From NCBI GenBank assembly GCA_029706075.1, contig JAINUG010000208.1, positions 310,001 to 374,000 of the forward strand: 64,000 bases of DNA, written 5' to 3'. The position numbers were made by a program, and so were the translations under genes. This document shows, one piece after another, positions 1-64,000 of this stretch. Under the pieces are notes generated by a model. That model was not told the DNA's origin. It worked only from the letters and a program-made list of their open reading frames with translations, and searched no databases. Each line of letters opens with the position of its first letter. Position 1 is the stretch's first letter. Source of the DNA: Aldrovandia affinis (Eukaryota > Chordata > Actinopteri > Notacanthiformes > Halosauridae).

Positions 1-178
1 TAGGAATTTAAAAACCTCAATAAAATCCCCTCTAAGTCTCCGTTTGCGAAGTTTAAATAGATTGAGTGCCTTAATACCAGGTATCAGTTTAGTTGCCCTT
101 CTTTGGACTTTTTCAAGAGCTTCTATATCTTTCTTGTAGTGCGGTTCCCAGAACTGCACACAGTATTCTAAGTGGGGT
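1..178 (-). mobile_element. CR1/L2-group LINE, 3' coding remnant
   Basis: Read on the minus strand, this stretch is open for about 58 codons. It gives the C-terminal reverse-transcriptase tail typical of CR1-like non-LTR retrotransposons: [15 protein letters not shown], then [11 protein letters not shown], then [14 protein letters not shown]. The family match rests on these motifs. The element runs off the left edge of the window and is probably inside an intron of nop9. Confidence 0.75.
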
Positions 179-382
179 CACCTGTGGGTCGGTCCCCAAA
201 ACTCCCTGAATGCATCACCTGTGTTAAGAGTCATATAAACAGTAATGTTCTCTCTCTCCCTCTCCCTCTCTCTGTGCTGCTAGAAATGTTTGTAAAGAAG
301 TATTTTAATCTAATGTAGTATCTCTCTCACCGTGTGTGAGGGATGCAGTACTAACCTCATTCTCTCACTCCCCCACCCCTAG

Positions 383-524
383 CCTGTGTGACGAACACAG
401 TGGCCAGCGCTGTGCTCCAGGTCATGCTGACGGTCTGTCACAGGAAGAGGCCGAAGCTGTGCAAGCGCCTGACCAAAGGCATTATGGGATATTTGACTTC
501 TCTCAGCACAGCACCTGGGGTCAG
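383..524 (+). CDS. nop9: nop9 coding exon (first in window)
   Basis: The exon starts after a CCCCTAG acceptor with two bases finishing a split codon and reads CVTNTVASAVLQVMLTV and onward. It ends GGGGTCAG before GTGAGT. Two bases carry over into the next exon, forming a serine codon. Confidence 0.88.
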
Positions 525-3500
525 GTGAGTGCAGCTATTTAAGAGTACCTCGATCCTACTCAATATTAAATATTCAATGTGTATGTATACATTCAATTTG
601 TGATATATTCTACTACAACACTATTTACAATAATATAGTACCAATAATACAAACAATGCAAAAATTACTAGAGATGCACCGATCGATCGGCCTCTGACCG
701 GAAATGGCCGATTTTCAGCTGATCGGCCTCAATCGGTGACTTGATCCCGATCACTCCCATAGCCGATTCTGTGCGCCGGTTGGCTCCTCGCCCCCTCTTT
801 TTCACGTGACGTGCGCGCACCCGTGAGCCAATGCAAACAGATCAGATGAGCGCAGCGCTGAAAACGCCTCAACATGTCCTTAGTATGGGCGTTTTTCACA
901 GTCAGTGAAGACGACTTAAAGCTTGCAGTTTGTCATACATGTCAATCGAAAATAAGCCGCGGAGGAACAACCTCAAAACGTTGAACGACCAACCTAATCA
1001 GACACTTGAAAAGTCATCACCCAGGTACCAAGTCGATGCCCAAATTCTGAAAATGTAACGGTACTCGTTTTCTACAGTACCGTAGGTACCGGGTTAATTA
1101 ACAATTAACCGTTGCGCTAGTTCGGTTCCTCTGAACCATTTTCCATTAATAGAACATAGTGGTAGTGCATAAACCTGACGTAATAATGCCCTCCTGAAGC
1201 ACTGAATTGCACTGAAATCATTATGTTCGCTAATGAGTGACGTTATGAAACAGTGCTATTCACTCATACAAATCGAACTTATTAGACCTAATGATAAATT
1301 CATCTAACGATTTCTAGCTAAACCACAAATGGTGTATTAACTGTGTTGTGCATGAAGGTGCCAGCTGTGCGTTTCCACTATCAAACAAACTCAGAAACAG
1401 CAGCATCGCCTCTTTTCCAATTACTCCTAGTTTGAAACATTTTTATCTAGGCTTTGAAGCTAGTTAAAGTCGTAGTCGTTAGGCTACCTGACTCACGCAA
1501 ATAACGAAATTCTGCTGAAGAGCGGCTTGTTTCAATGCCTTTGACAAGCTCTGCAACTGAAACATCCGCCCTTATATCGCTACAAGTGTTTTCCATTGCA
1601 CTATATAGAATTGGGATCTACTCTAATCCACCTCTAGCAAACAAATTAGTCTAGCGCATCATAGGTTCGAACTAACCTGTTTTCCATTAGCATTGTCGCA
1701 ATAACTTTCTGATGCACATCAAGTTGAAGCCATATAATTATTTAATGTTAAAAGGGCTTGTGTCATCTGTCATCAGAATATAACGTTAGTGTTTAAAAAA
1801 ATATTTCCGGACTAATGGTCTGTCACCATGTCAGTAAATTTAAACTACTCTTGTTTCTTTTTATTTATTACTTAAAGGCTACATGCCACTGTTGTTGGAT
1901 TCTCTTTTATTCATCATTGAATTTAATTTGCACAAAAAAAGAAAAGCTCTGTCCAGTAACCTGGAACACTTTTTTATTTTGAAATGTGTTTTAGTGAGAC
2001 CTACCTCATGCTTCTGACCTACCTCAGAATTGTCAATCTTAATTTTCTATTAAAGCAAAGTTACAAAAATGTTTGTGTAAGTTGTCAATTATTGTTTTTA
2101 GGAAAAAAATCGGAATCGCCAAAATCGGTATCGGCAGGTCAGACTAATCAAAAATTGGAAATCGGAATCGCCAAGAAAATCGCAATCGGTGCATCTCTAA
2201 AAATTACTTTTAAGTTATTATGTTAAAGTATTGAATCAGTTACTTTTTTTGTCACCTGAAAAATATGGTAGTTAGACGCTTATATGGTGATTAAATCTGT
2301 ATGTGGTTATTAAAAAGATAAGTAGTATATACAGTAAGTTTGCATATGGTATATAAATGTGTGTCTGTGTTACAGAATTAGTGATTCAATGTGTATATGG
2401 TATATAAATGGGCATATATTTTCTTCTCTGTCAGCCCCCTCCTGGTGTTTGTGAAGGACCAGGCATCGAGCCGCCTCATTGAGACAGTCTTCCAGCTATC
2501 CCACAAGGCCTTGCTCCGTGACCTCTACAAGAACCACCTCCAGGGTCAACTGGTCAACCTGGCCATCCATCCAATCGCCAACTTTCCAGTACAGAGGCTG
2601 ATGGCTGCTACGGCCAGTTACAAGCTGGTATGCGACCTTTGACCCCCCAACCCTATGTGAGAAACTTAAATGTGGAAATGAGTGGGCTGATATTTTTAAA
2701 CTGCACTAACTTATAAAAACAATTAAAAGCAAAAACAATTGTGTAGCCTAAGGGCAAAATAAAATATGAAGAACATCAGTCATCTTGATAGCACGTAGCC
2801 TAGATTTTCTTTTTAATTTAATACTCTGCTGTTTCTTCTGTCATGGACTGTCATAACGGTGTAAAAAAGTTGTACATAGGAGGAAATGCTTTGCTATTCA
2901 TGTCAGATTGGGAAGTAATTGGCCTGTTTCAGAACTGTTCCAGAATTGCTCAGCTGCCAGTCTTTTCATGTTTGGCCAGTTTTATTGGTAGTTTTATTGG
3001 TCTGTAGTTTTGTGTTTAAGCTGTTCCAAATTGTGAAGTTTCCTACTTGGACAATGTTTGAACACCACCTTCATTGTCACAACAAGTTTGTTTGGGAAAT
3101 TGTCTGCCCATATATAGGCTTGTGGGAGCTAAGATGTGGTAATACTATTAAGTGTGAAAACCCAAAATAAGTGTGGCTCAAAAAAGCTTAACACATTGTG
3201 TCAATGGAAGCCCTCAGTTGGACTTCTAAATACCAATGTAAATACCAGCTTAAGCTGTCTCTAAGTGCAGCATGAATTGCAGTGGAGTATACTGTCTCTT
3301 GTATGAAGTCCAACTCTCTCTTTCTCTCAGTTTCTCCCGGTGTTTGAGGAGCTTATCGAGGGCCTGGAGGCCATCTTGGCTATGGAGCATATGGGTGTGA
3401 TAGTCCAATTGACGGACAGCTGCGTGGAGTGGGAGGAGAAGCAAGGGCAGCTGCTACAGTGCCTCCTACAGGTGTGGCTGACTCATGGCATGTAGTTGTG

Positions 3501-4769
3501 GAAGAGCGAGGCTTCATGAACCCCAATATGGGTGGAGCTATGATTCTTTGAGTGACTCACTGGTTCTAACCCTTTAGTGTTCTGCAGTAGAGCATATAGG
3601 TTTGATGGGTTATTTTGAGTAAGTGATTAGCAGAACATGGTAGCTCCACTTTCCCATCACTTCCTGTAAATATATCTAGTAACAACAGTGTTTGTGGTAG
3701 TTGCCTTATAGCAGGGTGGGATTTTAGGTTATCATTCAAAATCTCTTGTATTTGAACTGAAGTTTTGTTGAGGTGTTGACTGATTTGCTATCCCCCGCCC
3801 CTCCTCTCCCTGCTACGCCCCACCCCAGGCCTTCCATTGCGCTAATCCGCCCTCCCTCCAAACCTCCTGCCTCCCCCTCTTCCTGTCTCTGCTCACTCAT
3901 GAGGTGTACTACAGGTTGCAGACTGCAGGGGGCGACAGAGACACGCAGGTCAGTACTGTTTACAACTTAATGACAGGAGAAATAGGATGTTTTTTTCCCT
4001 CTAACTTCAGTACTCTATTGTAGAACCCACACCTTTACTTTTACTTATTTATCCTTTATATCAACCATGCAATTGTATCATTATTCTTGTATACATTATC
4101 CTACTTTTTACAAAACCTGTTCAAAGACATGCCTTTTTGTATGTCCTATTTAATTGTTTATTATTCATTTTTCCTGTTTTTGTCACTCTTTTATTGGGAA
4201 AGTGCTTTGAACACAATCCATGAAAAGCACTTAATAAATAAATACAGTGTATTATGATTATGATTTATGGAGGAGAAAAAACCCATTGAGACTGACATCT
4301 GTTTTTCAACGGGGACCTGGCCAAGAGAGCAACATACCAAAATACAAATACACAAGACATTGTTAAAACTGACAATACAGTAAGATTGTGACATTAAAAC
4401 AAATGAAAAAAGCATTCGGTTAGTACACCTATTGTCTGGAAGCTCCCCCTCTGTCCCCTGAGCCCGTACCTTTACACTGGCCACTAGTGATGGTGATAAA
4501 GATGTCTTCTTGCTCTCCTCTACAGCGCCCCCTGTCTGATATCTGCTATAATGGCTCCCGCCTAGTCCAGGCTCTGGCCAAGTTCAAAGACCGCTCCCTC
4601 CTGCTCAACAGCCTGCGGCTGTTCCCTCCCTCTGACCTCCTGACCCTGGGAACTGACCCGTCAGGGAGCCATGTCTTACAGGCCCTGCTGACATCATCGA
4701 GTGACAAGGGGCGGGGCAAGATACTGAAGAGGCTGGAGGTGAGAACAGGGGAGGAGTGGGGACAGGAGC

Positions 4770-4801
<32 letters not shown>

Positions 4802-4902
4802 GGGGGAGGGAGAGAGGGAGGGAGGGGGAGGGAGGGGGAGGGAGGGGGGGGGGAGGGGGAGGGGGAGGGGGGGGGGAGGGGGGGGGGGGGGGGGGGAGGG
4901 GG

Positions 4903-4933
<31 letters not shown>

Positions 4934-5915
4934 AGGGGAGGGAGGGGGAGGGAGGGGAGGGGAGGGGGAGGGAGGGAGAGGGGGAGAGGGGAGGGGGAGA
5001 GAGGGAGGGGGAGGGAGGGAGAGGGAGGGGAGGGGGAGGGGGGGGAGAGAGAGGGGGGGAGAGGGGAGGGGGAGAGGGGAGGGGGAGGGGGGGAGGGGGA
5101 GAGGGGGAGGGGGAGGAGAGGGGGGGGAGAGAGGGGGAGGGGGGGGAGAGGGGGAGGGGGGAGAGGGGAGAGAGAGGGGAGGGGGGGAGAGAGAGAGGGG
5201 GGGAGAGAGGGGGAGGGGGGGGGGAGGGAGAGGGAGAGGGGAGGGGGAGGGGGGGAGGGGGAGAGAGGGGGGGAGAGAGGGGGAGGGAGGGGGAGGGAGG
5301 GGGAGGGGGAGGGGGAGGGAGAGGGGGAGGGAGGAGGGAGGGGGAGGGAGGGGGGAGGGAGGGGAGAGGGGGGGAGGGAGGGGGAGAGGGGGAGAGAGGG
5401 GGAGGGAGGAGGGGGAGAGGGGGAGAGGGGAGGGGGGAGGGGGAGAGGGGGAGAGAGGGGGAGGGGGGGGAGGAGGGGGAGAGAGAGGAGGGGGAGAGGG
5501 AGGAGAGGGGGGAGAGGGAGAGAGGAGGGGAGAGGAGGAGGAGGAGGGGGGGGGAGAGGGGAGGGGGAGGAGAGAGAGGAGGGGGAGAGGGAGGGGGAGA
5601 GAGAGGAGGAGGGGGGAGAGAGGAGGAGGGGGAGAGAGGAGGGGGAGAGAGAGAGAGAGGGGGAGGGGGAGAGAGAGGGGGAGAGGGGGAGAGAGGGGGG
5701 AGAGAGGGGGAGAGAGAGGAGGAGGAGGGGGAGAGGGAGAGGAGGGGAGGGAGGAGGGAGGGAGAGAGAGGGGGAGAGAGAGGGGGAGAGAGAGGAGGGA
5801 GGGAGGGAGAGAGGGGGAGGGAGAGGGGGAGGGGGGGAGAGGGGGAGGGAGAGGGGAGAGGGGGAGGGAGAGGGGGAGGCAGAGGGGGGGAGAGAGGGGG
5901 AGAGGAAGAGGAGGA

Positions 5916-5953
<38 letters not shown>

Positions 5954-6670
5954 GGAGGGAGGGAGGGAGGGAGGGAGGGAGGGAGGGAGGGGGAGAGAGA
6001 GAGGGGAGGGATGGATGGATGGAGAGAGGGAAGGATGGAGGGAGGGAGCAAGAGGGAGGGAGAGGAGCAGAGAGGGAGGGAGTGAGAGGAAAGGAGGGAG
6101 CAAAAGGGAGGGAGAGAAGCAAAGAAAGCAAGAGTGAGGGAGGGAGGGAGAGGAGCAGAGAGGAAGAGAGTGATGGATGGTCACTATCATAGCAACATAG
6201 ACCCAATTCCATTCCAGAAAATTGTATTATTAATTCTGGAGCTTACTGAATAATATAATGATTGTGTCATTATTATTTTCCAGTATGCTAATAATACTTT
6301 ATGCAGGTACAAACAAACTACTGCGATGTTGGGATTGTAAATTGTAACATTATAGCTGCAATTAATGCTGCAGTTTACGTGGCAGCGGCTGGCATTTTTT
6401 AATTCGGATGTTTCCATGTTCAAAGTTTGACTGTTCCATTTGAAAATGGTATCACTCTTCTATCTCGTTTCATTTGCACTACAAATGAGTGTATGACATG
6501 AAAATATGTAGTTTGGAGTCTGCCTCCCAGGAGTGGAGGGGACCACAATTTAAATGTAATTCAGGATTCACACACACAGACACATACACAGTCACACCTG
6601 CTCACATACACACTCACACCTGCGTGCACACACTTTCACATGCTCACACCCCCCTCTCTCCCCACCCCCC

Positions 6671-6757
<87 letters not shown>

Positions 6758-7485
6758 TCCTCTCTTTTTCTCTCTGTCAGGGGCAGTATGTGCAATTGGC
6801 CTGTTCCAGATATGGCAGTCGTGTTTTGGAGGCAGTTTGGAACAGCGCCACCATGAGTCAGAGACAAGGCATTGCACAGGAACTAGGTGAGGATATGGAT
6901 TTGTTAGATTTTTCTTGCTGGAATGAACTGATATATGCTTCTATTTCATTATCTGCCAATGTAGACGTCCGTACAACAAAAACTATAACCACAATACGAC
7001 CAGGTCCCGATAAAAAACAGTGATCTGAACTCTGGTTCTGTTGCAGCCGTGAAGTATGCACTCAAATCCCAGAATGCAATTGGGGAACATTTGCAGGCTA
7101 AAACCATTCCAGGCCTAGACTCTCAATTGCCCTGTTCATTTGTGGTCATATTTTGGCTGTGCAAAAACAATAAAACAACATTTGAGTGCAATTCTTCATT
7201 CTCAGTCACCATGCTCCAAGAGTTTTAAATATGAAATGCTGTCTTTGCATATGTATAAGTACTATATATATATTTATAGAATGTCTGTCTCCCTCTCCCT
7301 CCCTGTCACTCTTTTTTATCTTTCTCTCAGCCCCTAGTGAATCAGTGCTGAGGTCTGATCAGTTTGCTCGCCACGTTTGGGGGAAATTTGCACTGACCCA
7401 CTTTGTGAAGAGGCGGAGCCAGTGGCTGGAAGCTCAGACCGGCCAATCAAAGAAGAGGAAGATGTTTAGTGACATTCTGGAGTGA
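383..7485 (+). CDS. nop9: Nucleolar protein 9 (pumilio-repeat), C-terminal half, seven exons
   Basis: Nop9 is a nucleolar protein built of pumilio-like helical repeats. It binds pre-18S rRNA and is needed for small ribosomal subunit maturation. Seven exons join in frame: 383-524, 2435-2627, 3331-3471, 3829-3948, 4526-4738, 6781-6886 and 7331-7485. Every junction is GT-AG. Together they encode about 355 residues, roughly the C-terminal half of a protein usually near 630. The upstream exons lie outside the window. Puf-type repeat signatures are visible: FVKDQASSRLIETVF, HPIANFPVQRL, DPSGSHVLQALL and SRYGSRVLEAVW. The product ends in a basic segment (KKRKMFSDILE), as other vertebrate NOP9 proteins do. 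No frameshift or stop interrupts the exons. Introns carry a hAT element (669-2199) and a giant purine tract (4766-6170). Confidence 0.93.
669..2199. mobile_element. hAT DNA transposon, non-autonomous, in nop9 intron
   Basis: The ends are 15-bp terminal inverted repeats (TAGAGATGCACCGAT at the left, its complement at the right). A perfect 8-bp target duplication, AAAATTAC, lies at 661-668 and 2200-2207. Both are hallmarks of hAT transposons. At about 886-1025 on the plus strand there is a decayed BED zinc finger: a C-x2-C pair in AVCHTCQSKIS, then an H-x4-H pair in RHLKSHH. This is the N-terminus expected of a hAT transposase. No transposase core is recognisable, and the centre looks like unrelated sequence. 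The 1,531-bp copy is therefore a deletion or replacement derivative. Confidence 0.88.
2435..2627 (+). CDS. nop9: nop9 coding exon
   Basis: Acceptor TCTGTCAG and donor CTG/GTATGC. The exon encodes SPLLVFVKDQASSRLIETV and onward to MAATASYKL, including a Puf-type repeat core and the conserved HPIANFPVQRL segment. It ends in phase 0. Confidence 0.93.
2628..3330 (+). other. nop9 intron, no recognisable element
   Basis: AT-rich intron with no coding potential, repeat or RNA gene that I can recognise. Short open frames here show no family resemblance. Confidence 0.6.
3331..3471 (+). CDS. nop9: nop9 coding exon
   Basis: Exactly 47 codons in phase 0 between TTTCTCTCAG and GTGTGG. It encodes FLPVFEELIEGLEAILAM and onward, an alpha-helical stretch that matches the NOP9 region following the HPIANF repeat. 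Confidence 0.92.
3829..3948 (+). CDS. nop9: nop9 coding exon
   Basis: Forty codons in phase 0 between CACCCCAG and GTCAGT. It encodes AFHCANPPSLQTSCLPLF and then LTHEVYYRL, matching the AFHC and EVYY signatures of vertebrate NOP9. Confidence 0.9.
3949..4525 (+). other. nop9 intron, no recognisable element
   Basis: AT-rich intron. I see no transposon, RNA gene or coding segment. Confidence 0.55.
4526..4738 (+). CDS. nop9: nop9 coding exon
   Basis: Seventy-one codons in phase 0 between CTCTACAG and GTGAGAAC. It contains NGSRLVQALAKF and GTDPSGSHVLQALLTS, two pumilio-type repeat cores. The purine tract of the next intron begins about 30 bp after the donor, so open frames running on from this exon are an artefact. 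Confidence 0.93.
4766..6170 (+). repeat. 1.4-kb G/A-only polypurine tract
   Basis: About 1.4 kb consist almost entirely of G and A on the plus strand, as shuffled GGGA, GAGA and GGAGGG units. Uninterrupted G runs reach about 20 around 4880-4935. A handful of C and T appear only near the ends (for example GGATGGATGGAT near 6010). Such mirror-symmetric purine DNA can form triplex (H-DNA) and G-quadruplex structures. The sequence accounts for long open frames on both strands, because codons made only of A and G include no stop. Confidence 0.97.
6683..6753 (+). repeat. (CT)n microsatellite serving as polypyrimidine tract
   Basis: About 35 CT units lie directly upstream of the nop9 acceptor at 6780 and, with the following TCTTCCTCTC, make up its polypyrimidine tract. 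It is in the same intron as the purine tract at 4766-6170. Confidence 0.93.
6781..6886 (+). CDS. nop9: nop9 coding exon
   Basis: Begins after TCTCTGTCAG and ends CTAG/GTGAGG, leaving one base for the next exon. It encodes GQYVQLACSRYGSRVLEAVW and then the IAQEL segment, the best-conserved C-terminal Puf repeat of NOP9. Confidence 0.94.
6887..7330 (+). other. last nop9 intron
   Basis: A 444-bp intron with a short (TA)n run near 7265 and a pyrimidine-rich 3' end. No other feature is recognised. Confidence 0.6.
7331..7485 (+). CDS. nop9: nop9 terminal coding exon
   Basis: Follows TTTCTCTCAG. With the base carried over it encodes APSESVLRSDQFARHVWGKF and then FVKRRSQWLE, ending KKRKMFSDILE and TGA at 7483-7485. 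Vertebrate NOP9 proteins end in a similar basic stretch followed by SILE-type residues, which supports this stop over the downstream alternative exon. Confidence 0.92.
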
Positions 7486-7660
7486 GTGAGAGAGGCACAG
7501 GCAGGGATCACACATTTCTTCCATCCTTGCTGTGTTTATTGGAATAAGGGCTTTGGGCCTCTTGTTTCATAGACTTCCTCCCCCGCGGTCACCCAATAAA
7601 GCAGGGTTTTTATCGCCTTTTCAAAAGGTCCTCTCTCCTGTCTGTTGTGTACGGGGGGGG
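7486..7660 (+). terminator. nop9 3' UTR and polyadenylation region
   Basis: An AATAAA hexamer lies at about 7595 in CACCCAATAAAGC. A TG-rich element (TCTGTTGTGTACGGG) follows about 40 bp later. That is the arrangement of a cleavage and polyadenylation site, about 110 bp past the stop codon. Confidence 0.6.
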
Positions 7661-7706
7661 GGGTTCTAGAGCAGAGTGCCCGCCAACCAATTTTAACCAT
7701 TGACAG

Positions 7707-7821
7707 GAACTGCTTTGGACAAGACTTCTACTGTGTTGAACGCTCAGCCAGCTACATAAAGAGCCACTACAGCTTCAATGCGGAGATGAGCGTGTTCTCT
7801 CAGCTTGTGAGAAGCCAATGA
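7707..7821 (+). CDS. Possible alternative terminal exon of nop9
   Basis: The last nop9 exon contains a consensus donor GA/GTGAGT at 7482, just before its stop codon. A TTGACAG acceptor at 7700-7706 opens a frame that joins in phase and runs 38 codons to TGA at 7819-7821. It would replace the last residue with ENCFGQDFYCVERSASY and onward. The open frame is short, and the standard NOP9 ending fits the stop at 7485. I treat this as a possible minor isoform only. Confidence 0.25.
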
Positions 7822-9030
7822 GAAGATACACTTTCATCAACACATGGAAACTGTGCTGAATGTTTTTTTAGTTAAGAGTAAAAACTATTTTTAATTGCCA
7901 TTGAGAACTCTGTTTGACACTTTGTCGTTCTCTGAAATGCTACATTTCGGTAGCAGTTTGATGCAGACACAAAGAAGGATCAAACGACCCACGTGCGTTT
8001 CAGCCATATCCAATTCTGCTTTCATTTATTAATATATATATTTTTTTACTTAACATGTTGCTCTTTTTTGTCCTCGGTTGTCACTGACCAAAGGCGCCCT
8101 CTCTGCTTTCTGCCTCTGACAACTTAAAACCGCACAGACAGACCGTCAGATGTCTTCAGTGTGATTGTGGTATTCCTGTGGAGCTGACCCCCCTACCTAC
8201 AGTGGTGCAGACACACTGTCTCAGTGCAGCACACACACCTGCACAAAGCTTCCCTTTTTCTTTACGCTTCTGCACAGAGCCACACACACTAGTCATTCTG
8301 TCAACACTAATGAATCTGATTAAAGAAGAAAGAGCGGCACTTTGGCACCCCTGAGAGGATGAAGCCTGTAACTGCGGCTTAGGGGAGTCCCCTAAGGAGC
8401 TTACAAAGATGCATGAAAGCAATTGAAAATGCACTCATATTTTCCAAGCAATAAGAACATAATATTGCAACAAAGAGAGGCTAACAGCAACTTCCAAATG
8501 ATGCTGGTTGTTAGAGCTTTAAATACCTCAGAACTATGCCCAGCGGTCACCTTTTTTCTGCAAACCTGTCAGGTTGGCGTTTGTAATGTGCTAGGCTAGA
8601 CTCAAGCTTTATTTGTTATTTCTTAATCATTTCTTGTAGTTTCTCACATTTCTGTCCCAACCCCCTGCTGTTTTCTCTCTTTGTCTCAGATTCAGTTCAG
8701 TTAAAGTTCTTTATTGGCATAGCTCTCGCTCTCACACGCATGCGGGCGCGTACATGCTCTCTTTCTTTTCTGTTAAGTGCGTAGAGGGGGGATGGATGCT
8801 GAGACTTGTAATGGTGTCAACGAAGTACACAGGCCCCAACAGCAAGCCAGCACGGCATTGAGTTACACTCACAAATGTGATCTTAACATTCTCCATAGGA
8901 ATTGCACAAAAGACCTGCCCAGAGTGATATTCAAACGGAACCAGCGTTTGACTGTGAAAGAATTCTAATGAAACTGTCTTTTGAGATGACTGAAATGGTG
9001 TACTGAAGTAGGACAACGCATATTTTATTT
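7822..9030. other. nop9-psmb11 intergenic segment, left part
   Basis: No gene recognised. A short retrotransposon-like tail, GTTCTTTATTGGCATAG, lies near 8707-8723. Similar tails recur near 39,800, 42,170 and 58,100. Confidence 0.5.
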
Positions 9031-9039
9031 ACATGCTAG

Positions 9040-9625
9040 GCAGTCTAGGCAAATCAAAACCCGCAGTTCATCCGGACCGTTGTGTTTACTCAGACATTTC
9101 TGCTGACAGTTTCACCAATGCTGTCTCGGTTAAATCTACCACTGACATTGATGTCAGACAGAGTGAAGGAGATGCAGATTGTTCGGAAGTAACAAGAACA
9201 CAGTGCACACTGCTTGTGCGGGAGGAGCTTCACTACAAAGATCTTTAAAAAACCACAAGCAATGAAAACACAATATAAGATGCATCACAGCAGCCATTGT
9301 GGCAAGAGCTACACTCTTGGGATGTGATCTTGATTAAATAAAAATGAAACCTGGAAATAGTTTAACTGTGAAGAGTGGTAACTGGGACAGGGATCATACT
9401 GCAGTGAATAGCTTCACTAGACTCCAACCTCACCTGCAGACTCACACAGGACAGAAGTCACCGCTTTTCCTGTTGTGGTGAGAGCTTAAACAGCCAGCCT
9501 CAAAGCCCAACAGCATATTCGCGCAGGGGAGAGACCACACCCCAGCTCCCAAATGTGGGAAGAGATTAAATTCCTCAGCATCCCTGGGAAAAGAAGGACA
9601 AGGCAGACTCAGACAACCATACATG
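9040..9625 (+). pseudogene. Decayed C2H2 zinc-finger gene fragment
   Basis: At about 9400-9560 the plus strand reads as broken C2H2 fingers if two frameshifts are allowed. The pieces include SFTRLQPHLQTHTGQK (a finger tail with its HTGxK linker), RFSCCGESL and CGKRL. Upstream, 9033-9248 is an open frame ending in LLVREELHYKDL that could be the gene's N-terminal region; this link is inference. Stops and frameshifts make it non-functional. The identification rests on the linker motif and is moderate only. Confidence 0.45.
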
Positions 9626-9639
9626 TCTTATTTTCTACG

Positions 9640-10640
9640 TTCTTATTTTATCAAAAAATACATTGTGAATGTGTCACTCATCAGGCACTGTCGACAATGA
9701 ACTGATTTTTTTTTTTGCTTCATTGATCATTCACAGCCTTCGATATGAATCTTTTTTTATCTTTCATCTCCAAGCAAATGAGAGGTTTTTCATTTTTCTC
9801 ACTGCTGTCACATTTTTATTTATTTGTTGTCATTCAAAGGAATGGCAACAAAGTACAGTTTGAACCACTACCACTGTCAAACTGCAAACTTGATCACGTG
9901 GATCGCTGCTTAAAATCAGCACGCTCCCCTCATGGGTAAGAATAACATGTCTCTATTCCTCTATCACCAGAATAACCTATCTCCATTCGTCTTGTACCAG
10001 GAGAATCATGGCCTGTTTGTTGGGGCTTGCAGCCAGGCTATGTCTGCCAGTGTGACAGTGTGAGCTGTACCGGGCCCCGAAGATATCTCTCTCTTACAGC
10101 CATGGTGAACAGTGATTAATGAGCTTGTAACCTGAAGTTTTCAGGTATAAGGAGCCCAGGTGCTGCTGATGCACTTTGGAAGCATTGCCCCTACTCTATG
10201 AATGCAGAGTCAGGGTTATTATCATATGTCTTATGGTTTAAATCGAAAATGAATACACATGATGGGTAAAACACGTTGCTCACGTTAACTCTGAAGGCCA
10301 TCATGTTAATATTTTTATAATATAATAGTTTTTTTCCAAATGCATTTGTAAATAAATAAAAAGCAACACATCAATTAAAAAGTGCCTAGGTTTTGGAATT
10401 TGCACAGCTTCTGTGGATATAAACAGTTTGTGGATATAAAAATATATTGTCCAAAATGTGCCATTATGGATGGATGTAAAAATAAATATACAGCTTGGAA
10501 GATTTGTCAGTTACATTTGAAAATATGTGATTTGGTGTTGCTTTATATGCAAGTGTATAAATATACTGTAGAGTACATTGTGAGACCCACATAATTATTG
10601 TAAAAGAAAAAAAAGATGCATTTAATGGCAATCGCTGATA
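9640..10640. other. nop9-psmb11 intergenic segment, right part
   Basis: AT-rich sequence. I see no coding region, RNA gene or classifiable repeat. Confidence 0.5.
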
Positions 10641-10674
10641 TTTAACATCCATTTTTCTGTCGTCGAAAATAGAT

Positions 10675-10909
10675 GACGCTCCTGTTAAACATCGACGCAA
10701 ATGCAAGTCACTCAGCCGCGGTCTCTGCCACTGCCTGCAGGTTTATAAATAAAGTGCCGGGGCGTCGCTGGGGTTCAGGAATCGGGGATCAAAATGAGAG
10801 AGAGTGGGGAAAGCGCCGAGTGTGCGCAACAAAGCAGCGAGTCAGCAAGTTCTTTCCCAGTCAAAGCTGGAGGAGAGGCTTCTGCTCGTCCCACTTGTGC
10901 ACAAGCGTC
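10675..10909 (+). promoter_or_regulatory. Cluster of GACGC (FOXN1-type) motifs upstream of psmb11
   Basis: GACGC occurs at 10675-10679 and 10694-10698 on the plus strand. Its complement GCGTC occurs at 10762-10766 and 10905-10909. The last is about 70 bp upstream of the TATA box. FOXN1, the thymic epithelial regulator, recognises an ACGC core and is known to drive mammalian Psmb11 through promoter-proximal sites. That these are FOXN1 sites here is inference from motif and position. Confidence 0.45.
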
Positions 10910-10977
10910 ATATTAATATTCACCCACTGAGGTAATATCGGGTTCTGTACCTGTCCGGGCAGCAGCCTGGCAGAGTG

Positions 10978-10986
10978 TATATAAAG
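10978..10986 (+). promoter_or_regulatory. TATA box of psmb11
   Basis: TATATAAAG in the context GAGTGTATATAAAGAGGG, about 430 bp upstream of the psmb11 start codon. Transcription would be expected to begin near 11010, giving a 5' UTR of about 400 bases if unspliced. Confidence 0.55.
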
Positions 10987-11408
10987 AGGGATTGACTCTT
11001 CTCTCATTCTTCTTTTTAATAGGGCTTTGGGGAGAGGGCAAGAGAGGTAAAGAGACTGACATGCAGTGCTGTTGAAAAGAGAATAGAAAAAGATCATACG
11101 ATCTAGGACAGTCTTGCCACGGGAGCTTAAAAGGAGCTTATAGGCACTTATTTCTACAGACAGAGTTTGGGGGAGTAAAGGTAACTGGATGATGCAAACG
11201 TGCTGAAACCGACGCGCAATGTTCCCAGTTCTAAGGGTCGTTTTGGGGTAGAGCCGGTCTGATTGTCCTACACTGACTGGCTGCGTTGGGAAGCTGCTGG
11301 GACAATTGTACCTCTGTTGTTGTCTGTGTGGTGATTCTGTACAATTTATGGTATCATTGCTTTTATCTGCACATATAGTTGAAGTCGTTATCACCGTCAT
11401 TGTTCTGG

Positions 11409-12614
11409 ATGGCTTTACAAGATGTTTGTGGTTTTTGGGACACCCCTGTCTACCCCAGATGGAACTCCCCAGCCTCACTCTCCATGCCGGTGGGAGATAC
11501 CACTGCACATTCCAACGAGTGGAATGGGGTGGAACCAAACTCCACAGGGAGGGATGGCACGGGTCTGCTGAGCTTGTACGTGCCCATCCCGGAGCACCTT
11601 ACCCAGAGTCCTTTGCAGGCCAGCCCTGGCTCCGCCCCAATCACCCCGCCCTTCCCTCTGTCACATGGCACCACCACCCTGGCGTTTACATTCCAGGGGG
11701 GGATTATCGTGGCGGCCGACACCCGGGCCAGCTGCGCAGGGCTGATCTGCAACCCCGGCGCCCAGAAGATTCTGCCAGTGAACACCCACCTGGTGATGAC
11801 CATGTCGGGCAGCGCAGCGGACTGCATGCTCTGGGAACGCATCCTGACTCGCGAGCTCCGTCTCTACCACCTCCGTCACCGCTGCCGGCTGTCAGTAGGG
11901 GGTGCTGCCAAGCTGCTCTCCCATATGCTGCACCCCTTCAAGGGCACCAACGTATGCGTGGCAACCATGCTGTGCGGCTGGGATGGCGAAGGAGAGGAGG
12001 ATGGGGAGAGGAGCGAAAGAGGGGGCGGAAGGATGGATTTGGAGGACAAGAGGGGAAAGAGGAGGGAGACACTGGGAGCGATCAAGGATGAAGGAAAATT
12101 GGAAGGGAGAGAGGGAGAGGTGGAGCGAATCAAAGGAAGAGAGAGAGACATAGAGCAAATCAGAGGGAGAGTGACAGAAACAGAGCCAATCAGAGTGAGA
12201 GAAAGAGAGACAGAGCCAATCAGAGGCCCCTCAGGCCCCTGTCTGTACTATGTGTGCAGTGATGGAACCCGCCTGCAGGGGGAGCTGTTCTCAGTGGGCT
12301 CTGGTTCGCCGTATGCATACTCAGTGCTCGACGGGGGGATGCGGTGGGGGCTGGGCGTTGCGGAGGCATGCTCGCTGGCCCGTGAGGCCGTGTACCGTGC
12401 CACGCACCGCGACGCCTACTCTGGCAATTGCGTGGACCTGTACCATGTCACCGCACGCGGCTGGAGACGCAGGGAGAGGGAGGAGCTGAGAGAGGAGTAC
12501 TACAGAGAGAGGGAACGAGAGAGGGAGAGGATGGAGGAAAGGAAGAGGGAGAGAGAGGGAGAGGATGGAGGAAAGGAAGAGGGAGAGAGAGGGGCTGGGG
12601 GAGAGTTGGGGTGA
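11409..12614 (+). CDS. psmb11: Proteasome subunit beta type-11 (beta5t, thymoproteasome)
   Basis: Catalytic beta5-type subunit of the 20S thymoproteasome. In jawed vertebrates it replaces beta5 in cortical thymic epithelium and shapes the MHC class I peptides that select CD8 T cells. It is a single exon of 401 codons. The ATG at 11409 is preferred because the product then starts MALQDVC, as mammalian PSMB11 does; an in-frame ATG lies 30 bp upstream. Residues 1-87 are the propeptide ending SHG. Thr88 is the mature nucleophile (HG/TTTLAF), with mature Asp17 and Lys33 present, and [12 protein letters not shown] supplies the conserved C-terminal catalytic support. Two oddities are an 81-residue net R/E-rich insert at 11985-12242 and a 49-residue charged tail. 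Lack of introns matches PSMB11 elsewhere. The paralogue psmb5 follows 1.3 kb downstream. Confidence 0.93.
11985..12242 (+). other. Charged low-complexity insert within psmb11
   Basis: Between the GWD and LYYV signatures beta5 has 5 residues, while this gene has 86, rich in Arg, Glu and Gly. The part at 12120-12239 is four 30-bp tandem units encoding ten-residue repeats such as [10 protein letters not shown] and [10 protein letters not shown]. The length is a multiple of three with no stop. No GT dinucleotide exists near the left edge to serve as a donor, so it reads as coding. Confidence 0.85.
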
Positions 12615-13300
12615 GCCATAGAGCTGATGTTCAACAGATGACTGCCTATAGAACTCTGGTATTTCACTGAGCACTATGTAACTTTAATAGTCATTCCAAT
12701 AATTGAAGAGAAATCTGGACACCTCTTTTTGACCAGCTTATAAAGGCTCTTTTAGCTTGTATTGTGCATATGCCTCCTACCCACCTCTACTTCATTATAC
12801 AGTCCAGTCAAAAGTTTGAGTACACCTGCTGGAAACTAGGTTTATCTCATAATTGACAATGTTTTACACCATATACGTTTCTTTAAATACGAGAAAATTA
12901 CAAAAGAGGCACTTGTGGGTTGCTTTGCTTTGACTGTTCTGTCCAGTTCATCACATACAAGTTCTATGGGATTGAAGTCTGGACACTGGGCAGGCCAGGT
13001 CTTTAGTTTGAGTTGTCCTTCACGTTCCCCCTTCACCAGATAGTTCTTGCACAACTTCAAGGTGTATTTCGGGTCGTTATCTTGCTCAAGAATGAAGGAG
13101 TGCCCGATTAGCCGTAGTCCAGATGGAAGGTGTACTCATACTTTTGACTGATACTGTATATATAATTATTCTCTTTACTTTTCATGTATTCTTTGTTGAA
13201 TTTATGTGGATGCATTGTCATGTTTGTTATGCAACAAATTATGATTTATTTTCTTCTCATTTGTTGTAACTGGAAAATAACTATATATCATAAATAAAAT
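12615..13300 (+). other. psmb11 3' UTR and polyadenylation region
   Basis: The first AATAAA after the stop is at 13293-13298 in CATAAATAAAATTG, followed by TTTAGTGTTTGAGGG. If it is used, the 3' UTR contains the Tc1 derivative at 12800-13156. Confidence 0.45.
12800..13156 (-). mobile_element. Tc1-like transposon, internally deleted
   Basis: A 357-bp element flanked by TA dinucleotides. Its terminal repeats are imperfect: CAGTCCAGTCAAAAGTTTGA at the left and the complement of CAGTATCAGTCAAAAGTATG at the right. On the minus strand 13060-12842 keeps a transposase piece (KTWPAQCPDFNPIELVCDEL), which is the region around the third catalytic residue of Tc1 transposases. Most of the transposase is deleted. 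Confidence 0.85.
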
Positions 13301-13650
13301 TGATAATAATATTTAGTGTTTGAGGGAAAAGTGTGGGAGATAATGAGGAATAAGAGGGAGAGAGAGGGTGGGTTGAGGGGAGAGTTGAGGGGGAGACAAA
13401 AAGTTGACAAGAGGGAAGGCAGCAGTGGGGTATAGAAAGGTACAAGAGACAGGGAAGTAAAGACAAGCCGAGTTTTAAGACTGTCATTTACAAGGATTTT
13501 GAAAGATAAAAGATACAGTATGTACAGTCCTACCTCGATTGCGCTGTACACATTTAAACTAAATTGAGACAGCCGTGAACATAGATGGCGCCCTCCTGTA
13601 AACATTTGAAAGATGAGTGACGTAGTTACTCTGCACGATTTGTTGTAAGC
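13300..13650. other. psmb11-psmb5 intergenic spacer
   Basis: Contains a purine-rich stretch (about 13320-13460, GGGAGAGAGAGGG type). No gene or classifiable repeat is seen. Confidence 0.5.
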
Positions 13651-13651
13651 G

Positions 13652-13887
13652 GTTTCATGAAGGTAGAGGCTAGTTGCCACCCATGCAGAGGACGAGATGC
13701 GTTTCGAGATGTGATTTGGCCTGTTGTTTTTTTTCGATCTTACAGTGCGCGTGACCGAACCCTAAACCTAACCCCTAAACCTAACCATAACCGTCAGTAT
13801 GGTCAATTTCGCGCAGTTGACGTCACATGGACGTCGCGTCTCGGTCCTCTGCATGGGGGGCATCTAGCCTCTACCGTTTCGTAAAAC
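13652..13887. mobile_element. MITE-like inverted-repeat element at the psmb5 promoter
   Basis: About 50 bp at 13652-13701 reappear in inverted orientation at 13835-13887, sharing GGTAGAGGCTAG and CCATGCAGAGGAC with few mismatches. The 130-bp centre holds degenerate CCTAAACCTAACC units. The right end is 38 bp from the psmb5 ATG. No clean target duplication is visible, so the superfamily is undetermined. Confidence 0.7.
13818..13825 (+). promoter_or_regulatory. Consensus CRE palindrome near psmb5 start
   Basis: TGACGTCA, the full cAMP-response element that binds CREB/ATF proteins, lies about 100 bp upstream of the psmb5 ATG inside the MITE-like element. Its use is inference. Confidence 0.4.
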
Positions 13888-13925
13888 TGTCGGAGCTACA
13901 TAATTTGCCCAAACCCATCGCAAAG

Positions 13926-28331
<14,406 letters not shown>

Positions 28332-28975
28332 AGCGCCGCCAGGAGGAGGGGCTATAGAGACCAGGTGGGGCTATGGGGGAGGGGTTACAGACACAGGTGG
28401 AAAAGAGGGTGGAGCTATAGACAGGGAGGAACCCAATCACCATAGAGCTGGGAAGGGGGTGGGGTTGCAGAGACAGAGGGAGGGGATGGGGAGGTATCTA
28501 TCAGCCTATAGCAGGTTGAGGATGCATGGCTAGAGAGACAGGGGGAGAAGCTCCATGTTGCTTTGATATGAATCGGCATTATGATGGCATGACTGCATCC
28601 ACCCCTGTCTCTGTTAGATTAGCATCACCATCAGGGTTAGAGAGGGGACACCGTAAATAGCAAGTCTGCCGAGGGGTAAATGAGGACAGTAGAGTCGGTC
28701 TCTGGCTCCCTCTCTGGGTTTATGTAACACACACACGCACAGTACACCACTCTTACAGCTTATTCTTATTGTATGGACAGTTCTCTGTGAAGTTCAGCGC
28801 ATTTCTTATCGGTGGGCTGTAGTTCCCTGTGGTGCCTGCAGCTCGTGGCGGCGCTGTTGCACGTTGGCTTTATGAATGCACTCCGGCTGGCGCTGAGTGA
28901 GAGCGGTTCTGTTCCACATTTTTCAAATGTAACAAGAAATATTAATTAAACGTGACATTTTTGACTTAGAGTGTC
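28332..28975 (+). terminator. psmb5 3' UTR and polyadenylation signal
   Basis: A variant hexamer ATTAAA at 28945-28950 is followed by the GT-rich GTGTCTGTTTGTTTTAT near 28,971. This gives a 3' UTR of about 630 bases. No AATAAA occurs earlier. Confidence 0.5.
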
Positions 28976-30570
28976 TGTTTGTTTTATAATTGCGTGCGTG
29001 TCTCTCTCTCTGTCGGTGTAAACTGCCCTTTAAAGTTTGATTTCCCATCTCTCATCATCTGTACCGACATCTGTTCCGTCTCTGTTCGCATTTGCTTGAT
29101 TGCCTCCTTGAAGTTTTCTCATTCTGGAGGGCTGGATGTGCAGTTTTGACAGGGCGAATGTGTGTGTTCTGTCATTTTTTGTTTATTTTGTCGTATGTTG
29201 CAGGTCTCCTGGGATATTTCTGTCAGTTTTGGTTTGGTTTGTATTATGCGTCCAAATTGAGTCCATTTGGGAATTTAACCAGGGCAACCAGGGTTAACAG
29301 CCCAACACTTTAAAAAAGAGCCTAGGGTTCTTTATCGACCACGGTGAGTCAGGACCTCTAAAGACGGCACCTCATACAGCACACAACTCCTTTTAACTTC
29401 TCTGACCTAATACTGTTGCAATTTCCTCCGTGCCTGAAGACCTCGCGTTAACTCCCTCCTCTTCCCCACCTAGCCGTTCGTTTTTCAGAACAGACAACAG
29501 TTGAGAGGGAATGAGGGGGTAATGGGATTGAGTGTCAGCTTTACGCGGGGAAGGTTATTTTCTCCCGACGCTCTCTTCTGTTAATGCTATCAGCTGCATC
29601 GCAATTTTCTCTTAAAATGTAACAACGCACGACTGGGCAAACGTCCCTCTTGAACGGCTTTATGGAGGGAAATAAACACTAATGACTGTAATGGGTGCGT
29701 CGCCCTCAGGCCCGCCAAAGATGGTTAAAACTATTTTCACAAGTGGCTAGCAGCGGATGGAGCGTTAATGGCATTTCAATGAAGGTAGGAAAAGAGCAGT
29801 TTCCAATCGTAAACACAACTCTTGCCCCACCCCCCCTCTCCCCTGAGGGAAAAAATAAGTGCAGAATTACACTTGGTGATAAACTTAAGTACACCATTAC
29901 AGTGTAAGATATACAATGTTTCGCGTCCAGTGGTGGCAAACGTAATCCTCAATATATAGTTTAGGGTTGACATTGCCTCGCTTAGGTTAGGCCCGATGTC
30001 AGGCAGCCGATTGTAATAAAGCAAAATAATGACAAATTTGCAAAAATGACCTGCCTGTTTGTCTAAATGCGTTTTTAGACACCTGTATTTGGGCTGTAAA
30101 ATTACTTAACGAGTGGAGGAAAGGGGGGAGCAGTCCTGCCAGCATGTTGAACACCTAACTGTCAATCAGGTGGTCGATCGATGTCATTGACTATTAACGT
30201 TGATAATCTGGTCTGTGTGACAAGTTAAAGGGAATCCCGAGTGAGTCCGGAGGTCAGGTTTGGTATGGATTCCCGTTAATTAAACAGCATTGTTTTTTTC
30301 CTCCTGGATTATGCACTTGCAGATGGGCTTGTCGAAAGCGTATGTAAGTAAAAGGGAGCACGACAATACCACTTTCAAACAGCCTACGGTATGTGTTCGC
30401 AGACTGAAAAGCGTGCGGTAAATCTGCGGTCTGTGATTGGCAGAACTCAATTTTCAAGATTAAAGTTAAAGGGGAAGCAGACACCATCCTTCGTCAGGCA
30501 AGCGAGCAATTATTTTTAACGACATGTCTATACTGACGGATGAAGAGTCACCAGGCTACGTTTCCAGCAA
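28976..30570. other. Intergenic, downstream of psmb5
   Basis: No gene or transposon recognised. Several stretches look like unique sequence. Confidence 0.5.
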
Positions 30571-30574
30571 CCAG

Positions 30575-30760
30575 GATTTTATAGCCCGTGGGCCTAATTA
30601 CGTCCACCATAATTAAAATGCTGATATACGGCCCCGTTGTGAAGCCACCTGTGAACCAGTTGCTAACAATCATTAGCGACTAGTTGACCTGGCCTTGGTT
30701 AATCTCAACCAGCCGTTTAATTATAATTGCACACAATTGCACATGGAACCCCAGAATGGT
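30575..30760. promoter_or_regulatory. Candidate conserved non-coding element
   Basis: Unique-looking AT-rich sequence with dense homeodomain-type cores (CCTAATTACG, CCATAATTAAAA, AATCATTAGCG, TTTAATTATAATTGC). Composition resembles developmental enhancers. I cannot test conservation. Confidence 0.25.
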
Positions 30761-31920
30761 GCTCATGACTAGTAACGAATGTATCGTTTTCACTAAGCAA
30801 TATTAACTATGGTAATGTTTCCATTAGAATGCCGCAGCGAATGTAATTGTGCTAAAACTACAGTGCTGAAACAAACACAAACAAAAAGGACAACAATAGC
30901 GCTTACTTCTAATTGCGCAAAAAAACACAAAAAACCTCTGTTTACAAATACGTAGTGTGAATGTTCTTTAAGAAATAAACTATAGAAAATGAATTTGGTA
31001 GGCTATGCCCCCTTTACAACGCTGATGCGTTCCTATCATACACGTTTCAGGTTTAAAATTGCCTAAATCACAACGGCATGTTCGTAAATTGGCCTAAGTA
31101 ATCTAATCCTCTTATGTTACATAATTGACAGACAGCGTTATTTGTATGTCAATAGTCATATATTGTCATAACCTTTTTGTGTGAAATGATTAATAAATAT
31201 CATATATTCTATATTTGGTTCAGTTTATTCTGTTTTTTGAAAAAATTGAAAATATGACTTGGGCCATTATTTTAAGAAGGTGACAATATCTAACACTATA
31301 CCGTGTGACAATACGATTAGCTCTATGACGCCTGCACAAAGTGAAGAGAATACAAAAAAAATTAATGTTCGACCTGATCCAGTCTAACCGAGAACATTAT
31401 CTTTGACTCTCAAAACATTTGGTTAATTGTCATTTGGTTAACTTGATCTTCCGTTGTAGATTGATATTGTGAAAACTTGCTGTTTGTGCAAAATACGTTT
31501 TTTATTGATCTATGTACTGTGTACCAGGTTAATGTTGCAGCTCCAGTTCGTTAATGGAGAGGCCTTCTAGATGACATTGATTCTTAAATTCTCTCAACAG
31601 TCCATTCAGTTTTCGTAATTTGTTGGATTGCACCAAGCTGATTATGATTGGCCTCTCTTTATCAAAATGAATCAGTGCTTAATCACAGGTAATCACCTTG
31701 TTATGTATTCAGCTAGAACGGTTCTTTGTGATACGTAGCGGATTTCAGTCGAATAAAAGACTAGTGACATTAGGTGGGGGAAAAGAGGTTCACTGTCAGA
31801 GCTTTCTGCCGCCCCCACCCACAAAGCCTGATAGGCCTTCAGGACCATGGAGAGCGACAGTACGCACTGTATGCACAGACACACACATGCTTTTCATTTG
31901 TCATTTTTTAAAATATATAT
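30761..31920. other. Intergenic AT-rich sequence
   Basis: No coding region, transposon or RNA gene recognised. Confidence 0.5.
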
Positions 31921-31925
31921 GAAGG

Positions 31926-31936
31926 TATATAAAAGG
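31926..31936 (+). promoter_or_regulatory. Strong TATA-like motif before a (GA)n run
   Basis: TATATAAAAGGGC, a near-perfect TATA box, is followed 12 bp later by (GA)18 at 31949-31985. No downstream coding region is found, so it may be fortuitous. Confidence 0.25.
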
Positions 31937-31945
31937 GCTGATTTG

Positions 31946-31948
<3 letters not shown>

Positions 31949-31985
<37 letters not shown>
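31949..31985 (+). repeat. (GA)n microsatellite
   Basis: About 18 uninterrupted GA units. Confidence 0.95.
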
Positions 31986-31986
<1 letters not shown>

Positions 31987-34360
31987 CCTTCAGTAACACA
32001 GCCGTTGTCTTAGCTCTTCACCTCCAGCCAAGGAGGCTATGCCTGTCACCGTGTGGTGAAGCTACAAAACCCAGTTGCTGAGAGAAAACATATGGCCTTC
32101 TGGCCTTTACTGCATTCCTTGCTCTAATTTGTAATATTGCCTCAAACGACGCAGGGAAATTTGACTGCAAACTGGAAAAAAAGTGTCGAAGCTCTCACAC
32201 ACATAAAGGCATCCGAGTGTGTATTCAGCATGCAGACAGATTAACATGAATGACGTAAATGCAGTTAAGAATTTAAGAGGGGGGGGGGGGTGTAGGTCTC
32301 TGGAGCTGGCTCTTACAGCATGGCTAATCAATGCGCGCGGCTCAATAAGAGCGAATCATTGGATGGACCTAGCCAGCCGGTGCTGTGAATAATTACAGTA
32401 GTTTCTTGCGTAAGGTCTGTCTGTCTTCTTGAACTGAAGGGTCCCACGCTGTGCCCCCCCTCCCCCCTCTCCCATCCCATCCCATCTCTGTTCTTCATCA
32501 TCTGTTCTTGTTGTCCCTGTTGACGGGCCCTCCTTGCGGCTGCGATGGTGTTGATGTTGATACAGCGTTTGCTCCGTGTGGAGCTTGTGCATTCTGAGCA
32601 CTCCTGGGCTTCCTGGTCACAGGCTCGGTGATGACTATTGTCCCACGGAGCCACCACCCCCCCCCACACACACACACACCGCAGACTGCTTAACCCCCAC
32701 CGCCACACCTGATCATTTGAGTTTGAGACACAGGTGCTGCTCTTTTGTGAGGGTGAGGGTGTGCATGCGCGCTTATGTCCACGCTTGAATAGTTGTTGGC
32801 GACTCTCGGATTTCTGCTTAATCTCGCCGGGCGTTGCCACCCATCTCACCACCCCCCGTGCTCGCTCTTCTCTTCCTTTCCTCTCCACCCTTTCTCCTCT
32901 CGCTGGGCAGATCGATGCTGTTTCCTTCGAACGCCACAGGAGAGGCATTAATTAAACTCCCTGGTGCTCATTACTCAACCCCCCTTCCCCCCCTGCTACT
33001 CTCTAGAACGCATACTGAGTCTGCAGCTGTAATTCTACCTGCTGGGACGCCAGTTGAATACCACTGACTTAATGGGCGGCAGTGTTCCGTGGTTCTTGGG
33101 GAATTGGGGTCTTACTAAACACAATTTGGCAGATTTTAAATTCCCCAATGGAGAGCTGCTGTTTTTCCCCTGAGTATGGTTCTTAAATTCAACTGCTTCA
33201 ATAATGTGTAAAAAAGTTAAGAATTGGTAAGCTATTTAAGTTTCCAAGGATAGTGGCCCTAGCTAAGCGAATGATGATGAATGTAATAGGTTGAGCCTTG
33301 CTGGGCAAGGTTTTTTTGCGGAGATGGTGCGCTGCAGCTAAGCAAGTTAACTCCACTGCTACTCATGTGAGGGGTCATGTCTGGGGTAGCTGGGGACATA
33401 TTCTGGCTGTCGTGCTATGGCATCGGTTGGCTAACATTACACGCATGTGCAAAGTTTAGACTTCGCATGGCATTGGTACGGGAGGGTGCTGTACAGGCCA
33501 CAGCGTCTGTGTGTGAGGGAGAAGACAAGTGCAGGGAGAAACAGGGGCAGAGCAACATTGGAGTACTCAATCAGTGACTGAATGAGAGCACCTGAACCAG
33601 AAGTACGAATGAAGGCACGGGAGGGCATGAGAACCATATTAAAAAGAGCAGGCAGGGGAGAGCACTCAGGTGAGGAGTAGCCACGTTGCCAACAAGCGAT
33701 TTATTGGTCTATGTCCCTTTCTTGCGACCAGCTTTTTCTGTTTACTTTGGTGCATGGGGAGCTGGTGTTTTGGTGGTGTATGTGATAACGTCAGTGATTA
33801 CCTGTGCCTGAGCTGGGAACACGGTCCCGGGAGCCAGGAAGATCTGCAGAAGGCGACGAGAGAACCAGCTACGGGACAGCAGAATGGCGGAATGGATTCC
33901 CTGACGGCAGATGAAAGCTGGATTGGGAGTGTAAAGCTCCCCACCAGTAAAGGGAGTCGCTGGTGTGGTGGAGTGGGTGTGCGTCAGCTGAAGCTGTCCC
34001 TGGTAGCAGTTCTACAGGGGCACTTGAGTTCTCCAACATTCTGACGCTCAACTCTGGACTGACAGTGCCATTTGCTGAATTGCCCTGTTCAAAGGTTTGT
34101 TCTTGAATGAATTCTATCATTGCAGGTTTGTTTCTTTTTGTTTTTGATCCGCTATGTTACAGTGGGGACCCGAATTAGTGAGACAAAATGTCTCTCTTCC
34201 TTGCCTTCTTCCTCTGCCTCTCCCTCTCCCCCCTTTCCTTCTCTTTCCATCTTCCTCTTCCTCTCCCTTCATGAGGATTCAGTTGACAGAAGCTCTTTAC
34301 CTAAACTGAGGAGGAGGACCCTTTGCACAGCTCTGCCAGTGCTATGTGCATCAGCACCAC
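31986..34360. other. Intergenic sequence
   Basis: Contains a G run (32279-32290), short C and CA runs near 32,660, and a pyrimidine-rich stretch at 34,195-34,270. No gene recognised. Confidence 0.5.
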
Positions 34361-37300
34361 CCTTACACACTCACCCACAGCACTGCCCCCTTACACATAC
34401 CCACAGCACTGCTCTTACACACTCACCCACAGCACTGCTCTTACACACTCACCCACAGCACTGCCCCCTTACACACTCACCCACAGCACTGCCCCCTTAC
34501 ACACTCACCCACAGCACTACCCCCTTACACACTCACGCACAGCACTGCCCCTTACACACTCACGCATAGCACTGCCCCCTTACACACTCACCCACAGCAC
34601 TGCCCCCTTACACACTCACCCACAGCACTGCCCCCTTACACACTCACCCACAGCACTACCCCCTTACACACTCACGCACAGCACTGCCCCCTTACACACT
34701 CACGCATAGCACTGCCCCCTTACACACTCACCCACAGCACTGCCCCTTACACACTCACCCACAGCACTGCTCTTACACACTCACCCACAGCACTGCTCTT
34801 ACACACTCACCCACAGCACTGCCCCCTTACACACTCACCCACAGCACTACCCCCTTACACACTCACGCACAGCACTGCCCCTTACACACTCACGCATAGC
34901 ACTGCCCCCTTACACACTCACCCACAGCACTGCCCCCTTACACACTCACCCACAGCACTGCCCCCTTACACACTCACCCACAGCACTACCCCCTTACACA
35001 CTCACGCACAGCACTGCCCCCTTACACACTCACGCATAGCACTGCCCCCTTACACACTCACCCACAGCACTGCCCCCTTACACACTCACCCACAGCACTG
35101 CTCTTACACACTCACCCACAGCACTGCTCTTACACACTCACCCACAGCACTGCCCCCTTACACACTCACCCACAGCACTGCTCTTACACACTCACCCACA
35201 GCACTGCCCCCTTACACACTCACCCACAGCACTGCCCCCTTACACACTCACCCACAGCACTGCCCCCTTACACACTCACCCACAGCACTGCCCCCTTACA
35301 CTCACCCACAGCACTGCCCCCTTACACACTCACCCACAGCACTGCTCTTACACACTCACCCACAGCACTGCCCCCTTACACACTCACCCACAGCACTGCC
35401 CCCTTACACACTCACCCACAGCACTGCTCTTACACACTCACCCACAGCACTGCTCTTGCACACTCACCCACAGCACTGCTCTTACACACTCACCCACAGC
35501 ACTGACCTTACACACTCACCCACAGCACTGCTCTTACACACTCACCCACAGCACTGCTCTTACACACTCACCCACAGCACTGCTCTTACACACTCACCCA
35601 CAGCACTGCCCCCTTACACACTCACCCACAGCACTGCCCCCTTACACACTCACCCACAGCACTGCCCCCTTACACACTCACCCACAGCACTGCCCCTTTA
35701 CACACTCACCCACAGCACTGCCCCTTTACACTCACCCACAGCACTGCTCTTACACACTCACCCACAGCACTGCCCCTTTACACACTCACCCACAGCACTG
35801 CCCCCTTACACACTCACCCACAGCACTGCTCTTACACACTCACCCACAGCACTGCTCTTACACACTCACCCACAGCACTGCCCTTACACACTCACCCACA
35901 GCACTGCCCCCTTACACACTCACGCATAGCACTGCCCCCTTACACTCACCCACAGCACTGCTCTTACACACACCCACAGCACTGCCCCCTTACACACTCA
36001 CCCACAGCACTGCCCCCTTTACACTCACCCACAGCACTGCCCCCCTTACACACTCACCCACAGCACTGCCCCTTACACACTCACCCACAGCACTGCCCCC
36101 TTACACACTCACCCACAGCACTGCTCTTACACACTCACCCACAGCACTGCTCTTACACACTCACCCACAGCACTGCTCTACACACTCACCCACAGCACTG
36201 CCCCTTACACACTCACCCACAGCACTGCCCCCTTACACTCACCCACAGCACTGCCCCTTACACACTCACCCACAGCACTGCCCTTACACACTCACCCACA
36301 GCACTGCCCCCTTACACACACACTCACCCACAGCACTGCTCTTACACACTCACCCACAGCACTGCCCCCTTACACACTCACCCACAGCACTGCCCCTTAC
36401 ACACTCACCCACAGCACTGCCCCTCTTACACACTCACCCACAGCACTGCCCCTTACACACTCACCCACAGCACTGCCCCCTTACACACTCACCCACAGCA
36501 CTGCCCCCTTACACACTCACCCACAGCACTGCTCTTACACACTCACCCACAGCACTGCTCTTACACACTCACCCACAGCACTGCCCCCTTACACACTCAC
36601 CCACAGCACTGCTCTTACACACTCACCCACAGCACTGCCCTTACACTCACCCACAGCACTGCCCCCCTTACACACTCACCCACAGCACTGCTCTTACACA
36701 CTCACCCACAGCACTGCTCTTACACACTCACCCACAGCACTGCTCTTACACACTCACCCACAGCACTGCCCCCCTTACACACTCACCTACAGCACTGCTC
36801 TTACACACTCACCCACAGCACTGCTCTTACACACTCACCCACAGCACTGCCCCCTTACACACTCACCCACAGCACTGCTCTTACACACTCACCCACAGCA
36901 CTGCTCTTACACACTCACCCACAGCACTTACACACTCACCCACAGCACTGCCCCCTTACACACTCACCCACAGCACTGCCCCCTTACACACTCACCCACA
37001 GCACTGCTCTTACACTCACCCACAGCACTGCTCTTACACACACAGCACTGCCCCCCTTACACACTCACCCACAGCACTGCCCCCTTACACACTCACCCAC
37101 AGCACTACACACACTCACCCACAGCACTGCCCCCTTTACACTCACCCACAGCACTGCTCCACACTCACCCACACACTACACACACCCACAGCACTGCCCT
37201 TACACACTCACCCACAGCACTGCCCCCTTACACACTCACCCTACACACTCACCCACAGCACACCCACAGCACTGCTCTTACACACTCACCCACAGCACTG

Positions 37301-37739
37301 TCACCCACAGCACTTTACACACTCACCCACAGCACTGCCCCCTTACACACTCACCCACAGCACTGCCCCCTTTACACACTCACCCACAGCACTGCCCCCT
37401 TTACACTCACCCACAGCACTGCCCCCTTACACACTCACCCACAGCACTGCCCCCTTACACTCACCCACAGCACTGCCCCCTTACACACTCACCCACAGCA
37501 CTTTACACTCACCCACAGCACTGCCCCCTTACACACTCACCCACAGCACTACACACACCCACAGCACTGCCCCCTTACACACTCACCCACAGCACTGCTC
37601 TTACACACTCACCCACAGCACTGCTCTTACACACTCACCCACAGCACTGCCCCCTTACACACTCACCCACAGCACTGCTCCTTTACACTCACCCACAGCA
37701 CTGCTCTTACACAGTCACCCACAGCACTGACCTTACACA
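34361..37739 (+). repeat. 3.4-kb minisatellite, 26-28-bp units
   Basis: More than 120 tandem copies of a unit close to TTACACACTCACCCACAGCA followed by CTGCCCCC or CTGCTC. Variation is mostly in the C/T spacer. In the left part a variant order (CACTACC, then CGCACAG, then CGCATAG units) recurs at about 34,517, 34,656, 34,847 and 34,986, showing block duplication of about 139 bp. The units degenerate and shorten toward the right end. Open frames across it are repeat artefacts. Confidence 0.97.
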
Positions 37740-38725
37740 TCTTTCATGAACTCCCTCCCCACACGTCACACCCCTCTTGCTACTTTTACACATTAATTCA
37801 CAGGCGTGGTTTTAAATATTAAATATGACAGCAGCTCTGGGCCCTCTTCCTCTGTTCAAGCCTGTGCAGGGAAACACTCGCTCACATCCTGCTCTGTTCA
37901 TGATTTATTGCTTTGTGTGTTCCACCTGAGCCTCATAATTCCCTCCCAGCACGGCTGATTTAGCCCTGACTTTCATCTCCCTAATTGGAGTCTCTCTTTG
38001 CGAACCTTGGTGGTGGCTGTGGCTGACGGGTGTAATGAAGGGTTAAATCGCGAGAGCCAGGTGTGCTGCACCGCCCACGCTCCCTAGAGGCCCCGCCCCC
38101 TCCTCGCCACGTGCCACACCTGTTGTTCTCTGTATATTTCATCTGCCATATGCGCCGGTGCATGTGCGTGGGCATGCGTGTGTGTGACATCGGCCATCTC
38201 ATCCAGATGCCCAAACACTCTCTTCCCAATCGAAATCTCTGCGGACAACTTTTGGATGCCCACAGAGAGAGAAGGGGAAAGGTGCGATGAACGTAATACA
38301 AGAACACACAGACCATAAACACCCGACACTGCTGCACTTAGAGATGCAGGGTAATATTGTGGATGCTATCAGACGCAAAGATAAACGGGGGAAGGGGGAT
38401 AGGGGGATAACTGCATACTGCACACGCTCACAGGGTGCACTGCGCTGAGCTGACAGGGATAAGAAAGGAAGAGTTAATACGACCACTCTGCAGTGCATTA
38501 ATGACAAACGCTGATAGATTGTGATAAATTTAGAGGGATTTGGATTTCCACTCCAAGAATCCGCGAGTAGCAGAGAGAGGGGGGAGAGAGAGAGAGAGAA
38601 GGAAAGAAAAAGAGAGGGAGCAGATGGGTCAGCCATCTGGTGGAGGAAGAGAGTGAGAGATAAAAAAGAGGAGGGAGGGAACGCTGAGGAGAGGGAGATA
38701 AGGTGGAAAGATGCATGAGAAACAT

Positions 38726-38727
<2 letters not shown>
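37740..38727. other. Intergenic sequence
   Basis: Purine-rich stretch at 38,570-38,700. No gene or classifiable element. Confidence 0.5.
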
Positions 38728-38764
<37 letters not shown>

Positions 38765-38885
38765 CGCGCGCGTGGGTGTGTGTGTGTGTGTGGGCATGTA
38801 CGTATGCGTGTATGTTTTTGTACAGATGCTCAGGTGCGTTTATAATCGGAGTTGGATTTACAGCCCTATAAACTGTTGAGTACAT

Positions 38886-38930
<45 letters not shown>
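38728..38930 (+). repeat. (TA)n, (TG)n and (CA)n microsatellites
   Basis: (TA)16 at 38728-38759 runs into GTGCGCGCGCG and (TG)n at about 38,760-38,792. A separate (CA)n of about 20 units is at 38,889-38,930. Confidence 0.92.
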
Positions 38931-38934
<4 letters not shown>

Positions 38935-40990
38935 TGCAAACGCACAAATGCACACATACACATTTTCTCACACTGATGACCTCTATGGACCTCTATCCCT
39001 GTTGTGGAATATGCGTGTATTGCTCAGATGCTGTTATCTGAGTTTGGCTTTGACGTTATCCCTGCCATGTATTCCTCGCGTTATCTCAGCGCTGGCTTTG
39101 ATGTTCCAGTACTGCGCTAAAAATGTTCTCTTTTTTTAAAACCAGTTTTATAAAATCTGCAACTTCTTTCTTTTTTCCTAATTTGGCATGTCTGCTTGTG
39201 TTTGTAGGCCTGTCATCATCCTCTGTCAAAGAGCGTAGATAAAAACAGAAAAAATGACCCTATGACCTGAGGACGTTGTGCTCAATTACGCTCTGCCCTG
39301 TGATTGGACACCAGACCATGGGACACATCCGTACCCTGGAACCCAATGTCTCGGCAGGAAGGCCCACCCAGCAGCCCCCACAGTGAAAGCTGCGCTAAGT
39401 CTCTCACGTTGTTTTACATCAGTCCCGCTGAAACCGTGGACGACTGCACTGAAGCACACTCTCTGGGTGGGAGTGGCAATCCCTTGAGAACCCCTTGCCC
39501 TTCAGGGCCCACCTCCACCTATCTTTGATATGACCCAGCTGAGACGTGAACCCCTGACCTGCTGGTGTCAGGCTGAGTTGAGCATAAAAGAGTCTCCTGG
39601 TGGTGGACCTCCTTTTTTTGTTACCATCTTCTCTTTTTCAGATCATTGACTTTTCTCTTTATAACCTCCTCCCCTCCTCTCTCTCCTTCCATTTCTCTCA
39701 CTTTCCCTTCTCTCTCTTTCTTTCTCACACACTGACGCACCCAATCTGTAATGCCCCCCCCACACACACACTCGCTCTCTCTCCCACACACTCAGTTCAG
39801 TTCAAATGAGCTTCACTGGCATCACAATAAACAGGATTGTGTTGCTGAAGCACATTAAAATGCCCAACGACCAGACGTATAATACGTAAAAGCAAACGTC
39901 AAGGGTGCTTAATTTAACATCGCTCCATTTTAATGAGCTGAGAATTATACAAGCATTTTGTGCACATGAACAAACACTAACATGTGTACAGATCGACTAC
40001 GCAAACTCTCAGGGCGAAGCTTAATGAAAATATAAAGCGTGAGACAGATCACTGTGTTTCTCAGGCTGCCTCTCATTTGGCTGCCAGAGGCCATCTTCCC
40101 TTGTGTTATATAATATCTAATTGTCATTTCCCTTCATTTTGTTAAAGTTGGGGGTGAGTGGGGTCTCCTGAGCGATGCTCCCTGCAGTCCAGATCCAATC
40201 AGGAGTCTGCCGGTGCCGACTATGGTTTAGATTCCTGTTGGGGCGATGCATGATTGGCCGGAGCATCACCCGGGAAGGGAGAGTTCCAGTCCGCAGGGCT
40301 ATCCCTTGCTCCCAGTCTGCCTGCGTCGGCTGCATCAGTTGTGCTGTCCAGCGTCACAATAACTAAGCCCCCGGGCTTGCGAAAAGAGACGGAGACTGAC
40401 TGCACCCTTTTCTGGAGGAATGCGCTCTCCAAACTCGATGGAGGATGTCACGTTGGTGACACGGGCCTGCAGCTGGATTGGGGGAGAGAAATGGGGACAA
40501 ATCGGAGGTGGCTGCTGTTCATTTATTGAATTAAATGTTTCTTATGCTGTGGTGCTTTTTCTAATGTGGGAGAATCTGTATTTCTGTATTTCTGTCCCCA
40601 CTTCTCCTGTCTTGCAGTGATCATCTCAGTAGCCATGATTTCCAGTGGTGGTCACTCTGAAGCATTGATCAGAATTTGCCTCTGCTTTGTATCTCCAGTG
40701 GAGTAGATTCACTAGTGTAGAGTCTCTTTTTTGTCTTTTTTGTCTTTTTTTTCTTCAATTGCCTGACAGCAATTGAAGTTTGTTTTAATGTTTCGGACGT
40801 TACATCGTCTCAATATTCCACACGGGAGGTTTTGGTTTGCTCAATAAATGTGTTTACTCTGATAGTTTACTGGTAAGCAGTGCCGATACGAGCCTGATAT
40901 GTGCTTTGTACCAGTAATGTCCCTGTCATTCCTGTCAGTAGCAACCAACAGGGGGGCTCTTTTTATGACTGAGCTCTTAGGAGTTCATCG
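38931..40990. other. Intergenic sequence
   Basis: A retrotransposon-like tail (CAGTTCAGTTCAAATGAGC then TTCACTGGCAT) lies at 39,793-39,822. No gene recognised. Confidence 0.45.
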
Positions 40991-41259
40991 CCTTAAGTTC
41001 AAACGCCTCTCTGGGGCTTGATTTCAGGTTCACAGATTTTAATTAGAATATGTATCATATGAAGCTTTCATTTTACGGCACAGAATGCTCTGCAAGGTTT
41101 TACTTTTAAAGTGTTCACTACGACGAGTAAGCTCTCTCATTCTGTGATTGTCAGATAATGGACAATTTATTTTAGGATGTGTTCCAGGGAGTCCATAATA
41201 AAATGTTGACCTGTTTCCCAGGTGTTATCTGTCTTTTTCTTTAGAAGATAAATATTTTA

Positions 41260-42090
41260 ATTTCCTGCCTGTCAGTAATGCTTCACCGTTACCAGGCTAT
41301 GTTGCATAGAGTATGAATTTGACTACTGTGTCATGTGAAATGAGACCAAGGGCTGAACTGTTGTCACCACGGCACTGCTAACCCATGAATTTAAATATTC
41401 AACAGCGTTGGACTCAGGTTACAACCTTGCTTCACCATGTCTCTGCGTGAAGGGATTTCGCCACTGGCTGCCAATTTTCACTCCATATTTATTTTCTGAG
41501 CACATTGATTTAAATATATCATAAACTTTTCCCCCTACACCACTGGGGAGATGTTTATAGTACAATTGGTCGTGCTAAACAGAGTCAAGCACCATTTTGA
41601 AATCAATGAAGCATGCAGAAATACTTTATTTTTTTGGGAGACATGTTTATTTATTAGGCCGTGCAGGGTATAAATTGTGGTTGGCAGCACAACGATTTGG
41701 AAGAAATGCAATTTGACTTTTACTCAGGACATTGTGTTGATGGAGGAAGGCAAAAGTTCTTGAATTTGAAGAAGCTGTAAAATACCTTCCCCCAATTACT
41801 GCTTACAAAAATTCCTCACACAATCTACATCAGTTTATCCACGTGACCATATTTATTCACGTTTATCCACTTAATTTATTTGGGAGACACGTTTATTTAT
41901 TAGGCTGCACAGGGTATAAATTGTGGTTGGTGGCACAGCGATTTGGAAGAAATGCAATTTTACTTTTACTCAGGACATTGCGTTGGTTGAAGAAGTCAAA
42001 AGTTCTTGAATTTTAAGAAGTGGTAAAATACCTTACCCCGAATACTGCTTACACAAATGCTTCACAAAATCTGCATCAGTTTATCCCCAC
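41260..42090 (-). mobile_element. Non-LTR retrotransposon (LINE) RT fragment
   Basis: Decayed reverse transcriptase on the minus strand. Pieces in order: LSKSQIAFLPNRCAANH and TLYP-like segment (42,070-41,630), ACFIDFKMVLDSV near 41,600, and VKQGCNLSPTLLNI near 41,430. The order matches the fingers and palm of a LINE RT. Several stops and frameshifts. An internal segment is duplicated (41628-42083). Confidence 0.65.
41628..42083. repeat. Direct duplication of about 210 bp inside the LINE
   Basis: 41,628-41,844 and 41,875-42,083 share nearly the whole sequence, for example GTATAAATTGTGGTTGG and GATTTGGAAGAAATGCAATT. A spacer of about 30 bp separates them. The copies differ by many point changes, so the duplication is old. 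Confidence 0.88.
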
Positions 42091-43370
42091 ACACTCTTCT
42101 CTCTCTCTCACACTCTCTCTCTCCTTTGTACTCTCTCCATCACAAATGGGATGAGATAAGGATTAGAACAGGCTTTATTGGTATGATAGGAGTTGTCCAG
42201 TTGCTGGCAAAGCATTTTAGAACATAAATATATAAAACCACTCCCTCCACCCCTCCCCTCCAATCCCTCTTTCAGAGTAAAACAAATACATATAATAATA
42301 AAATATATACAAGTAGAATAAAAGAAGAATTTTAAAAAGTAACATATAATTAGATAGGACAGAACCACACTCTGTCTCTCCCTAGTACACTCTCTCCCTC
42401 CCTCCCTCTGTCAATGGACACTGGAAATAAAAGCAGGTTTGGATGATTAAATTAAACAGAGAGAGAGAGAGAGTAGCTTATATTAACATCATGCCTCACA
42501 AAACAACACACACACACACTCACATACATACACACATGCACACACACATACACACACTGCGGCATTCCTGAAAAGCCAGCTGTGATGGTGAATGTCAGCT
42601 GTGGAGAGGTGGGAGAGAGGGTTGTGGGGAGAAGCCGTCACAGAGAGCACTCTGACAGATAAGAGCAGGCGGGAGCAGATGGGAAAGGGGCACCAGCACA
42701 CTGAATGTGTGGAGGATGGCATCTGCTGGGGCCATGCCATACCATGCTGTGTCAAGCTACGCTGTACTGTGCCCTGTAAACCATACTCTACAAATTCATA
42801 TTGTGTGAGGCCATATGAGACAAACACACACTTTCATACATACACGCACTTGCTCGTGCACACATTGACACTTGTGCACTCACACCCACACATACAGATG
42901 TGTGAATAGTCTCTCTCTCTCTCTCACACACACACACTCACACATTCTGATGACCTTGATGTGAGAGGGATAAGTTGGGCTCGGTGGAGGGTGGAGGGTG
43001 GAGGGTGCACCTGGGCTGTAGAGTGGGCGGAGGTCTGGGCCGTTGAGGCGCACGCGACCGTAGAGCTGCCTGTCACAGCCTGAGAGACTTCACACGTGCC
43101 TTCTTGTTCCTCGGAGAAAAAATTACACCTTTCATGCACCGTCACTGCGCTGCTCCGGTCCCGCTCATGTTTATATTATAAAAGAAGAATAGTCCCTTTA
43201 CAATTGAAATGACTAAGTACTTAGCATAAAACGTATTCTTAAGAAGGTCAGAATAACTGTGCATGCGAGTGGTTATCCTTGTCATTCAGAGAAGTGTGCG
43301 TACAGTTTAAAATAGTGCCTATCAACAACAGCAAAAAATAACAGTTATGAGGATGATGATGGTGATGATG
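42091..43370. other. Intergenic sequence with short microsatellites
   Basis: (CT)n at 42,105-42,122, a GGCTTTATTGGTATGAT tail near 42,171, CA-rich stretches at 42,505-42,560 and 42,830-42,945, and a three-copy GGTGGAG repeat near 42,985. No gene recognised. Confidence 0.55.
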
Positions 43371-43373
43371 ATG

Positions 43374-43429
<56 letters not shown>
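43371..43429 (+). repeat. (TAA)n microsatellite
   Basis: About 19 ATA/TAA units, preceded by a GATGATGATG run. Confidence 0.95.
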
Positions 43430-43431
<2 letters not shown>

Positions 43432-43541
43432 ATTAAAGTGTTATTCTGGTGAATGTAGATCATGCTATACTGAACCTTCGTCCTTGTCAGGCGAGGTGGT
43501 TTATAGTCTTTAGTGTGCTGTGCAGAAAACGGAAAACGACA

Positions 43542-43542
<1 letters not shown>

Positions 43543-43616
<74 letters not shown>

Positions 43617-43617
43617 G
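43543..43617 (+). repeat. (GA)n microsatellite
   Basis: More than 30 GA units with a single AAAG interruption. Confidence 0.95.
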
Positions 43618-43619
43618 GG

Positions 43620-43782
43620 TATACGTGATGAAAGATTTGAAGACAGTCGTTTCATTATAGGGAAGGGAGAAGAGCGCGAGCGAGGCAATAACAGCGTTTC
43701 CCCTGTTCGCACTTGACTGAGCCCGTTATCAGACACAGTGAGGAACTCACAAATCTAATCAATCCTCGAACAGCATCCGAAG
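43620..43782 (+). other. Candidate 5' untranslated exon
   Basis: Mixed-composition sequence after the (GA)n run ends in a consensus donor, CCGAAG/GTAAGA, at 43,782-43,783. It has no long open frame. It could be the first exon of a gene to the right of the window. No transcript evidence is available from sequence alone. Confidence 0.25.
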
Positions 43783-43785
43783 GTA

Positions 43786-46700
43786 AGATCATTCAGTATT
43801 TAAAATAATAATAATAATAATAATGATCTTGCGAAACTGGCGGGATCCCGGGGGAAGATTTTTAGTGGGGATGTCACACCGATGTGAACACAAACCATGA
43901 AGTAGAATTTCTGTGCATGACATTGCGCGCGATTTTTTTTATGTTTCTGTAACAGTCTTCGGATGACAGTAACTGTTCCCGACCCTGTGTGCTGGACAGC
44001 GCTCTAAATTTGCTTGTGTGTTTGTTCCCGGAGCGCCTGTTTGCTTTGATCGTGGCTATTTAGCTGCGCGCGCGCGTGTGTAGGGTGCTCTGTACAATAC
44101 CGTCGTGTCGATATTGTATGCTTGTTTGTTAATGACTGAGTAAAGATTATAACCGATAATATTACACACCGTGAGCAGCTATCACATAAATAACGCGAAG
44201 GTATCGGCACTCCTCATTAGACAAGTGATATTTCGTTACAAAATAAAAGCGTCGTTTCTGTACTCGTAGCTGGCAGTCACCGAACACCGGATCGTTTGGG
44301 AGAAAACGACCGGGAAAGACGCCAGTTGACTGAACGGAGTTCAGTTCTAACAGATGGCGCGTGTTCATCTCTCTGTCACTTCGAGGAGACCAGAGAAGTC
44401 AGACATGCACCGACACCCCAGTGTGTGTGTGAGAGTGAAAGCAAACATTGTACCTGCCGCCCGCATGGGGTCCCCCAGGGATCAATGCGTATTTAATGAA
44501 GGTGACTAACTCGTCCTCTCTTCATAAGTGGAACTTAATTGCCATCATTTATTATATTAGATAAATCTGCGAATAACAAGTGTTTAGAGTGAAACTGAGG
44601 GGTGACTGTGAGCGTGCGCCGACACTACAGGGTCGCGCTCGCGGGGCGTGCTGTTCACAGCTTGTCTCTCCCGTATGCTAATGGGTCGCATATTCTGCAT
44701 TGTGTGCATGCGTGCGTGTCAGCGTGTGCCCCTGTCTGTGTGTGTGTGTGTGTGTGTGGCGGGCAGTGTTCATGGTTTGATGTGCAATGTGTTTGATGCT
44801 CTATGTGCAGCCTGCCTTCAATAGGAGTCTCTGTGGACAGAGCAAGTACCCTGGCTCTGTACATACAGCTGCACATCAACACTCAAGAGAAGAGTGTGCC
44901 CCCCCCCCCCACACACACACACAGTTAAACAAAGTAATATTAGGCTGCTCACTGTTCCGTAGTGCAGTACACCCATAAACATCCATCTCCCTCACCTCAC
45001 TTCTAGGGATCCCTCATCAAGACAGGTGTGACAAAGTGACAGGTGTGTGTGTGTGTGTGTGTGTGTGCATGTGCATGTGCAAACTCAGTGTGGTTACATG
45101 AGAGTTTGGCTCAGCTGAATCCTGACTATTCCAGACAATGCTTTGTATAAAACTAACACAAAAGAAACAGGAGGAAGGTGAAGCAGGAGAGAATAGAATA
45201 CATACCTAATTTTACCTCACTGGAGCACTGAAATCTGTGTCAGCAATAAGCTGGTAATTGTTTACATGGAGGAGAACTTGTATTTATTCTGAGTCACAGA
45301 GGGAGTGAGGTGGGGGGGGTAGCGTTAAAACAGACAAGACACCTTGACTCAGTGAATGATGTCTCCCATATAAACCCCTAAGGGAGAGAGAGGCGATTGG
45401 GAAGAGAGTGAGGTGTTAGTGCTATGACAGCTAAGACTCACACCTTCAGTTGCTGGACACAGAAGTACATAGACAAGAGAGGGGGGTAGAAAGGTGGGTT
45501 GAGTTTAAATTCTCCTCGCTCTTATTTAAGGAAATCCTTTTATATAACAACCCCCAACTCCCCATCTGGAGCACTGCTGTTATGTTTTACTGTCATCCTC
45601 CTCAGGTAAACAAAAACATTTCCCATTCTGAGGAGGTGGCTGTGTGTGTGTGTGTGTGTGTGTCTGTGGAGGTGACTGTGTGTTAAAGAGAGAGTGTGTG
45701 AGGAGATGGCTGTGAGTGTGTGTGTGTGTGTGAAAGAGTGTGTGAAAGTCTGGGTGTTTGAGAGATGAAGCTTCCAGCCTCTATTTCTGCTCTTTCTTTG
45801 TGTTGGAGACCCTGTGGGAGGAATCCTGTTGCTGTGCCAAAGACAGGAAGTAAACCTGCAGAATTGTGGGATAAATAAAAAGCTGGGGGGAAAAAATGAA
45901 CGCCCACGAAGTGCCACTTTTTCAGGAAAACGGTATAATGTAAAAGATTTGCAAGGAGAGCCGGGAGTATTTACACACGGGCCAGTGGAGGATGCTGTAA
46001 CGGGAGAGATTAAATGCTTCAGACCGCACTCCTGCACATAATCCCCGACATTTTCTTTTGGGGAGAAACGTATCATTCGAACACTGGGGATGTATTTAAC
46101 ATCTGGAATGGTTTCTTTTAAATCTTCATATATGACGTTACTCAAAATGGGTCATATGAGGGGGTGGAATTTAAGACAAATCAGATGAGACTGTACAGGT
46201 TCCATGGTTCCATTGTGAAAATGTCTGCACGCTGAGGTCTGAATGATTAGAACTCCAACCTTTTCAGCAAAAACGCAGACACCATATTTAGCGCTGAGCG
46301 TAGTAGTATATATATAATGGGGTGCGTAAAACTGCCTGCTTGGGCAATGACCTCACCTACTGGCTGATGCATTTCACGCAGTCAAACGCGGCTCAATATT
46401 CTGAATTATGAATTATGAACATTGCACAAAGTATCTCTGTGGATAGAGTATGACTGTAACCAGCAGGTGTTTTTTGGTTCTTATTAAAGCGGGTTTGGGT
46501 CGGGCCGCTGATCCTGCCTGGTTTTTCCCTCCCTCCCAAGCCCACCCTCCAGCTCCTGTTCTTCCAGGATCAGATTCTAGGCTCTCTCTCCAGTCATTAG
46601 ATAACTTTTTTGTTTCTCATTGTTTGTTTGTTGTTGGAAGAAAGAAAGGACATTTAGCAAAGGAAATTTGAAAGAAAAAGAAACTCAGCATTTTTGACAG

Positions 46701-47080
46701 GACATACTTTTCTCTTGGTAATGTGGCTGTGTGGCTGTGCCGTGTAAGTATTTCATTTCAAAGCCCCCTGTTATTACAGTCTCGTGAATGAGAAGTGTAA
46801 AATAATAACTATGAAAGTGTTATACTGGATATGAATATAACTATGAATAATGCTGCATTGGCGTAAATCTTCCTCTTTGTCATAATCAAGTGATCATGTG
46901 TGTGTGAGGGACAGAGAGAGAGAGTATGGGTGTGTGTGTGAGAGAGGGACAGAGAGAGAGAGAGTCTGGAAGTGTGTGTGAGAGAGAGGGATAGAGAGAG
47001 TATGGGAGTGTGTATGTGTGTATGAGAGAAAGAAGGACAGAGAACGCATGAGAATGTGTGTGTGAGAGAGAGAAGGACAG
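43786..47080. other. Intergenic or intronic sequence
   Basis: Holds (TG)n runs near 44,737, 45,045, 45,640 and 45,715, (CA)n near 44,915, and mixed GTGTGAGAGAG stretches at 46,895-47,090. No coding exon recognised. Confidence 0.5.
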
Positions 47081-47089
47081 AGAGGACAG

Positions 47090-47630
47090 AGGTCCACTGG
47101 AGATTTCAGCTTGACCATTAATGAACTGAAAGAGAAAGAAGGGCTGTCTATGCCATTAAAAAATCTATTCATTTTGACATTCCAATTAGGATCTGGCTCA
47201 AAATATTTAAATCAGTCATTTAACCTATTGAACTGTATGACAGCAAGGTATGGGGTCCACTTGAGAACATACATTTGGAAAATGGGACAAAAATCTAATT
47301 TAAACCCTGCATGCAAAGTTCTGTAAAAGCATCCTCTAGGTGCAGAACAAAACACCCAATAATTTATGCAGGGTAGAATTGGGCCAATATCCTTTATTCA
47401 TTCAAATTGAAAAAGAGCCATAACATTTTGGAAACATGTAAAAAATGAGTGACCCCAGCTCTTATCACTTGAGAAGCAAATAAATAAACATCAAGAAGAG
47501 TCCCCTCAGTTGACTGGTCCTGAGGCTCCATACATGAACACCTACTAGCATAACTAACAATATCCACCCTCAGGACAGTGACACCATAGCTCCGAGAATT
47601 AGACCCAACCAAATGATTAATAAACCAAAA
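47090..47630 (+). mobile_element. LINE reverse-transcriptase C-terminal remnant
   Basis: On the plus strand it reads IPIRIWLKIFKSVI, a stop, then PIELYDSKVWGPLEN. This is the ALYGSEVWGP-type motif found near the C-terminus of fish LINE polymerases. Several stops follow. It may be the same family as the fragment at 41,260-42,090. Confidence 0.6.
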
Positions 47631-47638
47631 GAAAAATA

Positions 47639-47980
47639 CAGGTAACTGCCAGAATAAAGGAAAGAATTTAGTCAATTAAGGGTTCTGGGTGCTCTGTTAT
47701 GGTGTATGGCATTTTCCTGGTATTTAGAGGGCAAGGTAATCTGCAATAAAATCAACGTCACCTTCATCCTATGGTGAAGCATTTCTATCCTGATGGGAGT
47801 GGTCTCTTCCAGGATGACAATGCTCTATCCACAGGGCAAGAGTGGTCACTAAATGGTTTGATTAGTATGAAAATGATGTAAGCCATGTGCCATGGCTGAA
47901 CAGTCACCAGATCTCAACCATATTGAACACTTATGGGAGATTCTTGAGCTACACCTGAGACATTGTTTCCCACCATTCTC
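47639..47980 (+). mobile_element. Tc1-like transposon, family B, deletion derivative
   Basis: Starts next to TA with CAGGTAACTGCCAGAATAAA, the inverted repeat of the end at 23244. It then jumps directly to the transposase catalytic domain: SLFQDDNALSTG near 47,808 and SPDLNHIEHLWEI at 47,904-47,942. The N-terminal half is deleted and the right end is lost near 47,980. Confidence 0.8.
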
Positions 47981-48572
47981 ATCAGCAAGTGGCGGAGCGG
48001 AGCTCGCTTCCAGTTGGCCACGCAGCCTTCCGCGTTGTGGTCTTATCAGCGTTCAGTTGCTTCCCCCCGAGCGCGGACACCGCGTCACAACATCACGGGT
48101 CGCTGCACGGCGGAGAGGGAGACAATCCGAAGATCGGAGCCGAGGTCTGCGCGCTAAACTCTCGCGGCGTTTTTTCGCCAGAAATATCGTAACACATCAA
48201 GTGCTACTTTTGACATAGTAAAATCCACAGACTAGATACAAGTGCACGGAACACTGAGCCCTGCACGAAATACAGTTTGAATACAAATTCAGATTCGATT
48301 TGTCCGGGGAGAAAAACATTTTTCTTAAAATAAATTATTGAACACCAAATAGACTAAATGTGTACATGTGTATCATTGTAAAATATAAATTGATTTGCGA
48401 GATGAGGTTGGTTCTTGTGTGAATATCAAACTCAATCAGTACCTCCATCCTCTCGGGTGTGCGTGTGTGCGTACAGGAAAGAGCGAGTTACGTTACCTAA
48501 ATGTCTCCAGTGAAAGGCAATGCGTAAAATATAGTTTCGGCAAATGTAGTGTTTTCCCGAAAGAGGCCCTCC
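47981..48572. other. GC-rich segment and unclassified flank
   Basis: 47,985-48,190 is CpG-rich (AGCGCGGACACCGCGTCAC) and abuts the broken Tc1 end. It is followed by AT-rich sequence. Possibly another element; not identified. Confidence 0.4.
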
Positions 48573-49389
48573 TATGGAAGAAAATTAGTGGCAAAAAGAA
48601 CTGAAATGAGGAACACGTTGAATTAACTGTGAATTCAATACATTTAAATGTATTAACTGGATTCAACAGTTTTTAATAGTTTTTAATTTGTTGGTTGTTC
48701 ACTAAAATGTTTAAAAATCATATTGTAAAAATACAGGTTATGAAAAAAATGCAGATTCCCAAAGTTCAAATCTTAAAAAATATGGTTCCCAAAATACAAA
48801 CGAGAGAGATAAGAGAGATGAGATCTTATTCTCATTCTCACTTATTAATCCCCACAGGGAAATAGGTTTGTCAGTAGCAGCATACAGACATTTAAACACA
48901 TTAAAAACACAGACTTACACAAACATATAAAACATATAAAACAAGGACAGCATAAAAGCTCAAAGTCCAGTCAATTAAAAAGTGTGAAATCTCTGAATTC
49001 AAGTTCTCTTTTTCAAATGGCCAAAATTCAAGTTGCAAAAATTCAGTTTCCAAACGTGAATGAAACATCCTGGTTACTCAAAAACAATTATAATAACGTG
49101 GACACAATTGATGGCGCTTCTAGCCAATCGCAGAGCTTCCACCTGAGAACCTGGCCAACACCTGCACACCTGAGACACATGCAGCAATGAACTCCCAACA
49201 AACAGACCATCAAATGGTAACTGCAGCCAAAGTTGCATTATCTATCTACGTGTAATGCACTTTGTAATTAGTCAGGCCAATTTTATTGCTTATGAGTCAA
49301 TTGCTGAGGTGTAAATAATATGATGAATAAAGCAGCAAATGGCCTTGTTAAAAGCCAGTTAGCTAGCTAGCTAACCAGATAGGCACGTT

Positions 49390-49623
49390 CAGTAGATTGT
49401 TAGCTATCCGCTTCAACAGCTATTTCAGACACCAAAGTGTCCAGCTCCTTATCCAGAGTGCTGTACAATGCCCTGACTGACAGATCCGATTCAGCCATAC
49501 ACGTCCATGCACAGTGCAGAAGGACACCCCTAAAAGGCTGGCAATGCATGGGATGGTCAGATTCATGTCAAGCAGGCTGGATAGGTACACGGGAAAGATG
49601 ATGATCCATGTCCATCCAATCAC
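49390..49623 (-). pseudogene. Decayed transposase/integrase N-terminal fragment
   Basis: The minus strand gives LSSLLDMNLTIPCIASLLGV (a helix-turn-helix-like start). After a frameshift it gives LSVRALYSTLDKELDTLV and then SEIAVEADS and a stop. This resembles the N-terminal segment of integrase-core (rve-type) transposon proteins found in many fish genomes. The family call is from motif memory and moderate. Confidence 0.5.
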
Positions 49624-50104
49624 ACCTTGTTCCAGTACTTTTGTGTCCTCTCTCTTTCATGTTCTCTTGTAAGGGAGATCAACCCTGAAAAGGTCTGAAA
49701 GAGCATCTCCTGTGAGCAAGTGAACTCCAAATAGTCCAGGTCTCACTCAAGAATATGCTCTAAATGCGAGCGAAGCCTCCAAACAATTATGGAAATACCA
49801 TAAATATAAATATTGGCAAGTTAACATTAATTACAATCAGAATTAATTTACAAATGAACACAAAGATCAAACTGTTAGCTAAGACTGTTGTGATTTGAAA
49901 GACAGACACTTATTCTTTAATTTATTCTTTAATTCAATTGCTCGCAAATGTTAAAAGCTAACAATCTGTTGAAGGTAGCAAGTTAATCTTAACATAAAAT
50001 AAACAATATTTGCAGGCTGACTTAATATATCATGTCTATAGCTAGAGTTAACTGATCAGCAATACAGATAACTTAGGCTAGTTACCAAGTGCATTGCAAG
50101 TGGA

Positions 50105-50323
50105 CAAGTGCGTGTCCAGGGAGGGGCCTGGGGGGACACCTGCCCCCAGAGAAATTTGGTTGGCCACCCTGGGTGCCACCCTACTTCGTCTGGCTTTTGA
50201 TAGGTTATTAGGTTCTCAATCACATCTTTTCAAATGTATTACATTTTGAATGTCCCCCCCCCCCTGTGTGGTTCTGTGCCAGTCTTGGGCCACCCCTGTT
50301 AAAGTGGTCTGGGCCCGCCACTC
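50105..50323. mobile_element. Short hAT-type MITE nested in the foldback
   Basis: A 219-bp element. The left end AGTGCGTGTCCAGGGAGGGG and the complement of the right end, AGTGGCGGGCCCAGACCACT, are inverted repeats. Eight-base flanks CAAGTGGA (50097-50104) and AAAGTGGA (50324-50331) match at seven positions, as expected for an old hAT target duplication. Confidence 0.6.
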
Positions 50324-50835
50324 AAAGTGGATAGATAAAAGGTTGGCTGCAGTTGCCATTTAATGGTCTGTTTGCTGGGAGTTCATTGCTGCATGTGTCT
50401 CAGGTGTGCAGCTGTTGGCCAGGTCCTCAGGTGGAAGCTCTGCGATTGGCTAGAAGCACCATCAATTGTGTCCACGTTATTTTGTTCTTCCTGAATAACC
50501 CAGATGCTTCATTTGCGTTTGGAAACAGAATTTTTGCAACTTGAATTCCAGAGATTTGTATTTTGGGAACCAGATTTTTTAAGATTTGAATTTTGTAAAG
50601 CTATATTTTTGAGATGGGAATTTTCATAACCTGTACTTTTACAATATGATTTTTAAACATTTTAATTCACTCCCAACAAATTCAAAACTATAAAATGCAC
50701 AGTTAATACATTTAAAAATGTTGAATTCACAGTTAATACATTCAAATGTATTGAATTCACCATTAATAGATTAAAAACTGTTGAATTTAACATGCTCATG
50801 AATTCAGATATTTTTGGCACTAATTTTCTTCCATA

Positions 50836-51343
50836 CCCTAATTTATATAAATATGAATCAATATAATGTTTGCTGCAAATGGTAGTGTAGAAAATGAAAG
50901 ATGTAAAGAAATGCTATTTCTTTGTGGCAGCCGGCGCTGGTATGTGTAAAATGAGACAGCAGTGATAATAACCTGAAGCGACTCAAAAATGTCTCATCAC
51001 AGCGTTTCAAATCTGAGACATGGCTAAAACCCACAATACTTCTGAAAAACAAAATACACCAAATGTCTTATGAATGAATTCTGAAGTGAAAATAATTACA
51101 TTCAGTAAATATTCATACTGACACACAATACAATACAACACATGCTCACTCTCTACACATAGATTACTCGCACTCTCATATCAATAGGCCTATATATCAT
51201 TTTTGCAAAATATCCCAAACATATGCAGCGTAATATTGAAATAAACATGCCAACCCTGTGTGTGTGTATTTGTGTGTGTGAGACACTGTGTACATGTGTT
51301 TATGTGACAGAGTATGTATGCAACAGCATGAGCAGGTGACTGA

Positions 51344-51388
<45 letters not shown>

Positions 51389-52063
51389 TATGAGTGTGTA
51401 TGTGTGTTTGAGAGAGAGTGTGTGTGTTTCATTGCTGTGATAATTAATCGACTCCAGTCTGGTTGTCATGCCTGATATTTGGTCTCTTGAAGAGCAGAGC
51501 CACTTCAGGACAGTTTTGATGAATGGGCAATTAGAGAGCAGCTCCCCTGCCTCCTGGTTGAATAATCTCATTTTAATAGGATTTCAGCGTCTTCCACATA
51601 AATGTGATAAAATATAGAAAATATATCATCAATACTCTAATTGTGAAACTGCTGACGTAGCTTTTTAAATGATTTTAAAAAAAATGTCTTCTGAAAATAA
51701 ACTAAGTATATAAACTAAGAGGCCTTGTTCAGTGAGAAATCGAAATTCTCCCATTTCCTTATAGCAGGGTGTGTGGGTGTGTCTTACAGCACACCCCATC
51801 TCTTAAAGTACTCCTTGCTTCAGATGTGCTCTCTCTGGTGGCAGGAATACTGTCTGCATGTTAAAAGTGTAAGACTGTAGCATGATGAAATAATACACTC
51901 TGAAAGGGACACCAATTTCACCATAAAACTTTCAAATTTGCATTTTATTCATTGCAATTTGTTAGCAGTTATTAATTTGTCTCATCTAAATTTGAATTTT
52001 GTCCTGTTTTCCTCCATTTGAATTTGATGGAAAGCAACGTTTCAAAGCCTAATTTACCAACAA
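50836..52063. other. Intergenic sequence
   Basis: (TG)n of about 24 units at 51,339-51,386. Otherwise AT-rich with no recognised feature. Confidence 0.5.
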
Positions 52064-52079
52064 AAGAAAGGACACTTTT

Positions 52080-52460
52080 TTAAATTTTATTTTTTAAGAA
52101 TTAAGATTTAAGATTTTCTTCGAATTTAGTAGCCAATTACACCCTCTATTTTTCATGTCAATCCCCCTTGTATTGTGAGCTCGCTGCCGTAGCCCTGTGA
52201 CCGGCAGTGACATGGGCAAAGTATCGTCTTCTTTGAGACGGCACTCGCCAAGCCGCCGACCGTAACTCTGGTACTCCAGAGCCACTCCCGTATGCAGCGA
52301 ACATGTCAGCTTCCCTCTCCCCTCCCTGGGGCGGACAGCCAATTGCCGCCCCCTAGTGGCACTCCCGGCCAGAGCCAACTCTGGCACGGCCAGTGGAATC
52401 TAACCCTGGTCGCGGTGGCCAGCGTTGAATGTTGTAACCACTAGACCACCCGGGAGGCCC
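52080..52460 (-). mobile_element. tRNA-derived SINE family A
   Basis: A full copy bounded by a perfect 16-bp duplication AAGAAAGGACACTTTT at 52064-52079 and 52461-52476. On the minus strand it starts with CCCGGGTGGTCTAGTGGTTA and ends in an A-rich tail. Same family as 17202-17575 and 56333-56680. Confidence 0.93.
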
Positions 52461-52476
52461 AAGAAAGGACACTTTT

Positions 52477-54530
52477 AAAATGGATTGCCATCTTGTTTGT
52501 TTGATCTTGTTTTGCTTTTTTAATGCTTTAATCAGTTAGTCTGGTTTCATGCATACTCACTGACAGAACAAATACAGAGAAGAAAGTCCCTCCCAATAGC
52601 TGAAGAGGAGTAATCTATTTGCTTTCTTAAGTCTGTGTGGTGAGGGCACTCAGGAGACGCTGATGTCAGGGAAAGAACAAAAAGAGAGAAACTCATTTGA
52701 TCAGGAAGGAACGCACGTAACGAGCAGCGCACAACTGCAGCCCTCCGGGTGAATCACAGAGGAGACCGTGCTTATCTGCTTATCTCCCCATGAGCAGAGA
52801 CCCGGCTGGCTGTCTGTCCCATAGGATCTGACTGGGATGGTTCTGGTGTGTTGGGATCCAACTGGGATGGTCCTGATGCCATTGGAGGTGCTGCGGGGTT
52901 CTGATGGATAATGAGCAGGGACCACTGGCTCGTGACCTGCATGATGTCAGAGCCCTTGAACATCCAGTCAGGGCTCCTATTAGAGATGCCGCTGCTGGGG
53001 GGTTGTGTTAGGGGATGTTTCGTTGGGATCTGAACCCATACAATCCGCCCATCCCCAATCCCCCGGTCACAAATTCAGGGGCCTGGGAACATGAGCAGGT
53101 CCAGACCCTGTCTCACACATGCAAGCTCCCTCATTGGCTGCTGACTCAAATATGGTCATCACTGACAGAGCGGGGTGGGGGGCGGGGGGAGGCTGCACTG
53201 GAGGGTCATAGGTTTTAACCCTTGGTTTTGGGGCAGTGTCCACATGCCCTGAGTGGAGTTCTCCCAGCCTCGGGAAAGGGTTAGCAGGTTTGAGAAGGGG
53301 CAGGGTAATGATGGAACAGGGCCCCTTATGTCTCCTCCTGAAGGTGAGGGTGTGCTTTACAGTGATCCACTCTAGTACAGAGTTACATAAAGCTCTGTGT
53401 GTGCATGTATGTGTGTGTGAGAGAGAAAGAGAGATCTCAAGAGTGTTGGGTAAGGAGAAGAAACAGCTGAAATCTTGAAACTGGGTTCTCTCTGAGTGTG
53501 AGTTTGTGTAGGAGGACTTCCTACACGGTAATTAGTGTGTGTGCATATCTGTGTGAATGTATGCGTGTGTGTGCGTGAGTGTGACTGTGAGTGTGTGTGT
53601 GTGTGTGTGTGGGGTACAGACTGAGTCAGTGAGGAGCTGGCCTAGCATGATGCTTATATAGAGTGCATCATATATGCATGCCTCAAACATTGGTGTGGTT
53701 AATATAGCATTATATTATTACATCACACTCTCTCAAAATCTTCAGACTCAAAACACACACACTCTGCAGAGGCAGAGTGTGTGTGTGTGTAGGAGTGTGT
53801 TTAAGTGTTTAAATCAGGCAGAGAAAGAGGGAGCTCAGTGTGGTTTTGCGGTGTAGTCAGTCAGGCTTGTGAGGGAACAGCCCTGGGGCCTTGTCGCATT
53901 CATTATTGAGGTATGGCAAATTGATTGGCACTAACAGCCCCGTTACTCAATCTTTCTGTCACCGAGATACACCAAGCTTTCTCCTCTTCCTCCTCTCACT
54001 CTGAGTCTCTCTCGGCTTTCTCACAAACACACACACGCACGCACGCACACACACACACACATGTGCACACACACTATTAAACACTTTCTCCAACATTCCT
54101 TTCCTCTCCTTCTTTTGCTCTGTCAAGCTCTCAATTTTCCTGCTTACACTTCTTTACTCAAATCACCACACCCTCTCCCTTCCCCTCTCTCTCTTCCCAA
54201 ATGAATATTGGTCTGTTGTCTCTTATTGTCCCTTTTTTTTTCTTGGTCTCCATTTCCCCTTTTTTCCCCCTTCTATCCCCCCCTCTATGTCCCCCACTTT
54301 AACATGTTCCTAGTCTCCCCGTCCCGTCTCTCCACATCCCTTTGGCATTTTTCTTCGGCTCCCTACCTCTCTCTCTCTCTCTCCCGCCCCACAGTGTTCC
54401 ACTACCTGTCGTGTTGCCTCCTTCCTTTCCGTCTTCCTCATTCCTTCTTTCGGTTTTGATCGCTTTCCCTCTTCCTCTATTCGCCTCGTTTGATCGTTCT
54501 GTCGAGTGTTTTATTTTCGTTAGGCTTTGA
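52477..54530. other. Intergenic sequence with microsatellites
   Basis: A 33-bp-spaced near-duplicate GGGATGGTTCTGGTG / GGGATGGTCCTGATG near 52,835-52,875, (TG)n near 53,590, CA-rich 54,025-54,070, and a pyrimidine-rich tract at 54,090-54,480. No gene recognised. Confidence 0.5.
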
Positions 54531-54539
54531 CTCACCCGA

Positions 54540-54960
54540 CAACTCTATCCGAGTTAAGCAACGCTGCTCACGCTTTTCATGTGGCAAGAGAGAAATAAAT
54601 GGTAATTTCAACTCGATTCATTGGACGAGGAGCCATGGGTTTATTGGTAATTGCTTCCCGTTAAAGGGACGCAGTTAAAACGTCAGTCGTGTAATTCTGA
54701 GAAACGCAGCTGTTGCGACAATTAACTTCTCAGTCTTGTAATGAAAAGGCTAATTTGCAGCAAATCTCAAGAGTTTTTACACATCTATTCGTTTTACTGT
54801 CAGCGCAATAAAAGCACGCCTCGTGAAAAATGGAGCCTTCTAGTGTTCGAGCCAAAATGGCATTGGCATGGGTTGCGCGGAATTGCGTCGATCTTGCCCC
54901 TCCGACAACACCAATCACCTGCGCCACATTTGTCAGCGTTTACGAACGCAGGCACGCGTT
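54540..54960. promoter_or_regulatory. Candidate conserved non-coding element
   Basis: A unique-looking, TE-free stretch with motifs such as GGTAATTTCAACTCG, TTATTGGTAATTGC, GACAATTAACTTC and GGCTAATTTGCAGC, in a repeat-rich neighbourhood. Function is inference. Confidence 0.25.
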
Positions 54961-55927
54961 TTCCTCACAGTAGACTCTCCTGCCCGCTTTTAAATCGAGC
55001 GCTTCCTACCGACTGAGTTCCACCTCTCCGATATAGCCGTGTTTTCAGGGACATGCTGGTGCAATACGTAACACTGTATGAACAGGAGACGAACTACATA
55101 CCTGCTTAATAATCTCCTTCAGTTTTGGGAACTGTGAGTCATTGCATTTCACCTTGTTCAATGTGGAGCGGGGGAGAGACTAAGAGAAAGCTGGACTTAA
55201 TACGAGCAGAAACTCCATCGCATTTAATACCGCACTGTGAGACATATGGGGTAAATTATGATTTAAGTTGGGATAAAGGGTCAATTGAGGGATTTCATTC
55301 ACACGTTTTGTGAAAATACAAGTCATCAAAAGTAGACATAACAATGGACACAGGCAGAGCTGAAACTGGCCGTCCTCCAATTCTCCTAGAAGATTCTGGG
55401 TCCATCTGAACCAGCCTGGTCCACACTCCCACCAGCTCAGAGAGATGCATCCTGTGACAAGCAGCCAAGATTCCCTAAAAAAATAGAACTCCAGATTGGC
55501 AAGGATCCTGATGGGACCATTACAATAACAAAATGCAAACAGAATTGACTCAAAGAAAAGCCACTTAAAGGAGACACAAAATGAATTGAAATGAAACAAA
55601 ACAAAAACTATACAACTGTAAGCAGCGATTATGGGGACCAAGCACTCATAGCCAAAATTAAACCAATAAAGATGATGGTGACCCATAGTGCACAAATACA
55701 TATGTTCCTAATTAGGAGGATTAGTCACTGCAGCAAGTTTCAAATCTCTGCAATGGATTTTAAGTAGTAACTGTGTGTTAACTTGGTATTCCCTTCCACC
55801 ATCCTGCCAAGTTTCATAAAAAGTTTCATAAAAAATGTATCAATGCCTTATGGGTGACTCTAACAGCATTGTAACACAGGTGACAGCCTGCACTCTGCAC
55901 ACAAACAACATTCTAACAGATTAGTAT
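54961..55927. other. Unclassified intergenic sequence
   Basis: Includes a 173-codon minus-strand open frame (55701-55180) with no recognisable domain and biased composition. I do not call it a gene. Confidence 0.4.

Positions 55928-55987
<60 letters not shown>
55928..55987 (+). repeat. (GA)n microsatellite
   Basis: About 29 uninterrupted GA units. Confidence 0.95.
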
Positions 55988-55991
<4 letters not shown>

Positions 55992-56332
55992 AAAGGGAAA
56001 GGCAGGGAGGGATAGAGAGGGTGAAAGAGAGGAGAAAGAGAGAGTATGGTCAGGTATATTACTTGCATCATTATGGCTGCATTAATGAGAGCTGACCATG
56101 GCCAGGTGCATAGCCTGTGACCTGAGTCCAGGGTCTGAATCTTGGAGGAACCCTGAGTCATGTGACCTTCAGCACAGGCCCTTCCTGTGAGCGGGGAGAG
56201 ATTTGTATCTCTAAAGTTAGGAAGCCCTGTGGTGCGATTTTGTGCAAAGAGGCTTGTTGTGTAGGACTGTCTCTCTCTTCCTCCAGTCAGGCATTCATAA
56301 TACTCTTATCATTGAAAAAGTGTCAGACTGAG

Positions 56333-56680
56333 CCTCCCGGGTGGTGTAGCGGTAAGAAAGTCAGATGTTGCCCACTGCGACCGGGGTTCGATTCCACCAG
56401 GTCACGCCATCTCGGCTCTGGTTGGGAGTGCCACTAGGGGGCGGCAATTGGCCGTCCGCCCGAGGAAGGGGGGAGAGAAGCCGATATGAGCTCGCTGCAA
56501 ATATGAGTATGTTACGGTGACGGCTTGGCAGGTGCTGGCCTGGAGGAGGTGGTACAGCGCTCACTACCGGTCTTAGGACTACGGCAACAAGCTCTCATAT
56601 GAGGGGGGGGATAATTGACATGAAAAAGAGGGTATAATTGGTATAATTGTCTACTAAAAATTAGGAGAAAAAATGGGAAA
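56333..56680 (+). mobile_element. tRNA-derived SINE family A
   Basis: Head GCCTCCCGGGTGGTGTAGCG with B-box GGTTCGATTCC. The body has CACTAGGGGGCGGCAATTGG and the element ends TAGGAGAAAAAATGGGAAA. Opposite orientation to the other full copies. No clear target duplication. Confidence 0.88.
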
Positions 56681-57820
56681 CTAAAGCACACAAACACCCA
56701 CGCACACCCGCACTCATGCACTCACACACACACTCATACACACAAACACACACACTCATGTACACACTCATACACACACACACACACACACTTAAACTGC
56801 TTGCTTAATTCATACGCTCAACACTCTCATCCTGGCTTGAGCCCAGAGTGTTTATTTTTTCATATGGAAGAGGCCTCTTAACTTCTGGTTCTCTGTACTG
56901 TTGAATTGTGGGTAAAGAGCACTCTCCTCTGCTGTAGGACATGGATGTCAGGGTTGCAGTTCCTTAAACTAAAATCTCTTCCCCTCTGATGCATTTCTGT
57001 CACATCCACTGATTTCTGTATTTAAAAAATCTGCATATAGTAGATAGATGTAGTAGATATTTAGTAGTTATTATTTAATGTGTTGTTTGTTTTTCCCCGT
57101 GTAATGAACCACAGAGGAAATTCAGTGGAGGGCAGATCTGAACTCCTCGCTGCAGCTATTTCTGCTGCAATGGCACAACTCCTGTGATGATGCTGGCCTG
57201 TGATTGGCTGTCTGCTTTGTGGAGCTGATTTTGACTCAAACAATGGCCTTCAAACAGAGAGAGAGAGACTCACAATAGATTTGTTTTTATTTAAATCCAC
57301 CTTTATTGGGGGCGTTAAAGGTAAACCAAAGCATTACAGGTGAACCCCAACACACCTCACAACACACCCCAACACACCTCTCCACTTACCAAACAAAAAG
57401 ACTAAAAGACTAAAAGGACAAAGAGAGAGAGGAATTGAGAAAGAGGGTTAAGTTTTATGATTTTATGACAAAACAAAAAGAAAATAAAGAGGGAGAGAGA
57501 GATCTACATTCCATTGCTATTCTACTGTAACTATGTATTTATATTTTTGTTTTTCCTAGGTCCCTTTGTTAATTGTTTTTTTCCAGATGCTTTGGCAGCA
57601 TAAGTGTGTGTTGTGCCAAGAGAGAGAAAGAGGGGGGAGCGTAGGGGGACAGGATGAGAGGGAAAATAAGGGCAAATATCGAAATGAAGAATGCAGGACA
57701 ATCTATATGGGAAATTAGTGAGTGAGAGAGAGAGAGAGATGGATGGATGGGTTAATAGGAAACAGATGGGTGTGGAGATGGAGAGATAGACGGAGTGATA
57801 AAATTGATAGTTCTGCCTGC
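56681..57820. other. Intergenic sequence
   Basis: CA-rich 56,690-56,795 and (GA)n patches at 57,255, 57,420 and 57,720. No gene recognised. Confidence 0.5.
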
Positions 57821-57829
57821 GATATGGGC

Positions 57830-58010
57830 AGCGCGCGGAGGCCAGCCCTCTAACCCAAGCTGTTTTTAATAGAATTAAGCCTGTTATCATCACTGGCAAC
57901 AGCTCTGTGCTGGGCCAAATCAGACTGAAACAGTGATCTCCAATTTGAGATTATGTCACACACATCTTCCTGAGCTGTGATAACATCATAGTATCGCCAT
58001 TGCCATCTCG
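57830..58010. promoter_or_regulatory. Candidate conserved non-coding element
   Basis: Unique-looking sequence with TTTAATAGAATTAAGCCTG and CAATTTGAGATTATGTCAC between microsatellites. Conservation not tested. Confidence 0.2.
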
Positions 58011-58082
58011 CACCCTCTCTCTCTCTCTCTCTCCCTCTCTCATGATCCCCCCCCCTCCCTCTATCCATCTCAGTCCAGTGCA

Positions 58083-58760
58083 GTGCAATTCAATTCAAAT
58101 TGCTTTATTGGCATGATATACTTGTGTTGTAAATATCGCCAAAGCTTAACAATCAATAACATCAAGCCACAACCAATGGTGTGGTATTAGAAGAGATGGA
58201 TTGGACAATTTGAGGGGACTTTAATACATATATAAGGCAATGGTTACTGCGAAATAGAAATACAAATGAACAAATAAACAATGTACAACAACAAGAACAA
58301 CAATAAATAGTGCTACTCATAATAATAGCAGTTATAAGGAAAACAACAATAATAATTTATGATAATGATAATTATACTATATAATCTCATATTACTGGCA
58401 TGGTTGGGAAATTTGGGAATATATATATATTTTTTAATCTGTTTTTTAAATTTTTAAATTTTATTCTGGAGAAGAAAGTTTGTTGAATTTCCTTACATTT
58501 GTCGCACCTGGTTAGAAAGCTCAGCCTCGGTATGTTGTTGGCTGCAGTGTGAGGACAGCCTGTCCTCTGGGCAGCCATGTCTGCCTGTGACAGCTTGTCT
58601 CCATGACTAGGCTGTTCTCGCTGAGTCTACATTTTGTTAATATCTTTCTTATATATTTTTTTTTAATTTTAATGAAATGTTTTTACACATGTCAGAAAAT
58701 CTGCAACATTATACTCTCTCTTTAGGGCCAGGTAGGACACAATTTTGCTTTTCCGTTTCC
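58083..58760 (-). mobile_element. LINE 3'-end remnant
   Basis: Begins with the tail AATTCAAATTGCTTTATTGG also seen in shorter form near 8,710, 39,800 and 42,170. The minus strand has a decayed frame (AAQRTGCPHTAANNIPRLSF) followed by an AT-rich stretch. Probably the 3' end of a fish non-LTR retrotransposon. Confidence 0.5.
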
Positions 58761-60352
58761 CAAAAGAGTGATATAGTTTTGTTTGTGTTGTGTTATAATT
58801 TAGTTGACTCCATTTTTTTGGGCTGATTTGTATTAGTATGCATTAGTGCTGAGGCTGGCTTGTGTTATGAGGGCTTAGTACGGAGGCTGATTTGTTCTAG
58901 TATGTGGTAATGCTGAAGACTTGACATTTCAGGGCCTTGCACTTCTACTTTGAATAGAAAAGAAACACAAATACTTACATTTCTCTCACCATCACTCACA
59001 TGTAAACACCACAGTAAATGTAGCCCACTCTTCGTTCTCCATACCCAAATTCAAGGAATGTTGACTTTGTGAATATCCGTTAATCTGATCTGTGCAGATC
59101 AGGTAATTTAATGCTCATGAAAAACCAACGTTTTCACCAATGTTTGTTTGCTAGGCATTATTGCACAGTTTTCAAAGCTAGTGCACTACACAGTTAATGG
59201 AGGGATTTAAATGAGAAATTTAGCATATTCTCTATAACGATTCAATAGATTTATACTCAATTACACCTCTCATTCTCATTTACTTTCTCTAACATGACGT
59301 GAAGAAAGAACGTTACAATGTGAGACAATTAAGAGGAGGCTTTGTGATTCCTCGCCAATGGATTATTCAATTATTTGGCTCGCTTGTTAATTAAGCAAAA
59401 TAAATGAAAACAATGAATACAATTGAACAATTCAAAACCTCTCTGTAGCAAGGTGGCAGGGGTGGCCACCATGCCAGGTGGTGAGTGGATGAAAGGCAAA
59501 CCAAAAACAGGGTTCCAATAGGCCAATGGCCAGTTTATTCTACTAATCCTTTTACAAAATAAAAGAAACCACAAAAAAAAAACAATCAAAAACTACTCAC
59601 TAGAGGGTCAACAGCAACAAACCCCCGCACTTCTGCCTCCATGCCCAAAAACTCCCCTCAGGCATGGCAGGCTGTGCTTTCATAATGGCCTAACGAAGGC
59701 AATGACTCACAGCTGAGTTGATTGCTCATTAGCCTCAGGTGAGCCTGCCTGTAACTGAGGCCGCTGCTGTTCAGGGTCCGGTAGTCCTCTCCAGGCTGTG
59801 GGAGGGAACAGGGGCACTTGACAGCAGCCAAAAGGGAGGCGCAGCCCTCTCTACTCCTCCCTCCACACTCTCTCTTTCCTTCCATCTCAGATGCAATCTC
59901 TTTCTCCTTCTCTCTCACCATTTCTCTCTCCCTTTCTTTCATCATCTCTCCTTCTCTCATCTGGCTGCTCCACGATGTAGTAGGTGTCCGTACCTCCCCA
60001 ACCTACTTGGGGGCCACACTGAGGTGGCAGAATCAAATCGGACAATCTCCAAAAACTAATCCTCCAAAGCTGCTTCACGAGAGATTAGAGGGCACCCCCC
60101 TCTCCCCCGTAAAATTGGGCATCGAACCCAGGACCCCAGGGGCTGTGAGATGCACCATCATAACCCCCCCCCCATGTTGTTCTGTGCAGCAGGGAGCACT
60201 TCTTTCCCTGTGTACACTGATTAATAATGCAGCAACGTCGCTCCAGCACTGTGGATATATTGTAGGAATGTTGTGGGGACATTGTGGGAACATTGTGAGG
60301 ACATTTCTGGGACATTTTGGGGGTGTCGCGGGGATGTTATCGGGAAATTGTT

Positions 60353-60354
<2 letters not shown>
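58761..60354. other. Unclassified intergenic sequence
   Basis: The 59,430-60,170 part looks repetitive (low-complexity TC stretch 59,850-59,965; a B-box-like GGGTTCGATGCC complement near 60,120) but cannot be classified. No gene. Confidence 0.4.
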
Positions 60355-60393
<39 letters not shown>

Positions 60394-60403
60394 AGAGACG
60401 CAC

Positions 60404-60438
<35 letters not shown>

Positions 60439-60453
60439 TCATGTACGCACTCT

Positions 60454-60497
<44 letters not shown>

Positions 60498-60640
60498 CAC
60501 ACCATGCACATGTATACTCACACACACCACACACACCCACACACACACACATCATACACACTCACATTCACACTTACACACCATGCTTACACACCACACA
60601 TACACACATTTACATACACCACACACACACAAACGCAGGG
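60355..60640 (+). repeat. CA-rich compound microsatellite
   Basis: Several (CA)n blocks separated by short unique words, such as CACTCAGAGACGCAC and CATTCATGTACGCAC. Confidence 0.93.
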
Positions 60641-61080
60641 CGTTATGTGCTAGTTTGATGATGTTATTAATGGGCACATTAGAACAGATTGGGCAGATAT
60701 GCGATAAATCCCCCATCACACAAGACTGCTTTGTGATTCTGTGTATTTCACCTCACTCTGAGGCAAATCGTTCAATAAACGACTGTTTGAAATACAATCT
60801 GTATTCAACTAAGCAGTTCAAAGTATCTCAGCTTTCCACTTGAGGAGTGGTTCAATGCACTTGAATGAGGGACAGACCATCTCTATACCCATGTAACTGT
60901 GTAAGATTTAATTGTGTGTAGATGTAATTATATGTTTTTTAAAATAAATGTATGTATGTAAGTATATATGTATGTATGCGCACTGGTCTGTGCTATGTTA
61001 AATATTACAGTAAACGTTAACTACAATGAAATGTAGTTGGCCTGGGTTTCACGGGGATTAGCACTACTGTCTGCGCATTT
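60641..61080. other. Intergenic AT-rich sequence
   Basis: Short ATGTATGTA runs near 60,945-60,985. No gene recognised. Confidence 0.5.
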
Positions 61081-61415
<335 letters not shown>

Positions 61416-61966
61416 ATGCTGTGGTCTATCACACCCTGCTGTTCAGACTTCAGCTCTTCCCAGGTGAACTCAAGGACAGAAACACTTTCTACCAAAAACT
61501 TTATTCAAACATTAATTGAAAGTAAGTTGCAGCACTGGTGCCTCCCAGAGAATGTAGCGAATAATCCCATTATTCACAGTGAGGGTGAGAGAGACAAACT
61601 CAGCAGTAATGCCTTAAACCCTGTCACTTTTTCACAGACCACTTTCAACCGATTAGATCCACCTCCCGCTTTCTTTCTCTCCCTCTGCTCCTCTTTGACC
61701 CTCTCTATGTCTCTTTGCCCTCCTCTCTCTCTTTCTCTCTCTCTTTCTCTGCTGTTTTTCTCTCCCCCTCCTCTCTCTCTCTCTTTCTCACCCTCCTCAC
61801 TGTTTTTCTCTTCTCAGTTGTTTTCTATCCACCCCAGGCTTTCTTATATCATCTGTTCTGTTTTTCTCCCCCTTTCTTTCACACCCCCTCCCCTCTGATT
61901 TTCTCTACCCAAACATCTTCTCTCCACCCTAGGCTTTCTCTCTATCAATCCTGTTCTCTCTCTCTC
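61416..61966. other. Pyrimidine-rich intergenic sequence
   Basis: T/C-rich from 61,660 onward, leading into the (CT)n run. No gene. Confidence 0.55.
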
Positions 61967-61967
61967 T

Positions 61968-61970
<3 letters not shown>

Positions 61971-62037
<67 letters not shown>
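61971..62037 (+). repeat. (CT)n microsatellite
   Basis: More than 30 uninterrupted CT units. Confidence 0.95.
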
Positions 62038-62041
<4 letters not shown>

Positions 62042-62570
62042 ATCGTCTTTCATTATTACACTCAGTCTTTTCCAGCTCTCAGACCATAATAATGATAATA
62101 TCCACCACGGCGATGAAGCTGAAGATGAAGATAGGGAGTGACATCAGTAGACGCTGTGCTAGTGACAGGTCGCTCTAATGAGGACAAAGCTGGCAGCTCA
62201 GTTATCAGCCCTAACGATGAGGGTTGATGTGTGATGAGTGAAAGGCAGCATAGAAAGGAGAGGAGATGGGGAGAGAAGAGGAGAGGAAAAAAAGCAATGA
62301 AAAACTTTTATGAAACGAGTAAATGAAATTGCAGCAAACAAAAATGGACTCTGTGTGGGGTGTCACTGGATCAAGAGAGAGAGACAGAGAGAGAGAGAGA
62401 GAAAAATAGGAAGAGAGAAGGCAGAGGGGAGGGGTAGAGAGGATGAGGGATTCATCAGTAATTAGTTAATTAAGTTCTGTCTGTGATGTAATTAACCAGA
62501 AAAATCCAAAGCCTCTGATGACTGTTCAAGTGTGGGGGCTGTGTTTCCAACAGGAGAGAGTGGATCATTT
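62038..62570. other. Intergenic sequence
   Basis: Purine-rich patches (62,240-62,290 and 62,370-62,440). No gene recognised. Confidence 0.5.
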
Positions 62571-62733
62571 GTGTTACTGGACTGGACTCTCTCAGTGTTA
62601 CTGGACTGGACTCTCTCAGTGTTACTGGACTGGACTCTCAGTGTTACTGGACTGGACTCTCTCAGTGTTACTGGACTGGACTCTCAGTGTTACTGGACTG
62701 GACTCTCTCAGTGTTACTGGACTGGACTCTCAG
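62571..62733 (+). repeat. Minisatellite, seven copies, 22/24-bp units
   Basis: Seven copies of GTTACTGGACTGGACTCT followed by CTCAGT or CAGT. Unit length therefore alternates between 24 and 22 bp. Confidence 0.95.
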
Positions 62734-63912
62734 TGGTTCTCGTCCTGGCTGATACGGTCGTGTTCCCTAGCCCGGGTGGTCCAGACCCCTCAAAGCCAGC
62801 ATCCGGTTGTGGAGAGAGTTTCCACCCTGTGAATTTACTGTGTCTCTACAGCTTACCCCTATAAACCACTTGCCCACCCCACTAGATTCAGGAGTACTTC
62901 ACCTGGGAAAAGGGGGAGGGATGGAGGGGCAGACACTACAGATCTGTCTCTCATCCACATACGCTGTGAACAAGCTACACGCCAGCTAATGAGGTCAAAC
63001 ATGCTGGGAACATGCTAACAACATCTCACATCAGACACAGCCTTTGAACAGGATAACAGCTACCTCATGCCCTGAGCAGAAACAAACAGCAGTTCCTGTT
63101 TCCGGGGTGAGAACGTGAACACGTGCTCCTTACATGGGAATGAGTGGTACAGGATGGACGGGGGTGAGGGGGAAGGGCATATGAGCCTTAGAGAGAATTT
63201 TTTTTTTTTTTTTAAATGAAATAGATACAGACAAAAACATTCAGAGAGAGAGGGAGAGAGGGAAAACGGCAGACGGAGAGAGGGGTGGAGATGAATATTG
63301 ATGAGCTGGTGTTAATGCGTGTTGGTAAAGTGCAGTGGCGGAACACACCATTATATATAAGTGCAGGAATCCTCGGGACCAAAACAGGGTTCGAGCCAGA
63401 GAAGAAAAAGGGAGGGCGGAGGGAGTGGGCTCTTGTTTTGGAGAGGAATACAGGGTACGCCCGCCGCGCTCTCTCTCTCTCTCTCCCCACACCGGGGGAT
63501 GGTGCGTGTCCACTGTGCTTTCGCGCGAGCTGAACTTGGCCACCGCTCGCCTCCCGCTCGCCTCGCAGAAAAAAGCATTTTCTGCCCCCCCAACATCCCC
63601 CCCACCTTTATTAATTGTTTTTATTTTCTTGCTCTTTCTAACGGGTTTGCCATGCACTCTTTATGTGACTCTGTACCTGCATGATAACACCTGCCCCCTG
63701 CTGCTCCCAGGGCCTGCCAGTCCATGACGCCAGCCCACGATTGATTTTTTAATAAAACACCTAGCTTTTTTTTTAAAGACATTAATGGATTGGCCAAGTT
63801 CCAGGAATTAATTTCAGTAATTAATTTCTGGAACCACAAATCTCAAATCACATAAATGCTTGTCAGAATTTTGATGGAACGGCAGGACAATACTTCAAAC
63901 ACCGGCACTGTA
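62734..63912. other. Intergenic sequence, possible GC-rich promoter-like stretch
   Basis: 63,400-63,600 is GC-rich with CpG (CGCCCGCCGCGCTC). A TATATATAAGTG motif lies upstream at 63,353. No coding region follows inside the window. Confidence 0.35.
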
Positions 63913-63931
63913 TTGAGAGAGAGAGAGAGAA

Positions 63932-64000
<69 letters not shown>
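63913..64000 (+). repeat. (GA)n microsatellite at the window edge
   Basis: (GA)n with one AAAGAAG interruption, continuing past the right end. Confidence 0.95.

Follow-up and report, generated by a model that had tools for sequence, protein, structure and literature searches.

A charged, repeat-built extension of the GWD-LYYV turn in a single-exon PSMB11 (beta5t) gene of Aldrovandia affinis

The window, by which we mean the whole stretch of 64,000 nucleotides that was analysed (C1202:310001-374000, in a 1.22-Gb genome of 2576 contigs), carries a PSMB11 gene followed by psmb5 (Table 1). PSMB11, or beta5t, is the thymoproteasome subunit, a class defined by expression confined to the thymic cortical epithelium; its coding sequence is intronless and it typically lies next to PSMB5. 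The window gene has both of these features, as its coding sequence is one open frame free of introns and psmb5 adjoins it. A psmb5 also follows a second PSMB11 copy that lies elsewhere in the genome. The product of the window gene matched the Pfam family PF00227 (Proteasome) at 9e-36 and, judged by its sequence, it has T1, D17 and K33 together with the GSGS and RDAYSG motifs, which we take to be the catalytic motifs of beta5, as is proper to a proteasome beta fold. Its identity to the psmb5 of the window was 45% over exon 2 and 56-58% over exon 3.

At the positions presumed to form the S1 pocket (20, 31, 45 and 49), the window PSMB11 has A20, A31, M45 and A49, all of which are hydrophobic. Teleosts are described as having a beta5ta with a hydrophobic and a beta5tb with a hydrophilic S1 pocket (PMC12650242, in excerpt). 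The window pocket is of the teleost beta5ta kind, and since the hydrophilic pocket of mammalian-type beta5t and teleost beta5tb was not found in it, we class the gene as beta5ta-like only.

Table 1. Coordinates of the features of the PSMB11-psmb5 region in the window.
Feature	Positions	Strand	Remarks
PSMB11 (beta5t) single-exon CDS, 401 aa	11409..12614	+	beta5ta-like S1 pocket; ATG to TGA
Charged low-complexity insert, 86 codons between GWD and LYYV	11985..12242	+	GPSGPC at 3' edge
30-bp tandem repeat, 4.1 copies, 79% matches	12104..12226	+	degenerate 10-residue repeat; Tandem Repeats Finder
R/E-rich C-terminal tail, 71% charged	12465..12611	+	common to the second PSMB11 copy
34-bp tandem repeat in tail, 2.5 copies, 96% matches	12508..12593	+	period not a multiple of three; Tandem Repeats Finder
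psmb5 exon 1, coding part	13926..14144	+	to donor AAA/GTGAGTG
psmb5 exon 2	18275..18581	+	from K/FQHG; ends in phase 1
psmb5 exon 3 homology	28045..28313	+	starts CCGCAG/GT CTG TAC (LYYV); 3' limit taken from the tblastn match

Several other elements were observed around these genes. About 6 kb upstream there is a 1.25-kb tract of nearly pure purine (4770-6010) that is open in several frames and is flanked by two NOP9-like PUF segments (4424-4720 and 6700-7023). Intron 1 of psmb5 contains a Tc1-like transposase (16368-17261) and intron 2 has, on its minus strand, a reverse transcriptase (RVT_1; 20184-21116). The stretch at 17202-17576 is 91% alike to one that lies upstream of the second PSMB11 at a distance of about 12 kb. 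A long tandem array at 34310-37800, reading THSPTALPPYTLTHSTAP.. in overlapping open frames, is apparently non-coding satellite-like DNA.

In the window PSMB11 the last base of the GWD motif is 11984 and the first of LYYV is 12243, which leaves 258 nt, or 86 codons, between them, as compared with the five residues (KRGPG) that fill the same turn in the psmb5 of the window. These values confirmed the net excess of 81 residues that had been claimed in an earlier note on this DNA, and the description given there of the extra segment as mostly R, E and G was also borne out by the residue counts (R16, E19, G15, K5 and D5 of 86), with R, K, E and D together making up 52% of the segment and its net charge being -3. 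The insert DNA is 80% purine (A 38%, G 42%, C 12% and T 8%), and 123 of its 258 nt form an in-frame tandem array whose 30-bp unit is a multiple of three and lies inside the segment, i.e., a coding tandem repeat. T was found at codon position 2 in 13 of the 19 cases in the insert, partly as an effect of the repeat. Two units of the coding repeat (12180-12226) have in common ACAGAGCCAATCAGAG, words that we presume to be CCAAT-box-like and that are probably a chance of the repeat unit.

The claim that the segment stays in frame within a conserved catalytic subunit also held, in that the reading frame is open throughout, the Pfam match is strong, and phmmer searches against PDB beta5 chains left the insert unaligned while placing both halves of PSMB11 on adjoining stretches of the chain. 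In the best match, residues 63-195 and 276-360 of the query aligned with residues 33-166 and 166-250 of the chain, the halves thus meeting at the same chain residue; this meeting point was seen in all three of the printed alignments, the table covering 60 of the 201 sequences with one stretch each, in which the junction is not visible. The open frame is only mild evidence by itself, since dinucleotide shuffling of these 258 nt left the frame open in 217 of 2000 trials. Stronger than openness is the setting, in which the insert is flanked on either side, in the same frame, by conserved sequence whose catalytic motifs are intact.

The C-terminal tail of the window PSMB11 is likewise repetitive at its end, where the 34-bp unit breaks the frame and the end of the tail is therefore rewritten by frame. 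The 30-bp repeat of the insert and the 34-bp repeat of the tail fall in one purine-rich repeat family. The insert and the tail DNA gave a local score of 58, which was reached by none of 200 mononucleotide shuffles of the tail, the only control used, the highest of which scored a nearly equal 57; this likeness is as expected of like purine repeats. Such GA tracts recur in the genome, where a 401-nt query had at least 91 matches, one of them being the window and two the second PSMB11. Five of the other 88 matches (L004-L008) were inspected, and their matched parts were GA/CT simple sequence.

Searches of the genome with DNA, with the N-half and with the C-half of the protein identified one further PSMB11, on contig C2544. 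The N-half had six matches (two in PSMB11, two in psmb5 and two in a gene of contig C1842 that we infer to be psmb8-like) and the C-half had five (two, two and one, respectively). The second PSMB11 has S20, S31, T45 and S49 in its S1 pocket, which is hydrophilic and beta5tb-like, and it too carries an insert, of 347 nt, between GWD and GPGLYYV (4638-4984 of the reverse complement of locus L009, whose coordinates are used below for this copy; A 26%, G 48%). Blastn aligned the two copies at 11644-11983 and 12234-12590 of the window, with nothing between. With the edges that were used for shuffle comparisons, the turn measures 249 nt in the window copy and 347 nt in the other, these being two gene copies of one genome. 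The insert DNAs were slightly more alike than chance (4 of 400 shuffles reached the score in global and 9 of 400 in local alignment), so that a conserved element is still conceivable. Comparison of the insert proteins, for which the second copy was represented by its frame-0 part only, identified no likeness beyond composition (835 of 1000 shuffles reached the local score and 488 of 1000 the global one). The insertion site is common to both PSMB11 copies, and the sequence inserted is hardly or not at all shared.

In the second copy, the GWD and LYYV halves are in different frames. The GWD frame stops at a TAG (4716-4718) and the LYYV frame is open from 4676, with an overlap of 40 nt (4676-4715) that is rich in G runs; the open stretch from 4676 to 4984 was also open in 69 of 2000 shuffles. 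This frame break may be an assembly error, a real one-base change or the mark of a decayed gene, or it may reflect a weak intron.

The blocks that contain the two gene pairs (window 11409-28313 and C2544:607501-646500, minus strand) differ unevenly along their length. Between the PSMB11 copies, dS was about 0.9 on the N side and about 0.5 on the C side of the insert, and dN/dS was about 0.2 and 0.06, respectively, so that the flanks are conserved. For psmb5, dS was 2.5 in exon 1 (near saturation), 0.39 in exon 2 and 0.14 in exon 3. The duplication appears to be old because the N-halves of PSMB11 stand at a dS of about 0.9. As the simplest reading, the sequence comparison suggests an old duplication of the PSMB11-psmb5 block that was followed by patchy, repeated gene conversion, in which case the insertion site would be either old or partly spread by conversion on the 3' side.

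Structure prediction gave little guidance on the shape of the loop. Two AlphaFold runs with 3-row alignments of window sequences had pLDDT of 36.6 and 33.8 and pTM of 0.23 and 0.20, which made them unusable for the fold, probably because they had no deep alignment to draw on. Both models had a helix of low confidence within the insert (at residues 234-254 in one, and 148-170 of the modelled fragment, equal to 235-257, in the other), and the first, poor as it was overall, had a helix in the tail (357-388, with block pLDDT of 75, 89 and 68). In charge-hydropathy analysis both inserts and the tail were classed as disordered and the core as ordered; given the helix in the first model, the tail may instead be a charged helix, against the disorder call.

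The position of the loop can be approached by analogy with other beta subunits, in which the strand that follows ends in a turn (residues about 114-118) that lines the S3 pocket of the neighbouring subunit in the inner chamber. The turn that holds the insert, between the CGWD and LYYV strands (presumably S5 and S6), should face outwards because it lies at the opposite end of that short strand. By this analogy the insert should be a surface loop, as had been proposed.

The position of the insert relative to introns was of interest since the earlier note had placed it exactly at the beta5 exon 2/3 junction. Intron 2 of psmb5 is in phase 1 after GWDKRGP (GGGCCAG/GTATG ... CCGCAG/GTCTGTAC), and the psmb8-like gene has a phase 0 intron in the same turn (GWDNK/GPGLYYV, the turn being NKGPG). 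A GP pair is kept on the 3' side of the insert in both PSMB11 copies (in the second as GPGFGPG-LYYV), and because it survives there the insert is to be placed some 7 nt to the 5' side of the psmb5 junction and within 0-2 codons of the intron position of the psmb8-like gene. The turn is therefore the same one, as the note had it, but the position is not exact, being 7 nt off and nearer to the intron of the psmb8-like gene. We give this match of intron and insert positions modest weight because both may favour turns.

Two origins had been offered for the extra segment, a former intron turned into coding sequence and repeat growth in a tolerant loop. On the former account, the turn intron of an ancestor lost its splice sites and became exon in the window copy, and the second copy may still splice. 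In favour of such a history, psmb5 and the psmb8-like gene each have an intron within this five-residue turn. The second copy points the same way; in it, 215 in-frame GT..AG pairs were scored with rough, approximate matrices, which underlie all of the splice scores given here. Splicing to an acceptor at 4953 (CCCTCCACCAG/GGG, preceded by TAATGAC) would bring the two frames of that copy back together; the pairs that use it were weak, the best scoring 2.2 (4607-4953, GWD lost) and 1.8 (4703-4953, GWD kept), and the acceptor itself scored 2.2, close to the 2.4 of the real psmb5 exon 2 acceptor in the same matrix. The second insert is also just 57% purine over its final 60 nt. The window copy, however, has neither the relict donor and acceptor nor the polypyrimidine tract of an exonised intron. 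The best GT within its insert scored 1.3 (12195), where the two psmb5 donors scored 5.2 and 5.7 and the psmb8-like donor scored 2.6, in agreement with the earlier statement that no plausible donor is present, and the best of 41 in-frame GT..AG pairs (11940-12246, at least 60 nt apart) scored -8.3, as compared with 13.6, 10.5 and 7.6 for psmb5 intron 2, the psmb8-like intron and psmb5 intron 1. Purines make up 70% of the 60 nt that precede GPC, versus 35% where psmb5 intron 2 ends, and the insert had local scores of only 19 and 20, without shuffle control, against the two ends of that intron. In addition, intron 1 of psmb5 is missing from both PSMB11 copies, so that intron 2 would have to be the single survivor. 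The place of the insert, a few codons away from the psmb5 junction, counts against this origin as well. Splice scores and base composition together disfavour an intron in the window PSMB11, live or former, and we regard a former intron as unlikely. A live intron, by whose removal the protein would lose most of the insert, is more doubtful still and in our view very unlikely: fish introns are often short and GA-rich exonic enhancers could aid weak sites, but there is no donor near the left edge and the pair scores given above apply to it equally. It is also hardly credible that the insert is an artefact of assembly or repeat collapse in a GA-rich stretch, as the frame break in the G-run-rich part of the second insert might suggest, given that the window copy runs unbroken, in frame, through 86 codons and that the second locus has an insert too. 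Since the second PSMB11 is also interrupted there, the turn is better seen as a growth-tolerant spot than as the site of a leftover intron. Of the two origins offered, repeat growth is thus the one that stood, with the 30-bp array, the 34-bp tandem repeat of the tail, the many GA/CT repeats and an unaligned purine insert at the same spot in the second copy in its support.

A different question is whether the charged loop and tail are a selected feature of beta5t, for example a surface found only on the thymoproteasome that serves a regulator or a chaperone of assembly. That both PSMB11 copies have their turn interrupted and end in a tail rich in R and E would fit this idea, as would the conservation of the tail (dN/dS between the copies of about 0.27 over 45 codons), its modelled helix and the age of the duplication as indicated by the N-halves. 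On the other hand, the likeness of the insert proteins did not exceed that of shuffles, the genome has many purine repeats, and the C side may have been spread by partial gene conversion, and we consider selection for the loop and tail improbable. We hold it to be similarly improbable, in its fullest form, that both beta5t proteins carry long charged bristles outside the 20S barrel, kept in position and charge and not in sequence, as a surface unique to the thymoproteasome for assembly choice or regulator binding.

The insert is a real, in-frame, repeat-built extension of a tolerant beta5t turn, ordinary in its mechanism and unusual in its place. The explanation that we favour, and consider probable, is that of a coding low-complexity extension of the hairpin that grew by purine-tract slippage or unequal exchange and forms a near-neutral surface loop. 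A GA-type purine tract between the CGWD and LYYV strands would have grown by micro- or minisatellite slippage and unequal exchange, and the R/E-rich tail would have been built by the same process. The turn would tolerate such length because it is expected to point away from the catalytic chamber. The product, presumably translated, would be a flexible or helical, nearly charge-balanced loop at the surface, with fold and catalysis intact.

In the closed ring into which they pack, catalytic beta subunits show little variation in length. Given this near-constancy, a turn with 80 extra residues would mark a place where the 20S core can be extended with its fold kept. If the loop is translated and assembled, it would offer a natural insertion site for tagging, and it could be used to test whether surfaces specific to the thymoproteasome are of consequence besides its S1 pocket. 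If such loops are common among fishes, it would represent ordinary lineage variation.

Pattern searches for relatives gave 3 matches for the N side, in viral contigs, and 101 for the C side, in genome contigs, none of which was confirmed. No description of a fish PSMB11 loop of this kind was noticed in the excerpts of PMC1309616, PMC9586880, PMC12650242, PMC9365674, PMC7824517, PMC12983459 and PMC8834425, which were returned by queries not worded for loop length. A zebrafish gene named 'psmb11' is placed in the MHC core region (PMC1309616, in excerpt), and because of that location the name probably does not refer to beta5t.

Comparison with known systems places the window gene among the teleost PSMB11 genes (beta5ta and beta5tb), with which it shares the psmb5 neighbour, the single exon, the catalytic residues and the occurrence of two copies with hydrophobic and hydrophilic S1 pockets (PMC12650242, in excerpt). 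What may set it apart from them is the 86-residue GWD-LYYV turn, together with the R/E-rich tail and the place of both copies here beside a psmb5. PSMB5 (beta5) and PSMB8 (beta5i) have the same fold and catalytic motifs as PSMB11, but their turn is short and bears an intron (KRGPG, and NKGPG in the psmb8-like gene). Coding mini- and microsatellite expansions are similar to the insert in their purine simple sequence, in a unit that is a multiple of three, in their little conservation and in their charged product; what sets the present case apart is that the expansion lies in a turn of a proteasome catalytic subunit, and that this turn is interrupted in two old gene copies.
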